DNA of 64,000 nt. Origin: Arthrobacter gandavensis (GTDB taxonomy: Bacteria; Actinomycetota; Actinomycetes; Actinomycetales; Micrococcaceae). Made by a program: the position numbers and the translations under genes. This document shows, one piece after another, positions 1 through 64,000 of the stretch. Position 1 is the stretch's first letter. Each line of letters starts with the position of its first letter. The notes below the pieces were generated by a model that worked only from the letters and a program-made list of their open reading frames with translations, was not told where the DNA came from and made no database searches. The stretch covers positions 765,387 through 829,386 of the forward strand of contig NZ_JADKYW010000003.1 in NCBI RefSeq assembly GCF_015355785.1, read 5' to 3'.

Positions 1-120
<120 letters not shown>

Positions 121-149
121 CCGATCCGCCCGGGCCTGCGTGACGGCCC

Positions 150-194
150 GCAGGAGGACTCCGATCCCGCTAGCGCGGGCCGGGGTCCTCCTGC
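150..194. terminator. Bidirectional hairpin terminator between serC and the MFS gene
   Basis: A perfect 10-bp inverted repeat (GCAGGAGGAC at 150-159, GTCCTCCTGC at 185-194) encloses a second inner stem (CCCGC/GCGGG). It sits between convergent genes and overlaps the last codons of the minus-strand MFS gene. There is no clear T-tract, as is common in actinobacteria. Confidence 0.7.
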
Positions 195-1465
195 GTCAGG
201 TCCCCCGCATTCTCATTGGCGCTGCTTGTCAGGTAAAGGCGCCGGCGCACGGACCGGTCATAATGCAGGCGCAGATGGTGTGAACGCCAGGCCCAGACAA
301 GGCCGATCACCGCAGTGACCAGCCCGGACGCCGCGGCGACACCCAGGCTCCAGCGGGGACCGAAGGAATTGGAGACCCATCCCACGATCGGGGCTCCCAG
401 CGGGGTGCCGCCGAGGAAAATGGCGAAGTAGAGTGCCATGACCCGGCCCCGCATCACGGGCGTGGTTGTGGTTTGGACGTAGGCGTTGGCGCTGGTCATC
501 AGGGTCAGGGCGAACAGGCCCACCGGAATCAGGGACAGCGCAAAGATCCACAGGTTCGGCGACAGCGCGGCGATGAGGCAGGCGGCACCAAAGGCTCCGG
601 CAGCACCGAAGATGAACCTGAGCCGCGGCTTGTCCCGGCGGGCGGAAAGCAGCGCACCGGCAACCGATCCAATGGCCATGATGGAGTTCAGCAGGCCAAA
701 GATTCCGGCGTCCTGGCCGAACTCGGTGCGCGCCATCGCCGCGATATACACCGCGAAGTTCAGCCCGAAAGTGCCAACGATAAAAATGGCCAGCAGGACC
801 ATGATGAGGTCCGGCCGGTACCTCACGTACTTCAGGCCTGCCCGGATCCGGCCCTTGCCAGGCGGGGCTTTGGGCAGCACGCGCAGCTCCGACGACCGCA
901 TCTTCAACAGCGCCAGGACCATGGCCGCGAAGGTCACGGTGTTAATCAGGAAGACCCATCCCGGCCCGACGGCGACGGTCAGCAGGCCCGCAGCCGCCGG
1001 GCCAACCATGCGTGCCCCGTTGAAGGAGGCACTGTTAAGCGCGACGGCGTTGGGAAGGTTCTCCTCGCTGACCACCTCGGAGACGAAGCTCTGGCGGGCC
1101 GGAGCATCAATCGCGGAGACCACTCCCAGCGCCAGCGCGAAGGCGTATACGTGCCAGAGTTCCGCGTGGCCGGAGAGCACCAGCAAACCAAGTCCTGCAC
1201 CAAGTGCGGCCATAGCCACCTGGGTTGCGAGCAGGACCTTCCGCCGGTCATAGGTATCCGCGACGAGCCCCGCCCACGGGGCAAGCAGCAGCTGGGGACC
1301 CAACTGGAGCGCCATCACAATACCCATGGCGGCGGCATCCTGGTTGGTCAGGATGTCATAGACCAGCCAGTCCTGCGCCGTGCGCTGCATCCAGGTTCCA
1401 ATGTTGGAAACCAGTGCTCCCAGGAACCAAATGCGGTAATTGAAGATGCGAAGGGAACGGAACAT
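170..1465 (-). CDS. MFS transporter (EntS/MFS_3-type drug or siderophore exporter family)
   Basis: A 431-residue major facilitator superfamily protein with about 12 hydrophobic segments. Motif A is intact after TM2 (GLVADTYDRRK, about residues 61-71), and the N-terminus is FNYRIWFLGALVSNIGTWMQ, typical of the EntS/TMS (PF05977-like) exporters. It would use proton motive force to export an unknown small molecule. It is the last gene of a minus-strand group csp > DUF3027 > MFS, 54 bp after DUF3027. It also serves here as an internal reference for the second MFS gene at 23784-25229, which lacks this motif. The substrate cannot be read from sequence. Confidence 0.85.
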   Translation of the reverse strand: MFRSLRIFNYRIWFLGALVSNIGTWMQRTAQDWLVYDILTNQDAAAMGIVMALQLGPQLLLAPWAGLVADTYDRRKVLLATQVAMAALGAGLGLLVLSGHAELWHVYAFALALGVVSAIDAPARQSFVSEVVSEENLPNAVALNSASFNGARMVGPAAAGLLTVAVGPGWVFLINTVTFAAMVLALLKMRSSELRVLPKAPPGKGRIRAGLKYVRYRPDLIMVLLAIFIVGTFGLNFAVYIAAMARTEFGQDAGIFGLLNSIMAIGSVAGALLSARRDKPRLRFIFGAAGAFGAACLIAALSPNLWIFALSLIPVGLFALTLMTSANAYVQTTTTPVMRGRVMALYFAIFLGGTPLGAPIVGWVSNSFGPRWSLGVAAASGLVTAVIGLVWAWRSHHLRLHYDRSVRRRLYLTSSANENAGDLTQEDPGPR

Positions 1466-1519
1466 CTGGGTTCACTTCTCCCTTCCGGGATTGTGAACCG
1501 CGTTCCGCGCACTCACTGC

Positions 1520-1990
1520 TTAGTCGTCCTCCGATGCGGCAGGCGTGCCTGCGGCTTCTTCCTCTGCCGCAGGCACCGCAGTGCCCTGTTCCTTCTCTGC
1601 TTCCTGCGCAGCCACGTCCTCCGGCCGGATACGCATGGACCACGGCACCCATTCCGGAGCCAGGACGGCCTCAGCCGAGGGCAGCAGGCCCACTTCGCAG
1701 ACCGTGGCGGCCTTGCCCCGGGGAACCCGTGCCACGGTGGCGAACCATTCCCAGCCGCGGTAGCCGGGCCGGTTGGCCCGGAAGCGGTGGGTTACCAGCC
1801 GGTCCGCCTCGGGAACAGCACTCAGCCACTCCCCAACCTGCTCCTCGGGCACGACTTCAAGCAGGCCCGCACGGGCCGTTTCCCAGGCAGCTGCAAGCAC
1901 TGCGTCCGGTTTTGACGGCTTGCGCGCAGGTTTCCGTGCGGCAGCAGGCTTAGGTGTTTCCTGGGTCTCGCTGACTTCGGTGTTTTTCAC
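1520..1990 (-). CDS. DUF3027 domain-containing protein
   Basis: A 156-residue protein of unknown function. The first ~28 residues are Lys/Pro/Ala-rich and likely disordered. The core (about 29-125, with AAWETARAGLLEVV, GYRGWEWFATVARV and LAPEWVPWSMRIRPED) matches the actinobacterial DUF3027 family. The tail is acidic Ala/Glu-rich. It begins 15 bp after the cold-shock gene, so the two are probably co-transcribed; that pairing is common in Micrococcaceae. No catalytic motif is visible. Confidence 0.8.
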   Translation of the reverse strand: MKNTEVSETQETPKPAAARKPARKPSKPDAVLAAAWETARAGLLEVVPEEQVGEWLSAVPEADRLVTHRFRANRPGYRGWEWFATVARVPRGKAATVCEVGLLPSAEAVLAPEWVPWSMRIRPEDVAAQEAEKEQGTAVPAAEEEAAGTPAASEDD

Positions 1991-2005
1991 TCGGTGGTTC
2001 TGTCC

Positions 2006-2389
2006 CTACGCATCAAGGTCGTCTGCAACAGCCCGCAGCACCGCGGCTACCTTGGCTGCATGCTTCTTCTCGGGGTACCTGCCCCGGCGCAGTCCGTTGG
2101 AGATGCCATCCAACAGTTTAATGAGGTCTTCGGTGATGACGGCCATGTCGTCCGCCGGTTTGCGCGTGGCCTTGGCTACCGACGGCGGAGCCTCCAGGAT
2201 GCGGGCAGAGAGCGCCTGCGGTCCACGGCGTCCGTCAGCCACGCCGAACTCCATCCGGGTCCCGGGCTTCACCTCGCTGACACCAGCGGGAAGCGCAGAA
2301 GCATGCAGGAAGACTTCCTGGCCGTCGTCAGTGGCCAGGAAGCCGAATCCCTTGCCAGTGTCGAACCACTTGACCTTGCCGATGGGCAC
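2006..2389 (-). CDS. Two-part cold-shock-domain protein
   Basis: Predicted RNA-chaperone protein of 127 residues. The cold-shock domain occupies about 1-65 with RNP1 (KGFGFL) and RNP2 (VFLHASA), followed by an actinobacterial extension ending in AAVLRAVADDLDA. I chose GTG at 2389 (VPIGKVKWFDTGKG) because GAGG lies 8 nt upstream and CSD proteins begin directly with this strand. A longer open frame to 2488 would add 33 residues unlike the family. It heads the csp-DUF3027-MFS group and is divergent from the small membrane gene at 2621. Confidence 0.88.
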   Translation of the reverse strand: MPIGKVKWFDTGKGFGFLATDDGQEVFLHASALPAGVSEVKPGTRMEFGVADGRRGPQALSARILEAPPSVAKATRKPADDMAVITEDLIKLLDGISNGLRRGRYPEKKHAAKVAAVLRAVADDLDA

Positions 2390-2540
2390 TTCGCTTACCT
2401 CGTTCTTAGGTATCGGGTGCGGGCTTTCGACCGCATCTGGTGATGAAAGGGGTGTTACGTCCGCGCGTATCTGTCTTCCGGAGTCCAAACGGTCCGGCGG
2501 CGGATGCCTGTTGAGATACTACGGGGAAGAGTCTTCCCTT

Positions 2541-2601
2541 TAGAATATCCCGCGCCCCCAAATGCTGGGCCCGTGCCGCTTTGGGTGCGCGGGATATTCT
2601 A
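2541..2601. repeat. Long inverted repeat in divergent intergenic region
   Basis: TAGAATATCCCGCGC (2541-2555) is perfectly repeated in inverse at 2587-2601. After one mismatch the pairing continues with CCCAAA (2557-2562) and TTTGGG (2580-2585), giving a ~22-bp imperfect stem around a 17-nt loop. It lies upstream of both the cold-shock gene (minus) and the membrane gene (plus), so it is not at a gene end and has no T-tract. It could be an operator pair, an mRNA leader structure or a mobile-repeat remnant. Confidence 0.8.
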
Positions 2602-2620
2602 GCTGTTAGCGTTAAAGACC

Positions 2621-2905
2621 ATGGAACACCTGGGCCCAACTCCCGCAGACAATGCAGCCGCCGGCACCCCCGTGCAGGGGGCGGCGAGCGGAAGACGCTC
2701 TCCCTTCCGCACGCTGGCAACAACACTGGCCGCGGTACTTGCCGTGGCCGGCGTCGGGAGCCTTGCCGCCCTGCTGCTGGAAGCACTTCGCGGAGAAGCC
2801 GTCTGGCCCGGTTTCGCTGCCGGCGCGTTCTATTGCCTGCCCCTGGCGTTCCTCATGATGGCCGGGCTGGTAATTGACTCAATCGTGCGGCGGCGCCGGG
2901 GCTAA
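2621..2905 (+). CDS. Small two-TM membrane protein, unknown function
   Basis: A 94-residue protein with a polar N-terminus (about 1-28), two hydrophobic segments (about 30-52 and 64-86) and a basic tail (RRRRG), predicting an integral membrane protein with positive-inside ends. No domain is recognised. It starts 20 bp after the long inverted repeat and lies 40 bp ahead of the helicase-associated gene, so it may lead that operon. Confidence 0.65.
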   Translation: MEHLGPTPADNAAAGTPVQGAASGRRSPFRTLATTLAAVLAVAGVGSLAALLLEALRGEAVWPGFAAGAFYCLPLAFLMMAGLVIDSIVRRRRG

Positions 2906-2945
2906 CCCGTTTGTTTTCGGTGCCACTCGGGTAACCTGTTTGACG

Positions 2946-5381
2946 ATGTCCGCGATCCGAGCCCTGGCTGAAGACCTTGCAGCGCGCAGTGACGAACAAC
3001 TGCGTGAACTCCTGCTCGCCCGGCCGGACCTGGCCCTTCCTCCGGTGCCGGATTTCCAGGCGCTGGCGGCCCGGGCGTCAACCCGCATCAGCGTTCAGCG
3101 CGCGCTCGAAAAACTCACGGCTCCCCAGCTGCAGGTGCTTGAAGCGCTGGATTTGACCACCAATGAAGACTCGCACCTGAGCACCACCGCGTCCTGGCTC
3201 AAATCATCCATCTCCGGGTCCACCATCAAGTCGCTGGACGCGATCCTGGGCTACCTGCACAGCCTCGCCCTGCTGCGCCGGGCCACCCCCCATCCGGGGG
3301 CTCCGAAAGCCGACGCCGGGCGCCGGTTCTACCTCCCGGTCTCGGTCCTGGGTGAAGCCCTGGGCGCCTACCCGGCCGGTCTGGGCCGGCCCTATTCCAC
3401 GCTGGCCGCCCAGCAGCCGGAATTCGGGCAGCGTCTGGTGGGCATTGTCGAGAGGCTGCGCCAGCGTGGTCTTCCCGTCGAGAAGGCAGACACGCCGTCG
3501 ACGGCGGCCCACTCGCTGCACCATCTGGTCTCGGATCCGGCCGGCTGGGAAGCCCTGCTGGCCGGGGCTCCCCCTCAGACCAATGATCTCCTCCGGCGGT
3601 TCAAGTACTCGCCGGTGGGAACCGTCCCGCGCAAGGCCGCCATGAGCCGGGCAGTCCTGGACAATCCCTCCCCCACGCCCGTTGAGTGGCTGGTTGCGCA
3701 CGGTCTCCTGGTGCCGCTGGATGCCCTGCATGTTGAATTGCCCAGGCCGGTGGGGCAGGCTTCCCGCGGCCATGTGATCGTTTCCGATTTCCAGCTCGAA
3801 CCTGTTCCCCCAACGCCCCGTCCGGTGCCGCACGCCCTGCGGGACAACGCGGCCTTCGGCGCCGTGGCGGAAACACTGCGGCTCGTCACTGAGCTGCTGA
3901 CGCTTGCTGCCCAAGCCCCGATCGGCACGCTGCGGTCCGGCGGCGTCGGGGTGCGGGAGGTCCGGCGGGTGTCGGAGGCCCTGCGGCTGGACGGAGCGGC
4001 CACCGCCTGGCTCCTTGAGCTTGCCGCGCTGTCAGGGCTCCTGGTCCTGGACGCGGCAACGTCCCGCTGGGGCACCGCGGAGAGCGAATGGCACACCATG
4101 GACCGGGAACTGCAGTGGCAGCACCTGGTGAGCGCCTGGCTCGAGGCAGAGCGGGCGCCGTCGCTCGTCGGCGGACCGTTGCCGGGCGGTGGATCCGTAA
4201 ACGCCCTGGCCGCCGAGCTGTCCCGCCCTGACGCGCCGCTGGTCCGCCGGCGAATGCTGGAGATGCTCGCCGCCCTCGCCGCAGAGGAAGCCGTCGAAGA
4301 CGGCCATTCCGGCGCCTATGACGCAGAAGACCTGATCAGCGCGCTGACCTGGTACCAGCCGCGGCTGCAGCGCCGCTTCGCCCGGCTTGTTCCCGGCATC
4401 CTGAAGGAAGCCGCGCAGCTGGGACTCCTTGGTTCCGGAGCCATGACGGAACTGGGCCTCGCCGTTGCCGGGGCAGACATGGACCGTGCCGTGGCCCGGC
4501 TTCGGGCAGCGCTGCCCGAGCCGCTGAGTTCCTTCCTGCTGCAGGCAGACCTCACTGCGGTTGCTCCGGGGTACCTGGACCCCAAGGTCGCCCAGCAGCT
4601 GGCCCTGCTGGCGGACGCCGAAGGGCAGGGGCCGGCGACGATCTACCGTTTCTCCGCGAACTCGGTGCGCCGCGCGCTGGACGCGGACATGGACGCGGCG
4701 GCGATCCTTCAGTTCCTGGCGCGCTACTCGGCTACCGAAGTTCCGCAGCCCCTGCGCTACCTGGTGGAGGATACCGCCGCCCGGCACGGACGGCTGCGCA
4801 TCGGCGCCGCGTGGTCCTACCTGCGCAGCGACGACGAAGCGGGGCTGAACGCCCTGATGGCGGATCCCCGGGCAGCCGTCCTGGGCCTGACCCGCCTCGC
4901 GCCCACCGTGATCGCCTCTGCAGCGACGCCGCAGGAGCTCGCTCTGGCGATCCGCAGCCTGGGCTACGCGCCGGTCATGGAGGGGCGCGCACGTGAAGCG
5001 TCAGGTTCCCATGCCAGGCCGCCCGTACCGGCGCCGTCGTCATCCGCCACGCGCGTAAACCAGTGGGAACTCACCGAGGAAGACCTCGAGGCGCAGCTCG
5101 CTGCGCTGCGCGGGCGGGGACCTGCCGCAGCGGCCAAGCCGGATGAGTCGGTTCCGCTGGTGGGACTGGAGACCCTTCGCAAGGCCATCCGCACCAAGAG
5201 CTCCGTCCGGATGGGGGTGGTGGACGGCCAGGGGAATGAACGCCAGGAGATCTTCGTTCCCCTATCCGTAAGCGACGGACGGGTGCGGGTCTTCGATCCC
5301 CGCCGGGACGTAGAACGCGTAGTGTCGATACATCGGATAATGGATGTGGAAATAGTGGAGGGCAGCCCAGCACATGGTTGA
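2946..5381 (+). CDS. Helicase-associated protein (XPB/Ssl2-like N-terminal, Helicase_C_3 type)
   Basis: An 811-residue protein beginning MSAIRALAEDLAARSDEQL. An open frame extends upstream to 2874, but this ATG matches the family start. It has the repeated helical/winged-helix make-up of the actinobacterial XPB/Ssl2-like helicase-associated proteins, a long Ala/Leu-rich middle, and a C-terminal beta-rich region (about 740-805) ending with RVFDPRRDVERVVSIHRI. It has no Walker motifs and so is not itself an ATPase. Its last 8 bp overlap the XPB helicase start, indicating translational coupling and probably a complex. The function is presumed DNA repair or DNA structure handling. Confidence 0.8.
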   Translation: MSAIRALAEDLAARSDEQLRELLLARPDLALPPVPDFQALAARASTRISVQRALEKLTAPQLQVLEALDLTTNEDSHLSTTASWLKSSISGSTIKSLDAILGYLHSLALLRRATPHPGAPKADAGRRFYLPVSVLGEALGAYPAGLGRPYSTLAAQQPEFGQRLVGIVERLRQRGLPVEKADTPSTAAHSLHHLVSDPAGWEALLAGAPPQTNDLLRRFKYSPVGTVPRKAAMSRAVLDNPSPTPVEWLVAHGLLVPLDALHVELPRPVGQASRGHVIVSDFQLEPVPPTPRPVPHALRDNAAFGAVAETLRLVTELLTLAAQAPIGTLRSGGVGVREVRRVSEALRLDGAATAWLLELAALSGLLVLDAATSRWGTAESEWHTMDRELQWQHLVSAWLEAERAPSLVGGPLPGGGSVNALAAELSRPDAPLVRRRMLEMLAALAAEEAVEDGHSGAYDAEDLISALTWYQPRLQRRFARLVPGILKEAAQLGLLGSGAMTELGLAVAGADMDRAVARLRAALPEPLSSFLLQADLTAVAPGYLDPKVAQQLALLADAEGQGPATIYRFSANSVRRALDADMDAAAILQFLARYSATEVPQPLRYLVEDTAARHGRLRIGAAWSYLRSDDEAGLNALMADPRAAVLGLTRLAPTVIASAATPQELALAIRSLGYAPVMEGRAREASGSHARPPVPAPSSSATRVNQWELTEEDLEAQLAALRGRGPAAAAKPDESVPLVGLETLRKAIRTKSSVRMGVVDGQGNERQEIFVPLSVSDGRVRVFDPRRDVERVVSIHRIMDVEIVEGSPAHG

Positions 5382-7020
5382 CGGACCTTTGATCGTCCAA
5401 AGCGACAAGACCATCCTGCTGGAAGTGGACCATCCATCGGCCGTAGAGGCCCGGCACGCGATAGCAGCATTCGCTGAACTCGAGCGGGCTCCCGAGCACA
5501 TCCACAGCTACCGGCTCACGCCGCTGGGGCTCTGGAACGCGCGGGCCGCCGGGCTGGATGCCGAGCAGGTGCTCAATACCCTGCTCACCTACTCCCGCTT
5601 TCCGGTACCGCACACCCTCCTGGTGGACATTGAGGAAACCATGTCCCGCTACGGGCGGCTGCGGCTGGAGAAGGATCCCCAGCACGGGCTGGTGCTGCGC
5701 ACCAATGACTACCCCGTCCTTGAGGAAGTGCTTCACGCCAAGAAGATCCAGCCGCTGCTGGGCCCGCGGATCGACGGTGAAACGGTAGTAGTCCAGTCTG
5801 CGATGCGCGGCCAGCTCAAACAGCTCCTGCTGAAGCTGGGCTGGCCGGCGGAAGACCTGGCCGGGTACGTGGACGGCACACCGCACCCGATCCTGCTGGA
5901 TGAGGACGGCTGGGCGCTGCGTCCCTACCAGAAGCTGGCTACTGAGAACTTCTGGGCCGGAGGGTCCGGCGTAGTGGTGCTTCCCTGCGGTGCCGGAAAG
6001 ACGCTCGTCGGTGCTGCCGCCATGGCCACCAGCTCCACTACGACCCTGATCCTGGTCACCAACACTGTCTCGGCCCGCCAGTGGAAGGACGAGCTGCTCA
6101 AGCGGACCTCGCTGACCGAGGACGAGATCGGTGAGTACTCCGGCGCGGTCAAGGAAGTCCGCCCGGTCACCATCGCCACGTACCAGGTGCTCACGCTCAA
6201 GCGCGGCGGACTGTATCCGCACCTCGAACTGCTGGACGCCAATGACTGGGGCCTGATCATTTACGACGAGGTCCATCTGCTTCCGGCACCGATCTTCCGC
6301 ATGACGGCGGACCTGCAGGCCCGGCGCCGGCTGGGCCTGACTGCCACGCTGGTGCGCGAAGACGGCCGCGAGGGCGAAGTGTTTTCGCTGATTGGCCCCA
6401 AGCGGTACGACGCGCCCTGGAAAGATATCGAGGCGCAGGGCTACATCGCGCCGGCGGAGTGCATTGAAGTCCGGGTGGACCTGCCGCGGGACGAGCGGGT
6501 TGCCTATGCCATGGCCGAGGACGGCGACAAGTACCGCCTGTGTTCCACCTCGGAGACGAAGTCCAAGGTGGTGGAGGATCTGGTACGCCGGCATGAAGGC
6601 GACCAGATCCTGGTGATCGGGCAGTACATCGACCAGCTGGATGAGCTGGCTGAGCGGCTGGATGCCCCGGTCATCAAGGGCAGCACCGCGGTCAAGGAAC
6701 GCCAGCGGCTCTTCAATGATTTCCGCGAAGGCAAGCTCAAGACGCTCGTTGTGTCCAAGGTGGCCAACTTCTCCATCGACCTGCCCGAAGCATCGGTGGC
6801 CATCCAGGTCTCCGGTTCCTTCGGCTCCCGCCAGGAGGAGGCCCAGCGGCTGGGCCGTCTGCTGCGTCCAAAATCGGACGGCCGGGCCGCCCACTTCTAC
6901 ACCGTGGTCGCGCGGGACACCCTCGACCAGGACTTCGCGGCCAAGCGGCAGCGTTTCCTGGCAGAGCAGGGCTACGCCTACTCCATTCAGGACGCCGCGG
7001 ATATCGAAAAGCCCGCCTAG
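5374..7020 (+). CDS. XPB-type DNA repair helicase (superfamily 2)
   Basis: A 548-residue 3'-5' DNA helicase of the bacterial XPB family. An N-terminal damage-recognition-like domain (about 1-180) precedes RecA-like domain 1, with Walker A CGAGKT (205-210), DEVH (298-301) and LTATLVREDG. RecA-like domain 2 carries LVVSKVANFSIDLPEA and motif VI QRLGRLLRPK (about 491-500). XPB homologues act in nucleotide-excision-type repair and promoter opening in eukaryotes; mycobacterial XPB has helicase activity. The start at 5374 lies inside the end of the preceding gene, so translation is coupled. Confidence 0.93.
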   Translation: MVDGPLIVQSDKTILLEVDHPSAVEARHAIAAFAELERAPEHIHSYRLTPLGLWNARAAGLDAEQVLNTLLTYSRFPVPHTLLVDIEETMSRYGRLRLEKDPQHGLVLRTNDYPVLEEVLHAKKIQPLLGPRIDGETVVVQSAMRGQLKQLLLKLGWPAEDLAGYVDGTPHPILLDEDGWALRPYQKLATENFWAGGSGVVVLPCGAGKTLVGAAAMATSSTTTLILVTNTVSARQWKDELLKRTSLTEDEIGEYSGAVKEVRPVTIATYQVLTLKRGGLYPHLELLDANDWGLIIYDEVHLLPAPIFRMTADLQARRRLGLTATLVREDGREGEVFSLIGPKRYDAPWKDIEAQGYIAPAECIEVRVDLPRDERVAYAMAEDGDKYRLCSTSETKSKVVEDLVRRHEGDQILVIGQYIDQLDELAERLDAPVIKGSTAVKERQRLFNDFREGKLKTLVVSKVANFSIDLPEASVAIQVSGSFGSRQEEAQRLGRLLRPKSDGRAAHFYTVVARDTLDQDFAAKRQRFLAEQGYAYSIQDAADIEKPA

Positions 7021-7066
7021 CGTCTTTCAATTCCCCCCTTTTCAGGGAACAGCACGGGTTATCCCC

Positions 7067-7402
7067 ATGGACAGTTCTCCACATAGCCCCCTTTTCTGTC
7101 CTGCGCGCACGGAACTCGACGCCGACCGCATCGACCGCTATGAGTCCCTGGTCCAGCTGGATTTCGTTAGTCTCCCCGATCTGGCCCGCCTGGTAGCCTC
7201 ATGGCTGGGTCTGGGTCCGGCCTGGACCCTCACGACGGGGAGCCTCGATCTCCCGACCGAGGTCTTCGACCGCCGGATTGCATCCGCAGACGAGGCGCCG
7301 CCCACGGACGATCCAGCGTGGATCCGGATGTGGAACGAACCTTGGGTTATCTGGCGGGTCCAGGTGCAAACCGCCGACGGCGCGGCCCCTGAATGGGGCT
7401 AG
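7067..7402 (+). CDS. Hypothetical protein, possibly cut short by an in-frame amber codon
   Basis: A 111-residue open frame beginning MDSSPHSPLFCPARTELDAD, 46 bp after the helicase stop. It contains a Trp-rich segment (WIRMWNEPWVIWRVQV) and matches no family I recognise. After the TAG at 7400-7402 the same frame continues as VDAGRAGQHLPTVDEERATL and on to TGA 7532-7534, with similar codon character. This suggests a ~155-residue gene interrupted by a nonsense codon, or a sequencing error. The gene call itself is uncertain. Confidence 0.45.
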   Translation: MDSSPHSPLFCPARTELDADRIDRYESLVQLDFVSLPDLARLVASWLGLGPAWTLTTGSLDLPTEVFDRRIASADEAPPTDDPAWIRMWNEPWVIWRVQVQTADGAAPEWG

Positions 7403-7653
7403 GTGGACGCGGGCCGTGCGGGGCAGCATCTGCCTACGGTCGATGAGGAGCGCGCCACCCTGGAGCCGGTGACTACCGCCATGGCCTACCGCGATCTCGT
7501 TTCCGCTTTCACCGGTTCCCGACGCACCTCATGAGTCCCGGCGGCGTCACACAATAGCGCCCCGGAGTTGGCAGCGGTTATCTTGAACATGCTTCCGGGC
7601 GCGCTTCCGCGCGGCTTCGGGCATCCACGTCCCGCCGAGCCGGATCCAGCCAC

Positions 7654-10242
7654 ATGCCGCATTTCGCCGTAGTCCCGGGCCCCCCGCGCCCGAATCCGCT
7701 CGTCCTCTCCCGCGCCAGGCTGCTCCGCGCGCTCGACGACGACGCCGCCCCGCTGACGCTCGTGCGCGGCCCGGACGGAGCTGGAAAAACCACCCTCCTG
7801 CAGGACTGGGCCGCCGCACGGGACCGGCCGGCTGCCTGGATTTCGGCCCGCAGGAGCGCCATCGCACCCGCCGGGCAGCCCGGCGCAGCAGCGCGGTTCC
7901 TTTCGGCGTTGCTGGCCGGGGCCTTCGAATCGGGGAACGCGGATGAGGCAGCACTCCTGGAGCAGGTTGCCCAAGCGGCCGCGGACGGCGCTGACCTTGA
8001 AACGCTGCTGCCCCGCCTCGCCCGGCTCCCGGCACGGGACCTGCTGATCCTCGACGATCTTCATCTGGCCACCGGCTTCCCGGCCGAGGAGCTGTTGCTT
8101 GGCCTGCTCCGGGCCATGCCGGGGCTGCGGATAGTAGCCAGCACTGCGTCGCTGGGAGACATCGAGCTGCGAAGAGCTCTCCTGGAGCTGGACGTAGCGG
8201 TGGTAGGCCCGGAGGAACTGGCATTCACCGTGAACGAATGCGCCGGGGCGCTGGCAGGAACGGGCCTGGATGAGCACGCGGAAGAAGTCCGGCACCTGAC
8301 CGGCGGTTTGCCCCGCTGGGTCCGTTTCCTGGTGCTTAGCGCGGCAGTACCTACGCGGTCCCGGCGCGGACAGCTGCTTCCAGCCGTGCTGGATTCAGCT
8401 GCAGGCGACCTCGCCGGACTGCTCTCCCCGCCTCGGGTCACAGCCGCATTCGCGGATTTCATGCTGGCAGCCGCGGTACCCGAGGTCCTGCCCGCTGCCC
8501 TGGCAGCCACGCTCTGCGGTGACGGGAACACCGAAGAACTGATGCGCAGCTCCGAGCAGAAAGGGTTCATCTCCCGGACGCCCGACGGCGGCGCCGCCGT
8601 CGTTCCCCTGCTGCGCGGCGCCCTGCTGTCCCAGGCACGCAAAACGCGCAGTGCGCGCCTTTCCGCCCTGGAAGAAGCGTGTGCACGGTACTTCCTGGCG
8701 GAAGGGCTGGCGTTGGAAGCCCTCCGCCACGCGATGGGTGCGGACAGCCTGGATCTTGCCACCGACGTCATTCGCAACTGTGCCTTGGAGCTGTTCACGT
8801 TCCACGAAACGGAGACCAGAAAACTCCTTGAAGGAGTGTCGCTGCTCCGGCTGGCACGGCAGCCTGCCCCTGCCCTGGCCCTAGCCGTCCTCTACAACTC
8901 GTCAGCGTTCCGGCGCATTCGGGGTGCGGAACTGGCAGCCCTGGCGTTGTCCGGCGCCCGCATGATTTTCCGTTCGATGCCCGCGGCTGAGCGGTTGTTG
9001 CTCATCCTGGTTGAGGCAGTCACCCTTCGTGGAAGCGGCCAGACAGATAGGTCAGCGGCACGCGCAAGGACCGGGCTGCAGATATACGCGGAAATGCCGC
9101 TGGCCGAACGCGAGAGGATCGGACCGCTCGAATCCGTCGCCGTAGCGCACCTGGGAATCTCGCTCTGGCGGCACGGAGCCACAGAGGAAGCCGAAGACGC
9201 GTTCACGCGGGCCGCTTCCTTGGCAGCGGCGCAGCACCAGCCGGATTACGAAGGCTACTACCACTCTCTCAGCGCCTGCATCCTGGCCGGCCGCGGTGAC
9301 CTGACCGGCGCTGCCCGGTTCCTGCAGCGCTGCAGCGACCTAGGTTGGGGCAGCACGGAACTGCACCACTATTCGGTGACCCCCCTCCGGCTGGCCCAGG
9401 CGATGGCCGCACTGGAGACCGGGGACGCCGCTGCCGCCAAAGCAGCGCTGGCCGGCGTCCTGGGCCAGGCGGACACCATGGAACTGTGGCCGCGGGTCAG
9501 ATACCTGGACGCCGTCTCAGACCTGATTGCAGGCAACCCTGAACCGGCCGCCGCGCGGCTGGAAGACGTGATCGCAAATAGGTCCGGGCTTCCGCCCATC
9601 AGCGGGCCAGAGCACGCGCTGCTGGTTCGGGTACAGTCGCTCCTGATGCTGGCGGGTGGGTTCCCGGGCCGCGCCTTGGCCGCAGCCGAAAGCCTGCCCA
9701 GGTTTGAACGGGACTTGGTGACGGCACGTATCCACCTCGCAACCGGGCACGCCGGCAAGACCCTTAGCGCAGTCATCCGGCTTGGCGCCGGTGGTTCCCT
9801 TCGAGAGCAGGCAGAGGTGGCCGGCCTGTCGGTCGCTGCCCGCCTGCAGCTGGAATCCGCGCTGGCGCCAGGGGTGAAACTGGAGCTCGCCCGGTTGTCG
9901 GTCCTGTACCAGGAGCATGGACTCAGGCTGTCCACGGCGCTGCTGCCCGCAGCAGACCTTGAACGCGTCCGGAACGCCGCCGCGGAAACCGGGCACGACG
10001 TCGGACTGGGCCCGTTCCCGGAGAGCATCATAGGAAGCACGGCGGGGATGCCTGACCTGACACCGCGCGAACTGGCCATCCTGAACTCGCTGACCCAATC
10101 GGGTTCTCTCGCCGAGATAGCAGGGATTCACTTCGTTTCAGTGAACACAGTCAAGTCCCAGCTCCGGGCGCTGTACCGCAAGCTCGGAGTCACCGGCCGG
10201 GCCGAGGCCCTGAACGAGGCACTGCGCAGGGGCCTGCTCTAG
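7654..10242 (+). CDS. LuxR-family large ATP-binding regulator (MalT/LAL type)
   Basis: An 862-residue transcription regulator. The N-terminal STAND-type NTPase has Walker A GPDGAGKT (39-46) and Walker B LLILDDLH (about 131-138). A long helical, TPR-like middle (about 350-780) is the usual place for inducer sensing. The C-terminal LuxR helix-turn-helix starts at about 801 (LTPRELAIL, then SLAEIAGIHFVSVNTVKSQL and RALYRKLGVTGRAEAL). Such proteins oligomerise on binding ATP and an inducer and activate nearby or distant operons. No obvious target lies beside it: it is monocistronic and ends at a strong hairpin. The start codon choice is provisional. Confidence 0.85.
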   Translation: MPHFAVVPGPPRPNPLVLSRARLLRALDDDAAPLTLVRGPDGAGKTTLLQDWAAARDRPAAWISARRSAIAPAGQPGAAARFLSALLAGAFESGNADEAALLEQVAQAAADGADLETLLPRLARLPARDLLILDDLHLATGFPAEELLLGLLRAMPGLRIVASTASLGDIELRRALLELDVAVVGPEELAFTVNECAGALAGTGLDEHAEEVRHLTGGLPRWVRFLVLSAAVPTRSRRGQLLPAVLDSAAGDLAGLLSPPRVTAAFADFMLAAAVPEVLPAALAATLCGDGNTEELMRSSEQKGFISRTPDGGAAVVPLLRGALLSQARKTRSARLSALEEACARYFLAEGLALEALRHAMGADSLDLATDVIRNCALELFTFHETETRKLLEGVSLLRLARQPAPALALAVLYNSSAFRRIRGAELAALALSGARMIFRSMPAAERLLLILVEAVTLRGSGQTDRSAARARTGLQIYAEMPLAERERIGPLESVAVAHLGISLWRHGATEEAEDAFTRAASLAAAQHQPDYEGYYHSLSACILAGRGDLTGAARFLQRCSDLGWGSTELHHYSVTPLRLAQAMAALETGDAAAAKAALAGVLGQADTMELWPRVRYLDAVSDLIAGNPEPAAARLEDVIANRSGLPPISGPEHALLVRVQSLLMLAGGFPGRALAAAESLPRFERDLVTARIHLATGHAGKTLSAVIRLGAGGSLREQAEVAGLSVAARLQLESALAPGVKLELARLSVLYQEHGLRLSTALLPAADLERVRNAAAETGHDVGLGPFPESIIGSTAGMPDLTPRELAILNSLTQSGSLAEIAGIHFVSVNTVKSQLRALYRKLGVTGRAEALNEALRRGLL

Positions 10243-10282
10243 CCGGGAATCCAGGCTCCGCCAAAGAAGCCTGGATTCCCGG
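10243..10282 (+). terminator. Hairpin terminator after the LAL regulator
   Basis: A perfect 15-bp inverted repeat (CCGGGAATCCAGGCT at 10243-10257, AGCCTGGATTCCCGG at 10268-10282) with a 10-nt loop begins immediately after the TAG stop. There is no T-tract. Confidence 0.8.
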
Positions 10283-10812
10283 GAGGCGGCTCACAGGTGT
10301 TGGGGCACCAGGTTGCCGCCGTGGGCCGGGGCTGCCGGGTTGGGTGGCCGGCCTCGCTCCGGCGGTCTTGGGTCAGGAAAAACCGCTGGTTTCATCTGGG
10401 GTCAGCGGAACCTCCGGTTGCCGGTAGAAGCTCACCGGCCAGTATCCCGCGATGACGGCGCCGACGGGGACAGATCCCAGTGTCCCGGCCGCTGCGGGGA
10501 CACCCTTCCGGGCCGCCGGGCTTTCTGCGGACTTACCGGTCACGGCCAGACTCTCTCCGATGCCGTATTCAGCCTTTGGGTCCGTGCGGCGCCTGGACCC
10601 AGGCACAGTTCCGAGCATCTGCCTTCCGCTTTCTCTAGTTCATGCGCTGTCAGTCAATACTCTCCTCCGGCAGGAACGGGGTGCCGAGATCACAGCGGGT
10701 TTCATCCCGCACTTCACCCTCGCCCGGTCAGCCACCAGTTCACGCTATTTATCCAGCAGACGCTGAGTTAGCATTCAGGAAACGATCAGCCAAATGCTAG
10801 AAACTAGGACTT
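10283..10812. other. 530-bp spacer with no convincing gene; small inverted repeat near its end
   Basis: Short open frames on both strands (for example 10452-10766 plus and 10373-10618 minus) lack family resemblance or a good start context and are not called. TAGCATT (10769-10775) and AATGCTA (10793-10799) form a 7-bp inverted repeat just before the response-regulator start. It may be an operator for that two-component operon, which in the TrcR-like group is often self-regulated. Confidence 0.4.
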
Positions 10813-11523
10813 GTGACTAAATCTGCTCCTGAGGCCAGGCTCCTTGTTGTCGATGACGAACCCAACATCCGTGAGCTTCTGTCGACGTCGCTGCGTTTCG
10901 CCGGCTTCGACGTCGTCGCTGCAGGCAACGGCCGGGAAGCCCTTGCCGCGGTTGACGAGCACAGCCCTGACCTGGCCGTACTGGACGTAATGCTTCCGGA
11001 CATGGACGGGTTCACCCTTACCCGCCGCCTGCGTGCCGCCGGCCGCCATTTCCCAGTGGTATTCCTGACAGCCCGGGACGATACCGAAGACAAGGTCACC
11101 GGCCTGACCGTAGGCGGGGACGACTATGTCACCAAGCCATTCAGCCTCGACGAGGTGGTCGCCCGGATCCGCGCCGTCCTGCGCCGCACCCAGCCCCTCG
11201 ATGACGACGACGCCGTGATCCGGGTGGAGGACCTGGAGCTCGACGACGATGCGCATGAGGTGCGGCGCGGCGGAGTCACGATTGACCTGTCCCCCACCGA
11301 GTTCAAGCTGCTCCGTTACCTGATGCTGAATCCAAACCGGGTTCTGTCCAAGGCACAGATCCTCGACCACGTGTGGGAGTACGACTTCAACGGTGATGCA
11401 TCGATCGTGGAGTCCTACATCTCCTACCTGCGCCGCAAGATCGACGGCCGCCCGGATGCGCCGGCACTGATTCAGACCAAGCGCGGTGTGGGTTACCTGC
11501 TGCGCACGACGGAGAAACGCTAA
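10813..11523 (+). CDS. OmpR/PhoB-family response regulator (TrcR/MprA-like)
   Basis: A 236-residue two-component response regulator starting at GTG. The receiver domain (about 9-120) has the acidic pocket VDDEP, phospho-acceptor D58 (LAVLDVMLPDMDGF), the conserved T in FLTARDD and the K in YVTKPF. The C-terminal winged helix (about 140-232) has LSPTEFKLLRYLMLN and RGVGYLLR. It lies 3 bp upstream of its histidine kinase gene, forming one operon. Similarity is closest to the mycobacterial TrcR/MprA/PhoP type. The target genes are unknown; the WXG100 gene just downstream is a candidate by position only. Confidence 0.92.
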   Translation: MTKSAPEARLLVVDDEPNIRELLSTSLRFAGFDVVAAGNGREALAAVDEHSPDLAVLDVMLPDMDGFTLTRRLRAAGRHFPVVFLTARDDTEDKVTGLTVGGDDYVTKPFSLDEVVARIRAVLRRTQPLDDDDAVIRVEDLELDDDAHEVRRGGVTIDLSPTEFKLLRYLMLNPNRVLSKAQILDHVWEYDFNGDASIVESYISYLRRKIDGRPDAPALIQTKRGVGYLLRTTEKR

Positions 11524-11526
11524 GCC

Positions 11527-13008
11527 TTGCTCCGCCGCTGGAAGTCCGCCTCGCTGCGTTCGCAGCTGGTGGTCATCATGGCCGTACTGATGGTGGTCAC
11601 CGTAACCATCACGGGACTCGCCACCATCTATGTCCTGCGCCAGATCCTGATCAGCCGCCTGGATACCGATATCCAGGACAACGCAGGTGCGATCTCCCGG
11701 TACCTGGTGTCCGGCAGCCCCACCACAGATGCCTCACTTTTCCGTTTCTACGGGCTCTACCTGGATGAAGACGGAACCCACGGCCCCGAAACCCATTCCG
11801 AGCCGACCTTCGACATCCCCGTCATTGGCAACTTGACCTCGGCGGACGTTGACGCCAAGGGCGGCCGGGGTTTCGACGTACCGGGCACAGCACCCAGCAG
11901 CAAGGGCTGGCGCGTGATGGTATTCCACATCGCGAATTTCCCGGGGTCTATCGCCGTCGCAGTGCCGCTGGATTCGGTTGCCGAAACCGTCGATGAGGCG
12001 GCCTCCCTTGTCTTTTCAGTGGGGCTGCTGGGAACGCTGGGAGCCACCGGCATTGCCTACTGGGCCGTCACCCGCCAGTTCAGGCCACTGAGCCAGGTCG
12101 AGAAGACAGCTGCGGCCATTGCCGCCGGCGATCTCTCCCGCCGCGTTGAAGTAGGCAATCCCGCAACCGAGATCGGCCGGCTCTCCCGCTCCCTTAACGC
12201 CATGCTGGCACACATTGAAACTGCGTTCGCCGCCCGGACCGCTTCCGAGCAGAAAATGCGCCGGTTTGTCCAGGACGCCTCCCATGAGCTGCGCACTCCG
12301 CTGGTGACAATCCGCGGCTTCTCCGAGCTCTACCGGCACGGCGCCCTGCAGGAACCCGAGGACGTCAGCGCTGCCATGGGGCGCATCGAGAGCGAGGCCA
12401 AGCGGATGGGCCAGCTCGTGGAGGACCTGCTGACACTGGCACGCGTGGATGAACAGCGCCCGCTTGAATACGGTCCGGTGGATCTGATGATCCTGGGCAA
12501 CGACGCCGCCCTGGATGCTCGTGCCAGCGCGCCGGACCGGGAGATCCGCGTCATCGGCCTGGATGGCAACTCACCGCGGAGCGCGCCCACCATGGGCGAC
12601 GAGGCAAGGCTGCGCCAGGTCGTGGCCAACCTGATGACCAACGCCCTTCGGTACACTCCGGCAGGCAGCCCCATCGAGGTGGCGGTGGGTGTTGCGCCGG
12701 TGATCCATGACCGGATGGACGCTGTCCTGGAAGTTCGGGATCACGGTCCGGGTATCTCCGAAGAGGATGCGGCCCGGGTCTTCGAACGTTTCTACCGGGC
12801 GGACTCCTCCAGGTACCGGGAAACAGGCGGTACCGGACTGGGACTGGCGATCGTCGCAGCGCTTGTGGCGCAGCACGACGGCACCGTCCGGCTGACGGAA
12901 ACCGAGGGTGGCGGCGCCACCATGTCCATTCGCCTTCCATTCAGGTCCCCCGATGGCTCACCGGAGCAGGAACCGGCCGAAGACGGGGGCAACCTCGAGA
13001 AGGAATAG
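11527..13008 (+). CDS. Sensor histidine kinase, HAMP-HisKA-HATPase (TrcS-like)
   Basis: A 493-residue membrane kinase read from TTG at 11527. TM1 (about 16-38) is followed by an extracytoplasmic sensor region, then TM2 (about 155-180) and a HAMP domain. The H-box ASHELRTPL has phospho-histidine H253. ATP-binding boxes N (LMTNALRYTP), G1 (VRDHGPGIS), F (FERFYRADSSR) and G2 (GGTGLGLAIV) are complete. It partners the regulator 3 bp upstream, and the TTG start suggests translational coupling. The signal sensed cannot be read from the sequence. Confidence 0.92.
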   Translation: MLRRWKSASLRSQLVVIMAVLMVVTVTITGLATIYVLRQILISRLDTDIQDNAGAISRYLVSGSPTTDASLFRFYGLYLDEDGTHGPETHSEPTFDIPVIGNLTSADVDAKGGRGFDVPGTAPSSKGWRVMVFHIANFPGSIAVAVPLDSVAETVDEAASLVFSVGLLGTLGATGIAYWAVTRQFRPLSQVEKTAAAIAAGDLSRRVEVGNPATEIGRLSRSLNAMLAHIETAFAARTASEQKMRRFVQDASHELRTPLVTIRGFSELYRHGALQEPEDVSAAMGRIESEAKRMGQLVEDLLTLARVDEQRPLEYGPVDLMILGNDAALDARASAPDREIRVIGLDGNSPRSAPTMGDEARLRQVVANLMTNALRYTPAGSPIEVAVGVAPVIHDRMDAVLEVRDHGPGISEEDAARVFERFYRADSSRYRETGGTGLGLAIVAALVAQHDGTVRLTETEGGGATMSIRLPFRSPDGSPEQEPAEDGGNLEKE

Positions 13009-13192
13009 CACCCAGTTTCAGCTCCCGGACTGGCGGACGCATATGGGCCTCCCCTGCACAGGCTGCGGTGCCCTGCCCAGCCGGACTGCGCTGTGGACGG
13101 ACTGGACGGGGTGCTGGCCGCCGGCTGCGGCCGGCACATAACCTTCTTTGCCAGGAACCGCACCGGGCGGTCCCCTGGAACGGGAGGCGATC

Positions 13193-13483
13193 ATGGCGGG
13201 TTTTTTCGTAGACAGCGACATACTGGCGGCTCGGAGTGCCGAAGTCCGAGGCACCATCGAACGGCTCCAGGCAGACGTCAACACCATGCAGGCGGGCCTG
13301 GTCTCGCTGGGTGATTCATGGCAGGGCCAGGCAGCGGCGAACTTCCAGCTGCTGATTACGGATTGGAGAGCCACCCAGGCCCGGGTTGAGGAGTCCCTGG
13401 CAAGCATCAACCAGGCGCTTGCCTACGCCTCGGCACAGTACGCCGATACCGAGGCCGCGAATACGGCACTCTTTATGCGGTAG
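13193..13483 (+). CDS. WXG100-family (EsxA-like) small protein
   Basis: A 96-residue helical-hairpin protein with the central W-x-G turn at W43-G45 (GDSWQGQAAANF) and flanking amphipathic helices, the hallmark of type VII secretion substrates. I chose ATG 13193 over an upstream frame opening at 13148 because it gives the standard ~100-residue length and follows GGGAGG. No EccC ATPase or other ESX component lies in the window, so the export route must be encoded elsewhere or be absent. It stands alone between the two-component operon and groEL. Confidence 0.85.
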   Translation: MAGFFVDSDILAARSAEVRGTIERLQADVNTMQAGLVSLGDSWQGQAAANFQLLITDWRATQARVEESLASINQALAYASAQYADTEAANTALFMR

Positions 13484-13578
13484 CGCGGCGCTGTCGCGCT
13501 GGCCGGGTCGAAGGCCGGGCGGGTACAGGGGCAGGCACTAAGGCCGGCCATGTACGCTGCCTGAACCCGTAAACAACG

Positions 13579-13612
13579 CAGGAGCGCGGCACCCGAAGGT
13601 ACCGCGCTCCTG
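13579..13612. terminator. Bidirectional hairpin terminator between the WXG100 gene and groEL
   Basis: An 11-bp inverted repeat, CAGGAGCGCGG (13579-13589) and CCGCGCTCCTG (13602-13612), lies between convergent genes. Confidence 0.75.
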
Positions 13613-13651
13613 TGTAGGCATTCGGCCGGGCGAACCGGCCGGGCATGGGGG

Positions 13652-15424
<1,773 letters not shown>

Positions 15425-15439
15425 TCAACGCCGCTGACT

Positions 15440-15466
15440 TAGCAGTCAGCCTGCAAGAGTGCTAAG
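15440..15466. promoter_or_regulatory. CIRCE operator 1 (HrcA-binding site)
   Basis: TTAGCAGTC-N9-GAGTGCTAA against the consensus TTAGCACTC-N9-GAGTGCTAA: one mismatch and exact 9-nt spacing. It lies 151 bp upstream of the groEL start. Confidence 0.93.
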
Positions 15467-15474
15467 TCAATAAT

Positions 15475-15501
15475 TAGCACTCCCAACCTTTGAGTGCAAG
15501 C
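15475..15501. promoter_or_regulatory. CIRCE operator 2 (HrcA-binding site)
   Basis: TTAGCACTC-N9-GAGTGCAAG: a perfect left half and two mismatches in the right half. It begins 8 bp after CIRCE 1, so the pair is in tandem (centres 35 bp apart). Confidence 0.85.
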
Positions 15502-15692
15502 AGTCACGGTCCCCTGTGACCGCCGCCTTGCCCCGTTTTCACCCCCGGCGCAGAAACCCCGGGCGAATCGCCGGAACTGCACGTCGCACGGGCGCGCATC
15601 GGCGTAGATTTAGGATCAGCACGTCCCGGCCACTACACGGCACGGCACGGTGCTTGCCAATCGACGATGCCAACGATGCCAAGGAGCAGGCC

Positions 15693-16295
15693 ATGGCGCC
15701 CAACCAGCCCCCGAACGATTTCTCTCCTCCCGCTAACGAGGGAGACGGAACGCACGCGCCCGAGGCCCACGGGTCCAGCGCGGCTCCTGCGCCCTACGGC
15801 ACACCGCCGGGCGAGTATGCAGCCGGCACCGGAACAGATTCAGCTTCCCGGCCTGGCCATGAGCCCGGGTACGCGCAGGACGGTTACCAGCAGGGCGGCA
15901 CACAGCCCACGCACGGCGGTTACCAGCAGGGCGGCACACAGCCCACGCACGGCGGTTACCAGCAGGGACCTCCTCCCGGCAACTACCAGCCCGGTTATCC
16001 CCAGGGCTACCAGCAGGGCTATCCCCAGGGCTACCCGCCGGGCGCGCCGTCCCCATACGGCGTATGGCCCGAGCCGAAGTCGCGGCTGGCAGCGGGCCTG
16101 CTGGGCATTTTCCTCGGGGGACTCGGCATTCACCGGTTCTACCTCGGATACACCACACTGGGAATCGTGCAGCTCCTGGTCACCCTTTTCACATTCGGCT
16201 TCGGAGCCATCTGGGGCTTCGTCGAAGGGATCATGATCCTCGCCGGAGCGCAGTCGTTCCGGACCGACGCCCGCGGAGTGCCGCTGCGGGAATGA
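15693..16295 (+). CDS. TM2-domain membrane protein with Gly/Tyr/Gln/Pro-rich N-terminus
   Basis: A 200-residue protein. The first ~125 residues are low-complexity (GGYQQGGTQPTH repeated, then PGYPQGYQQGYPQG). The TM2 domain follows (about 128-190: SRLAAGLLGIFLGGLGIHRF then YLGYTTLGIVQLLVTLFTFG), with two TM helices around the conserved G-x-HRFYLG turn. ATG 15693 is preceded by AAGGAG; the frame opens further upstream without a better start. TM2 proteins are of unknown function in bacteria. The gene is monocistronic with a strong terminator. Confidence 0.85.
   Translation: MAPNQPPNDFSPPANEGDGTHAPEAHGSSAAPAPYGTPPGEYAAGTGTDSASRPGHEPGYAQDGYQQGGTQPTHGGYQQGGTQPTHGGYQQGPPPGNYQPGYPQGYQQGYPQGYPPGAPSPYGVWPEPKSRLAAGLLGIFLGGLGIHRFYLGYTTLGIVQLLVTLFTFGFGAIWGFVEGIMILAGAQSFRTDARGVPLRE
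15882..15967 (+). repeat. 36-bp tandem repeat inside the TM2 gene
   Basis: A 36-bp unit beginning GGTTACCAGCAGGGCGGCAC occurs twice perfectly (15882 and 15918) with a 14-bp start of a third copy. It encodes the 12-residue repeat GYQQGGTQPTHG. Perfect identity makes it a likely site of copy-number slippage between strains. Confidence 0.9.
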
Positions 16296-16328
16296 ACCCG
16301 CGCGGACCGGAGAAAAGCGCCCGAACCG

Positions 16329-16367
16329 AGAAGTGAGCCGGTGCCCGTCCGGCACCGGCTCACTTCT
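16329..16367. terminator. Bidirectional terminator between the TM2 gene and cspA
   Basis: A 17-bp perfect stem (16329-16345 pairing with 16351-16367, core GAGCCGGTGCC/GGCACCGGCTC) with a 5-nt loop CGTCC, followed by a short T-rich stretch on the plus strand. It separates convergent genes. Confidence 0.9.
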
Positions 16368-16396
16368 TTGTCTACCCGGTCTGTCCGGGCTGCTGC

Positions 16397-16600
16397 CTAG
16401 ACGGTGCGAACGTCCTCGGCCTGCGGCCCCTTCTGTCCTTCACCAATTTCAAACTCGACCCGCTGGCCCTCTTCCAGCGTCCGGTACCCAGCGGACTGGA
16501 TCGCGGACCAGTGGACGAAAACATCAGTTTGGGCTTCGTCAACGGTGATGAAGCCGTAGCCCTTTTCCCCGTTGAACCATTTGACGATCCCCTGCGCCAT
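16397..16600 (-). CDS. cspA: Cold-shock protein CspA
   Basis: A 67-residue single cold-shock domain: [20 protein letters not shown] with RNP1 (KGYGFI) and RNP2 (VFVHWSAI). It binds single-stranded RNA/DNA as a chaperone. Two in-frame ATGs exist (16606 and 16600). I prefer 16600 because the GGGGAG Shine-Dalgarno sequence is then about 8 nt away rather than overlapping. A long leader is likely but no cold-shock cut box could be identified by eye. Confidence 0.95.
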
Positions 16601-16786
16601 ATTCATTCTCCCCTTTTAGGTTCCGCTGCCGCGATGGTGTTCCACGGCAGCAGCCAGACAGGAACAGCAGGTGGTTGCCTGCCCATCCCTTTCGGCTGGC
16701 CCTTACTTTAGCCACCGGCTGCGGCTTCACCCACGCGGTGCGGGGATAGTTATCGAGTCTTAACTAAACCTGCGTGGCCACAGGTT

Positions 16787-17389
16787 TTACTGGAATCCGG
16801 GACCAGCCACGACGGTGACCATGGTGAACTCGGGAGACTCGGTAACGGTCGCGATTCCCAGCAGCTCAGCGAGTTCCTCGGCGTTGGCCCGCTGGGCTTC
16901 ACCGTTGTAGAAGATCACCGATGTCTGCATCGGCATGCCGGCCCAGTTGCCAACCTGCGCCGTCGTCCAGCCGTCCGCTCCGATCCGGGTTGAGATTCCA
17001 GCACCCAGCCCGGAGACGCCGCTTGCGTTGAGCACCACCACGGGCTGTGTCCGGTCGGCCGCCGGAGCCTCCGGCGTCGGCTCCGGGGTGGGGGTCGGCG
17101 ACGGCGTCGCTGAGGGGGTGGGAGAGGCGCTGAGACTTGGGGACTGCGACGGTTCGGCTGCAGGTGCACTCGATTCCGAGATGGCGGGGCTGGCGCTGCT
17201 GCCGGCGCCGATGCCCAGCCGCGGGAGCACAAAATACGCTGCCAGGCCCACCAGGAGGGCAAGGACACCCACCGTGATGATCAGGCCGATTCCGCTGGAG
17301 CGCGCCGGAATAAGCCGCTCACGGTGAACGCCTTGGCGGGTCGAGGTCTCCGGGACCTTGTCGAACTCATCCCTGGGGTACTGGCTCAT
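16787..17389 (-). CDS. LytR C-terminal (LytR_C) domain membrane protein
   Basis: A 200-residue protein: cytoplasmic N-terminus (about 1-31), one TM helix (about 32-54, IGLIITVGVLALLVGLAAYF), a long Ser/Pro/Thr/Ala-rich extracellular linker (about 60-115), then a LytR_C domain (about 118-195; VVVLNASGVSGLGAGISTRI, then the conserved VIFYNGEAQ). The isolated LytR_C form, without the LCP catalytic domain, is common in actinobacteria and is presumed to act at the cell wall. It lies downstream of DUF3263 with 35 bp between, probably co-transcribed. Confidence 0.85.
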   Translation of the reverse strand: MSQYPRDEFDKVPETSTRQGVHRERLIPARSSGIGLIITVGVLALLVGLAAYFVLPRLGIGAGSSASPAISESSAPAAEPSQSPSLSASPTPSATPSPTPTPEPTPEAPAADRTQPVVVLNASGVSGLGAGISTRIGADGWTTAQVGNWAGMPMQTSVIFYNGEAQRANAEELAELLGIATVTESPEFTMVTVVAGPGFQ

Positions 17390-17424
17390 GGCTGCGTTGT
17401 CTGTCCTTGTGTATGGGGAATGCC

Positions 17425-17814
17425 CTAGGCGTCGGTGCCCATGCGGCGGGCCGTACGCGCGCGCTGGCGTGTAGTACGCAGTCTACGCAGCCGCTTTACC
17501 AGCATGGGATCGTGTGCGAGGGCTTCCTCGGTGTCAATCAGTGCGTTGAGGACCTGGTAGTAGCTTGTGGCTGACATGCCAAAGAGATCGCGGATCGCTT
17601 GTTCCTTGGCCCCGGAGTACTTCCACCACGAGCGTTCGAGGGCGAGCATCTGCTGGTCGCGCTCGCTGAGGGGACTCTGGGGATCCACCGCACCGTCGAG
17701 TGAAAACGCCTCGGCTCCGGCTGATCCTGCCAAAATGTTGTCCCCGTTTCCCGGTGCGCCCGGCCCCGGGCACACGAGGGCACGGTCCAGGCAAGAGTTT
17801 GCTTCCTCAAGCAA
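17425..17814 (-). CDS. DUF3263 domain-containing protein
   Basis: A 129-residue protein. The C-terminal two-thirds (LSERDQQMLALERSWWKYSG, then KEQAIRDLFGMSATSYYQVL) is the actinobacterial DUF3263 domain, which looks like a helix-turn-helix (RDLFGMSATSYYQVLNALI). The tail is strongly basic, consistent with nucleic-acid binding. The N-terminal ~45 residues are poorly conserved in character and the true start may be internal. It sits upstream of the LytR_C gene and is divergent from ung, which is the usual neighbourhood in this group. Confidence 0.8.
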   Translation of the reverse strand: MLEEANSCLDRALVCPGPGAPGNGDNILAGSAGAEAFSLDGAVDPQSPLSERDQQMLALERSWWKYSGAKEQAIRDLFGMSATSYYQVLNALIDTEEALAHDPMLVKRLRRLRTTRQRARTARRMGTDA

Positions 17815-17899
17815 TCCTAAACCGGAACAACATGGTTGTCATTCAGGCGGCACTGCCCGTCGGCTGGGATCCTGCCCCGGCTTCCCGGACACTTGAAGT

Positions 17900-18682
17900 G
17901 TGAACAGCAGCCATGAACCGGCCCTTTTTGACCTCCGCAGCAGCGCCACCGCCCTGCCGGGTGAACCCGTCCCTTTCACGTCCGGCAGCCCGCTGTCCGG
18001 CAGCATGGCCGGGGACTGGGCGGATCTCCTGGCGCCGGAGGCAGGCCGGATCCACCGCATCGGCGACGAACTCCAGCGCCGGATCGACGCCGGGGAGCAC
18101 ATCCTGCCCCCGCCTGGACGAATCCTCCGGGCATTTACCCAGCCCGCGGAGCAGGTGAAGGTGCTGATCATCGGACAGGACCCGTACCCCACGCCGGGCC
18201 ACGCCGTCGGGCTGAGTTTCTCCGTAGATCCCGCGGTGCGTCCGCTGCCGCGTTCACTTGTCAACATCTACAAGGAGCTCCAGGCTGACCTCGGTATTGA
18301 ACCGGCACTGCACGGGGATCTCAGCGCCTGGACGACGCAGGGCGTGCTGCTCCTGAACCGCGCCCTGAGCGTCACCGCCGGCCAGGCGAACTCGCACCGA
18401 AAACTTGGCTGGGAACCAGTCACCGAACTTGCCGTACGTGCCCTGGCCGCGCGCCGGCGCCCAGACGGTTCCCCGGCCCCGCTCGTGGCGATCCTCTGGG
18501 GGCGCCAGGCGCAGTCCCTTGCACCCCTTCTCGGAGAGCTGCCGCGGATTGAATCGGCACATCCCAGCCCGCTTTCGGCGTCCCGCGGCTTCTTCGGCTC
18601 CCGCCCGTTCAGCCGGGCCAACGAGCTCCTCGTGCAACAGGGAGCAACACCCGTCGACTGGAGATTGCCCGGGGTACGGTAG
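17900..18682 (+). CDS. ung: Uracil-DNA glycosylase (family 1)
   Basis: A 260-residue base-excision-repair enzyme that removes uracil from DNA. The water-activating motif [17 protein letters not shown] has catalytic Asp at about residue 94, and the minor-groove loop [18 protein letters not shown] is at about 220-237. Both are intact, as are [16 protein letters not shown] and ILWGRQAQ. The start is GTG 17900, which gives an N-terminal tail slightly longer than E. coli Ung. It is divergent from DUF3263 with an 85-bp shared promoter region. The next gene starts 32 bp downstream. Confidence 0.95.
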
Positions 18683-18714
18683 AACAACTACCGCATCCTA
18701 GGAGAGAAACCGCA

Positions 18715-19560
18715 ATGCCCGATGCCCCCGCAACCCGGACGCCGGCACCTGCCCGGCGCGCGCGCCCCATGCACACCATGACCGTGCTGCGCCGGGAGCA
18801 GCTCTCCCCCCACATGGTGCGGATCGTGGCGGGCGGCCCCGGCTTCGACACCTTCGCCCCGAGCAGCAGCACCGATGCGTACTGCAAGATCTGGTTTGGC
18901 CGCGACGGCAGGCCGCTGGACGGCACCGCGTCCTTGGAGGAAATCCGGGAGCGAACCCCGCGGGAAGACTGGCCCGTTTCACGGACCTACACCGTCCGGT
19001 GGGTTGACGTGGAACGCCGTGAACTTGCCATGGACTTCGTCGTTCATGGCGACGAGGGCCTTGCCGGCCCGTGGGCCAGTTCGGCCCGGCCCGGGGACGT
19101 CCTCACGTTCGGCGGACCCGGCGGCGGGTACGCCCCCGATCCCGACGCTGACTGGTATCTCTTTGCCGCCGACGAGTCCGCGATCCCGGCAACCGCTGCT
19201 GCGCTGGAGGCGTTGGCGGACGACGCCGTGGGCCACGCCTTCGTCGAGGTGCGGGGACCGCAGGACGTACTTCCGTTGAAGTCCCCCCGCGGTGTTGTGG
19301 TGACGTGGCTCTACCGTGGAGAGGACGAGCCTGCGGGCCGGCTGCTGGTTGCCGCCGTTGACGCGCTGCCCTTCCACGCCGGCGTCGTCCAGGTCTTTGC
19401 CCATGGTGAGCGCGAGGCCATGAAGGGCCTGCGAGAAATATTCTTTACCCGGCATAAACTCGAACGCAGTGCCGTCTCGCTGTCCGGGTACTGGGCCGCG
19501 GGACGGACCGAGGACGCTTTCCAGGCGGAGAAGCGCACCCCGATCGGCAAGATCCTCTAG
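18715..19560 (+). CDS. Siderophore-interacting FAD-binding ferric reductase (SIP family)
   Basis: A 281-residue flavoprotein related to ViuB/YqjH. The N-terminal FAD-binding barrel includes RTYTVRWVD (about 82-90; the flavin-binding R-x-Y-T/S motif) and VHGDEGLAGPWASSARPGD. The C-terminal NAD(P)H domain has the SIP segment FFTRHKLERSAVSLSGYWAAGR. Such enzymes reduce ferric siderophores in the cytoplasm to release iron. A Shine-Dalgarno AGGAGAG precedes ATG 18715. No iron box was recognised upstream, and no siderophore transport genes lie beside it. Confidence 0.88.
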   Translation: MPDAPATRTPAPARRARPMHTMTVLRREQLSPHMVRIVAGGPGFDTFAPSSSTDAYCKIWFGRDGRPLDGTASLEEIRERTPREDWPVSRTYTVRWVDVERRELAMDFVVHGDEGLAGPWASSARPGDVLTFGGPGGGYAPDPDADWYLFAADESAIPATAAALEALADDAVGHAFVEVRGPQDVLPLKSPRGVVVTWLYRGEDEPAGRLLVAAVDALPFHAGVVQVFAHGEREAMKGLREIFFTRHKLERSAVSLSGYWAAGRTEDAFQAEKRTPIGKIL

Positions 19561-19575
19561 TCCGCACCCACGCAG

Positions 19576-21402
19576 TCAGCGGCGGCGGTTGCGCCGGTCG
19601 TTGCCGTTCAGGTTCCGGGTCAGCGGCCGTGCAAGGTTGTCGCCGAAGACCACGCCGCCGGCGATCGCCAGGATAACGGTCAGCGCGTTGAACAGGCCGA
19701 TCACGCCCGCAGAAATATCATCCAGCCCTATGCTCAGCCCGTACATCGACCGGAAGATGCTCAGCCCCGGGAAGAGGAACAGGATCGCGGGAACTGCGAT
19801 GACCAGCTGAGGCGCACCCATCCGCAGGGCGACGATCCGCGAGGCCATGCCGATGACGATCGCGGCGACAGCCGGTGTCAGCCGCGGCCCGACTCCCGCA
19901 GCCTCCGAGGCCACCGAAACCAGGAATCCGGCGACCCCGATGAGCACGGTGGGCAGGACCAGGTTTGCCGGTGACTGCTCGGTGATGCTGATGGTGGCCA
20001 GCGCCACGGCCAGCACCAGCACCGTCACGGCAAAGGGATACGGCGAGGATGCGCCCGCGGTCACCTCCAGCCGGGGCATTCCCACCAGGGCTCCGGCAAC
20101 GAGGGCGACGGCGATGCCTGCCACGATCGCGCCGAACGTCAGGAAGGCAGAGAGGAAGCGGCCGGCGGCTGTTACCGGGAAGCCGTTGATCGCATCCTGC
20201 ACCGCAGAGACCAAGCGGCCGGTAGGCAGCAGCAGCAGGATCCCGCCGGCAACAACGATCCCCGGTGCTATCTCCAGTTCGGCAACATCCGTAGAATCCA
20301 GCCACCAGAACAGCATGGCCAGCGCCGTGACCAGGAATCCGCTGGCAGCGGTGGTGAAGAAGTCCGGGACGCGCCAGCGTCCAAGGACCCGCTGCAGCAG
20401 GCTGACCAGGATGGTGCTAGCGAATCCGACGGCGGATCCAAGCGGGCTGCCCCCGATGAACGCCACGATCGCGGCCGCGAAGAGTCCCGCCGAAAAGGTT
20501 ACGGCCCAGCGGGGAAAGGGTTTGGGCTGATGCACGATTGCATTGAGCTGCTGGGAGGCCTCGGCACGGGAAACATTGCCGTCCACGATGTCCGTCACCA
20601 GCCGGTGCACCAGTGCCAGGCCCGCATAGTTGTTGGTCCAGGACCGGACCACCCGCATAACGGTGATGGGAGTCTGGTCCTTGGGAGAATAATTGAGCAG
20701 GACGGACTGGTTGGTGATGTCCACCTCGATGTTCTCGAGACCGTACGCAGCGGTGACGGCGATCATCGCCGTTTCCACCTCCAGGGCGCCGGCACCGTAC
20801 CGGAACATGGTCTCGGCCATGCCCAAAGCCAGGTCGAGGGTCTTGCGGGCGCTGGCGTCCGGCCCGCCGGAACGGACCCTGGGATTGGCGTACGGACTCC
20901 CGGCCAGGCGTTCGACGATGGACATGGCCTGGGTAGGCGGCGTCTCGCCCTGTACCAGCCGTTTGAGCACGCGCCGCGCTGCGGCGGAGGATGAATCCGC
21001 CCGCGGGGCGGATGAGGGACTGTGCTGGCGCGGAGCCGTCTTCCGCGCACGCGGTTTGCCCGGCCGCGGAGCGGTTCCCGGAGCCGGCCGTCCGGGCTGG
21101 CCGGCAGCAGCGGCTTTGCGGGCAGCGGCTGCCTTGCTGCCCCGGGGCATGCGCGGCACCGAGGAGGTGGCCGGCGGCGGCTTCGGCTTTGTGCTCCGCA
21201 GGCCGCCCGGCCCGGGAACTGCCGGCAGGGCGTCAGCCGGAGTCTCGATTCCGGCTGCTTCCTGGACCGGTGCCGGACCGGAACGCGGATGCCCCTCATC
21301 GTCCGGGCGTCCGGGCACCCTGATGATGGGAATCAGGCCGGCCACGGGCTCCGGTGTGGGCGCAGGCCCGCGGCGGTCGTCGTCGTTATCCACGGTGTCC
21401 AC
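19576..21402 (-). CDS. Threonine/serine exporter family protein (ThrE)
   Basis: A 608-residue inner-membrane exporter. An unusually long disordered N-terminus (about 1-150, Pro/Ala/Arg/Lys-rich) precedes the soluble DUF1212 domain (about 160-290; GAGALEVETAMIAVTAAYGL and QTPITVMRVVRSWTNNYAG), and about 10 TM helices follow. Corynebacterium ThrE exports threonine and serine with the same fused DUF1212 + ThrE_2 layout. It converges on the SIP gene with only 15 bp between stops and lies just downstream of the FemABX-like gene on the same strand. Confidence 0.85.
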   Translation of the reverse strand: MDTVDNDDDRRGPAPTPEPVAGLIPIIRVPGRPDDEGHPRSGPAPVQEAAGIETPADALPAVPGPGGLRSTKPKPPPATSSVPRMPRGSKAAAARKAAAAGQPGRPAPGTAPRPGKPRARKTAPRQHSPSSAPRADSSSAAARRVLKRLVQGETPPTQAMSIVERLAGSPYANPRVRSGGPDASARKTLDLALGMAETMFRYGAGALEVETAMIAVTAAYGLENIEVDITNQSVLLNYSPKDQTPITVMRVVRSWTNNYAGLALVHRLVTDIVDGNVSRAEASQQLNAIVHQPKPFPRWAVTFSAGLFAAAIVAFIGGSPLGSAVGFASTILVSLLQRVLGRWRVPDFFTTAASGFLVTALAMLFWWLDSTDVAELEIAPGIVVAGGILLLLPTGRLVSAVQDAINGFPVTAAGRFLSAFLTFGAIVAGIAVALVAGALVGMPRLEVTAGASSPYPFAVTVLVLAVALATISITEQSPANLVLPTVLIGVAGFLVSVASEAAGVGPRLTPAVAAIVIGMASRIVALRMGAPQLVIAVPAILFLFPGLSIFRSMYGLSIGLDDISAGVIGLFNALTVILAIAGGVVFGDNLARPLTRNLNGNDRRNRRR

Positions 21403-21428
21403 CCCTGCTTCGCTGCTGGTGAGTCGGT

Positions 21429-22505
21429 TCAGTAGAACGGCTGGTGGTGGCGCCGCCAGTAAACCTGGCGCGTCACGCGTTCTCCAATGGTGTTCCAGAT
21501 CCGGTAGCGGAGCGGATCCAGCACCACATCCCAGCAGCCGGTGAAGTCGGTGACGGTCTTGGAGAAGCTGGTCTTGAACAGGCCCAGCCCGTGGTGCGGG
21601 TGTTCCTTGTTCTTCAGTTCGCTGCTGGGCGGAGTTCCGCAGAAATCGTATTCCTCGATTCCGAAGTCTTCCTTAAGCTCCGTGAGTGCGGTCCACTGCA
21701 CCAGATGGGAGTCCCCGTACTGGTTGCGGCGCGGTTTGGAGCCGCCGTCCTTGTACGTTCCCTTTTTCCCGTAGGCGATCACGAATGCGCCCACGTTGGG
21801 TTCGCCGTCCTCGTCGAAGGCAAAGTAGAACCGGCCCTGGCCGGCGTCGACGAAGTTGGACCAGAAGCGGCGGTAGTACTCGTAGGACCGCATCCGGGCA
21901 TCCGAGCGGTCTTCAATGTGGCTCATGAGCTTGTACATAGTCCGCATGTTTTCTTCGGTGGGCTCCACGCGGCGCACGTCGGCGCCTTCGCGGATGGCCC
22001 GCCGGACGGCGTTGCGGGCGCGGGAGGAGATGCTCTTCAGGATCTGCTCCGTGTCCGGGGTGGTGTCCAGCAGCGCGGTTGAGTCGTTGGGCTGCAGGTT
22101 GAACGTCTTGACGAACCCGGCAGAGGTGAACAGGTCCCGGACGTCATCCCCGTCCACGATGTCCGGTTCGACCTTCAGAGCGAAGACGCGGCGGCCCGTT
22201 TCCTTCGTGAACCGGCCCAGTGCCCGCGCCATTGCCGGCACGTCCTCCGGGGCGGCGGCGTCGGGCCCCTTGATGAGGTACCAGAGGCTGCCGAGCAGCG
22301 GAACCTGCTTCTCGATCACCAGATTGTAGGAGGTGTATTCCGGGCAGCTGAAGACCACGTGGACCGGGTTCCAGCCGTGATGGGACTTGACCTCGGCGTA
22401 GGCAGCGGACTGCAGTACGTTGCCGCCGTTGGGATTGGACTGGACCAGCTTGTCCCAGTCCGCAACCTCGTCAGCGGTGGCCAGGCGTGCACTAAAGTCT
22501 CGCAA
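21429..22505 (-). CDS. FemABX-type peptidoglycan bridge aminoacyltransferase
   Basis: A 358-residue acyltransferase of the lipid II:glycine glycyltransferase (FemA/FemB/FemX) family. It has two GNAT-like halves with NGGNVLQSAAYAEVKSHHGW near the N-terminus and LKVEPDI, ISSRARNAVRRAIREGADVR, AFDEDGEPNVGAFVIAYGKK and WTALTELKEDFGIEEYDFCG further on. Family members move an amino acid from aminoacyl-tRNA to the lipid II stem peptide at the cytoplasmic membrane face. The frame opens with TTG at 22505, with GAGGAA just upstream. The gene lies 26 bp upstream of thrE; interpeptide-bridge Ser/Thr/Ala use links the two genes by theme only. Confidence 0.88.
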   Translation of the reverse strand: MRDFSARLATADEVADWDKLVQSNPNGGNVLQSAAYAEVKSHHGWNPVHVVFSCPEYTSYNLVIEKQVPLLGSLWYLIKGPDAAAPEDVPAMARALGRFTKETGRRVFALKVEPDIVDGDDVRDLFTSAGFVKTFNLQPNDSTALLDTTPDTEQILKSISSRARNAVRRAIREGADVRRVEPTEENMRTMYKLMSHIEDRSDARMRSYEYYRRFWSNFVDAGQGRFYFAFDEDGEPNVGAFVIAYGKKGTYKDGGSKPRRNQYGDSHLVQWTALTELKEDFGIEEYDFCGTPPSSELKNKEHPHHGLGLFKTSFSKTVTDFTGCWDVVLDPLRYRIWNTIGERVTRQVYWRRHHQPFY

Positions 22506-22734
22506 AATTCCTCAACTAGTCCTCGTTGGTGGATCATTCTTCCGCCCCCGCACGGAGCACCGGCTCCGGGCCGTTTCCAAGTCTATCCGCCGGGTGCCCG
22601 CACCCTGAACGGGCCCCGCCCGGCGTGCCGGGTGAACGCTTGGCGCGCGCGGCAGGGGAATAGTCGGCGGGAAGCCGGGGTTGTGCGCAACAATAGATGC
22701 ATACGCATATTTACGACGACGAAGGCGGGCGGCA

Positions 22735-23787
22735 GTGGCACAGCACATCGAACTGGGACTGGACACGTTTGGAGACGTGACGCTGAGCGGGGACGGAACC
22801 ATCCTGCCCATGCCCGAGGTCATCCGCAACGTGGTGGCTGAGGCCGTGCTGGCAGATTCGGTGGGCCTGGACTTCATCGGCATCGGCGAGCACCACCGTG
22901 ACGACTACGCGGTGTCCTCACCGGAAACCGTGCTGGCGGCAGTTGCCGGCCAGACCAGCCGCATCCGCCTGGGCTCCGCTGTGACGGTTCTCTCCTCCGA
23001 CGATCCCATTCGGGTGTTCGAACGCTTCGCCACCCTGGACGCCGTTTCGAGCGGCCGGGCAGAGGTTATCCTGGGCCGGGGTTCCTTCACCGAGTCCTTC
23101 CCGCTGTTCGGCTTCGACCTCTCCGACTACGAAGTGCTCTTTGAGGAGAAGCTGGACCTGTTCACCAGGCTGCTGCGCGAGGACCCTGTCTCCTGGGAGG
23201 GCAGCATCCGCCCGCCGATGCGCAACGTCCAGGTCTACCCGCCCACGCAGGGCGGACGGATTCCCACCTGGATCGCCGTCGGCGGCACCCCGCAGTCGGT
23301 GGTGCGGGCCGCGCACTATGAACTGCCGCTGATGCTGGCGATCATCGGCGGCGAACCGGCACGGTTCACCCCGTTCGTTTCGCTGTACAAGCGTGCCTTG
23401 AAGGAATTCGGCAAGCCGGCACTGCCCGTCGGCGCGCACTCCCCCGGCTATGTTGCCGCGACGGATGAGCAGGCACTTGACGAAGCCTGGCCGCACTACG
23501 CCCGGATGCAGAACCGCATCGGCCGCGAGCGCGGCTGGCCGCCCGTTACCCGCGCCGAGTACGAAGCCGGCGCCGGCCCCGAGGGCGCCCTCTTTATCGG
23601 GTCCCCGAAAACGGTCGCGGACAAGATCATCCGGACCGCACGGACCCTGGACCTGTCCCGCTTCGACCTGAAGTACAGCCTGGGCACACTCCCGCACGAG
23701 AACCTGATGAAGTGCATCGAGCTCTACGGCACCCAGGTGGCGCCGGCTGTCCGCGCCGCGCTGGCCGCAGACACCCAACAGGACTAG
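22735..23787 (+). CDS. LLM-class flavin-dependent oxidoreductase
   Basis: A 350-residue luciferase-like monooxygenase fold (F420 or FMN dependent). It has IELGLDTFGDV at the start, DFIGIGEHHRDDYAVSSPE (the conserved GEHH segment, about 44-50) and RIRLGSAVTVLSSDDPIRVF. I chose GTG 22735 with GAAGG about 9 nt upstream; the open frame from 22681 adds a non-homologous basic tail. The subgroup resembles the Atu2307/SP_0267-type oxidoreductases. It converges on the MFS gene with a 4-bp overlap of stop codons. The substrate is unknown. Confidence 0.88.
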   Translation: MAQHIELGLDTFGDVTLSGDGTILPMPEVIRNVVAEAVLADSVGLDFIGIGEHHRDDYAVSSPETVLAAVAGQTSRIRLGSAVTVLSSDDPIRVFERFATLDAVSSGRAEVILGRGSFTESFPLFGFDLSDYEVLFEEKLDLFTRLLREDPVSWEGSIRPPMRNVQVYPPTQGGRIPTWIAVGGTPQSVVRAAHYELPLMLAIIGGEPARFTPFVSLYKRALKEFGKPALPVGAHSPGYVAATDEQALDEAWPHYARMQNRIGRERGWPPVTRAEYEAGAGPEGALFIGSPKTVADKIIRTARTLDLSRFDLKYSLGTLPHENLMKCIELYGTQVAPAVRAALAADTQQD

Positions 23788-25229
23788 GCATCGGCCGGGA
23801 GGAACCAGCGAGTGAGCGGTTCCTCCCGGGCGAGCCCTGCGGCGCGCGCAATATTGCTCCGGTCAGCACCGGTGAGCCGCTGGTGCTCCTGGCGCAGGTA
23901 CTCACGCCAGGTGGGAACGTCGTATATCTCCCGGAACTGGCTGGAGTCCGTGACCGAGTGAACCAGCTCCCAGGTCGTCGCCCCGGTGCGCAGCCGGGAG
24001 AGCTCCACTTCACGCATGGCTTCCACGAATTCGGGGGCCTCGTCCGGGGCCAGCTCGTAGGCAACCAGGATAGTCACGGGTCCGGATCCCGGGTTTGGTT
24101 CGGATTCAACCTCCAGTCCCAGCTCCGGTTCGGGAACACTGCGGTCCAGCTTTCCGGTACCGGGCAGCAGCGGCAGCGGCACCACGCTGGCGGCAACCAG
24201 CAGGAGAACGACGGCGGCACCCGCCAGCACCGGTGCGTAGCCGAACGCTGTGGCCAGGGCTCCCCACAGCACCGACCCAAGCGCCTGGGTTCCGGTGAGC
24301 ACCATCAGGTATACGGCGAGTCCGCGGGCGCGAACCCATTCCGGCAGGGTCAGCTGCATGGCGCTGTTCAGGGTGGAGAGGGTGTTGATCCAGGCCATGC
24401 CGGCCAGCACCAGGAGAACTGCCAGCGGAACAGGCGGCAGGTATCCGGCGGAAAACACTGCCACCCCGAAGACAGCGGCGGATGCACCCAGCAGCGCCGT
24501 GTCACCGAGCAGCTTGCGGGTCCTCACCAGCAGGACCACGCCGAGGATGGCCCCGCTGCCCAGCGCTCCGAGCAGCAGCCCGTACCCGGAGGATCCCATC
24601 CCCAGATGCCCGTTCACGGCAACAGGGAGCAGTGCGTAGAGGGCGCTGGCCGGAACCAGGAACAGGATGCAGCGCAGCAGGATGCGGCGGATCCGCGGTG
24701 CCGCCCGAATGTACCGCCTTCCGGCAGCGAGCGCTTCGCCCAGGTGTTCGCGGTCCTGGGGACTCTGCGGCGCGCTGCGCCAGAGGAAGACCGCCAGGGC
24801 TGTTCCGAGAAAAGACAGGGCGTTGAGGCCGAAGACGAAGGCGGGACCGATGGCGGAGACCAGCACGCCGCCCAGCGCCGGGCCCACGGCAAGTGCTGCG
24901 TTGACCGCCACGGACCCGAGTGCTGACGCGGACCGGATCTGCCCGCGCGGTACCAGCGATGGGGTCACCGCCTGCCAGGCCGGGGCACTCAGGGCGACTC
25001 CGCAGCCGATCAGGAATGTGTAGAGGAGCAGCGAATCCGGCCCCAGCAGGAGCGCGGGAGCCAGTGACGCCGACTGCACCAGGGAGACCAGCACCGGGCT
25101 CGCCCCGCTCTCCACGAGGTACCACTGCGCGCCGACTGTCTGCATCCAGCTGCCGATGTTGGATCCCAGCTGCGCCAGCCACAGGATCAGGAACCACCGG
25201 TTGCGCAGCGGCGCCCAGGGAGATTCCAT
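23784..25229 (-). CDS. MFS transporter with C-terminal extension; motif A region missing
   Basis: A 481-residue protein of the EntS/TMS exporter type (LRNRWFLILWLAQLGSNIGS at the start) with a soluble C-terminal ~110-residue domain (VTILVAYELAPDEAPEFVEA, then the conserved WREYLRQEHQRLT). Compared with the intact MFS protein at 170-1465, about 43 residues are absent after APALLL (near residue 57). The missing part is the end of TM2, the motif A loop G-x-x-x-D-x-x-x-RR and most of TM3, and LYTFLIGCGVALSAPAWQA follows directly. The frame is kept. The protein is probably non-functional or topologically altered unless this is an assembly deletion. Confidence 0.8.
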   Translation of the reverse strand: MESPWAPLRNRWFLILWLAQLGSNIGSWMQTVGAQWYLVESGASPVLVSLVQSASLAPALLLGPDSLLLYTFLIGCGVALSAPAWQAVTPSLVPRGQIRSASALGSVAVNAALAVGPALGGVLVSAIGPAFVFGLNALSFLGTALAVFLWRSAPQSPQDREHLGEALAAGRRYIRAAPRIRRILLRCILFLVPASALYALLPVAVNGHLGMGSSGYGLLLGALGSGAILGVVLLVRTRKLLGDTALLGASAAVFGVAVFSAGYLPPVPLAVLLVLAGMAWINTLSTLNSAMQLTLPEWVRARGLAVYLMVLTGTQALGSVLWGALATAFGYAPVLAGAAVVLLLVAASVVPLPLLPGTGKLDRSVPEPELGLEVESEPNPGSGPVTILVAYELAPDEAPEFVEAMREVELSRLRTGATTWELVHSVTDSSQFREIYDVPTWREYLRQEHQRLTGADRSNIARAAGLAREEPLTRWFLPADA

Positions 25230-25407
25230 CGGATTCCTCCCTCTGTGGCGGCGCTCCCGGCCGGGAAGGGAATTACGGACCTGAGCGCGTCACTGGCAGG
25301 GTAGGTCCGCGGGATACAGGGAGTCCAGAGCACGCCTCCCTCAGGAGTATGGCTGACGCCTTGTCGTCAAAAACCTGGGCAGTGCTGCACCGTCATCAAG
25401 GACGCGG

Positions 25408-25429
25408 CTGCCAGGCCGCAGCCTGGCAG
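25408..25429 (-). terminator. Hairpin terminator of the CHAD gene
   Basis: CTGCCAGGC-CGCA-GCCTGGCAG: a 9-bp stem with a tight 4-nt loop, located 19 bp beyond the CHAD stop codon. The rest of the 218-bp gap (25230-25447) shows no gene. Confidence 0.7.
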
Positions 25430-25447
25430 TTTGTGTGGAGGCGCCGC

Positions 25448-26362
25448 TCACCAGCCGTGCGCCGCTGCGAACCCTTGCCAGAGGCGGCGGAAATCCTGCT
25501 CTGCCGCGCGGCCCTGCTGTTCCTCCACAGCGTGGAGCCGCCCGTAGGTGAAGCCGCTGCCGCCACGGCCGGGGTGGGCCCCGAGCCACACCAGCAGTTC
25601 CCGGGTGACGACGCTGTCCTGATGCTCGCCGAGCGCTTTCTGGACCGTTTCTGCTGCTTCCACCATGGCTGTGGCGCGCTCTCCGCCCACGGGAACGTAG
25701 GCCTCCGCGGCATAACGCAGCCGTTTGGCATCCTTGCGGGCCTCGTGGAAGATTTTGGCCCGCCGCGCGTCGTCGTTCTCCTCGCGGGCTTTGCGAACCC
25801 GGCGGCGGAGCCGGCGAAGGTCGCGGCGGATGAGCCGTCTGCCAACCTTCCGCGCGGACCGGCTCGCTGTGCCGGTGAGCTGCGGGTCCTCCAGCAGCTC
25901 CCCCAGTTCACGGACCAGGGCTGCGTAGCGCTTCGCGCCTAGTTCGCGGTGGACCGTTTGAGCAGCCTCGGCATAGCGTGCCGTCAGTTCCGCGTCGATC
26001 CGGGCCGAGACAGGGCCCTTTACGAGGTCATCCTGCTGTGAAGCCACCAGCTCCAGCAGCCGGTGGCGCATCACCTGGGCGTCGCGCGCCGCACCCAGGA
26101 CCTGGGCCAGCCATTTGAGCTCGGCACGAATCTGTTTGGCGGGCTGCTCGGGAAGCAGCTTGCGGTAGCTGGCCAGCACGGACCGCAGCCGACGGGTACT
26201 GACCCGCATCTTGTGGATGGCATCGGCCTCGCCGGTGCGCAGCCGCCCCTCCTGCCGCAGCATTTCCGCGTACTGCTCCGCGACGTAGCGCAGCAGTGCG
26301 TCTCCGGCCGTGCCGTCCGGTCCTGCCACAGGGGCGGCTGGCAGGTCAGTCGCGGAAGCCAT
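25448..26362 (-). CDS. CHAD domain-containing protein
   Basis: A 304-residue all-helical protein of the conserved histidine alpha-helical domain family. Conserved basic/His motifs are visible: DAIHKMRVSTRRLRSVLASY (about 47-66), ARDAQVMRHRLLEL, FHEARKDAKRLRYAAEAY (about 207-224) and LGEHQDSVVTRELL. CHAD proteins bind inorganic polyphosphate through these residues and often pair with CYTH triphosphatases, but none is adjacent here. It is divergent from the aldo/keto reductase. Confidence 0.92.
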   Translation of the reverse strand: MASATDLPAAPVAGPDGTAGDALLRYVAEQYAEMLRQEGRLRTGEADAIHKMRVSTRRLRSVLASYRKLLPEQPAKQIRAELKWLAQVLGAARDAQVMRHRLLELVASQQDDLVKGPVSARIDAELTARYAEAAQTVHRELGAKRYAALVRELGELLEDPQLTGTASRSARKVGRRLIRRDLRRLRRRVRKAREENDDARRAKIFHEARKDAKRLRYAAEAYVPVGGERATAMVEAAETVQKALGEHQDSVVTRELLVWLGAHPGRGGSGFTYGRLHAVEEQQGRAAEQDFRRLWQGFAAAHGW

Positions 26363-26494
26363 GGCTCAGTATAGGCAGGCGCGCCCCGTGCCGGGCAGGT
26401 CCCCTGTACCCGGAGACGGACACGGCCGTAGCATCGGCTGTACCCGGCCGCACACCGGGTACAGCTGCCGCCGAGCCCTCTGGAGGCAAGGTCC

Positions 26495-27481
26495 ATGAAC
26501 TCGATGCGCTACGTGAAGCTTGGCCGTTCCGGGGCAACCGTTTCGGCCGTCGGCCTGGGTTGCCTGAGCTTCGGGGACCCTTCCCGGGGGACCCATTCCT
26601 GGACACTGAGGGAGGACGATTCGAGGGCTCTGATCCGCAGGGCGCTGGAACTGGGCATTAACCTCTTCGACACTGCGAACGTGTATTCGGCCGGTGACAG
26701 CGAACGGATCCTGGGGGTTGCGCTGCGGGAATACGCCCGCCGGGAGGAAGTCGTCATTGCCACCAAGGTGCATGGGGAGATGTCACCGGGCCCCAACGGC
26801 TGGGGACTGTCCCGCAAGCACATCCTTTGGCAGGTGGAGGAATCGCTGCGCCGGCTGGGCACTGACTACATCGACCTGTACCAGATCCACCGCTGGGACA
26901 GCTCAACGCCGCTGGAGGAGACCCTGGCCGCCCTGGACCAGCTGGTGAGGGACGGGAAGGTCCGCTACGTGGGTGCTTCCACTACGTTCGCCTGGCAGTT
27001 CGCCAAAGCCCTGGGCCTGCAGCGGGAGAACCGGTGGTCGCCGTTCGTCACCATGCAGGACCATTACAACCTGATCTACCGCGAGGAGGAACGGGAGATG
27101 TACCCGCTCTGCCTCGAAGAAGGCATCGGGGTGCTGGCGTACTGTCCGCTGGCACGCGGCCGCCTGGCCCGGCCCTGGCACGGGGAAAGCCGCCGGCGGG
27201 GGCACGATGCCCTGGCGGATGCCATGTACGGAGCGCACCGGGAAACCGACCTGATGGTCTCGGATGCGCTCGGAACCGTAGCCCAGGCGCACGGGGTGTC
27301 CCGGGCCCGGGCGGCCCTCGCCTGGGTCCTGGGCCACCCGGTGGTCACCGCACCTCTGGTGGGCGTCACCTCACTGGCGCAGCTTGATGACGACGTCGCC
27401 GCCCTGGACCTGGAGCTGACCGCCGAGGACCAGGCACTGTTGTCAGAGCACTACGTTCCGCACGGCGTCGCAGGTTTTTGA
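26495..27481 (+). CDS. Aldo/keto reductase
   Basis: A 328-residue NADPH-dependent TIM-barrel oxidoreductase. The catalytic tetrad is present: D59 and Y64 (NLFDTANVYSAGDSE), K91 (VVIATKVHG) and H132 (DLYQIHRWD). The C-terminal cofactor region includes ALAWVLGHPVVTAPLVGVTS. GGAGG precedes the ATG. It most resembles the yeast-AAD/YajO-like branch (AKR11/12). The physiological substrate is unknown. It converges tightly (7 bp) on the maltose-type permease gene. Confidence 0.92.
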   Translation: MNSMRYVKLGRSGATVSAVGLGCLSFGDPSRGTHSWTLREDDSRALIRRALELGINLFDTANVYSAGDSERILGVALREYARREEVVIATKVHGEMSPGPNGWGLSRKHILWQVEESLRRLGTDYIDLYQIHRWDSSTPLEETLAALDQLVRDGKVRYVGASTTFAWQFAKALGLQRENRWSPFVTMQDHYNLIYREEEREMYPLCLEEGIGVLAYCPLARGRLARPWHGESRRRGHDALADAMYGAHRETDLMVSDALGTVAQAHGVSRARAALAWVLGHPVVTAPLVGVTSLAQLDDDVAALDLELTAEDQALLSEHYVPHGVAGF

Positions 27482-27488
27482 CCCTCCC

Positions 27489-28430
27489 CTAACCCTTGAC
27501 CGCACCCGCCACGAGCCCGGAGGCGATATAACGCTGCAGGAACAGGAACAGTGCCATCACCGGCAGCGCCGCAAGCACTGCCCCTGCCGAGAACACGCCC
27601 CAGGTACGGGACTGGTTATCCCCCACGAAGGAATACAGGCCGACGGCGAGGGTCTGGCTGTCCGGATCATTAAGCACAATCGAAGCGATCATGAACTCGC
27701 CGGTGGTGGTGATGAAGGTCAGCAGGCCCACGATCGCCAGGATGGGTGTCACCAGGCGCAGGATGATGGTGAAGAAGATCTGGAAGTGGCCCGCACCGTC
27801 GATCCTCGCGGCCTCGTCCAGGGTCTTGGGAACCGTGTTGAAGAACCCGTACATGAGGTAGGTATTCACTCCCAGTGCCCCGCCCAGGTAGACCATGATC
27901 AGGCCCAGCTGGCTGCCCAGTCCCAGCCACGGAACAATTTCGGAGATCTCGGAAAGCAGCAGGAAGATTGCCACCACGCCCAGCATCTGCGGGAACATCT
28001 GCAGCAGCAGGAGGCTCAGCAGGCCCATGCGCCGGCCGGTGAAGCGCATCCTGGAGAAACTGTAGGCGGCCAGCGCTCCGAGGAACACGGTGGAGGCGCT
28101 GGTAATCAGTCCAATGACCACGGTATTCAGGAACCAGCGGGCGAAAGGTTTCTGCGGGTCCGTAAACAGGGCCTGGAAGTTGTCGAACCCAATGTCGCGG
28201 AACAGACCGCTGGAGGCCACAAGCGTTCCGCTTGGACTCAGCGCGGCCGAGAGCACGTAGGCCAGCGGCAGCAGGGCGAAGGCCGTCATGACCAGGCCAA
28301 CCAGGTGCCGCCAGCCGGTGTCCTTGAACCAGGAGCCGAAACTGCGGCGCCGTACCGGTTGTCCCGGGGTGCCGGCGGTCCCGGCAGATCCGGCAGCGGG
28401 ACGGGGAGGAAGGGCGGTGGAGGTGCTCAT
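27489..28430 (-). CDS. Maltose-type ABC transporter permease (MalG-like)
   Basis: A 313-residue inner-membrane permease with six predicted TM helices and the EAA-like cytoplasmic loop ..KTLDEAARIDGAGHFQIFFT (about 200-220) that contacts the ATPase. ATG 28430 overlaps the stop of the upstream malF-like gene by 4 bp (ATGA). The open frame beyond 28430 is an artefact of high GC. With the next two genes it forms a carbohydrate uptake system of the CUT1 class. Substrates are likely maltose or related alpha-glucosides, given the adjacent GH13 gene. Confidence 0.93.
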   Translation of the reverse strand: MSTSTALPPRPAAGSAGTAGTPGQPVRRRSFGSWFKDTGWRHLVGLVMTAFALLPLAYVLSAALSPSGTLVASSGLFRDIGFDNFQALFTDPQKPFARWFLNTVVIGLITSASTVFLGALAAYSFSRMRFTGRRMGLLSLLLLQMFPQMLGVVAIFLLLSEISEIVPWLGLGSQLGLIMVYLGGALGVNTYLMYGFFNTVPKTLDEAARIDGAGHFQIFFTIILRLVTPILAIVGLLTFITTTGEFMIASIVLNDPDSQTLAVGLYSFVGDNQSRTWGVFSAGAVLAALPVMALFLFLQRYIASGLVAGAVKG

Positions 28431-30034
28431 GAATTCACTTCTTCCAGCGACTTGGTCTGCCTGAAGCTGACGGCGGAGATGACGGCCACGATGATGAAGA
28501 TCAGGATTGCCAGGGCACTGGCCAGCCCGTAGTCGCGTCCGGTGCCCTGGCCAAAGGCGACCTTGTAAACCACGGTGATGAGCAGGTCGGTGGCGCCGAT
28601 GTCCTGGCTCGTTCCCGGGAAGCGCGGACCGCCCCCGGTGAGCATGAAGATCACGTTGAAGTTGTTGAAGTTGAACGCGAACGTGGAAATCAGCAGCGGT
28701 GCAGTGGAGACAAGCAGCAGCGGCAGCTTGATGGAGCGGAAGATCCGCCAGGCACCGGCACCGTCCATCCTGGCTGCTTCGTTGACCTCCTCCGGAAGGG
28801 ACTGCAGTGCCCCGGTGCAGACCAGGAACATGTACGGAAAACCAAGCCAGGTGTTGACCAGCAGCACACTGGCCTTGGCCAGCCATGGGTCGTTGAGCCA
28901 GGGAATTGAAGCTCCCCCGAAGAACGTGCCGTTGATGAACCCAAACTCCTGGTTGAGCATCCCGGACCAGACGAGACCCGCCAGGAAGGCCGGGAAGGCG
29001 TACGGCATGATCATCAGCACGCGGTAGATCTTCTTGCCGCGGAGAGTCGGGTGGTTGAAGGTGATGGCCAGGAAAAGTCCCAGCCCAAAGCACAGTGCCA
29101 CGGAAGCGACGGCGAAGGTGAAGGTCCAGCCGATCACGCTCAGGAGCGGGCCCCGCAGGTCCGGATCGGTGACGGCGCGCTGGAAGTTTTCGAAGCCGAC
29201 GTTGATCTTCCATCCCGTGGCCAGCCGTTCCCCGTCCTCTGAGACGAAGGACCCCTCGCCGCCGTCCCGGTACACCGTGCCGGTTTCGGAGTTGGTGAAC
29301 GTGTCGGCAGCTTCGTCGTAGACCAGTACCGGTTTGTAGACATAGGCATTGGACCCGTCTGCGGTGGCAAGCGTGCCGTCATCAAGGTCTTCCGAGAAGG
29401 GAACCTTGAGCGCCAGTATTTCGCCCTGGCGGTTGAGCAGGTCGTTGAAGGCCAGGGTTTCATAACCCTCGACTCCGGTTGCTGTGCCGGTGCTGTCCGT
29501 CTGGGCGTCCCTGACCTCTTCCAGCGGCATGTCCGCACCGCCCAGCCGGACCTCCCCGTCAGGGTCCGTGACCAGCAGGAACAGCTCGCTGTCCTGCTCC
29601 AGCACGGAAACTGCGTAGGCCGGGGAATCAGGCACCCGCTGCTGCGCGGTGAGGGAGATGGCCGCGACGGCGTCTTCCTTGGTGCTGTTGTGCCCGTCGC
29701 CGTAGTTGGTGAAGGCCACGTAGCCGCTGTAGACGACCACAAACACCTGGAAGATGAGCAGGAACAGCACACCGGGGGCCAGATACTTTGCGGGCAGGCC
29801 CCCGCGGCGCAGGTAGATCCAGTTAACGGTCAGCGTGACCGCCGCGGCGACGGCGAACACCACCCACTCCTCGTTGAGGAAGAGTGCCATCAGCACATAG
29901 ACGGCAAAGGCGTCCACGAGTCCGAGCAGCACGATCTTCGCCAGGGTTCCGGCCAGTGAATCGGGGGTACGCCGCGCGGCCTTGGCGGGTGCGGGTCCTA
30001 CGGGGCGGACGGGGGCGTCCGTTGAAACGGCCAT
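28427..30034 (-). CDS. Maltose-type ABC transporter permease (MalF-like)
   Basis: A 535-residue permease. N-terminal TM helices (about 30-105) are followed by a large extracytoplasmic domain (about 110-285), as in MalF, then the core permease TM helices with the EAA loop LPEEVNEAARMDGAGAWRIF (about 410-430). MalF-type insertions contact the binding protein. It is the middle gene of the minus-strand binding protein-malF-malG operon. An 80-bp gap with a strong hairpin separates it from the binding-protein gene. Confidence 0.93.
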   Translation of the reverse strand: MAVSTDAPVRPVGPAPAKAARRTPDSLAGTLAKIVLLGLVDAFAVYVLMALFLNEEWVVFAVAAAVTLTVNWIYLRRGGLPAKYLAPGVLFLLIFQVFVVVYSGYVAFTNYGDGHNSTKEDAVAAISLTAQQRVPDSPAYAVSVLEQDSELFLLVTDPDGEVRLGGADMPLEEVRDAQTDSTGTATGVEGYETLAFNDLLNRQGEILALKVPFSEDLDDGTLATADGSNAYVYKPVLVYDEAADTFTNSETGTVYRDGGEGSFVSEDGERLATGWKINVGFENFQRAVTDPDLRGPLLSVIGWTFTFAVASVALCFGLGLFLAITFNHPTLRGKKIYRVLMIMPYAFPAFLAGLVWSGMLNQEFGFINGTFFGGASIPWLNDPWLAKASVLLVNTWLGFPYMFLVCTGALQSLPEEVNEAARMDGAGAWRIFRSIKLPLLLVSTAPLLISTFAFNFNNFNVIFMLTGGGPRFPGTSQDIGATDLLITVVYKVAFGQGTGRDYGLASALAILIFIIVAVISAVSFRQTKSLEEVNS

Positions 30035-30049
30035 GATGTTCTCCTACGA

Positions 30050-30085
30050 GTGGCCCGAACGGAGCCTCAACTCCGCTCGGGCCAC
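30050..30085 (-). promoter_or_regulatory. Intercistronic hairpin between binding-protein and permease genes
   Basis: A 15-bp stem (GTGGCCCGAACGGAG at 30050-30064 with CTCCGCTCGGGCCAC at 30071-30085) closed by a 6-nt loop, with one G-U pair in the minus-strand mRNA. Such hairpins after a binding-protein gene usually stabilise its mRNA or partly terminate transcription so that it outnumbers the permeases. Confidence 0.75.
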
Positions 30086-30114
30086 TTTCTCGCCTGGTGG
30101 CTGTGTTGGTCCCG

Positions 30115-31407
30115 CTACTTGCTGATCTTGGCCTCGATGTTGGAGACCATCGCGGGCCAGGCCGCAGCCGGGTCCGCCTCTCCCTTGATCAGGGACAGCT
30201 GCGTGCCTCCCCAGTCAGCCCAGACGGCTTCCATCTCCGGAATGGCCGGCATCGGAACGCCGTTGGCGCCGATTTCACCGAACGCTGCAACGATCGGGTC
30301 CGCGGCGGCCTTGTCGAAGGAGGCGGTCAGGGCCGGCGGGCGCCCGCCGGCGTCGAACATTGAATCCTGGACTGCCTCGGTGGTGAGGTAGTTCAGGGCA
30401 AACTCGTTGGCCGCGAGGGCATTCTGGCTCTTGGCGCTGACGAAGAAGCCATTGACGCCGACGAACGGCTGGGCCGGGGCATCGCCCGCAGTGGGCAGCG
30501 GATCGACGGCCAGGTTGATGCCGGCCGCAACGGCATCGGGGACGTTCCAGGGCCCGGTCAGCCAGTACGGGGACTCGCCCGCATAGAATTTTTCCTTGGC
30601 AATGTCCGGAGTGATGCTGGAGTTGAAGATCCGTTCGCCGGAATCTCCCCAGGCCACCAGCTTCTCGGCGAACTCGACGCCGCCGGGGCTGCCCAGTTCC
30701 AGCTTGGAAGCGTCGTAGCTGCCGGCTTCATCGGTGCCGAACACTGCCACTCCCATGGAGGTCTGCAGCGGGTACAGGTGGTATGGGTCGCCCTGCTTCG
30801 GGTCCATCTGGACCAGGAACGGGAACTCGGCCTTGCCTTCGGCCACGGCTGCCTTGCCGTTGGCAATCACTTCGTCCATGGTGGCTGCCGGCTCGGAAAC
30901 GATGTCCGTGTTCCGCAGCAGCCCGATGTTTTCGATCGAGTAGGGCACACCGTAGGTGTTGCCCTCGTAGGTCATGGCCTGGACGGCGCTGTCCTGGAAC
31001 TGGGCGGCCTTGTCTCCGAGCTCGATCGGGGCCACAACGCCGTTCTGGACAAACTTGCCCAGCCAGTCGTGCGGTCCGACGATCAGGTCCGGGCCCTTGC
31101 CGGTGGGAACCTGCGTAATGAAGTCGTCCGAGACCTGCTGGAAGTCCTTGGTGACCAGCCGGACTTCAATGCCGGTGTCTTCCTTGAAGCGCTCAGTAAC
31201 CGGCGCAAGAGCGGGAGCGCGCTCGGAGTCCACCCACATCGTCAGCGTGGTTGCACCGGCGGAGGCGAGGTCGCTCGATTCGGCTTCCTCGCCGGTATCG
31301 GAACCGCCGCCGCACGCGGTGAGGACAAGGGCAGCGGTGACCGAGACGGCACCGAGAGTAAAGGTACGGCGGCCAAAGCCCGCCGTACCCGTTGTGCGCA
31401 CCTTCAT
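30115..31407 (-). CDS. Sugar ABC transporter substrate-binding lipoprotein (MalE-like)
   Basis: A 430-residue secreted lipoprotein. It has a Tat/Sec-like N-terminus with FGRRTFTLGAVSVTAALVL and lipobox LTAC (Cys about 30), then an extracellular solute-binding family 1 fold (TLTMWVDSERAPALAPVTER, VPTGKGPDLIVGPHDWLGKF, and the WLTGPWNVPDAV hinge region). ATG 31407 is chosen because the signal peptide starts there; upstream open frame is non-coding. It delivers oligosaccharide to the MalF/MalG pair. Its promoter region contains a LacI-type operator. Confidence 0.92.
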   Translation of the reverse strand: MKVRTTGTAGFGRRTFTLGAVSVTAALVLTACGGGSDTGEEAESSDLASAGATTLTMWVDSERAPALAPVTERFKEDTGIEVRLVTKDFQQVSDDFITQVPTGKGPDLIVGPHDWLGKFVQNGVVAPIELGDKAAQFQDSAVQAMTYEGNTYGVPYSIENIGLLRNTDIVSEPAATMDEVIANGKAAVAEGKAEFPFLVQMDPKQGDPYHLYPLQTSMGVAVFGTDEAGSYDASKLELGSPGGVEFAEKLVAWGDSGERIFNSSITPDIAKEKFYAGESPYWLTGPWNVPDAVAAGINLAVDPLPTAGDAPAQPFVGVNGFFVSAKSQNALAANEFALNYLTTEAVQDSMFDAGGRPPALTASFDKAAADPIVAAFGEIGANGVPMPAIPEMEAVWADWGGTQLSLIKGEADPAAAWPAMVSNIEAKISK

Positions 31408-31626
31408 TGGTGTACCTCTTCTGTTTTCAGGCCCCGGTGTACCGGGGAGGTATTGGTGCCCGCCCGTGACCCGGACCATGGCATGCAGGCAAGTGTAAGC
31501 GTGTGCGCAGTGTGCGTCCAGTCACATGCTGCATCATTTTTCCGCGCGCCTTCGGCTCGCGCCAGACCGAGTGTCAGGGCAGGTCACCCCGATCCGTGGA
31601 GCACCAGGAAACGTTGAGTTATATTG

Positions 31627-31640
31627 TGGAAGCGTTTGCA
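31627..31640. promoter_or_regulatory. LacI/MalR-type operator in the mal divergent region
   Basis: TGGAAGCGTTTGCA fits the LacI-family (MalR/CcpA-like) consensus TGNAANCGNTNNCA at every fixed position. On the minus strand a TATAAC -10-like hexamer lies beside it (31618-31623), so repressor binding would sit across the binding-protein promoter. It lies 34 bp before the GH13 start, so one site can control both directions. The LacI gene at 33403 is the natural regulator. Confidence 0.75.
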
Positions 31641-31673
31641 ATCACCTTGGGTGGGTCCTCTAGGATGCTAGGC

Positions 31674-33398
31674 ATGCTCAGCACTATCGCAGCCCCGTCC
31701 GTCCAGCTCCCCGGCGCCGGCCTGGTTCCGGTCCATGAAGCCTCCACCGGGCGTGAGAGGCAGTGGTGGCGCTCCTCGGTGATCTACCAGATCTACCCCC
31801 GCTCCTTCCGCGACCTGCGCGGCGACGGCATCGGCGACCTGCCCGGCATCACCGCCGAAATCCCCGCCCTCGCAGAACTGGACATCGACGCGATCTGGCT
31901 CTCCCCCTTCTACGTCTCCCCGCAGAAAGACGCCGGCTACGACGTCGCCGACTACTGCGACGTCGACCCGCTCTTCGGCACCCTGGACGACTTCGATGCC
32001 CTCGTCACCGCCGCCAAAAACCACGGCATCCGCGTCATCGTGGACCTGGTCCCCAACCACTGCTCCGAGGCGCACGCCCTCTTCCAGGCAGCCCTGGCCG
32101 CACCGGAGAACTCCCCCGCCCGGGACATGTTCATCTTCCGCGACGGCACCGGAGAACACGGCGAAAACCCGCCAAACAACTGGCAGTCCCACTTCGGCGG
32201 ACCCGCCTGGACCCGCGTCCACAACCCCGACGGCACCCCCGGCCAGTGGTACCTGCACCTCTTCGACTCCTCCCAGCCGGACTTCAACTGGGACAACCCG
32301 GCCGTGCACGACGAATTCGAACGCGTCCTGCGCTTCTGGCTCGACCGCGGCGTCGGCGGCTTCCGCGTCGACGTCGCCCACGCCCTGATCAAGAAAAGCG
32401 GGCTCCCGGACTGGGGCGGCCGCGCCGACGGCGCCTCCTCCGACGGCTTCCCCGGCGAGGCAGCCCCCATGTTCGGCCAAGCCGGCATCCACGACATCTA
32501 CCGCTCCTGGCGCCGGATCCTTGACGAATACGACGGCGACCGCGTGCTCTGCGCCGAAGCGACCATCGACCCGCTGGACCGGCTCACCGACTGGGTCCGC
32601 TCCGACGAAATGCACCAGACCTTCAACTTCGCCTACCTCCACCACCCCTGGGACGCGGAGGAGCTGCGCCGCATCATCACCACCAGCCTCGAAGCCTTCG
32701 ACAAGGTCGGCGCCCCCACCACCTGGGTGCTCTCCAACCACGACGTCGTCCGCCACGTCACCCGCTTTGGGCAGGCTCCCGGGCACGCCCGGCTCGGCGA
32801 CGGCCTGGGCCCGGAAGATGCTCAGCCGGATCATGAACTGGGGCGGCGCCGGGCCCGGGCAGCGACGCTGCTGATGCTGGCCCTCCCCGGCGGCGTCTAC
32901 CTCTACCAGGGTGAAGAACTCGGCATGCCGGACCACACCACGCTCGAACACGTCCACCGCCAGGACCCCACGTTCCACCGCACCGGCGGCCAGCGACTGG
33001 GCCGGGACGGTTGCCGGGTGCCGCTGCCCTGGCGGGCCGATGCGCCGTCGTACGGGTTCAGTTCCACCGGCGAGTCCTGGCTGCCGCAGCCGGAGCAGTG
33101 GCGTGAACTCTCCCGGGACCTGCAGCAGCAGGATCCGAACTCGACCCTCAATGTCTACCGGGATGCCCTCGCGCTGCGGCGGGAACTGAACCTGGGCCAC
33201 GGGTCCCTGGCCTGGTGGCCCGAACACGACGCCGAGGGGCTGGTGGCCCTGGTCAACGGCAATGTCCTGGCCGTGATGAACATGGGATCCGAGCCCGTGG
33301 AACTGCCCGCCGGCGAGATCCTGGTGCGCAGCATTCCGGATGCGGGCGGCAACGGTGTCCTGGTACCGGACGCCGCCGTCTGGATTCGGCTACCCTGA
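31674..33398 (+). CDS. GH13 alpha-glucosidase, copy 1 (mal locus)
   Basis: A 574-residue cytoplasmic glycoside hydrolase family 13 enzyme that cleaves maltose or other alpha-glucosides. Catalytic residues are nucleophile D233 (GFRVDVAHAL), acid/base E295 (LCAEATIDP) and transition-state Asp D357 (LSNHDVVRH), with the family start WWRSSVIYQIYPRSF. ATG 31674 is preferred (AGGA 8 nt upstream), with ATG 31665 possible. It is followed after 4 bp by the LacI gene. Positions 31720-32479 are identical base for base to the second GH13 gene at 58383, with patchy identity afterwards. Confidence 0.93.
   Translation: MLSTIAAPSVQLPGAGLVPVHEASTGRERQWWRSSVIYQIYPRSFRDLRGDGIGDLPGITAEIPALAELDIDAIWLSPFYVSPQKDAGYDVADYCDVDPLFGTLDDFDALVTAAKNHGIRVIVDLVPNHCSEAHALFQAALAAPENSPARDMFIFRDGTGEHGENPPNNWQSHFGGPAWTRVHNPDGTPGQWYLHLFDSSQPDFNWDNPAVHDEFERVLRFWLDRGVGGFRVDVAHALIKKSGLPDWGGRADGASSDGFPGEAAPMFGQAGIHDIYRSWRRILDEYDGDRVLCAEATIDPLDRLTDWVRSDEMHQTFNFAYLHHPWDAEELRRIITTSLEAFDKVGAPTTWVLSNHDVVRHVTRFGQAPGHARLGDGLGPEDAQPDHELGRRRARAATLLMLALPGGVYLYQGEELGMPDHTTLEHVHRQDPTFHRTGGQRLGRDGCRVPLPWRADAPSYGFSSTGESWLPQPEQWRELSRDLQQQDPNSTLNVYRDALALRRELNLGHGSLAWWPEHDAEGLVALVNGNVLAVMNMGSEPVELPAGEILVRSIPDAGGNGVLVPDAAVWIRLP
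31720..32479 (+). repeat. 760-bp tract identical to 58441-59200
   Basis: The two GH13 paralogues match exactly over this span at a constant offset of 26,721 bp. The first differences are at 32480/59201 and 32513/59234. The 5' flanks are unrelated, so identity starts abruptly inside the coding region (at residue 16 of copy 1). Confidence 0.92.
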
Positions 33399-33402
33399 GC
33401 CA

Positions 33403-34458
33403 GTGGAACGCAGCGCCCGCGGGGCAGGTATTCGGGAAGTCGCCGCCAGGGCAGGAGTCTCGGCGGCGACGGTTTCGCGGGCGCTGAGCGGCAACGGCAG
33501 GGTTTCGGAGCAGACCCGGCGAAGGGTCCAGGCCGCGGCGGAGGAACTCGGGTTCGTCATCTCCTACAACGCCTCCTCGCTTGCATCGGGCCGGAGCCGG
33601 AACATCGGAATCGTCATACCCACGGTTGGACGCTGGTACTTCTCCCAGGTCCTCGAGGGAGCCGCTTCCGCTCTCATCGAGGCCGGGTATGACCTCACCC
33701 TGTACAACACGTCCGACGGGCCGGGCCACCGCGAAAGCGTGCTCAAGGAAATGCTGCAGCGCAAAAGGCTCGACGCCGTCATCACCGTGGCCCTGAGGCT
33801 CACCGAGGAAGAGCTGGCACAACTGCGTGAGGTCGGCAAGCCGATCGTTGCCATCGGCGGCCCGCTGCCGGATACCCCGACGGTCCGCGTGGATGAGTTC
33901 AGCATTTCCGCCCTGGCTACCCGGCACCTGATCTCGCTTGGCCATACCCGGATCGGCCACATAGGCGGCGGCGAGGAACTCGAACGCGACTTCCGGATGG
34001 GAAGCACCCGGCAGGACGGTTACCGCTCTGCCATGGCCGAAGCCGGACTCACTCCCCGGCCGCAGTGGCTGCGCAGGTCCGAATTCAGCGTTGCCGGTGG
34101 ATTCACCGCAGCCAAGGCACTGCTGGCTGATCCGTCGGCCAATGTCACCGCAATCTTCTGCGCCGCCGACGAGATCGCGGTGGGTGCGATCCTTGCTGCC
34201 CGGGAGCTGGGCCTGCGGGTGCCGGAAGACCTCTCCGTGATCGGCATCGACGGACACGAGCTCTCGGCAGTGTTTGGCCTCACCACCATTCGCCAGGACC
34301 CGGCAGGACAGGGGGCTGCCGCCGTCGGTGCTGTGCTGTCCCTGCTGCGCAAGGAACCGGTAGCCGGCGATCTGCTGCACGGCACCTACCCCACCGAGTT
34401 CGTTGTCCGGTCCAGCACTGCGGTGCCGCCCGGATTCCAAGGCCGGACCGCACCGTAA
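33403..34458 (+). CDS. LacI-family transcriptional regulator
   Basis: A 351-residue repressor. The N-terminal helix-turn-helix (about 7-55: GIREVAARAGVSAATVSRAL then NGRVSEQTRRRVQAAAEELG) includes the hinge helix NASSLASGRS, followed by a periplasmic-binding-like sensor domain (from NIGIVIPTVGRWYFSQVLEG). GTG 33403 gives the standard family length; the longer open frame overlaps the GH13 gene. It is 4 bp after the GH13 stop, so the two are co-transcribed. It presumably binds the operator at 31627-31640 and is released by maltose or a related sugar. Confidence 0.93.
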   Translation: MERSARGAGIREVAARAGVSAATVSRALSGNGRVSEQTRRRVQAAAEELGFVISYNASSLASGRSRNIGIVIPTVGRWYFSQVLEGAASALIEAGYDLTLYNTSDGPGHRESVLKEMLQRKRLDAVITVALRLTEEELAQLREVGKPIVAIGGPLPDTPTVRVDEFSISALATRHLISLGHTRIGHIGGGEELERDFRMGSTRQDGYRSAMAEAGLTPRPQWLRRSEFSVAGGFTAAKALLADPSANVTAIFCAADEIAVGAILAARELGLRVPEDLSVIGIDGHELSAVFGLTTIRQDPAGQGAAAVGAVLSLLRKEPVAGDLLHGTYPTEFVVRSSTAVPPGFQGRTAP

Positions 34459-34536
34459 CTGTGCCTGGGCGGAACGGCTGGATAGGATGACAGAGCCGGG
34501 CCTGACCGGAACGGAACGGGGGATTGAGGAACATCC

Positions 34537-34908
34537 ATGCTGGTGTTTTTGTGGGTAGCGGAAATCGTGCTTGCCCTGCTGTACTTCGGCCTCGGAGCCA
34601 TGCGCCTGATCCAGCCCTATGCCAAGCTGGTCCGGGTCCTGCGATGGCCCGCTGACTTCCCTGCCTGGGGAGTCAAGCTGATCGGCGTGGCTGAGATCCT
34701 CGGCGCCCTTGGCCTGATCCTTCCGGCCGCCACCGATGTTGCCCCCACTCTCACTCCCATCGCCGCCTGCGCCCTGGCAGCGATGATGGCCGGCGCGGTG
34801 GCGGTGCACCTGAAGCGCAATGAACGCCAGCGCGTCGCGCTTCCCGCGATCCTGCTGGCGGTGAACGTCTTCGTGGCCATAGGCCGGTTTGGTCCCTACC
34901 CGGGATGA
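34537..34908 (+). CDS. DoxX-family membrane protein
   Basis: A 123-residue protein with four predicted TM helices and the DoxX-like pattern (VAEIVLALLYFGLGAMRLIQ, WGVKLIGVAEILGALGLILP, AALAAMMAGAVAVHLKRNE). DoxX-like proteins associate with membrane redox or thiol-handling systems, but the role of this subgroup is unknown. Its ATGA end overlaps the next start by 4 bp, so the pair is translationally coupled. Confidence 0.8.
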   Translation: MLVFLWVAEIVLALLYFGLGAMRLIQPYAKLVRVLRWPADFPAWGVKLIGVAEILGALGLILPAATDVAPTLTPIAACALAAMMAGAVAVHLKRNERQRVALPAILLAVNVFVAIGRFGPYPG

Positions 34909-35843
34909 GTCCATCCCGGCGTTCAGAGGCCGCAGAACCGGCGGAAGCAGTCACCCGGCTCTACGGGCTGCTTCCGAGCGAGTTCACTGCCTCGCGGAAC
35001 GCCGAAGCGGCGGCAGCCAGCCGCGACGGTCAGCCCGAGCTCGGTAAACGGTTGAAAGCCCTGCCTAAACCATCCGCCGCGGCCTGGCTGGCCAACATGC
35101 TCATCCGCGAACAAGGGCAGTCGATCGTCGGCATGCTGGCCCTTGGCGCATCCCTGCAGGAGGCCCAGGCAGACCTGGACCGGGAAGAGATGCGCAGGTT
35201 GAACTCCGAACGCCACCGCATGCTCAGGAGCCTTGCCCGGGACGCGCGCGGGCTGGCGGAAAGACTCGGCAATCCGGTCAGCACCGCAGTGGCTGCCGAA
35301 GTGGAGCAGACTCTCTGGGCCGCGATGACGGACCCCTATGCGGCCGCAGCCCTGGCCTCCGGGCGGCTCGTCCGCGGGCTGGAAGCGAACGGCTGGGAGC
35401 CTGTGGACCTCGACGGCGCCGTCGCGGATCCCGAGTCTGCCTTCCCCCTGGTGGCTGCGGGCTCCCGGACGAAACAAGCCCCCAGTGTAGATGCCGGCAA
35501 GGCTCCGGACAGGGGAACCTCCCGCCAGCAGCAGGCAGCCCGTGCACGGGCCCGAAAGGAAGCCGAGCAGGAATTGGCGAAAGCCCGGGAAAACGCAGAG
35601 CAGGCCGAACAGAAGCTCGCGGAAGTCCAGTCCGAGGTTGCCGGCCAGGCCTCATTCCGCGACGGACTGACTGATGAGATCGATGACCTGCGCGAGAGGA
35701 TCCGTGAACTTGAGCGGGAGATCAGTGACCTGGACCGGCGACGCGGAGCACTGGAGCGCACCCGGGACAAGGTGCGGCGTGAGGCAAGGGCTGCCCGCCG
35801 CGCCGTGGAGAAGGCAGAGACGAAACTGGACTCGCTGCGCTAG
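34905..35843 (+). CDS. Coiled-coil hypothetical protein
   Basis: A 312-residue soluble protein. The N-terminal helical domain (about 10-165; LYGLLPSEFTASRNAEAAAA, KRLKALPKPSAAAWLANMLI) precedes a charged linker. A long coiled coil follows (about 205-310; KEAEQELAKARENAEQAEQK, DEIDDLRERIRELEREISDL) with a basic end. No family function is known to me. The LPxxFTxxRN and LPKPSxxAWxxN motifs recur in actinobacterial hypothetical proteins. It is coupled to the DoxX gene by a 4-bp overlap. Confidence 0.75.
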   Translation: MSPSRRSEAAEPAEAVTRLYGLLPSEFTASRNAEAAAASRDGQPELGKRLKALPKPSAAAWLANMLIREQGQSIVGMLALGASLQEAQADLDREEMRRLNSERHRMLRSLARDARGLAERLGNPVSTAVAAEVEQTLWAAMTDPYAAAALASGRLVRGLEANGWEPVDLDGAVADPESAFPLVAAGSRTKQAPSVDAGKAPDRGTSRQQQAARARARKEAEQELAKARENAEQAEQKLAEVQSEVAGQASFRDGLTDEIDDLRERIRELEREISDLDRRRGALERTRDKVRREARAARRAVEKAETKLDSLR

Positions 35844-35875
35844 CCGGCGTCCTGCCGGGGCGGTATCACCGGCAC

Positions 35876-36928
35876 CTAAACCGGGACGGGAGAGGTCAGC
35901 ATCCCGAACCTGCTGCTGATCCTGGCCAGGTCGACCCCGTGGGCAGTACCCGGGAACGTGCCCGCGTAGTTCCTGAAGCCCAGCACGTCCAGACGGCAGC
36001 CGGCGTCGTACAGCACGTCCACCAGGTTGCCGAACCGCTGCCAGGTAAACGGGTCTTCATGGGTGGTGTCCGGAACTCCGGACACCACCCAGTGTCGGTA
36101 TTCACCGGCAAGCGCCAAATAGTCCGACGCCGCAGACCGGGCCCCGCACAGGTCCGCAAAGCTGAACCAGAGCTGCCCGTCCGCAGCCCGGGACGCTTTC
36201 AGGGGCACGGTTCCGGGGGACAGTACTGTTGCTTCGTCCGGTCCCGGCGGCCGCAGCCCTGCCGCCGCCAGGCTGGCCGTGTCCGGCTCGCGGAGATGGT
36301 GCCCTGAGGCGAACCCGGACGCCCCGCGGGGGCGGGCAGCGCGGTAGTCCAGGGGGCCGTCCAGTGCCGCAACCTGCAGCTGCGTAGTGATCAGTTCGAT
36401 TCCGGGCTCAAAGAGGTGATGGAACATCGGGTCCGGAAGCAGCTCGTCCGGTGCGTAGTTCGACGTCGCCACCAGGACGATCCCGCGCTCCGCCACCTGA
36501 CGCAGCAGCCGCGTCACGAAGGCTGCATCGGCGGGTCCGTTGACGTGGAACTCGTCGAAACAGAGCAGGCGGGCGTCCCCCAGCAGGGCGTCCAGCCCGG
36601 CGGCGAACGCAGACTGCCGGGCGGCCCCCTTCCGCCCATACCCTTCGAACGTCCGGGCATGCAGCTCACGGAAGAAGTCATGGAAGTGCAGGCGGCGTTT
36701 TTCACAAAGGGGAACGGCTTCGAAGAACGCGTCCAGCAGCCAGGTTTTTCCCCGGCCGGGAGGGCCCCACAAATAGACGGAATTGCCGGTCTCACCGGAG
36801 ACGGCCGCAGTCCCGGCCCGGGCAAGCAGCGGAAGCACCGCCAGCTGGGCGGCGTCAAGCTCCAGGCCTTCCGCATCGGCCGCCTGCCGTACCGCTGAGG
36901 CAATGGATTCAACGTGCACGGAGGTCAT
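35876..36928 (-). CDS. zapE: AFG1/ZapE-family ATPase
   Basis: A 350-residue P-loop ATPase with Walker A WGPPGRGKT (about 49-57), Walker B LLCFDEFHV and sensor LVATSNYAPDELLPD. The C-terminal FADLCGARSAASDYLALAGE is a signature of the AFG1/ZapE family. E. coli ZapE acts in cell division under stress and ATP-dependently affects FtsZ. ATG 36928 gives the family start, and the open frame beyond it to 36997 is not used. A TTGGAG-N17-TATAAC promoter places transcription start on the ATG itself, predicting a leaderless mRNA. Confidence 0.9.
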   Translation of the reverse strand: MTSVHVESIASAVRQAADAEGLELDAAQLAVLPLLARAGTAAVSGETGNSVYLWGPPGRGKTWLLDAFFEAVPLCEKRRLHFHDFFRELHARTFEGYGRKGAARQSAFAAGLDALLGDARLLCFDEFHVNGPADAAFVTRLLRQVAERGIVLVATSNYAPDELLPDPMFHHLFEPGIELITTQLQVAALDGPLDYRAARPRGASGFASGHHLREPDTASLAAAGLRPPGPDEATVLSPGTVPLKASRAADGQLWFSFADLCGARSAASDYLALAGEYRHWVVSGVPDTTHEDPFTWQRFGNLVDVLYDAGCRLDVLGFRNYAGTFPGTAHGVDLARISSRFGMLTSPVPV

Positions 36929-36963
36929 ACACCGGTTATACCGAGTCGCATCAGCGCCTCCAA
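36928..36963 (-). promoter_or_regulatory. Predicted leaderless promoter of zapE
   Basis: On the minus strand: TTGGAG (36963-36958), 17-bp spacer, TATAAC (36940-36935), then 6 nt to the A of the ATG at 36928. No Shine-Dalgarno sequence precedes the ATG. Leaderless mRNAs are common in actinobacteria. Confidence 0.6.
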
Positions 36964-37013
36964 ATGCTCCGCTGTGGCAAGATTTCAGCGGCAGCACAGA
37001 TGGCTGCCGTCAT

Positions 37014-37898
37014 ATGTCAGGACAGCAGGCAAGGAACAAAGTGCGGCAGTTGTGGGCGGGCCTGGATTTTTGGACTATCAGCCAGACAACGGCACTGATC
37101 TCAGCGGTTTTCGGCCTCTTCATCGTGGCGCGGGCGTGCTGGGACAACACGGTCCTGCCGGCCTTGACCGACCGCACCCTTGAACTCGTCTGCCAGCGCG
37201 CAGCCGAACTGCGCCAGACGGCTGAACAGCCGGACCGGTCCGCGGCGGCGCTGGGCCGGCGCATGGTTCGGACCCTGACCGACCCGCGGCTCATGCTTCC
37301 CTCCCCGGACGAGGCCGCTTGGGTGCGGAAACAGGAGCAGCGCCGGAAGGCAAGGCCCTCCCCCGCACAGCGCCGCCAGAGCGCCGTGGCATTGGCAGCG
37401 CTCCTGCGCCGGCCGCACCTGGTCACCGAACAGCAGACGCTCCTTGCCGAGGCGGTGACCGGGCTCTCGCCGGCGCTGGGCTCCGCCGCGGACTGGAACG
37501 AACTCCGTGCTGCCCCACGGGAGCACTCCAGGGCAGCGGCGTCCCTGCTGCGCAGGGACGCCGCCCGGCGCTTCGTATCAGTCTTCCTTCCGGCAATGGG
37601 ACGCTACCTGGACTTCGTGGGTCGCGGCAGCGCACTCGGGCTCGCCGTGGGCGTCCTGGCATCGGGAGGCTTCAGCGGCGACAGCACGCTGGTGGGCGTG
37701 CTCACCACCGTCTGCGGAATCGGTGGAGCCATTGTCTTCACGGCGACTGTCATCCGCTGCGATGCCCGTTCCTGGCCCGCGCCGCGGGGGCGGGTGCCCG
37801 CGACGCTCCGCCGGATCTACCCTGAAGCCTCGTTCCTGCTCCGGCTCCTGCTCACGGTTGCTGCCGTCCTGGTAGGTGTTTCGATCCTTCGGCAATAG
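37014..37898 (+). CDS. Membrane protein of unknown function
   Basis: A 294-residue protein starting MSGQQARNKVRQLWAGLDFW. A first TM helix (about 25-45) leads to a long basic, helical cytoplasmic region (RKQEQRRKARPSPAQRRQSA), then three C-terminal TM helices (about 205-228, 232-255 and 270-292). No domain is recognised. ATG 37014 was chosen because the open frame further upstream overlaps zapE antisense and its promoter. It is divergent from zapE. Confidence 0.6.
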   Translation: MSGQQARNKVRQLWAGLDFWTISQTTALISAVFGLFIVARACWDNTVLPALTDRTLELVCQRAAELRQTAEQPDRSAAALGRRMVRTLTDPRLMLPSPDEAAWVRKQEQRRKARPSPAQRRQSAVALAALLRRPHLVTEQQTLLAEAVTGLSPALGSAADWNELRAAPREHSRAAASLLRRDAARRFVSVFLPAMGRYLDFVGRGSALGLAVGVLASGGFSGDSTLVGVLTTVCGIGGAIVFTATVIRCDARSWPAPRGRVPATLRRIYPEASFLLRLLLTVAAVLVGVSILRQ

Positions 37899-38020
37899 CT
37901 CCGGCGCGCTCCCCGCCCGGCGAATTACGGCCAAAAAATTCGTGCTAATTATTCGCCGCTAACGGTGGTACTTTCGGAACTCGGGCACGATCCAATCCGG
38001 CACCAAGCACGGGAGGAACC

Positions 38021-38311
38021 ATGACTGACCACGTAGCACCCGTATCAGACTGTTCGGTCCGCAACTGCGATTTCAACCACGACGGCTGCACTGCGTACGC
38101 CATCACCGTGGGAGGCTCCCAGGACCACGCCAGCTGCGCCACCTTCATCGACACCTCCGCCACGGGCGGCCTTCCAAAGGTCCTTGCCACGGTTGGCGCC
38201 TGCCAGCGGGAAGAATGCCGCTACAACAACCACCTAATGTGCGACGCCCATGATGTGCGGGTGGGTCCCGGCGCGGAGCTGGCCGACTGCCTCACCTACC
38301 AGCCGCGTTGA
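38021..38311 (+). CDS. DUF1540-domain protein (two copies)
   Basis: A 96-residue Cys-rich protein with two tandem DUF1540-type units. Unit 1 is SDCSVRNCDFNHDGCTAYAI with ASCATF (about 9-42); unit 2 is GACQREECRYNNHLMCDAHD with ADCLTY (about 59-92). Each has four or five cysteines, which suggests metal binding. GGGAGGA precedes the ATG. The function is unknown. It leads a short plus-strand group with the HNH and S4 genes (22 and 14 bp gaps). Confidence 0.85.
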   Translation: MTDHVAPVSDCSVRNCDFNHDGCTAYAITVGGSQDHASCATFIDTSATGGLPKVLATVGACQREECRYNNHLMCDAHDVRVGPGAELADCLTYQPR

Positions 38312-38333
38312 CCACAGCAGGCCGGAACGGCAC

Positions 38334-39233
38334 ATGACCGCGCTCCTGCTCGTCTGGGATCCGGTCTGGCCAGAGGCATGGCAGCCCGACTACCTGGAGG
38401 CTGCCGCCATAGCTGCCGACGCCGGTTTGTTCCGTGCGGTCTGGAATGTCACCTCAGCGGGGAGAGGGCTGGAGCCGGGTGCGGATGCCTGGTTCGTGGT
38501 CCCCGGCGAGCGCGCCGGACTGGCCGGCCACGGCCTGGTGGTTTCCTCCATGTACGGCATCGCGGACCCGCAGGGAGCGCCGGACCCCCGGGCCCGGCTT
38601 GCGGATATCGATATTGACGTCCTGCTGCCGCTGGACGAATTGATCGCCCTGTCGGATCTGCCGGAGGAGATCATCGACGCCCGCCCCGAACCCGGCGGGG
38701 CCGTCCTCCTCACCCAGTTCGCCGGGGAGGAACTGCGCCGCACGTGGTCCCGGCACGGTGCTGTGGAATCCTGTGCAGGCCTGCTCCCTGGATCCTTGCC
38801 CCAGCACGCCGTCCGCTGGTCCCTCACCAACCGGTGGGAGAACGACGCCGATGCCCGGCGCGTCTGCCTCGCCCACCATGGTCCGTCCTGTTCAGCCTGC
38901 GGATTTGACCCGGAAGCGGTGTTCGGCCCTGACGGTGCCGGCGTCCTGCAGGTGCACCACATTGTTCCGCCCAGCCTTCTCCAGCAAACCTACGCACTGG
39001 ACCCGGTAACGGATCTGGTACCCCTTTGCCCTACCTGCCACGCTGTGTCCCACCGCGGATTTCCGGATCCGTTCACCCCTGCTGAGCTGAGGCGGCTGCT
39101 GGCATCCCGGCGCGCACCCCTGCACGACGCAGTCCTCCAGGGCTCCCTTCCGTCTGCGGACCAGCTGCGTGCCCAGGACGATGCCCGCAAACTGCTCGGC
39201 TTTCAGAGCAGGCAGGGCGACTCGGCAGACTAA
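38334..39233 (+). CDS. HNH endonuclease-domain protein
   Basis: A 299-residue protein. The N-terminal ~170 residues match no family known to me. The C-terminal HNH domain (about 180-255) has two zinc-binding pairs (CSACGF and CPTCHA) and the catalytic His pair in LQVHHIVPPS. Similar HNH proteins range from restriction-type nucleases to nucleases of unknown function. ATG 38334 was chosen because upstream open frame overlaps the DUF1540 gene. No methylase or toxin partner is beside it. Confidence 0.8.
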   Translation: MTALLLVWDPVWPEAWQPDYLEAAAIAADAGLFRAVWNVTSAGRGLEPGADAWFVVPGERAGLAGHGLVVSSMYGIADPQGAPDPRARLADIDIDVLLPLDELIALSDLPEEIIDARPEPGGAVLLTQFAGEELRRTWSRHGAVESCAGLLPGSLPQHAVRWSLTNRWENDADARRVCLAHHGPSCSACGFDPEAVFGPDGAGVLQVHHIVPPSLLQQTYALDPVTDLVPLCPTCHAVSHRGFPDPFTPAELRRLLASRRAPLHDAVLQGSLPSADQLRAQDDARKLLGFQSRQGDSAD

Positions 39234-39247
39234 ACTCGGGAATCACC

Positions 39248-39631
39248 ATGAGCATTCCGAACAGCAGCTCCCGGCCGGTGCGCATCGACGCCTGGCTTTG
39301 GGCTATCCGTGCCTACAAGACCCGGTCCGCGGCAACGGCTGCCTGCCGGGCGGGTCACGTGAAGCTCAACGGCAACGCGGCGAAGGCCGCTGCTCCGGTT
39401 CAGGCGGGAGACACCATCCGTGTGCGGCAGCCCGGTTTTGACCGCATCCTGGAGGTCCGCGGACTGATCGCCAAGCGTGTGGGAGCCGAAGCGGCGTCCC
39501 ATTTCTTCACCGACCACACCCCGGAACGCCCTGCCGTCCCGGCCCTGGGCATTCCGCAGCGCGACCGCGGCACCGGGCGGCCAACCAAGAAGGACCGCCG
39601 GGAGCTGGAACGGCTCCGGGGCGCACGCTAG
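39248..39631 (+). CDS. S4-domain RNA-binding protein (Hsp15-like)
   Basis: A 127-residue protein. The S4 RNA-binding domain (about 12-70: RIDAWLWAIRAYKTRSAATA, GHVKLNGNAAK, VQAGDTIRV) is followed by a basic tail ending GRPTKKDRRELERLRG, the layout of the Hsp15 (HslR) ribosome-associated heat-shock proteins. E. coli Hsp15 rescues stalled 50S subunits. It lies 14 bp after the HNH gene. Confidence 0.9.
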   Translation: MSIPNSSSRPVRIDAWLWAIRAYKTRSAATAACRAGHVKLNGNAAKAAAPVQAGDTIRVRQPGFDRILEVRGLIAKRVGAEAASHFFTDHTPERPAVPALGIPQRDRGTGRPTKKDRRELERLRGAR

Positions 39632-39658
39632 CAGCTGTCCGCCCCGGCCCGCCGGAAT

Positions 39659-39961
39659 TCAGCGGTGCCGGGCCTCCTCCAGACAGGAACGGCACAGGCG
39701 GCGCTTACCTGCCGCCTCCCGGCCGCAGACCTGCAGGGCAGGCCGGTTGAACTCCCAGGTCCGCTGGACAACCTGACACCAGGTGGAATGGAAAACGGTA
39801 CCCCGGCGGGTGACATAGACCTGCTCCGGTTCCAGCGTCGGAGGAGCCGGGACGTCCGGGGACCGGCTGGCCAGGATCCACCGGCCGGCTGCCGCGCCGG
39901 ATACGGGATTCAGCACATCGTTTACGGGCTTCGTTCGTGTGAGCGTGTTGTAAGTCCCCAT
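39659..39961 (-). CDS. Small Cys-containing protein with Ada-like metal-site pattern
   Basis: A 100-residue protein. The C-terminal half reads VYVTRRGTVFHSTWCQVVQR, then LQVCGREAAGKRRLCRSCLE. A G-x-x-x-H-x-x-x-C motif followed by C-x-x-C resembles the short metal-binding knuckle of Ada N-terminal-like domains. It is too short for DNA-repair activity and no methyltransferase domain is present. It converges on the S4 gene with 27 bp between. The function is unknown. Confidence 0.6.
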   Translation of the reverse strand: MGTYNTLTRTKPVNDVLNPVSGAAAGRWILASRSPDVPAPPTLEPEQVYVTRRGTVFHSTWCQVVQRTWEFNRPALQVCGREAAGKRRLCRSCLEEARHR

Positions 39962-40137
39962 GCAGGAACTCTAGGAACCCGACATTCTGCATCCGCGAAA
40001 GATCCCCTCATTTTTTGCTCAAGTTCCAGCGCGCCGCCCACTAAACACCGCGCTGCACCTCTATGGTGCAGCTCCCCTGGCGGTGTGCGCAGCCGCGTTC
40101 CCTGCCGTATTCAAGCTTCGGAAGCTATCCTGTGGGC

Positions 40138-40890
40138 ATGCTGAAGAGGATAGCCCGAAGGATCGCCGCGGCCGCACTGGTTGTTTTCGCGCTCGCCTCC
40201 GGATTGGTGGTACTGGGCGTCTATTCGCTCCTTTCCTTTGCGTCCTGGGCGATCTTTGGCGCCGTGCCGCCGGCATACACCTTTGCCCTGGCCTTCATCG
40301 TTCCACCCGCCGGCATCGCGGTGCTGACCGGCCTGGGCCTGGCAACCGGAAGATCCGCGCGCGTCTTCAAGGCACGGCAGAGCCGGCGGTCCCGGGCAGC
40401 TGCGGCGGAGACTTCCTGGCAGCATGCCCACAGCCGGAGGGACGCAGCACTGGTCGCCTGGTCCCGGTACGAAACAGATGTTTCGCTCCTCATCGAGTAC
40501 CCGGTGATGACCGACTACAGCGACCCGGTGGTCAGGGAGGTCATCGTGGCCATGCAGGGCATTCGCGAGGCGGAACGCGCAACGGACCCGGACAAGCTGC
40601 ACAGCGCCGTCGACCGTTTCGAGGTGGCGCTGCGCACAGCGGAGAACTATGCCCGCCGCTGCGGACAGTCCCGGCTCACTGACTCGGAGCGGCGGAAGCT
40701 GGCAACAGCCCGGTCCGCCCTGAATCTCCTGCTCGACGGCGGCGCATCACCAACCGAGGTCGAGGGCGCCTACCGGAGCCTGCGCCGCTCCCTGAAGGGA
40801 ATTATCGACCTGCCTGCCCAGGCCGCCGCAGATCTGGATGCACGGGCCAGGGACGCCCGTCGGTTGGGCGCGCTGCGGGTGGCAGGCTAG
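40138..40890 (+). CDS. Membrane protein with long helical cytoplasmic domain
   Basis: A 250-residue protein beginning MLKRIARRIAAAALVVFALA. It has two TM helices (about 9-33 and 45-72) and then a basic, charged helical region (about 80-250: RSRAAAAETSWQHAHSRRDA, VIVAMQGIREAERATDPDKL). No family is recognised. The start could be leaderless, since TATCCT (40126-40131) ends 6 nt before the ATG and there is no Shine-Dalgarno sequence. An upstream open frame exists but shows no homologous character. Confidence 0.65.
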   Translation: MLKRIARRIAAAALVVFALASGLVVLGVYSLLSFASWAIFGAVPPAYTFALAFIVPPAGIAVLTGLGLATGRSARVFKARQSRRSRAAAAETSWQHAHSRRDAALVAWSRYETDVSLLIEYPVMTDYSDPVVREVIVAMQGIREAERATDPDKLHSAVDRFEVALRTAENYARRCGQSRLTDSERRKLATARSALNLLLDGGASPTEVEGAYRSLRRSLKGIIDLPAQAAADLDARARDARRLGALRVAG

Positions 40891-40965
40891 CAAATACGGC
40901 GGTCGAGCCATCCCGGAACCGGGCAGGTCTCCCCGAAAGCCCTGCCGGGGAGTAATTTGTCACCC

Positions 40966-41388
40966 ATGACGCCACAGCCAGCAGCCCGCCCCGGAAGCAA
41001 AGGCGCCAAGGGTGCGCCCGGCCCGGGTCTCCGGGACCAGGTCCGGCGCGAGTTCGGGCTGTACACGGCCGGTGAACTGGCTGCGCGGCTGGATTTCGGC
41101 GGCCCGGCAAATCCGCGGGCGCGAAACCTCACCGGCAAAGCCCCGGTGCTGGCACTAGTGGAAGAGGGTGTGCTCTATCCCGGTTTCCAATTCGACGAGA
41201 AACGAAACCGGGTACTGCCCGCGGTTAAGGACATAGTCCGAATGGCACGCCTTGCCGGATGGCGGGACGAGGATCTGGTCACTTGGTTCTTCCGGCCCAA
41301 CCCCCTGCTCTCCGGCAAGCGTCCGGTGGACTTCCGCGAAGACGAGGAACGGCTGCTGCCAGCTGCGGAAAAGGACTTTGACCGTTAG
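40966..41388 (+). CDS. Xre/MbcA/ParS-type toxin-binding-domain protein, apparently orphan
   Basis: A 140-residue protein. The basic N-terminus and helix-turn-helix-like region (REFGLYTAGELAARLDF) precede a C-terminal DUF2384-like segment: VEEGVLYPGFQFDEKRNRVL, VKDIVRMARLAGWRDEDLVT, WFFRPNPLLSGKRPVDF. The pattern W-F/L-x-x-P-N-P-x-L-x-G-x-R-P is diagnostic of MbcA/ParS antitoxins that neutralise RES-domain (MbcT-like) toxins. No RES toxin lies on either side; the next gene is a convergent PTH2. ATG 40966 is preceded by TAATTT 7 nt upstream (possible leaderless start), and TTG 40957 is an alternative. Confidence 0.7.
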   Translation: MTPQPAARPGSKGAKGAPGPGLRDQVRREFGLYTAGELAARLDFGGPANPRARNLTGKAPVLALVEEGVLYPGFQFDEKRNRVLPAVKDIVRMARLAGWRDEDLVTWFFRPNPLLSGKRPVDFREDEERLLPAAEKDFDR

Positions 41389-42038
41389 CGGCGTGGCGCG
41401 GGAACTTCTGCCGCAGCGACGAACGCCGTCGCCGAGCCGGGGTCGATTTCGGTAAGGCCGGCGTCAACAATCAGCGGTCCCGCGCCTGGGCCTGAGCTCA
41501 GTTCCCGGAAGCGTGCTGCCGGAACTTCGGCGGCTGCGGCATCCGGGTTCGCCGCGAATGCTGCGGCTTCCTCCGGACCAAGCTCGAGGTACCAGGCCAG
41601 AAGCGCGTGGGCAGCCTGGGCTGCTGCCTTGCCGGTGGACATCTCGAGATCCCTGTTGAGGACTATGAGCGGACTGCCGGGCTGGGCCGGCGCCGGGTTC
41701 CCGGCGGGAAGCTGGGTCCCGGAGACCTGCAGGGAACGCAGCACCCGCGGCATGTCTTCGTAGCGCTGCGGTTCGAACGCCGCAGCCTCTGCCTTGCCAA
41801 TCACTACCGTTCCGGACGGCGCGTCCGCGGTGAGCATTGCAAAGGGCCGGGGACCGGCACGGCGTACGGTCTTGGTGAAGCGTCCGGCAACCCAGTCCGC
41901 CCACGATTCGTCACTCGTCCTGCGGGCAAACGCCAGGACGCAGGCCACGGCGGCCGCAGCTACGGCATCGGTGTGTGCCGCCGGATCCTCCTTGTCCACG
42001 CGCAGCAGGATGGGCTGAACCGTATCGCTGAGTTCCAC
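41385..42038 (-). CDS. PTH2-type peptidyl-tRNA hydrolase family protein
   Basis: A 217-residue protein. An N-terminal domain (about 1-115) is unlike canonical Pth2. The C-terminal PTH2 fold has LNRDLEMSTGKAAAQAAHAL (about 126-145; the conserved K-A/G-K/Q-A-AHA motif) and LIVDAGLTEIDPGSATAFVA at the end. PTH2 enzymes release peptidyl-tRNA; in actinobacteria this longer form accompanies classical Pth. Stop codons overlap those of the convergent MbcA-like gene by 4 bp. Confidence 0.85.
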   Translation of the reverse strand: MELSDTVQPILLRVDKEDPAAHTDAVAAAAVACVLAFARRTSDESWADWVAGRFTKTVRRAGPRPFAMLTADAPSGTVVIGKAEAAAFEPQRYEDMPRVLRSLQVSGTQLPAGNPAPAQPGSPLIVLNRDLEMSTGKAAAQAAHALLAWYLELGPEEAAAFAANPDAAAAEVPAARFRELSSGPGAGPLIVDAGLTEIDPGSATAFVAAAEVPAPRR

Positions 42039-42108
42039 TCCTCCACTTTCCCATGGGTGCCGGTGTCATGCTGACAGGGGGTTCGTTCCGCAGGGATGCG
42101 GTGAGCCG

Positions 42109-42408
42109 GTGAGTGTTGAGCAAGCCCGTCTTGGCTTCGCCGCCGTCGCCGTCCTGCTGACCATCCTTCCGGGCCTGGATTCGGCTATGGCGCTGCGCTC
42201 GGCCATCAGCCAGGGCCCCCGCCATGCCGTCGCCACCGGTCTGGGCATCAACACCGGTGCGTTCGCCTGGGGCGCGGCCGCCGCCGTCGGGATCTCCGCG
42301 CTGCTGACGGCGTCCGAGACCGCGGAGGTCTCTCCCCTGCTCATGGGCCTGGCCCTGCCGCCCCGGGGTAACAAATCGGCAACGCATACCGCATGTGCCT
42401 CTGACTAG
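42109..42408 (+). pseudogene. LysE/RhtB-family amino-acid exporter, truncated
   Basis: The first ~72 residues (LGFAAVAVLLTILPGLDSAM, then ALRSAISQGPRHAVATGLGI) are a good match to the N-terminal two TM helices of LysE/RhtB exporters, which are normally ~205 residues. After about ALLTASETAE the frame runs into unrelated sequence and stops at residue 99. The remaining TM helices are absent downstream, where the PheC-like gene begins within 85 bp. This looks like a 3' deletion. The GTG start is divergent from the PTH2 gene. Confidence 0.75.
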
Positions 42409-42490
42409 GGCAGACGCCACGTGCCTGCTCCTGCTAGGTCTGGGAGGACGGAGTGAAGACGCTCCGTCCCCACACCATGAGGAGCACTAC

Positions 42491-43312
42491 ATGAAGTACC
42501 GCCTGCTGCCCGTTTTCGCCGCCGCCGCACTCCTGGCCACCGGATGCTCTGCCTCTGCGGACGAGCCGCCGGCTGCCGCGGAAGATTCCGGCACCGAGTC
42601 CCGGCTCGCGGCGGTCACGGAGCGCGGTTCCCTGAAGGTCTGCACCACGGGCGACTACCGCCCCTTCACCTACAAGGATCCGGACACCGGCGAGTGGACC
42701 GGAATCGACATTTCGATGGCCAGGGACCTCGCCGCCAGGCTGGACGTCGACGTCGAGTTCGTGCAGACAACCTGGAAGGACCTGATGCCCGATTTCCTGG
42801 CCAGCTGTGACATCGCCGTGGGCGGCGTATCGATTTCGCTGGCCCGTGCCGAGCAGGCGTTCTACACCGATCCAGTCCTGGACGACGGCAAGACGCCGAT
42901 CGCGCTCTGCGGCAAGGAGGAGCTGTATGACACCGTGGAGGAGATCAACAGCCCAGAAGTCCGCTCCATTACCCCGATCGGCGGCACGAACGAGATCTTT
43001 GCGGACACGAACTACCCCAATGGCGAGATCATCCGCTTCGAGGACAACAACACCATCTTCGATGAGATCGTCGCCGGCCGGGCGGACGTGATGACCACCG
43101 ATGCCGCGGAGGTGAAGTGGGTGGCCAACGAATACCCCGAACTCTGCGCGGTGGACCCGGACAACCCGTTCAACTTCTCGCAGAAGGCCTACCTGCTGCC
43201 GCTCGGGGACACCGTATTTCAAGAGTACGTCAACCAGTGGCTGAACCTCGCGGAGAATGACGGCACGTACGACGCCGCCAAGGAACCCTGGTGGGGCGAG
43301 GCTGAGGGTTAG
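42491..43312 (+). CDS. Secreted lipoprotein, cyclohexadienyl dehydratase (PheC)-like or polar amino-acid binding protein
   Basis: A 273-residue family 3 solute-binding fold with lipobox LATGC (Cys19). The sequence tracks the PheC subgroup closely: TTGDYRPFTY (52-61), DGKTPIALC (132-140), IGGTNEIFADTN (163-174), TTDAAEVKW (202-210) and PELCAVDPDNPFNFSQKAYL. In cyclohexadienyl dehydratases the Glu after TDA (here E207) is an active-site residue, whereas transport proteins carry Arg or Asp for amino-acid binding. It may thus dehydrate arogenate or prephenate outside the membrane. There is no ABC permease beside it, which fits an enzyme better than a transporter part. Confidence 0.75.
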   Translation: MKYRLLPVFAAAALLATGCSASADEPPAAAEDSGTESRLAAVTERGSLKVCTTGDYRPFTYKDPDTGEWTGIDISMARDLAARLDVDVEFVQTTWKDLMPDFLASCDIAVGGVSISLARAEQAFYTDPVLDDGKTPIALCGKEELYDTVEEINSPEVRSITPIGGTNEIFADTNYPNGEIIRFEDNNTIFDEIVAGRADVMTTDAAEVKWVANEYPELCAVDPDNPFNFSQKAYLLPLGDTVFQEYVNQWLNLAENDGTYDAAKEPWWGEAEG

Positions 43313-43920
43313 GCCCCGGACGCGCTGAAGTACTCCAGCACCGCGGGGCTTTGCCAGATCTCCGCGTACTTTGCCTGCAGGTCGTAGAGCGAACCGCCGT
43401 GCACGGTTTCGTCCCGGTCCCCGACGGCGTCGGCAACCACGATCGGGATGAAACCGTGCTGCACCGCATCCACGGCGCTGGCGCGGATGCAGCCGCTGGT
43501 GCTGGTTCCCACGATCACCACGGTGTCCACGCCCCAGGTGTGCAGCAGCGAGGCCAGATCCGTGCCGAAGAACGCGCTGGCGTACTGCTTCACCAGCACG
43601 GTTTCCCCGTCCACGGGCGCCACCTCCGGCATGATCTGTCCCAGTTCACTGTCCCCGATCAGCAGCCGCAGCGCGGGGATCTTGCGGATGAAGACCCCGC
43701 CGTCCGCGCCTTCCGGGCCGTAGCTCACCCGGGTGTGCAGCACCGGAACACCGTTGGCGCGGGCGGATTCAAGAACCTGGGCTGCGGTGTCCAGGAACTG
43801 CTTGTCCGGCAGGCACAGCGGGCTCTGCGGTTCGAAATAGGCGCGCATCAGGTCCACGGACACCACGGCCGGGGCGCCCCCCGGTGCCAGGGTGCCGTCG
43901 AAACCGTCCGCAAACGTCAT
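43309..43920 (-). CDS. Isochorismatase-family cysteine amidohydrolase (N-carbamoylsarcosine amidase-like)
   Basis: A 203-residue cysteine hydrolase. The catalytic triad is D23 (VVSVDLMRAYF), K111 (ETVLVKQYASAFFGTDL) and C144 (VGTSTSGCIRASAVDA). The T-S-G-C-x-R-A-S segment and the C-terminal VVADAVGDRDE are typical of N-carbamoylsarcosine amidase and related carbamoyl/amide hydrolases. It overlaps hyuB by 4 bp (ATGA), so it belongs to the ATP-dependent ring-opening operon and may hydrolyse the carbamoyl or amide product. Its own stop overlaps the convergent PheC-like gene. Confidence 0.9.
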   Translation of the reverse strand: MTFADGFDGTLAPGGAPAVVSVDLMRAYFEPQSPLCLPDKQFLDTAAQVLESARANGVPVLHTRVSYGPEGADGGVFIRKIPALRLLIGDSELGQIMPEVAPVDGETVLVKQYASAFFGTDLASLLHTWGVDTVVIVGTSTSGCIRASAVDAVQHGFIPIVVADAVGDRDETVHGGSLYDLQAKYAEIWQSPAVLEYFSASGA

Positions 43921-45791
43921 GGCATCACCACCGGAGCGGATGGTGCCTTGAGCCCGGTTTCGGCTTCCGCGTTGGCGAGCAGGTCCTCAAGGTTCCCGCC
44001 GCGGTTGAACAGCGGCAGTTCTTCCGGGCGGCCCTCGCCCAGCTCCATGCGCAGCGCAGCGGTCGCATCGGCGTCGAGCTCTCCGTCTTCGGAACAGACC
44101 ACGCCGTAGGCCCGGGCGCCTTCAGGAGTCACCAGCCCGCGGCGGACCTCCCTGCACACCAGCTCGGGGTCCCGCTGCAGCGGGTCCCCCCAGCCGCCGC
44201 CGCCCCAAGTGACGAAGTGCAGGACGTCTCCCGGCGACACGGACACGTCGTGGACTTTGGAGGGCAGGACAACGGTGGAGCCGTCCGCCTTGTCGATCCA
44301 TTTCCGGCCGCGGGCGCCGGGTTCTCCGCCGCGCACGCCCCAGGGATAGGTGAGCCAGCGGTCGTCGTGGATGGCTATGGTGCCCGGTTCCAGGAAGCGG
44401 TACGCGACGTCGACGCCGTTGCCTCCGCGGTGCAGGCCGGCGCCTCCGGTGTCCGGAATGGTTTCCCAGCGATCGATAACCAGCGGGTAGTAGGACTCCA
44501 GGTACTCGCACGGGATATTGGTGAAGGAGGGCCAGAGCGAGTGTCCGTCCGGTCCGTCGCCAACCGGGCGTCCCGGGATTCCGCCGAAACCGATCGAGTA
44601 GAGCTGGAACCATTCCCCGCTGCGATCCCCGGAGCTGTAGTTTCCGGAGTACATGAAGTGCGGCGAGGAGGAGAACCCTGCCCCGTTGAGCAGGTCCGGG
44701 TTGGCCTGGCCCAGCAGCCCGCCGAAGAGGTCGAAGAGCCGGCCGATGCCGTGGTTGCGGCCGTTCAGGGCCGCCGGGTAGCGGGGTTTCCAGAAGGTAT
44801 CCTCGGGGATTTCAACGTCCACCAGCGGGTAGAAGCCGTCATTCCAGAGGATCTGCGGGTCCGCCACCGTGATCATGTAGATGCCGAAGAACATCCGGAT
44901 CAGGTTTTCGTTGATGTAGTAGTTGATCGGGCCCTGGGCCTGCGGGCTGCTGCCGGTCAGGTCGATCAGCACCTTGTCCCCGGTGCGGGTGATGGTCATC
45001 TTCAGTTCGTACGGACCAAAGCCGCGGCCGTCGTCGTCGATGTAGTCGGTGAAGGAGAGCGGTTTGCCTTCCTCGAAGACCATTGAGAGCAGGGTTTTCA
45101 TGGCGCGGTAGTTACGGTCCAGCAAGGCATTCAGTGCGGAGGTGTAGGTGTCCACGCCGAAGCGGGCGCACATTTCCTGCACCCGCCGGGAGGCGGTGCG
45201 GCAGGCGGCGACCAGCCCGTTCAGGTCTGCCCGGTTCCAGTCCGGCTTGCGGACCTGGTTCAGGATGATGCCGAGCGCCGTGTCATCCCGTTCTCCGCGC
45301 CGGTAGAGCTTGAACGGCGGGATCACCACTCCTTCCTCGAAGATGGTGCGCGCGTCGGTGGGCATGGAAGCCGGCGTCTTGCCGCCGACGTCGGTCATGT
45401 GGCCGAACTGCGAGGCCCATCCGACGATCCGGCCCTCGTAGAAGATGGGCATGACCACCAGCCAGTCATTGGCGTGGCTGATCGCTGCACCGCAGGAGTA
45501 CGGGTCCGAGGTCATCAGGACGTCGCCCTCTTCGATCGTCCCGTGGAAGTTCTCCAGGAAGTCCGGAATGGAGAGACCGAACTGGCCCACGATCATCTTG
45601 CCGCCGGGGTCCGCGATCAGCGGGAACTCGTCGTGCTGCTCCCGGATGCCGGGGCTGAGGGCGGTACGGAACAGGGTTTCATCCATCTCATAGCGCGCGC
45701 TGCGCAGCGCGTTCTCGATCAGGTCAAGGGTGACGACGTCCACGTCCACCGCGCGCAGCGGCTCGGTGGCGGTTTCCACTAGCTGTGCCAT
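43917..45791 (-). CDS. hyuB: Hydantoinase B / oxoprolinase-type subunit
   Basis: A 624-residue HyuB-family subunit. Typical segments are DETLFRTALSPGIREQHDEF, GDVLMTSDPYSCGAAISHAN, WASQFGHMTDVGGKTPASMP and DLTGSSPQAQGPINYYINEN, with the Gly-rich GLHRGGNGVDVAYRFLEPGT near residue 440. With HyuA it forms an ATP-dependent amidohydrolase (N-methylhydantoinase, 5-oxoprolinase, caprolactamase) or carboxylase (acetone, acetophenone). Five bp separate it from hyuA. The substrate class cannot be settled from sequence, but the neighbouring amidase favours a hydantoin or lactam. Confidence 0.92.
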   Translation of the reverse strand: MAQLVETATEPLRAVDVDVVTLDLIENALRSARYEMDETLFRTALSPGIREQHDEFPLIADPGGKMIVGQFGLSIPDFLENFHGTIEEGDVLMTSDPYSCGAAISHANDWLVVMPIFYEGRIVGWASQFGHMTDVGGKTPASMPTDARTIFEEGVVIPPFKLYRRGERDDTALGIILNQVRKPDWNRADLNGLVAACRTASRRVQEMCARFGVDTYTSALNALLDRNYRAMKTLLSMVFEEGKPLSFTDYIDDDGRGFGPYELKMTITRTGDKVLIDLTGSSPQAQGPINYYINENLIRMFFGIYMITVADPQILWNDGFYPLVDVEIPEDTFWKPRYPAALNGRNHGIGRLFDLFGGLLGQANPDLLNGAGFSSSPHFMYSGNYSSGDRSGEWFQLYSIGFGGIPGRPVGDGPDGHSLWPSFTNIPCEYLESYYPLVIDRWETIPDTGGAGLHRGGNGVDVAYRFLEPGTIAIHDDRWLTYPWGVRGGEPGARGRKWIDKADGSTVVLPSKVHDVSVSPGDVLHFVTWGGGGWGDPLQRDPELVCREVRRGLVTPEGARAYGVVCSEDGELDADATAALRMELGEGRPEELPLFNRGGNLEDLLANAEAETGLKAPSAPVVMP

Positions 45792-45796
45792 GGGGG

Positions 45797-47869
45797 CTAC
45801 TCCTTCGAATCTGCGGGACGGATGAGCAGGCTGCCGTGCTCATGGACGGCAGCAGTGTGTCCGGGGAGGACCAGGGTGGTGGAGTCCATCTCGGCGATGA
45901 TGGCCGGTCCGGGCACGACGTTTCCGGCCAGCAGGCGGTTCCGGTCGTACACCACCGCCTCAACGGTTTCCCCGTCCACAAACAGGCTGGTCCGGGTACG
46001 TTCCGCAGCGGACGGGTCTTTTCCGCCGGACTCCAGGGTGATCGAGGCGACCTCAGGATGCGGGCCGTTGACCGTGGCCCGGACCGTGACGAGTTCGTGC
46101 TCGTTGTCCAGCAGGAAGGAGAAGAGCCGTAAGTGCTCGGCATCGAAAGCTGAACGCAGGCCCGTGAACCCGGCGCCCTCCCCCGCGGCGAAGGCCGCGT
46201 AGTCCAGGGGTACCGGGATCTCGAAGCCCTGGCCGTGATAGCGGACGTCCGCCGAGTAGCCGACCGTGAGGTCCTCTTCCCCCAGTCCCGCGGTGAGCAG
46301 GGATTCGCGGGCGGTGGCGGCAAGCTCATCGAGCAGGCCGGCCAGTTCGGAGTCGGTGAAGTCGCTGAACGGGCGCACCAAAGTGCGGGCCGCCTCATCC
46401 CGCAGGCTGGTTGTCGCATCGCCGTAGGCGGAGAGCACCCCGGGGGACGGCGGAATGATCACCGGCCAGGCGCCGGTGAGCTTGCCAAGCGCGTTGGCGT
46501 GCAGCGGCCCGGCGCCTCCAAACGCAACCAGTGCAAAGTCCCTGGGATCAAAACCTTGCTGGGTGGACACCAGTTTCAGCGCACCAAACATGTTCTCGTT
46601 CACGATGTGGACGATTCCTTCGGCGGCCCGCTGGACATCGTTCAGCCCGGTGGCATCGGCGATCGTCTTCACCGCTGCAGCCGCGGCCTCGGTGTCCAGG
46701 CCAATCTCGCCGCCGGCCAGCTCGGCAGGCAGGTAGCCCAGCACCACGTTCGCGTCGGTCACCGTTGGCTCAGTGCCACCGCGCCCATACGACGCCGGCC
46801 CGGGGGCGGCTCCGGCGGACTGCGGACCGACGCGCAGGGCCTGGGTCAGCGGCGGCACGTGGGCGATCGATCCACCGCCTGCACCCACCGTGCGTACGTC
46901 CACGGAGGTGGCACGGACGGTGAGGTCACCCACCGTGGTTTCGCGGCCGATCCGCGGCTGCAGGTTCTGCAACAGTGCCACATCCGTGGAGGTTCCGCCC
47001 ATGTCGAAGGTCAGGAAATCGGTGTACCCGGCCTGTTCGGCGGCCCAGGCTGCGCCGGTGACGCCGCCGGCCGGCCCGGAAAGCAGCAGGGAGACAGGGT
47101 TGTCGGCCGCAACAGCGCCGGAGACGAGTCCGCCGTCGCTGCGCAGGATCGAGAGCTGGGCGTCCATTCCGGCGCCGGTGAGCTGCTCATCCAGGCTGCG
47201 GACGTACCCGGAGACCTGGCCCTGCACGTACGCGTTGGCAACCGTAGTGATGGCGCGTTCATATTCGCGCAGCTCGGGCAGCACCACGGAGGACCGGGAG
47301 ACCGGAACGCCGGGCAGTTCTTCTGCCGCTATCTCAGCGATGCGTGCCTCGTGGTCGCCGTTGGCGTAGGCATTGATCAGGCAGATACTCAGGGCTTCAA
47401 CGCCGTTGTTCCGCAGTTTGGCGAGCTGGCGGCGCACGTCGTCTTCGTCCAATGTGGTCAGCACTTCCCCGGTGGTCGAGACACGCTCCGTTACCTCAAC
47501 CGTGTCCTCCAGGTCTGCCAGCGGTTCCGGCTTGGGCCAGATGATCCAGCCGGCCAAGCCGCCGGGAACAAAGGACCGGGCAATCTGAAGCACCTGTCGA
47601 AAGCCCCGGGTGGTTACCAGGCCTACCCGGGCACCCTTCTGCTCCAGGATCGCGTTGGTGGCAACCGTGGTCCCGTGCAGTACGTCTTTGACCTCGGCAG
47701 GTTCAATACCGGCCGCAGCGCACACCTGCTGGATCCCGTAGAGGACACCCACTGACTGGTCCTGAGGAGTGGAGGACGTCTTGTAACGGTGGGTCTGGCC
47801 GGTGTCTTCGTTCACCAGCAGTATGTCCGTGAAGGTACCGCCCACATCAACGCCTAGCCGAAACGCCAT
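45797..47869 (-). CDS. hyuA: Hydantoinase A / oxoprolinase-type ATP-binding subunit
   Basis: A 690-residue HyuA subunit. The N-terminal ASKHA phosphate-binding loop is MAFRLGVDVGGTFTDILLVN, followed by VLHGTTVATNAILEQKGARV, the second phosphate segment DFLTFDMGGTSTDVALLQN and DVRTVGAGGGSIAHV. It activates the substrate by phosphorylation for HyuB. ATG 47869 follows AAGGAGAA; the open frame beyond is not coding. It is the first gene of the minus-strand arm of a divergon and has a clear TTGACA-N17-TAGCCT promoter. Confidence 0.93.
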   Translation of the reverse strand: MAFRLGVDVGGTFTDILLVNEDTGQTHRYKTSSTPQDQSVGVLYGIQQVCAAAGIEPAEVKDVLHGTTVATNAILEQKGARVGLVTTRGFRQVLQIARSFVPGGLAGWIIWPKPEPLADLEDTVEVTERVSTTGEVLTTLDEDDVRRQLAKLRNNGVEALSICLINAYANGDHEARIAEIAAEELPGVPVSRSSVVLPELREYERAITTVANAYVQGQVSGYVRSLDEQLTGAGMDAQLSILRSDGGLVSGAVAADNPVSLLLSGPAGGVTGAAWAAEQAGYTDFLTFDMGGTSTDVALLQNLQPRIGRETTVGDLTVRATSVDVRTVGAGGGSIAHVPPLTQALRVGPQSAGAAPGPASYGRGGTEPTVTDANVVLGYLPAELAGGEIGLDTEAAAAAVKTIADATGLNDVQRAAEGIVHIVNENMFGALKLVSTQQGFDPRDFALVAFGGAGPLHANALGKLTGAWPVIIPPSPGVLSAYGDATTSLRDEAARTLVRPFSDFTDSELAGLLDELAATARESLLTAGLGEEDLTVGYSADVRYHGQGFEIPVPLDYAAFAAGEGAGFTGLRSAFDAEHLRLFSFLLDNEHELVTVRATVNGPHPEVASITLESGGKDPSAAERTRTSLFVDGETVEAVVYDRNRLLAGNVVPGPAIIAEMDSTTLVLPGHTAAVHEHGSLLIRPADSKE

Positions 47870-47974
47870 CAGTTCTCCTTGGGGATGGTGCCGGGTCCCT
47901 CTCGGGAAGGACACGGCGGAGGGAATCCGAGCCGGGGAATGCGCCGCTGTTAGCTGGGTCACATTCGTGGGATC

Positions 47975-48003
47975 AGGCTAGGTGCGCAGTCAGGGACTGT
48001 CAA
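47975..48003 (-). promoter_or_regulatory. Promoter of the hyuA operon
   Basis: On the minus strand: TTGACA (48003-47998), 17-bp spacer, TAGCCT (47980-47975). The upstream operator half-site ends at 48007, immediately behind the -35 box. Confidence 0.7.
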
Positions 48004-48006
48004 GGG

Positions 48007-48018
48007 ATTGCATACAAC
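48007..48018. promoter_or_regulatory. GntR-type operator, site 1
   Basis: ATTGCATACAAC contains TTGCATACAA, one base from the FCD-GntR palindrome TTGTATACAA. It is an exact inverted copy (10 bp, TGCATACAAC/GTTGTATGCA) of site 2 and abuts the hyuA -35 box. Confidence 0.7.
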
Positions 48019-48043
48019 ACAGCCCGGCTGTTCGAACTTGGCC

Positions 48044-48072
48044 TTGACACCCGGAGAGCTGACTGACAAGTT
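48044..48072 (+). promoter_or_regulatory. Promoter of the CoA-transferase/lyase/GntR operon
   Basis: A perfect -35 TTGACA (48044-48049), 17-bp spacer, and CAAGTT (48067-48072), a weak -10 that keeps A2 and T6. The operator site 2 overlaps the -10, as expected for repression. Confidence 0.5.
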
Positions 48073-48080
48073 GTATGCAG
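48070..48080. promoter_or_regulatory. GntR-type operator, site 2
   Basis: GTTGTATGCAG; inverted match to site 1 with 51 bp between the repeat arms. It overlaps the predicted plus-strand -10. Confidence 0.7.
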
Positions 48081-48115
48081 ATTGGCCATGTCCCGCAGTG
48101 ACGAAGGAGTACTCC

Positions 48116-49324
48116 ATGGCAGCAGAGACGGAACCCGGCGGTCCGCTGACGGGTATTCGCGTCGTCGAAATGGGACAGCTGCTGGCAGGCCCCTTCTGCG
48201 GGCAGCTCCTCGGAGACCTGGGCGCGGACGTGGTGAAAATCGAAGATCCGGAACGCGGGGATCCGATGCGGCAATGGGGCCGCCAGCTGCCGCAGGGCGT
48301 TTCGCTGTGGTTTTCCGTGGTGGGCCGGAACAAACGTTCGGTGACGCTGAACCTCCGGGAAAAGGAGGGCCAGGACCTCGCCCGGAAGCTGATTTCAGAA
48401 GCCGACGTCGTCATCGAGAACTTCCGGCCCGGCACCATGGAACGTTGGGGACTGGGGTTCGAGGACCTGCGGCGGGAGAACCCTGGACTGATCATGGTTC
48501 GGGTGTCCGGCTTCGGGCAGGACGGGCCCTATTCCCAGCGTGCCGGCTACGGCGCGATCGGCGAGGCCATGGGCGGGCTGCGCTACGTCGTCGGCGACCC
48601 CTCGACGCCCCCGTCCCGGGTAGGCATCTCCATCGGCGACACCCTCGCTGCAATGTTTGCCACCATCGGTGCGCTGGCCGCCCTGCAGGAGAGGAATTCC
48701 TCCGGCCAGGGGCAGATCGTGGATTCGGCCATCTACGAGGCAGTCCTGGGAGTGATGGAATCCCTGGTTCCCGAATGGCAGGTCACCGGCTACCAGCGCG
48801 AACGCACCGGCGCGGTCTTGCCCAACGTGGCTCCGAGCAACGTTTACCCCACCCGGGACGGACAGTGGCTGCTGATCGCCGCCAACCAGGACACCGTGTT
48901 CTCCCGCCTCGCCAAGGCCATGGGCGCTCCGCACCTGGCCGATGACCCCCGGTACGCAACCCACGGCGCCCGTGGTGACCGGCAAAGCGAGCTCGATGAC
49001 CTCATCGCGGGATTCACCTCGGGCCTCGATGCAGCGGACCTTGAGCCGCTGCTCGAGGAACACGGAGTGCCGTCCGGGCGGATCTTCCGGCCCGTGGACA
49101 TGTTTTCTGATCCGCAGTTCGCTGCCCGCGGGTCCATAACCGAGGTGGAGCACCCGTCACTTGGCCCGGTGTCCATGCAGAACGTATTTCCGCGGCTGAG
49201 CCGCACCCGCGGAACCGTTCGCTGGCCCGGCCCGGAGCTGGGAGCCCACACGGAGGAAGTGCTTGCCGCCATCGGCGTCAGTGGAGACCGGCTGCAGGAC
49301 CTCCGTGCCCGGGGTGTGGCGTGA
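48116..49324 (+). CDS. CaiB/BaiF-family CoA-transferase (class III)
   Basis: A 402-residue family III CoA-transferase that would activate a carboxylic acid with CoA. Family features are VVEMGQLLAGPFCGQLLGDL, GADVVKIEDPERGDPMRQWG, NKRSVTLNLREKEGQDLARK, DVVIENFRPGTMERWGLGFE and SGFGQDGPYSQRAGYGAIGE. ATG 48116 has GAAGGAG upstream. The lyase gene overlaps its stop (GTGA), so the two enzymes are translationally coupled and probably consecutive in a pathway. Acid substrate unknown; the neighbouring lyase suggests a 3-hydroxy-3-methyl- or similar branched dicarboxylate. Confidence 0.93.
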   Translation: MAAETEPGGPLTGIRVVEMGQLLAGPFCGQLLGDLGADVVKIEDPERGDPMRQWGRQLPQGVSLWFSVVGRNKRSVTLNLREKEGQDLARKLISEADVVIENFRPGTMERWGLGFEDLRRENPGLIMVRVSGFGQDGPYSQRAGYGAIGEAMGGLRYVVGDPSTPPSRVGISIGDTLAAMFATIGALAALQERNSSGQGQIVDSAIYEAVLGVMESLVPEWQVTGYQRERTGAVLPNVAPSNVYPTRDGQWLLIAANQDTVFSRLAKAMGAPHLADDPRYATHGARGDRQSELDDLIAGFTSGLDAADLEPLLEEHGVPSGRIFRPVDMFSDPQFAARGSITEVEHPSLGPVSMQNVFPRLSRTRGTVRWPGPELGAHTEEVLAAIGVSGDRLQDLRARGVA

Positions 49325-50289
49325 GCCTGCCGGGCCTCCCGGCGTCCGTCCGGCTGGTGGAGGTTGGGCTTCGGGACGGGCTGCAGTCGGTACCGGAGCC
49401 GCTGCCAACCGCAGCAAAGGTTGAGCTGGTGCAGCTGCTCATCGATGCCGGGGTCCGGGAGATCGAGGCGGTCTCCTTCGCCCACCCGAAAGTGCTGCCC
49501 CAGCTTGCCGACGCCGCTGAGGTCATGGCGGCAGTTCCCCGGGTTCCCGGCGTCCGCTACCGCGGCCTGGCCCCGAATTACCGGGGGGCCGAACGGGCAG
49601 TGGACTGCGGACTGGATGAACTGGTGGTAGTGGTTTCGGCTGACGAGGAGGTCAGCCTGCGCAACCAGCACCTTTCCGTGAACGAAGCACTCGATGGACT
49701 CACGCGCATCGGAAAACTGACCCGGGCCGCCGGCCTCCGCCTGGTTACAGCCGTCGCCTGCTCCTTTTTCGCGCCGGCACGCGGACCGGTGTCCCGCGAG
49801 GAACGCCTGCGGGTGGTGGACGCTGCGGTGTCCGCGGGATCGTCCGGAATCTATCTGGCCGGCACCTCCGGACAGGAGGGCCCGGGTGAGTTTTATGACG
49901 GAATCCGGGAAGTCCGTGAGCTGCATCCGGGTCTGGAGGTGGGCGTCCATCTGCATAACCGCAACGGCTTTGCCCCGGCGAACGCGCTGGCGGCGCTGCA
50001 GGCGGGGACGGACTGGATCGAAGCTTCCTTCGCCGGACTGGGCGGAGACCTGTGGTTCCCCGGCGACCCGTCGGTGCTGGGCAACGCACCTTTTGAGGAT
50101 CTGGTCCACCTCTGCGACGGACTGGGCGTTCACACCGGGGTGGACCTTGAACGCTACCTGCTGGCAGCCAACCGGGTCGTGGAGCTCACCGGCCGCGCAT
50201 CGGCGTCGTTCGTGTCCCGCGGCGGCACGCGCGCCCAGCTGGCCGGGGCCCGCTGGCCGGCGGAGGAACCTGCCTCCGGCAAGGGATAA
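49321..50289 (+). CDS. HMG-CoA lyase-like DRE-TIM metallolyase, catalytic Cys replaced
   Basis: A 322-residue TIM-barrel lyase of the hydroxymethylglutaryl-CoA lyase family. It has RLVEVGLRDGLQSVPEPL with metal-ligand/catalytic R-D, EAVSFAHPKVLPQLAD, metal site VGVHLHNRNG, and FAGLGGDLWFPGDPS. In characterised HMG-CoA lyases the last motif is AGLGGCPYAPGAS and the Cys is catalytic; here it is Asp. The enzyme may therefore cleave a different 3-hydroxyacyl-CoA or not act as a standard HMG-CoA lyase. It overlaps the CoA-transferase by 4 bp. Confidence 0.88.
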   Translation: MSLPGLPASVRLVEVGLRDGLQSVPEPLPTAAKVELVQLLIDAGVREIEAVSFAHPKVLPQLADAAEVMAAVPRVPGVRYRGLAPNYRGAERAVDCGLDELVVVVSADEEVSLRNQHLSVNEALDGLTRIGKLTRAAGLRLVTAVACSFFAPARGPVSREERLRVVDAAVSAGSSGIYLAGTSGQEGPGEFYDGIREVRELHPGLEVGVHLHNRNGFAPANALAALQAGTDWIEASFAGLGGDLWFPGDPSVLGNAPFEDLVHLCDGLGVHTGVDLERYLLAANRVVELTGRASASFVSRGGTRAQLAGARWPAEEPASGKG

Positions 50290-50299
50290 CGTAGACCGC

Positions 50300-50950
50300 A
50301 TGGACCCTTCCCCCGCCGCGGATCCGGACAGCCCTTACGCCCGGCTGCGTGCCCTCATTGCCTCCGGCGAGGTTGCGCCGGGTTCGTGGCTCCGCGAAGC
50401 GGCACTGGCCGAGCGGCTCGGTGTGTCCCGGACCCCGGTCCGCGAGGCACTGAACCGGCTTGCGGCGGAGGGAATCGTTGAGATCAGCCGGAACAAGGGC
50501 GCCCAGGTAGTCTCCTTCACGCCCGAGGATGTGGCGGGCCTGTACGACGTGCGGGCCGGCTTTGAACCGCATGCCGCGCTGCTCGCCGTCCCGCGGCTCT
50601 CGGATGACGACGTCGACCGGCTGGCAGAGCTGAGCACGGCGATGGAGACGGCGGCGGCGGAAGGCGACATGAAGACGCTGGGCACGCTCAACAGTGAATT
50701 CCATGGCCTGTTCGTTGAACGCTGCGGCAACCGGCACTTCGCGGTGGCGCTGCAGACCCTGATGCGTCCGGCGGTGGTGGCGCACACCTTCGGGAAGTAC
50801 AGTCCAGAAGCGCTGCGCCGCAGCATGCTTCACCACGCGGAGCTCGTGGCTGCGGCCCGGGCGCGCGACGGCGAGTGGGCGGAGGCTGTGATGCGGACCC
50901 ACATCCTCGCAGCCCGCAACGCAGCGGGGGCCCGCCCGGCGGCCGGCTAG
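50300..50950 (+). CDS. GntR-family regulator with FCD domain
   Basis: A 216-residue FadR-type regulator. The N-terminal winged helix is GSWLREAALAERLGVSRTPV, then REALNRLAAEGIVEISRNKG (about 30-75). The C-terminal all-helical FCD ligand domain (about 85-205) includes LNSEFHGLFVERCGNRHF, with metal-ligand His residues also in MLHHAELVAA and MRTHILAARN. ATG 50300 gives the family start; the longer frame overlaps the lyase gene. It is last in the operon, 10 bp after the lyase, and is the likely reader of the two operator sites at 48007-48080, sensing a pathway acid or CoA ester. Confidence 0.92.
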   Translation: MDPSPAADPDSPYARLRALIASGEVAPGSWLREAALAERLGVSRTPVREALNRLAAEGIVEISRNKGAQVVSFTPEDVAGLYDVRAGFEPHAALLAVPRLSDDDVDRLAELSTAMETAAAEGDMKTLGTLNSEFHGLFVERCGNRHFAVALQTLMRPAVVAHTFGKYSPEALRRSMLHHAELVAAARARDGEWAEAVMRTHILAARNAAGARPAAG

Positions 50951-50970
50951 CAGCTTGCCTAAAAACAGGT

Positions 50971-51025
50971 GCCGGCCCGGAGCCGGTGATTCCACCCCCA
51001 TGGAAATCACCGGCTTCGGCCCGGC
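50971..51025 (+). terminator. Long hairpin terminator after the GntR gene
   Basis: GCCGGCCCGGAGCCGGTGAT... (50971-50994) pairs with 51001-51025 through AGCCGGTGATT/AATCACCGGCT, with two mismatches, a one-base bulge and a ~6-nt loop. Confidence 0.7.
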
Positions 51026-51266
51026 GCTTGCGTCTGTACGTTGTCCTCAATGAGGATAGCGAAGATCGGGATCGGCCTTCGCCGCTTTTGGACACGAATA
51101 GATATCAAACAGGTCAGCCGGCCTGTTTTCCTGCTGTAGACCCCGGGGAGACTAGGGCGATGCCGAAGTTTCCCAGCGTTCCGCTCCACGACGGCTGACA
51201 GTTTTCAGCTTAAGTTTCAGCGAAAGCGTGTCGTAAACGTGTAGCGGGCTCGTTTCGTCCCATAAG
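51026..51266. other. Gene-free spacer between the GntR terminator and the tRNA terminator
   Basis: Short open frames (for example 51007-51189 minus) have no family resemblance or start context. The stretch is less GC-rich than its surroundings (AATAGATATCAAACAGG near 51099) and contains no tRNA-like fold. It may hold remnants of integration beside the tRNA 3' end, but no direct repeat of that end was found. Confidence 0.5.
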
Positions 51267-51310
51267 AAAACCCCTCCTGATCGGGCGTTTTACCTGATCA
51301 GAAGGGGTTT
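51267..51310 (-). terminator. Rho-independent terminator of tRNA-Thr
   Basis: A 14-bp stem with one mismatch (51268-51282 with 51296-51310; AAACCCCT/AGGGGTTT outer, CTGATC/GATCAG inner). On the minus strand it ends GGGGTTTTCTTATG, giving a U-tract just downstream of the tRNA. Confidence 0.9.
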
Positions 51311-51315
51311 CACGG

Positions 51316-51389
51316 AGCCCCCTGCCGGATTCGAACCGGCGACCCCCTGTTTACAAGACAGGTGCTCTGGCCAACTGAGCTAAGGAGGC
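51316..51389 (-). tRNA. tRNA-Thr (anticodon TGT)
   Basis: A 74-nt cloverleaf on the minus strand. The acceptor strand GCCTCCT pairs with AGGGGGC (one G-U). The D-arm contains AGCTCAGTTGGCCAGAGC, the anticodon arm CTGTCTTGTAAACAG has anticodon TGT, and the T-arm is GCCGGTTCGAATCCGGC. The discriminator is T73 and CCA is not encoded. Downstream of the DsbA-like gene and followed by a U-tract terminator. Confidence 0.96.
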
Positions 51390-51409
51390 GCGGGCCGTTG
51401 CCGGCCCGC
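51390..51409 (-). terminator. Small GC-rich hairpin between the DsbA-like gene and the tRNA
   Basis: GCGGGCC (51390-51396) and GGCCCGC (51403-51409) around a 6-nt loop. It may end the DsbA-like transcript or lie in the 5' leader of the tRNA precursor. Confidence 0.45.
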
Positions 51410-51517
51410 GGCGTCGTACTCGCAGTACAACAGCGCTAGACAAGATTAGCCCAGCATGCCCGCCGGAACGAAACCAGGGATGGTTTCCTTCCGGCGGCCA
51501 GCCGGACCGGGGTGGAA

Positions 51518-52396
51518 CTAGGAGGAAGCCTCAGCCTTGTTGCCGTCGATGGCTGCCTGGACCGTGTCCACGAAGGAGTTCAGGTCCGCTTCGGCGCCGT
51601 TGACGTAGACGGTCGGGGTGCCGCCTACCTCGGCTGCGCGGGCCAGGGCGTCGGAGTACTTCACGTACGTGCGGAAACCGTCATTCTGGATGCAGTCCGC
51701 GGCGTCCGAAGCACCAACAGACTCCGCCATGTCTGCGAGCGCGGCGTTGTTGATTTCACCGGAGGCATGCTGGGCGAAGATCGCCTTCATGAAGTCCCAG
51801 TAGGACTCCGGGTTGGTGTCAGCGACACATGCGGCAGCGTTGGCGCCGCGGGAGGAATAGTTGGTCGGGGAGCCGCTGTCCAGGAATGCCACCGTGCGGT
51901 ACTCGAGGGTCACCTCACCTGCGTCAAGCCAGGTCTTGACCTGGTCCGAGTAGGTGGAGGAGAAGTCGGCACAGTGGACACAGTTGATGTCCACGTATTC
52001 AACGATCTGCACCGGCTCGCCGGGAGCGGCAGCTTCAACGCCTGCGGGAACGGTGTCACCGGCCTCATTCGTGGTGGTCGCTTCCGGAAGGTTGTTCACG
52101 TCCACCTCACCTGTGTCCGCCGGTTCCAGCGAGGTTGTGGAGGTCAGCGTGAACCCGCCATTGACATTGCCGGTGGCCGGAGCCGGTCCCGCGTCGGGGA
52201 TCCCGCCGCGGACACTGTTGACGACAATCACAGCAACGACCACCAGAACGGCGACGATTCCGGCAACGATTCCCCAGCGGGTCAGCAGTTTGTTGCGGCG
52301 CTCCTTCTTCAGCTGTGCCTCACGCAGGGCCCGTGCCTTCTCGCGGGCCGCGGCCTGGCGCTCGGCCTTGGTGACCTTGGGATTCCGGTCGGTCAT
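51518..52396 (-). CDS. Membrane-anchored DsbA-like thiol-disulfide oxidoreductase
   Basis: A 292-residue protein with a basic cytoplasmic tail (about 1-40), one TM helix (41-60), a Thr/Pro/Asp-rich linker (about 61-125), and a thioredoxin-fold domain with active site C139-V-H-C142 (VDINCVHCADFS) and cis-Pro loop VGGTPTVYVNG. Two further cysteines (AACVADT and AADCIQNDG) may form a structural disulfide. Such proteins introduce disulfides into secreted proteins outside the membrane. It is divergent from otsA. Confidence 0.9.
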   Translation of the reverse strand: MTDRNPKVTKAERQAAAREKARALREAQLKKERRNKLLTRWGIVAGIVAVLVVVAVIVVNSVRGGIPDAGPAPATGNVNGGFTLTSTTSLEPADTGEVDVNNLPEATTTNEAGDTVPAGVEAAAPGEPVQIVEYVDINCVHCADFSSTYSDQVKTWLDAGEVTLEYRTVAFLDSGSPTNYSSRGANAAACVADTNPESYWDFMKAIFAQHASGEINNAALADMAESVGASDAADCIQNDGFRTYVKYSDALARAAEVGGTPTVYVNGAEADLNSFVDTVQAAIDGNKAEASS

Positions 52397-52560
52397 AGTT
52401 CCTTCTGTCTCTTAAACGGCCACCGTCGGGCGGCATCAGGTACACGGTCTTCAGGGACAACGATAATCCCTGCACCTCCCCGTCAACGCCCGGAGTGGGT
52501 ACAAAGGTTCCCCTGTTGGATAGAGTGGCGAACAAAGAAGTCAACTGAGGAGTGCAAAAA

Positions 52561-54027
52561 GTGAACGCTGTTGCCGCTGAATCGAAAACTGAGATTTCAA
52601 CGGACGGGTACGGCGATTACGACTTCATAGTGGTCTCCAACCGCCTGCCTGTGGACAGGGTGGCGGACAACGGTTCTGAGGGCGGGGACAAATGGCGCCG
52701 CTCCCCCGGCGGGCTGGTGACGGCACTGGCGCCGGTCATGGCAAAGGCCGACGGCGCTTGGGTGGGCTGGCACGGCGCCCCGGACGAAACGCTGGAACCG
52801 TTCGACCACGGCAATATGCACCTGCGCCCGGTGCCGCTGAGCTCCTCCGAGGTGGAGCTTTACTACGAGGGCTTCTCCAACGCCACGCTCTGGCCGCTGT
52901 ACCACGACGTCATTGCACCGCCGGAGTTCCACCGAACCTGGTGGGACTCCTACCGCACCGTCAACAGGCGCTTCGCTGAAGCCGCTGCGGAGGTTGCCGC
53001 CGAGGGCGCCACCGTGTGGGTGCAGGACTACCAGCTGCAGCTTGTCCCGCAGATGCTGCGCAAGGCCCGCCCGGACCTGAAGATTGGCTTCTTCAACCAC
53101 ATTCCCTTCCCTCCGCTGGAAATTTTCGCCCAGCTGCCGTGGCGGCGGGACATCATTGCGGGCCTGCTGGGCGCAGACCTGATCGGTTTCCAGCGGCCCA
53201 GCGACACCGCCAACTTCCTGCGCTGCGTGCGCCGCTTCGCCGGGCACTCCGTACGCCAGCAGCAGGTCCACATCACTGACGAGGAAGGCAACACCTACGT
53301 CTCCCGGGCCGAGGCCTTCCCGATCTCCATTGACGTGGACCAGATCACCGAACTGGCCCAGCGCGAGGACATCATTGAGCGGTCCAAGCAGATCCGCCGC
53401 GAACTCGGCAACCCGAAGGTCATCCTGCTCGGCGTCGACCGCCTGGACTACACGAAGGGAATCAGCCACCGTCTGAAGGCCTACGGCGAGCTCCTGGAGG
53501 ACGGGCGGATCAGCGTGGAGGATGCGGCACTGATCCAGGTGGCCAGCCCCAGCCGCGAGCGGGTGGAACAGTACCGCCTGCTGCGCGAAGAGGTGGAAGG
53601 CACCGTCGGCCGCATCAACGGCACCTACGACACCATGTCCAACACTGCCATCCGCTATCTGCACCATTCATACCCAGTCGAGGAAATGGTTGCCCTCTAC
53701 CTGGCATCGGATGTCATGCTCGTGACCGCACTGCGCGACGGCATGAACCTGGTGGCGAAGGAGTATGTGGCAGCTCGGACGGAGAACACCGGTGCCCTGG
53801 TGCTCAGCGAGTTCGCCGGTGCTGCGGACCAGCTCCGCCAGGCCGTGCTGGTCAACCCGCATGACATCGACCGGCTGAAGGACGCCATCGTCTCCGCCAT
53901 CCAGATGCAGCCGCGCGAAGCCCAGCGCCGCATGCGCCTAATGCGCCGCCAGGTGCTGCAGAACGACGTCGAGCGCTGGTCACAGAACTTCCTCAACGCC
54001 CTGCGCCTGGAAGGTGAGCAACAGTGA
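52561..54027 (+). CDS. otsA: Trehalose-6-phosphate synthase
   Basis: A 488-residue GT20 glycosyltransferase that makes trehalose-6-phosphate from UDP-glucose (or ADP/GDP-glucose) and glucose-6-phosphate. Motifs are FIVVSNRLPVDR (N-terminal loop), VGWHGAPDE, VWVQDYQLQLVPQMLR, IGFFNHIPFPPLEIFAQLPW, GVDRLDYTKGISHRLKAY, and RDGMNLVAKEYVAAR with LSEFAGAADQL. GTG 52561 is preferred because GAGGAG lies 8 nt upstream. It overlaps otsB by 4 bp (GTGA). Trehalose serves as stress protectant and carbon reserve. Confidence 0.96.
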   Translation: MNAVAAESKTEISTDGYGDYDFIVVSNRLPVDRVADNGSEGGDKWRRSPGGLVTALAPVMAKADGAWVGWHGAPDETLEPFDHGNMHLRPVPLSSSEVELYYEGFSNATLWPLYHDVIAPPEFHRTWWDSYRTVNRRFAEAAAEVAAEGATVWVQDYQLQLVPQMLRKARPDLKIGFFNHIPFPPLEIFAQLPWRRDIIAGLLGADLIGFQRPSDTANFLRCVRRFAGHSVRQQQVHITDEEGNTYVSRAEAFPISIDVDQITELAQREDIIERSKQIRRELGNPKVILLGVDRLDYTKGISHRLKAYGELLEDGRISVEDAALIQVASPSRERVEQYRLLREEVEGTVGRINGTYDTMSNTAIRYLHHSYPVEEMVALYLASDVMLVTALRDGMNLVAKEYVAARTENTGALVLSEFAGAADQLRQAVLVNPHDIDRLKDAIVSAIQMQPREAQRRMRLMRRQVLQNDVERWSQNFLNALRLEGEQQ

Positions 54028-54800
54028 TACCCATGGACCTGCGCTCGGCCCTTGCTACGCTCGCGGCCACAGACCACCTGTTGGTCGCCGTCGACTTCGA
54101 CGGCACCCTGGCACCCCTGGTGGAACGGGCCGAGGACGCCCGTCCGCTCCCCGCCGCGGCGGCGGCGCTGCGGTCCCTGGCCGGTGTGCCCCAGACCGCG
54201 ACGGCGCTGATTTCCGGGCGCGCCCTGGACAGCCTGCGGGAAGTGGCACGCCCCGAGCCGGAGACCCTGCTGGTCGGCAGCCACGGTGCCGAGACCTGGA
54301 CAGGCCCCAACGCGGCGCCCCTGCAGCTCACCCCGGAGCAGGCAGACCTGCTGGCCCGGGCCCGTGCCGCCGTCGAGGAGGTGGCCCGGTCATGGGACGG
54401 CTGCAGGCTTGAAGACAAGCCGGCTGGCGTAGTCCTGCATACGCGCAGCGCTTCCGACGACGACGCCGCCGCCGCGGTGGACGCTGCCCGCTCACGGCTC
54501 CAGGAGCTGGACGGAGTGCAGGTCACGGACGGCAAGCGTGTCCTGGAGGCCTCCGTAGTGCACGCGAACAAGGGCGAGGGCATCGCCGCGCTTCGCGAGC
54601 TGACAGGTGCCACGGGGGTGCTGTTTGCCGGAGACGATGTCACCGATGAGCGGGGCTTCGCCGTGCTGCAGGACGGCGACGTCAGCATCAAGGTGGGAGC
54701 GGGCGATACCGCCGCGCAGTTCCGGGTTGAGTCCCCCGGGGAGTTCGCCGAAGTTCTGGAACACCTGCACGAACTGCGCCTCGCCGCCGTCGGGAATTAA
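54024..54800 (+). CDS. otsB: Trehalose-6-phosphate phosphatase
   Basis: A 258-residue HAD-superfamily phosphatase. Motif I is VAVDFDGTLAP with nucleophile D24 and acid/base D26; motif II lies near ATALISGRAL, and motifs III/IV near HANKGEGIAAL and FAGDDVTDERGF. It dephosphorylates trehalose-6-phosphate in the cytosol. The GTG start sits in the otsA stop, so expression is coupled; ATG 54033 is a possible alternative start. 160 bp separate it from the msmK-like gene. Confidence 0.95.
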   Translation: MIPMDLRSALATLAATDHLLVAVDFDGTLAPLVERAEDARPLPAAAAALRSLAGVPQTATALISGRALDSLREVARPEPETLLVGSHGAETWTGPNAAPLQLTPEQADLLARARAAVEEVARSWDGCRLEDKPAGVVLHTRSASDDDAAAAVDAARSRLQELDGVQVTDGKRVLEASVVHANKGEGIAALRELTGATGVLFAGDDVTDERGFAVLQDGDVSIKVGAGDTAAQFRVESPGEFAEVLEHLHELRLAAVGN

Positions 54801-54960
54801 CCTCCCGGCTGCCTGTTTTGCTTCGCGCCGCTTGACGGACGTGGCATACTTGCCAGCAGCGGACGCTTTCCGTGGCGCCCGTCACTGCTGTTTCACAACT
54901 GAACATCCACCCATTCACAACGGATCGTCGGGCACGTACCTGCCCGTGAAGGGAAATATC

Positions 54961-56049
54961 ATGGCAACGGTAACGTTTGACCAAGCTACGCGTCTGTACC
55001 CGGGCACCGATCGCCCCGCAGTCGATAACCTCAGCCTCGAAATCGCCGACGGCGAATTCCTCGTGCTCGTTGGCCCCTCGGGCTGCGGCAAGTCCACCTC
55101 ACTGCGCATGCTCGCAGGCCTGGAAGACGTGAATTCCGGGCGCATCCTCATCGGCGATCGTGACGTCACCGATGTTCCGCCAAAGGACCGCGACATTGCC
55201 ATGGTGTTCCAGAACTACGCCCTGTACCCGCACATGTCCGTGGCGGACAACATGGGCTTTGCGCTGAAGATCGCCGGTGTTCCGAAGGAGGAGCGCCTGG
55301 AGCGTGTCCGCGAGGCGGCCAAGCTGCTGGACCTCGAGGACTACCTGGACCGCAAGCCCAAGGCACTCTCCGGCGGCCAGCGCCAGCGTGTTGCCATGGG
55401 ACGTGCCATCGTGCGGAACCCGCAGGTCTTCCTCATGGATGAGCCGCTCTCCAACCTCGATGCCAAGCTGCGCGTGCAGACCCGCACCCAGATCGCGTCC
55501 CTGACCCGGCGCCTGGGAGTTACCACCGTGTACGTCACCCACGACCAGGTTGAGGCTATGACCATGGGCGACCGCGTTGCCGTGCTGAAGGACGGCGTGC
55601 TGCAGCAGGTTGACACTCCCCGGAACCTCTACGACAAGCCGATGAACGTCTTCGTGGCCGGCTTTATGGGCTCCCCGGCGATGAACCTGCTCGAGCTGCC
55701 GGTGACCGAGGGCGGCGTAACGTTCGGCGGCACGGTGTACCCGGTCCCCCGCAGTATCCTCGACGCCGCTGCCGGCAACACCGTGACCTTCGGCGTCCGC
55801 CCGGAAGACATGGATGTGGCACCCGACGGCGAGGGCCTGAAGGTCGAAGTGGATGTGGTCGAGGAGCTCGGTGCAGACGCGTTCGTCTACGGACACACCT
55901 TCCTGGACGGCCAGGAGCACGAGATCACGGCCCGCGTGGATGCCCGCAGGCCCCCGGCCAAAGGCGACACCCTGTTCGTGACGCCGAAGGCCGGTCATGT
56001 TCACCTCTTTGACACCAGCACCGGCAAGCGACTTGCTGACGAAGCGTAG
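54961..56049 (+). CDS. ABC sugar importer ATPase (MsmK/UgpC type)
   Basis: A 362-residue ATPase. It has Walker A GPSGCGKS (38-45), Q-loop VFQNYALYPHMSV, signature LSGGQRQR (about 136-143), Walker B VFLMDEPLSNLD and the H-loop TVYVTHDQVEAM. The C-terminal regulatory TOBE-like domain (about 240-362) is typical of MalK/MsmK/UgpC. GAAGGG lies upstream of ATG 54961. Such ATPases serve several CUT1 importers at once. The maltose-type operon at 27.5-31.4 kb has no ATPase of its own, so this is a likely partner. Confidence 0.93.
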   Translation: MATVTFDQATRLYPGTDRPAVDNLSLEIADGEFLVLVGPSGCGKSTSLRMLAGLEDVNSGRILIGDRDVTDVPPKDRDIAMVFQNYALYPHMSVADNMGFALKIAGVPKEERLERVREAAKLLDLEDYLDRKPKALSGGQRQRVAMGRAIVRNPQVFLMDEPLSNLDAKLRVQTRTQIASLTRRLGVTTVYVTHDQVEAMTMGDRVAVLKDGVLQQVDTPRNLYDKPMNVFVAGFMGSPAMNLLELPVTEGGVTFGGTVYPVPRSILDAAAGNTVTFGVRPEDMDVAPDGEGLKVEVDVVEELGADAFVYGHTFLDGQEHEITARVDARRPPAKGDTLFVTPKAGHVHLFDTSTGKRLADEA

Positions 56050-56070
56050 CCTTTAGCAACAGTGTGCGCG

Positions 56071-56117
56071 TGCGGTGGCCGATCCCCTGATCTAGACTTC
56101 AGGAGAAGGCCACCGCA
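56071..56117 (+). terminator. Hairpin terminator after the msmK-like gene
   Basis: TGCGGTGGCC (56071-56080) and GGCCACCGCA (56108-56117) form a 10-bp stem, with an inner CCTGA/TCAGG stem. Confidence 0.75.
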
Positions 56118-56162
56118 CTGGTTTAACCCCCATCCCAGCGCCGATAGAAGGCATCAAGGTCC

Positions 56163-57518
56163 ATGACAGAAGCACCGCGCGCCAACTGGCGTGATGAACC
56201 AACGAACTGGGAGCAGCACGGCAAGCTCCCCCGCAGCCACAGCGAAGCGACACAGGAACCGCTCGGTTCGCTGAACATCACCGCCGCTTCCATGGATCCG
56301 GCGCTCCTGGACCTGCCGTGGTCAATCCCGCTGGAGGACTGGCCCAAGGAGAACCTCGCCGCCCTGCCCCGCGGCATCTCGAGGCACGTCGTCCGCTTTG
56401 CCCGCATGGGCGATTCGCTTATTGCCATCAAGGAGACCAGCGAGCACGTGGCCCGGCAGGAGTACCACATGCTGCGCAAGCTGCGGCGGCTGAATGTTCC
56501 CAGTGTTGCGCCGGTGGCGGTCATAACCGGACGCCAGGATGCCGAGGGCAATGAGCTGGCACCCGTGCTGGTGACGCGCCACCTGCGCTTTTCCCTGCCC
56601 TACCGCGCAGTGTTTTCCCAGACCCTCCGTGAAGTGACGCTGACCCGCCTCATCGACGCTCAGGCGCTGCTGCTGGTACGGCTGCACCTGGCGGGCTTCT
56701 ACTGGGGCGATGTTTCGCTCTCGAATACGCTGTTCCGCCGTGACGCCGGTGCCTTCGCCGCCTACCTGGTGGATGCCGAAACGGGTGAACTGTACCCGGA
56801 GCTCTCCCGGGGGCAGCGCGAGTATGACCTGGAGATCGCCCGTGTGAACATCGCCGGAGAGCTAATGGACCTGGCTGAGGGCGGCCTGGTCGAGGAGAGC
56901 ATCGACCCGCTGGCCACCAGTGAACGCATCATGGACAGCTACCGAAATCTCTGGGCTGAACTCACCGAGCAGGAGTCCTTCGAACTCGGTGAACGCTGGC
57001 GCGTCAACGTACGCATCCGACGCCTCAATGAGCTGGGGTTCGACGTCGACGAACTCACCATCCGCACCACGCCGGACGGCTCCCAGGTGCAGCTCCAGCC
57101 CAAGGTGGTCGACGCCGGCCACCACCAGCGGCGGCTGCTGCGCCTCACCGGGCTGGATGCGCAGGAGAACCAGGCCCGGAGGCTGCTGAACGATCTTGAC
57201 TCCTACCGGGCGGACAACAACCCGCAGATGGACGAGGAACTGAGCGCCCATCTATGGGTCACGCAGGTCTTCGAACCGATCGTGAAATCCGTGCCGCGGG
57301 AGCTTGGCAGCAAGCTGGAGCAGGCCGAACTGGTGCACGAGGTGCTGGAGCATCGGTGGTACATGTCGGAGAAGGAGAACCGCAACGTCCCCATGGCAGA
57401 AGCGGTCCAGTCCTATCTGGACAACGAGCTGCGCCACCGCAGGGATGAGGCGGCGATTCTGCTCAATCCGGATACCACCACCATGCGGATCCTTGAAAGC
57501 GGCGCCTCACCGGGATAG
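56163..57518 (+). CDS. DUF4032 domain-containing kinase-like protein
   Basis: A 451-residue protein. The N-terminal half resembles a lipopolysaccharide-kinase-like fold (IAIKETSEHVARQEYHMLRK, LRRLNVPSVAPVAVITGRQD, LVRLHLAGFYWGDVSLSNTL with the kinase-like H-x-x-x-F-x-x-G-D-x-S-x-x-N loop, and YLVDAETGEL as a D-x-E metal site). The C-terminal half (about 290-440) is the DUF4032 domain. Its substrate is unknown. It lies downstream of msmK with a terminator between, and ends at a strong bidirectional terminator. Confidence 0.85.
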   Translation: MTEAPRANWRDEPTNWEQHGKLPRSHSEATQEPLGSLNITAASMDPALLDLPWSIPLEDWPKENLAALPRGISRHVVRFARMGDSLIAIKETSEHVARQEYHMLRKLRRLNVPSVAPVAVITGRQDAEGNELAPVLVTRHLRFSLPYRAVFSQTLREVTLTRLIDAQALLLVRLHLAGFYWGDVSLSNTLFRRDAGAFAAYLVDAETGELYPELSRGQREYDLEIARVNIAGELMDLAEGGLVEESIDPLATSERIMDSYRNLWAELTEQESFELGERWRVNVRIRRLNELGFDVDELTIRTTPDGSQVQLQPKVVDAGHHQRRLLRLTGLDAQENQARRLLNDLDSYRADNNPQMDEELSAHLWVTQVFEPIVKSVPRELGSKLEQAELVHEVLEHRWYMSEKENRNVPMAEAVQSYLDNELRHRRDEAAILLNPDTTTMRILESGASPG

Positions 57519-57536
57519 CGGCACAGCTCTCCAACG

Positions 57537-57572
57537 ACGGCAGGCCGGGACCTCACGGTCCCGGCCTGCCGT
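57537..57572. terminator. Bidirectional terminator between DUF4032 and DUF4190 genes
   Basis: A perfect 16-bp stem (ACGGCAGGCCGGGACC at 57537-57552 and GGTCCCGGCCTGCCGT at 57557-57572) with a 4-nt loop, between convergent genes. Confidence 0.9.
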
Positions 57573-57602
57573 CAATGGCGGAGTTGTACGTCCATGGCTT
57601 AG

Positions 57603-58190
57603 CTAGAGGGACTGCTGGAAACCGTCAACGCCGCACTCGTAGATTTCGCCGTCCACGACGTGGGTTCCGGGACCGAGGTCGTCGCAGACCTCGATGAGCG
57701 TACCCACCTGGTCCATTGCGAAGACAAAGATCGCAATGGTGGCAATGACGGTCAGCACAAAGACAACCCCGCCGATGATGATGCCGGCAAGGGCAGGCCC
57801 ATTGCTCATCTTGGCTTTCCGTGACTGGACAAGTCCCACGATGCTGAGGATCACGCCCACCAGGGAAGCGAACGGGATGAAGAACAGGCAGGAAAGGATC
57901 AGGCCCACAATGCCCATGGTCTTGCCCGGCTGCTGCGCGGGCGCCTGGTAGTTCCCGGGGTAGCCGTAGGGCGACGGCGGAACACCGTAACCCGCGCCGT
58001 AGTTCGGCTGGTTGCCGCTGGCTGCTTGGCCAACGGCCGGCTGGTTTGGCTGCGGCGGCCGGTTTGGCTGTGCCGGCTCGTTCGGCTGGCTTGGCTGGGC
58101 CGGCCCGTTCGGCTGGCTCGGCTGGGTCCAGCGCTGATCCTGCTTTTCCCCGGCGGGATCGCCCGGGACGTCGTTGCGGTTCTCTGACAT
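57603..58190 (-). CDS. DUF4190-type membrane protein with Pro/Gln/Asn-rich N-terminus
   Basis: A 195-residue protein. The N-terminal ~90 residues are low-complexity (QPSQPNGPAQPSQPNEPAQP). The DUF4190-like core follows (about 95-165: GKTMGIVGLILSCLFFIPFA, GVILSIVGLVQSRK, then a second TM ALAGIIIGGVVFVLTVIATI). A short extracytoplasmic tail carries two Cys (VCDDLG and ECGVDG). ATG 58190 was chosen; the frame stays open for a further 1.7 kb only because the antisense strand of the GH13 gene lacks stops. It is divergent from GH13 copy 2. Confidence 0.85.
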   Translation of the reverse strand: MSENRNDVPGDPAGEKQDQRWTQPSQPNGPAQPSQPNEPAQPNRPPQPNQPAVGQAASGNQPNYGAGYGVPPSPYGYPGNYQAPAQQPGKTMGIVGLILSCLFFIPFASLVGVILSIVGLVQSRKAKMSNGPALAGIIIGGVVFVLTVIATIAIFVFAMDQVGTLIEVCDDLGPGTHVVDGEIYECGVDGFQQSL

Positions 58191-58382
58191 GCTTCTCCCG
58201 AAAAGTGGTGTTGTGTGGGGGTTCGAAAGCCAGCCTATCGTGTTGCACCGCCAGCAAACATTGGCGGATTCCAGCCTGACGTGCGGCGATGAGCTGTGCG
58301 GCTTCTCACGGGCGCAATTCGGCACAAGCTGGCGGACAACCTCGTTTAAGGTGGTGTACCAATACCGCACGAGACAAGAGGG

Positions 58383-60122
58383 ATGATTCTGTTCATGGAC
58401 AATGCTCCCGGCGTACCTGTCACGCGAAACGGAGAACTCCGCCTGGTTCCGGTCCATGAAGCCTCCACCGGGCGTGAGAGGCAGTGGTGGCGCTCCTCGG
58501 TGATCTACCAGATCTACCCCCGCTCCTTCCGCGACCTGCGCGGCGACGGCATCGGCGACCTGCCCGGCATCACCGCCGAAATCCCCGCCCTCGCAGAACT
58601 GGACATCGACGCGATCTGGCTCTCCCCCTTCTACGTCTCCCCGCAGAAAGACGCCGGCTACGACGTCGCCGACTACTGCGACGTCGACCCGCTCTTCGGC
58701 ACCCTGGACGACTTCGATGCCCTCGTCACCGCCGCCAAAAACCACGGCATCCGCGTCATCGTGGACCTGGTCCCCAACCACTGCTCCGAGGCGCACGCCC
58801 TCTTCCAGGCAGCCCTGGCCGCACCGGAGAACTCCCCCGCCCGGGACATGTTCATCTTCCGCGACGGCACCGGAGAACACGGCGAAAACCCGCCAAACAA
58901 CTGGCAGTCCCACTTCGGCGGACCCGCCTGGACCCGCGTCCACAACCCCGACGGCACCCCCGGCCAGTGGTACCTGCACCTCTTCGACTCCTCCCAGCCG
59001 GACTTCAACTGGGACAACCCGGCCGTGCACGACGAATTCGAACGCGTCCTGCGCTTCTGGCTCGACCGCGGCGTCGGCGGCTTCCGCGTCGACGTCGCCC
59101 ACGCCCTGATCAAGAAAAGCGGGCTCCCGGACTGGGGCGGCCGCGCCGACGGCGCCTCCTCCGACGGCTTCCCCGGCGAGGCAGCCCCCATGTTCGGCCA
59201 GGCCGGCATCCACGACATCTACCGCTCCTGGCGGCGGATCCTTGACGAATACGACGGCGACCGCGTGCTCTGCGCCGAGGCGAATGTTGATCCGCTGGAC
59301 CGGCTCACCGATTGGGTCCGTTCCGACGAAATGCACCAGACCTTCAACTTCGCCTACCTCAGCCATCCGTGGGACGCGGAGGAGCTGCGCCGCATCATCA
59401 CCACCAGCCTCGAAGCCTTTGACAAGGTCGGCGCCCCCACCACCTGGGTGCTCTCCAACCACGACGTCGTCCGCCACGTCACCCGCTTTGGCCTCAAGGG
59501 GAATGAACTTCGGCTCGGAGACGGCATCGGTCCGGATGACTTCCAGCCGGATCATGAACTGGGGCTGCGACGGGCCCGGGCAGCGACGCTGCTGATGCTG
59601 GCACTCCCCGGCGGCGTCTACCTCTACCAGGGTGAAGAACTCGGCCTGCCGGACCACACGTTGATCCAGGAAGAGTTCCGCCAGGACCCCACGTTCCACC
59701 GGTCCGCCGGGGTGCGGGTTGGCCGCGACGGTTCCCGGGTGCCCCTGCCCTGGCGGGCCAACGCGCCGTCGTACGGGTTCAGCTCCACCGGCAAGTCCTG
59801 GCTGCCCCAGCCCGACCTGTGGGGAGCCAACTCCCGCGATGTCCAAAAACGCAATCCGGACTCGACGCTGAACTTCTACCGGGATGCCCTCGCGCTGCGG
59901 CGGGAACTGAACCTGGGCCACGGGTCCCTGGCCTGGTGGCCCGAACACGACGCCGAGGGGCTGGTCGCGTTCGTCAACGGGAACGTCCTGGCCGTAATGA
60001 ACATGGGAACAGAATCCGTGGAACTACCGGAGCTCGAGGTTCTCTGTGAAAGCTCCCCCAGCGCCATGGAGCTAACAAGGCTGCGTCCCAACCGTGCCGT
60101 CTGGATGCGCGTCCCATCCTAG
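58383..60122 (+). CDS. GH13 alpha-glucosidase, copy 2
   Basis: A 579-residue GH13 enzyme, paralogous to the one at 31674. Catalytic residues are D237 (GFRVDVAHAL), E299 (LCAEANVDP) and D361 (LSNHDVVRH). The start may be ATG 58383 or 58395 (MDNAPGVP). The N-terminal ~20 and C-terminal ~25 residues differ from copy 1, while most of the first half is identical. No regulator or transporter adjoins it and no LacI-type operator was seen upstream; CCGCCA-N8-TGGCGG at 58248-58267 is the only palindrome noted. It may broaden substrate range or be differently expressed. Confidence 0.93.
   Translation: MILFMDNAPGVPVTRNGELRLVPVHEASTGRERQWWRSSVIYQIYPRSFRDLRGDGIGDLPGITAEIPALAELDIDAIWLSPFYVSPQKDAGYDVADYCDVDPLFGTLDDFDALVTAAKNHGIRVIVDLVPNHCSEAHALFQAALAAPENSPARDMFIFRDGTGEHGENPPNNWQSHFGGPAWTRVHNPDGTPGQWYLHLFDSSQPDFNWDNPAVHDEFERVLRFWLDRGVGGFRVDVAHALIKKSGLPDWGGRADGASSDGFPGEAAPMFGQAGIHDIYRSWRRILDEYDGDRVLCAEANVDPLDRLTDWVRSDEMHQTFNFAYLSHPWDAEELRRIITTSLEAFDKVGAPTTWVLSNHDVVRHVTRFGLKGNELRLGDGIGPDDFQPDHELGLRRARAATLLMLALPGGVYLYQGEELGLPDHTLIQEEFRQDPTFHRSAGVRVGRDGSRVPLPWRANAPSYGFSSTGKSWLPQPDLWGANSRDVQKRNPDSTLNFYRDALALRRELNLGHGSLAWWPEHDAEGLVAFVNGNVLAVMNMGTESVELPELEVLCESSPSAMELTRLRPNRAVWMRVPS
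58441..59200 (+). repeat. 760-bp tract identical to 31720-32479
   Basis: See the partner tract in GH13 copy 1. A further 90-bp identical block pairs 59876-59965 with 33155-33244 at the same offset. The intervening sequence is a mosaic of identical and clearly diverged patches. Confidence 0.92.
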
Positions 60123-60137
60123 GAACTGCGTGCCCGC

Positions 60138-61511
60138 CTAAACCGCAGGAATCGCTTTCCCTGGATTGAGGATTCCCATTGGATCGAAAACGGCTTTGAT
60201 CTGCTGCTGAAGCGCCAGCACTTCGGCCTGCTGCTCCTGCGGCAGCCAGCGCAGCTTGAACTGCCCAACACCGTGCTCGCCGGTAATCGTGCCGCCCATG
60301 CGCAGGGCAACTGTGATGGATTCGTCCAGGGCGGCATTGAGCCGTTCGACGCCGTCGGCGCCCTCCTCTGAAGCGATCCAGAAGGTGGGGTGCAGGTTGC
60401 CGTCACCGGCATGTGCCACCACCTTGAGCTGCACCCGGTGGTCCGAGGCCATCCGCTCCAGTTCGGCAACGTAGTGCACCAGCTGTGACCGCGGCACGGC
60501 GACGTCCTCGCCTACGCGGATCTCATGCTCGACGTCGTCCCCCCGACTGTGCCTTCGCAGGTCCAGGAGCCGCTCGGCTTCCTCCGACCCCTCGCTGCTG
60601 ACGGTACCGCCGAGTTCGGTGAGGACTGCCCGGACTGCGGCTGCCTCGGCTTCGGCGCCGAATCCATCCGTCTGGATCAGGAGCAGCGCGCCGCCGCGCG
60701 CACCCAGGTCAGAGCCGTGGGCGCCGTCGAGCGCCGCCATGGTGGCGCCGTCGAGCAGTTCCATGATGGACGGCTGGACCCGTGCGGCGCCGACGGCCAG
60801 CACTCCTGCTGCGGCGGTGCGGAAGTTGGGAAAGAATGCCGCGACGGTCCGTACGTCGCTGGGCAGGTACCGAAGCCGTACTGTCACGCCCACCACAATG
60901 CCCAGCGTGCCTTCGGATCCGGTAAAGAGTCCGGTCAGGTCGTAACCGGCCACGCCCTTGAAACTCTGGTGTCCGGTGTGGATCAAGGTGCCGTCGGCCA
61001 GCACCACGTCCAGCGCAAGCACTGAATCCCTGGTTACGCCATACTTCGCGCAGCGCAGGCCTCCGGCATTGGTGGCGACGTTGCCTCCGATGGTGGAGAT
61101 CTTGTAGCTGGCCGGGTCCGGCGCATACATCAGGCCATGCGGCTTCACCGCTTCGTTGAGGTCGGCATTGACCACCCCCGCTTCTACGACGGCCAGTTCG
61201 TCACCGGGGCGGATAGCAAGGATGCGGTCCATTTTCTCAAGACTCAGGATGATGCAGTTGCGGGTGGCGTGCGCTCCGCCCGATACCCCGGTTCCGGCGC
61301 CGCGGGGAACGACGGCGGTGCCGGTGCGCGAAGCCCAGCGTAGGGTTTCCTGCACATCGGCTACCGATTCCGCCCAGACGACCGCGAGGGGATCGATGAG
61401 TTCCTGCACCGGGCCCTGGTCCCGGGCATACATTCTCAGTGTCTCCGGGTCCGTATCGATGCGGATGCCGGGGATGGACACTTCCAGGTCATGCAGGGCA
61501 GGCGAGCTCAT
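60138..61511 (-). CDS. FAD-linked oxidase (GlcD/D-2-hydroxyacid dehydrogenase type)
   Basis: A 457-residue flavoprotein of the VAO/PCMH family. The FAD-binding region (about 30-210) has AVVPRGAGTGVSGGA, TIGGNVATNAGGLRCAKYGV and GSEGTLGIVVGVTVRL. The C-terminal FAD-oxidase domain has VAHAGDGNLHPTFW and the metal-associated ITGEHGVGQFKL. It probably oxidises glycolate, D-lactate or another 2-hydroxy acid and passes electrons to the respiratory chain. No GlcE or GlcF subunits adjoin it. It converges on GH13 copy 2 with 15 bp between. Confidence 0.92.
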   Translation of the reverse strand: MSSPALHDLEVSIPGIRIDTDPETLRMYARDQGPVQELIDPLAVVWAESVADVQETLRWASRTGTAVVPRGAGTGVSGGAHATRNCIILSLEKMDRILAIRPGDELAVVEAGVVNADLNEAVKPHGLMYAPDPASYKISTIGGNVATNAGGLRCAKYGVTRDSVLALDVVLADGTLIHTGHQSFKGVAGYDLTGLFTGSEGTLGIVVGVTVRLRYLPSDVRTVAAFFPNFRTAAAGVLAVGAARVQPSIMELLDGATMAALDGAHGSDLGARGGALLLIQTDGFGAEAEAAAVRAVLTELGGTVSSEGSEEAERLLDLRRHSRGDDVEHEIRVGEDVAVPRSQLVHYVAELERMASDHRVQLKVVAHAGDGNLHPTFWIASEEGADGVERLNAALDESITVALRMGGTITGEHGVGQFKLRWLPQEQQAEVLALQQQIKAVFDPMGILNPGKAIPAV

Positions 61512-61520
61512 GGAAGAAGG

Positions 61521-61991
61521 CTACCGGCCGCCCATGAAACGGCCATAACGTTGCAGAACGTTGCGCCACAGGGCTTCTGCTTCCTCGCGCTGACCTGCGC
61601 CGTCTAGGACAGCATCAAACCCGGTGTGTGTGATCGTCACTGCCGTACCCGCCCCTTCAGCGGAGAAGCTAATGGTTACCGTGGCGGAGCCGGTACCCGG
61701 GTTCCAATCCAGCTCAAGCAGTTCGCCCGGCCGGATCTCCCGGACCTCAGCATGCGTAACCGTCTCCTCTTCCTCACTGGTTTCCACCAGGGCACCGCCT
61801 TCGAACTCCACGTGCGTGCCTTCGCCGAACGCCGTGAAATCCGCAGGCCACCACAGGTGCGGGTACTCGTGGAACCCCCGGAAGGCCTCATCGGTTTCAC
61901 GGGGAACCAGGCAGGTCTCCACTACGTCAGCTCTCGGCTCACGGAAGTTGGCCGGCTCAGGTTCCGGGGCATGGGAGAAAAGCGATGTCAT
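61521..61991 (-). CDS. SRPBCC (START-like/AHSA1) domain protein
   Basis: A 156-residue protein with a helix-grip fold: an early conserved DEAFRGFHEYPHLWWP, strands EGGALVETSEEEETVTHAEV and IRPGELLELDWNP, and the C-terminal helix GQREEAEALWRNVLQRYGRF. AHSA1-like proteins bind hydrophobic ligands or act with Hsp90. It lies 9 bp upstream of the FAD-oxidase gene on the same strand, so the two may be co-transcribed. Upstream of it begins the repeat-rich region. Confidence 0.85.
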   Translation of the reverse strand: MTSLFSHAPEPEPANFREPRADVVETCLVPRETDEAFRGFHEYPHLWWPADFTAFGEGTHVEFEGGALVETSEEEETVTHAEVREIRPGELLELDWNPGTGSATVTISFSAEGAGTAVTITHTGFDAVLDGAGQREEAEALWRNVLQRYGRFMGGR

Positions 61992-62141
61992 CTTCCCAGC
62001 CTACGCAGTCTCGCTGGCGGCGCTCCACCGGGTTCGGCTTTGGTTCCCAGCTGGCGTGATGGGTGATGCCCGTGTGACCGCCGCCCGTCGTGGTTCTTCA
62101 GCCGCTGCGGAGGTATTTGTGTGGAAGACTCACCGCCGACG

Positions 62142-63790
62142 GTGGTTCCCAACCGTCGTGGCGGCTGGGCCCATGGGATTCTCCGGTATCCGTGGTTCCC
62201 AGTCGTCGTGGCGGTTGATGCCTAAGGGACTCTGCAGCATCCGTGGTTCCCTGTCTTCCTGGCTGCTGATGCCCATGGGACTCTCCGCCAACCGTGGTTC
62301 CCAGCCGTCGTGGCGGAGGTGGCCCGTGAGGTTTTCCGGCTCCCGCGCTTCCCTACCGTCGTGGCGGATGTTGCCTAGTGTGGTCCAGGGGGTGAACGGA
62401 TGTCACAGAGGGTGGGAGCCCGGCCGGGCGGCTGCCTCTGGGCGGGGTGCGGCGGCCGGGAACGAGTCCTCGTGGCGGGGGCGGCGACAGAGCTTCCCAG
62501 CCGTCGTGTCGGCTGATGCCCAGGGGACTTTGTGCGCACCGTGGTTCCCGGCCGTCGTGACGGTTGTGGTCCGTGAGGCACTCCCCTGCGATGGTTCCCA
62601 ACCGTGGTGACAGGTGTTGCCGCATGTGGCCCCGCTAGCACCAAGTTCCACAAAGGATGGGAAGCGCGGGCGTGCCGGACTAGGGGAGGAAGGAGAAAGG
62701 ATCCGGGACGGTTGCCGGGCCGGGCCGCCGCCCTCGACGGGGCGCGGTGGCTGGAACGAGGCCTCGTGGCGGGGACACCTACCGTGCTTCCCAACCGTCG
62801 TGGCGTCTGATGCCCATGGGACTCTCCGCCAACCGTGGTTCCCAGCCGTCGTGGCGGAGGTGGCCCGTGAGGTTTTCCTGCTCCCGTGCTTCCCTACCGT
62901 CGTGGCGGATGTTGCCTAGTGTGGTCCAGGGGGTGAACGGATGTCACAGAGGGTGGGAGCCCGGGGCGGGAGACGTCCTCCGTGCGGGGGGCGGCGGCCG
63001 GGAACAGGTCCTCGTGGCCGGGCCGGCGACAGTGCTTCCCAGCCGTCGTTGCGGTTGATGCGCATGGGACTCTCCTCCATCCGTGGTTCCCAGCCGTCGT
63101 GGCGGCTGATGCCCATAGGACTACGCACCATCCATGGCTCCCAGCCGTCGTGACGGTTGTGGTCCATGAGGCACTCCTCTGCGAAGGTTCCCACCCGTGG
63201 TAACAGGTGTTGCCGCATGTGGCCCCGCTAGCAGCAAGTTCCACAAAGGATGGGAAGCGCGGGCGTGCCGGGCTTAGGGAGGCAGGAGAAAGGACACCGG
63301 GACGGTTGCCGGTCCGGGCCGCCGCCCTGGGCGGGGCGCGGTGGCTGGAACGAGGCCTCATATCGGGGACACCTACCGTGCTTCCCAGCCTTCGTGGCTT
63401 TGACACCTGTAAGGCACTGCACCATCCGCGCTTCCCATCCGTTGTGATGGAGGTGGCCCGTGAGGCATTCCCCGGGGGATGGTTCCCTGCCGTCGTGACG
63501 GTTGTTGTCTGGTGTGGTCCCGGGGGTGAACAGAAGTCACAAGGGGTGGGTGTAAGGTCCGGGCCGCCGCCCTCGACGGGGCGCGGTGGCTGGAACGAGT
63601 CCTCATATCGGGGAGACCTACCGTGCTTCCCAACCGTCGTGGCGTCTGATGCCCATGGGACTCTCCGCCAACCGTGCTTCCCGGTCGTCGTGGCGGAGGT
63701 GGCCCGTGAGGCACTCCCGTGCGATGGTTCCCGCCCGTCGTGACGGTTGTTCCCTGCTGTGGTCCCGGGGGTGAACGGATGCCTCAGGGG
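62142..63790. repeat. Nested tandem-repeat array (~51-bp units in blocks with alternating linkers)
   Basis: About twenty diverged units begin with G(T/C)G(G/C)TTCCC-A-CCGTCGTGGCG; the best-conserved continuation is TGATGCCCATGGGACTCTCC. Unit starts are near 62142, 62192, 62243, 62294, 62345; 62490, 62541, 62592; 62784, 62835, 62886; 63032, 63083, 63134, 63185; 63378, 63430, 63480; 63623, 63674, 63725. Blocks are separated by ~120-190-bp linkers of two kinds: A with GTGTGGTCCAGGGGGTGAAC (62379, 62920; related near 63512 and 63760) and B with CAGGTGTTGCCGCATGTGGC (62611, 63204). Degenerate units start near 62040. The open frames here carry only repeat peptides and are not called as genes. Confidence 0.85.
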
Positions 63791-63825
63791 GTGGGAGCCC
63801 GGGTCCAGGCCGCCGGCCGTGGACG

Positions 63826-63892
63826 GCAGCCCCGGGCAGAAACCACAGCCGGGCAGAAACCACACCCGGGCAGAAGCCGCAGCCGGGCAGGA
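63826..63892. repeat. 16-bp tandem repeat at the array edge
   Basis: Four successive diverging copies of GCCGGGCAGAAACCACA-like sequence (CCCGGGCAGAAACCACA, GCCGGGCAGAAACCACA, CCCGGGCAGAAGCCGCA, GCCGGGCAGGACCGG). The last ~100 bp of the window show no gene. Confidence 0.8.
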
Positions 63893-64000
63893 CCGGCGCG
63901 GGCAAGGCATCAGCCGCGGGTTCCCGGTCCAGGGCCACAGGCCATGGTCCAGGGTGAGCGCACGGCAGCCAGACAAGACGAGAAGCCAGAGAAGGCAGGC

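Follow-up and report, generated by a model that had tools for sequence, protein, structure and literature searches.

A tandem repeat array that probably lies behind a ribosomal RNA operon of Arthrobacter gandavensis and its relationship to a dispersed palindromic element of the genus

Architecture of the repeat array

The stretch of DNA analysed here (the window) comprises 64,000 nucleotides of Arthrobacter gandavensis, the genome of which (G000) is available as a 3.37 Mb assembly in 9 contigs. The window covers positions 765387-829386 of contig C6, which ends at 829386 bp, the last base of the window. The terminal part of the window contains a gene for an AHSA1-domain protein followed by a repeat array and a short tail, with the following features:

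61521-61991, minus strand: flanking gene, AHSA1 domain (Pfam PF08327, E=3.2e-8)
62040-62170, plus strand: array start, with a diverged unit at 62040 (16 of 19 positions) and a decayed unit at ~62091; 102-bp step to the next match
62142-62417, plus strand: block 1, units at 62142, 62192, 62243, 62294 and 62345; full element A1 at 62349-62417
62490-62663, plus strand: block 2, units at 62490, 62541 and 62591; full element B1 at 62595-62663
62784-62958, plus strand: block 3, units at 62784, 62835 and 62886; full element A2 at 62890-62958
63032-63256, plus strand: block 4, units at 63032, 63083, 63134 and 63184; full element B2 at 63188-63256
63378-63550, plus strand: block 5, units at 63378, 63428 and 63479; full element A3 at 63483-63550
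63623-63796, plus strand: block 6, units at 63623, 63674 and 63724; full element A4 at 63728-63796
63797-64000, no strand: tail, common to the end of contig C5 and the start of contig C9 (sequence match between contigs)

On the plus strand of the array, there are 23 matches to the unit core, with starts from 62040 to 63746 (span 62040-63768), compared with a mean of 0.9 when the same DNA was Markov-shuffled 200 times; the last of these matches (63746) overlaps the preceding one and is probably off-register. At the same threshold, the minus strand of the array contains 4 matches, and 31 matches are scattered over both strands of the other 61.9 kb of the window. The step between units is 50-51 bp inside the blocks and 144-146 or 193-194 bp across the linkers, and TRF detects a 51-bp period in the array. 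An earlier reading of the window that was made from the sequence alone (hereafter, the sequence-only reading) had described a nested, expanded, intergenic array of some twenty units of ~51 bp in blocks of three to five, and this description holds, with six such blocks.

The account of the linkers, in contrast, needs a correction. A model of the palindromic element described below (R1) identifies six full elements of 68-69 bp in the array, starting at 62349, 62595, 62890, 63188, 63483 and 63728; the terminal unit of each block is the right arm of a full element, of which it forms the first half, and a GC-rich spacer follows each full element. A linker is, accordingly, a full palindromic element (68-70 bp) together with its spacer. 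The recurrence distances are as originally given, with type A elements 541 bp apart (62349 and 62890) and type B elements 593 bp apart (62595 and 63188). The general folding of units through CCCATGGG that had also been proposed did not hold up because this sequence is present in 4 of the 23 unit stretches. A CRISPR array, already rejected in the sequence-only reading, is not supported either, as the spacers recur and the units vary. The tail beyond the array holds 3.5 copies of a 17-bp repeat (CCGGGCAGAAACCACAG) at 63832-63890 that is likewise common to the C5 end and the C9 start.

The array very probably lies directly behind an rRNA operon

Array DNA recurs in the G000 assembly at the start and the end of contig C9 and at the end of C5, in each case at a contig terminus, with the unit strand directed outward. 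Contigs C4 and C7 are rRNA operons. C7 and the start of C9 have 78 exact bases in common immediately after the 5S gene, and it is this part of C9 that the outer tails of C5 and C6 match. The last base of the window corresponds to position 107 of C9, ~98 bp from the 3' end of the 5S rRNA gene, and C9 continues into the 5S rRNA terminator; by inspection, an intrinsic terminator-like hairpin precedes the array. Sequences from upstream of 16S rRNA are found at the starts of C5 and C6 and at both ends of C8. The matches to 16S-upstream and 5S-side sequences at the ends of the four large contigs thus represent rrn ends, upstream in four cases and downstream in the other four, with an array at every downstream end; contig C4 has no array. 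Given that the tail of C6 matches a contig that reaches the 5S terminator and that the orthologous loci of two relatives show the 5S gene itself (see below), the C6 array is very probably located directly 3' of an rRNA operon, with the 5S end ~100 bp past the window; the join itself we infer from these matches. The array had been suspected to continue past the window; it stops at ~63830, and what is predicted beyond the end of the window, which is also the end of C6, is the rRNA operon.

Arrays located behind rRNA operons would explain why short-read contigs end in arrays, as they do in this assembly. Telomeres of a linear chromosome, suggested by the outward-pointing arrays at contig ends, were rejected in view of the rRNA overlap between C9 and C7 and the tail matches of C5 and C6. 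With respect to a plasmid origin, one record of 72,556 matched, over 53 bases, and there was no real plasmid match. Contig C4 (L056, 8552 bp) has a 78-base overlap between its ends, which would be expected if two rRNA operons stood in tandem ~8.5 kb apart, and comparable tandem pairs are present in complete genomes of relatives; the two ends of C4 join, and the contig resembles the spacer plus operon of such a pair.

Orthologous rRNA loci in related genomes

In A. koreensis (G025), four array contigs end inside the 5S gene, so that the order 5S, terminator-like hairpin, array, flanking gene can be read directly. The four loci of another relative (G022) show the same order, namely, 5S, terminator-like hairpin, element, flanking gene. 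The rrn flanks of these relatives are orthologous to those of G000 (84-89% over 1.5-7.4 kb), and the AHSA1-domain gene likewise adjoins the rrn element in G022 (C11) and G025 (C12). We denote the locus beside the AHSA1 gene as I and the locus with a solo 5S gene as III. The numbers of right-arm matches at loci I, II, III and IV, obtained with a loose threshold that lets in a few off-register matches, are as follows:

G000: 23, 19, 7, 11 (locus II is cut by the contig end)
G025: 8, 9, 6, 6
G022: 1, 1, 1, 2 (the second match at locus IV is 2 kb away)

An independent pattern, applied to the array strand of G025, gives 8, 7, 5 and 5 matches at loci I-IV. At orthologous rrn loci, G025 and G000 have more units than G022. 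Loci I and II have blocks in common (90% over 993 bp), and therefore the uniform polarity of the four loci within one genome carries no independent weight. At locus III of several species, a solo 5S rRNA gene is located beyond the array or element and, by eye, looks like it has its own promoter (L059 8799-8915, that is, G000 C5:292543-292659; also L077, L107 and L069).

Among the other genomes, G016 contains two elements at locus III and a further one behind a scaffold gap, which apparently takes the place of an rRNA operon, and G005, G024 and G017 carry rrn-proximal copies ~0.3-0.6 kb from the 5S gene. Clear rrn-proximal copies are absent from 32 rrn-downstream stretches of seven other species (G001, G002, G004, G009, G012, G020 and G023), the exceptions being single loose matches in L082 and L103 and single strict-pattern matches in L083 and L105; weak model matches occur in L072 and L073. 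When TRF was run on 44 stretches beside 5S genes from 13 other genomes (the G000 and G025 arrays not included), one 51-bp period was detected, in L100, where a G004 repeat-protein gene is built from an unrelated unit; the array unit is not among the TRF repeats of these stretches, and repeats of other kinds occur in several species. One scan of named genomes produced 16 loci, namely, three A. koreensis contigs and 13 loci with one match each.

A palindromic element dispersed in the genus

Model R1 was built, without structure, from an alignment of 24 elements. The element is of near-constant length, 66-70 bp. Each arm is a copy of one ~27-bp motif, the two copies being inverted relative to each other, and the centre (GGGACCACA) is conserved. 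By eye, the arm motif reads TTCCCA-N6-GTGRC-N3-TGTTSMC; it is inverted in the full element and runs in a single direction in the array. The identity among array units is 0.80 in the arm vs 0.55 in the rest of the unit for 34 distinct units of G000, and 0.86 vs 0.59 for 15 units of G025; the units were chosen by their arms, so that part of this difference is due to selection. The unit consensus sequences of the two species are the same in the arm and different in the rest.

A search for the unit in the rest of the genome and in relatives, as proposed in the sequence-only reading, brought up an element family dispersed across the genus; both this family and the rRNA-operon setting were out of sight in the window because other contigs and genomes are needed to see them. 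R1 reaches E<=1e-3 in 24 of the 29 same-genus genomes and finds no copy at this threshold in the other five (G001, G003, G009, G013 and G021). Under stricter filters, 24 of 197 genomes of the family pass E 0.01, 12 from the same genus and 12 from others; the best E value among the latter is 1.9e-4, and we take these outside-genus matches (E<=0.01) as near chance. Many of the dispersed copies sit in small groups of full elements. Some of these groups, with three to six members, lie between convergent genes away from rrn (L156 2094-2855 in G025, L163 1974-2605 in G027 and L162 1988-2253 in G015), and thus clustering is not confined to the rRNA loci. Neither the element family nor repeat arrays behind bacterial rRNA operons are described in the open literature that we searched, outside which most subscription papers lie; a REP survey (PMC12306157) gives counts for one other Arthrobacter, and no such element appears in the parts of that survey covered here. 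PMC10190698 describes a circular Arthrobacter chromosome of 3,904,590 bp.

Gene context and conservation

The dispersed elements are preferentially found behind genes. Among 49 loci, which are the best matches rather than a random draw and include orthologous loci of different species as separate counts, 21 lie between convergent genes (6.4 expected), 23 between tandem genes (21.4 expected) and 5 between divergent genes (21.2 expected), where the genes come from a home-made codon-usage caller and the expectation from 40 gaps of G000. In 16 of the 23 tandem gaps, the element is closer to the 3' end of the upstream gene. The best-strand orientation relative to the genes is the same in 14 and opposite in 8 of 22 tandem gaps, and a polar site was rejected in view of this mixture.

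Elements are kept in orthologous gaps of different species in ten groups among 48 loci. In 12 of 15 orthologous pairs, similarity is higher in the element than in the remaining aligned part of the gap, and the pooled identity is 756/1027 columns for the element vs 3152/6612 for the rest (gaps counted as differences); the pairs have loci in common, and the orientation of each pair was picked by element identity, which favours the element. In the remaining three pairs, the element is not better conserved, and two of these were probably aligned to another tandem copy.

Possible function and origin

The best reading of these observations is that of a new genus-level, BIME-like, 3'-end DNA element that has been multiplied behind rRNA operons. 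The two-armed organization, near-constant length, location near 3' ends and retention at orthologous places, without clear RNA covariation, point to recognition of the element as DNA. In E. coli, gyrase cleavage sites pile up in BIME-2 palindromes and also in the DNA downstream of rRNA operons, according to the parts of PMC6379681 covered here. In view of this precedent, combined with the apparent action of the element as DNA, our favoured reading is a BIME-like site at which gyrase or another DNA-binding protein would dock. The array would be a tandem expansion of one arm of the dispersed 68-70 bp element at its predicted location 3' of the rRNA operon, likely working as DNA, and a candidate repeated site for the docking of a DNA-binding protein, gyrase or another, that counters the effects of heavy transcription; we hold this proposal tentatively, at somewhat less than an even chance. 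Under the docking-site proposal, one arm would have multiplied in a single direction behind rRNA operons; some protein would recognise the arm motif; tandem copies would multiply binding where positive supercoiling is greatest; the bound gyrase or other protein would relieve or contain the effects of very heavy transcription; and the copies would spread between rrn loci via recombination or gene conversion. The BIME-2 gyrase signals of E. coli rose when transcription was stopped, as reported in the same parts of PMC6379681, and therefore docking and transcription strain need not be coupled. Several results weigh against a docking site, namely, the five same-genus genomes that lack a significant copy, the seven species without clear copies near rrn, the mixed orientation in tandem gaps and the three orthologous pairs in which the element is not better conserved. 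Among the three options of the sequence-only reading, structured RNA, protein-binding array and decayed repeat-protein gene, the protein-binding array survives best.

The Arthrobacter element resembles the REP/BIME sequences of E. coli in that it forms dispersed intergenic palindromes with a 3'-end bias and clusters or arrays of copies. It differs in its length of 66-70 bp, its long arms, the arrays behind rRNA operons and the absence of RAYT (Y1 transposase, PF01797) in 29 of 29 same-genus genomes (controls positive in 5 of 14), which speaks against a RAYT-type REP. REP/BIME sequences are bound by gyrase (BIME-2), IHF or DNA polymerase I. BIME-2 is cut by gyrase (PMC6379681, parts covered), and the Arthrobacter element is a candidate for such binding. 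The four orthologous rRNA loci of three species (1-2, 6-9 and 7-23 unit matches) make up a natural dose series in which the recruitment of gyrase or another protein by palindromic 3'-end elements, and the need of rRNA operons for special DNA behind them, become testable.

The main rival is a neutral, recombination-driven expansion. A neutral or selfish MITE-like palindrome would have been moved in trans by a transposase into tolerated gaps behind genes, and the rrn arrays would be a functionless side effect of gene conversion and unequal recombination among rRNA operons. The element is indeed short and non-coding, with terminal inverted repeats and many copies in one genus, as are MITEs and dispersed palindromic repeats such as ERIC and Correia; the copies are dispersed and limited to the genus, their number differs greatly between near relatives, and the rrn loci have blocks in common. 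However, a search for target-site duplications of at least 5 bases at 48 loci found none beyond one case; matches of 2-3 bases are slightly in excess 5-6 bp outside the elements, which fits an outer GCAC/GTGC palindrome. The multiplication of a single arm at 50-51 bp also sets the element apart from MITEs, and the strong bias in gap type and the retention of the element in orthologous gaps, where it is better conserved than its surroundings, speak against neutrality, and we consider this explanation less likely than the docking site, although it is the strongest competitor.

The boldest rival is a roadblock, that is, a dedicated arm-bound protein that would halt RNA polymerase past rRNA operons and convergent genes, or would halt replication forks. 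TTF-I and Reb1 sites behind eukaryotic rRNA genes act as such roadblocks for polymerases or forks. The location of the elements behind rrn terminators and between convergent genes, the repeated one-way arms behind rrn and the additional 5S gene on the far side of the array at locus III are all compatible with a roadblock; it is made improbable by the mixed orientation in tandem gaps, the intrinsic terminator-like hairpin that is already ahead of the array and the species without the element at rrn. Also improbable, and slightly more so, is a bacterial counterpart of the eukaryotic rDNA terminator or fork-barrier arrays, such as TTF-I Sal boxes and Reb1/Fob1 sites, in which a putative dedicated DNA-binding protein of this Arthrobacter genus would mark gene ends via a 70-bp two-armed site, and copies of this site, multiplied one-way behind rRNA operons, would protect or unwind the most heavily transcribed DNA of the cell. 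Both kinds of arrays consist of a short motif repeated in one direction directly behind rRNA genes, but the Arthrobacter element is also found at many ordinary gene ends.

That the element or unit would be transcribed and folded, to serve, for example, as a terminator in both directions or to stabilise 3' ends, appears highly unlikely, even though the palindromic structure and the 3'-end bias would suit a structured RNA. Along the palindrome diagonal of 46 sequences, five pairs reach z values of 2.4 to 4.6, but covariation is not concentrated there: this diagonal is outside the ten best, so that relatedness explains the pairs equally well. Some of 12 single folds are better than those of shuffled sequences (z from +1.05 to -3.18), yet the consensus fold is weak (-4.4 kcal/mol), no Rfam match to the array was found up to E=1, and terminator-like T-tailed stems number 3 in the array region vs 1.0 (sd 1.1) in shuffles. 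Finally, a decayed or living repeat-protein gene has a negligible probability: the 51-bp period does keep frames open, as had been pointed out from the sequence, with array ORFs of up to 368 aa that are open at the end, but the reading frame is lost between blocks because 541 and 593 are not multiples of 3, the six array ORFs contain no Pfam family (in line with the initial impression of peptides that match nothing known), the codon-usage gene caller calls nothing after 61991, and the same element occupies intergenic gaps elsewhere.

Other repeats near rRNA operons

Repeats of several different families seem to accumulate behind rRNA operons. Palindromic repeats other than the array element (GGTGCGCAG...CTGCGCACC; GTGCAGATATGGCGG...CTGCAC) are located near rrn or 5S genes in L187 1-800 (G017 C4), L184 580-700 (G005 C13) and L186 960-1550 (G024 C6). 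In many species, a repeat-rich stretch lies near one rrn locus (L071, L075, L082, L088, L096, L100 and L104); with units such as GTGAGCGTAAGCCGTTC and TRF periods of 63-288 bp, it looks like a low-complexity repeat-protein gene.
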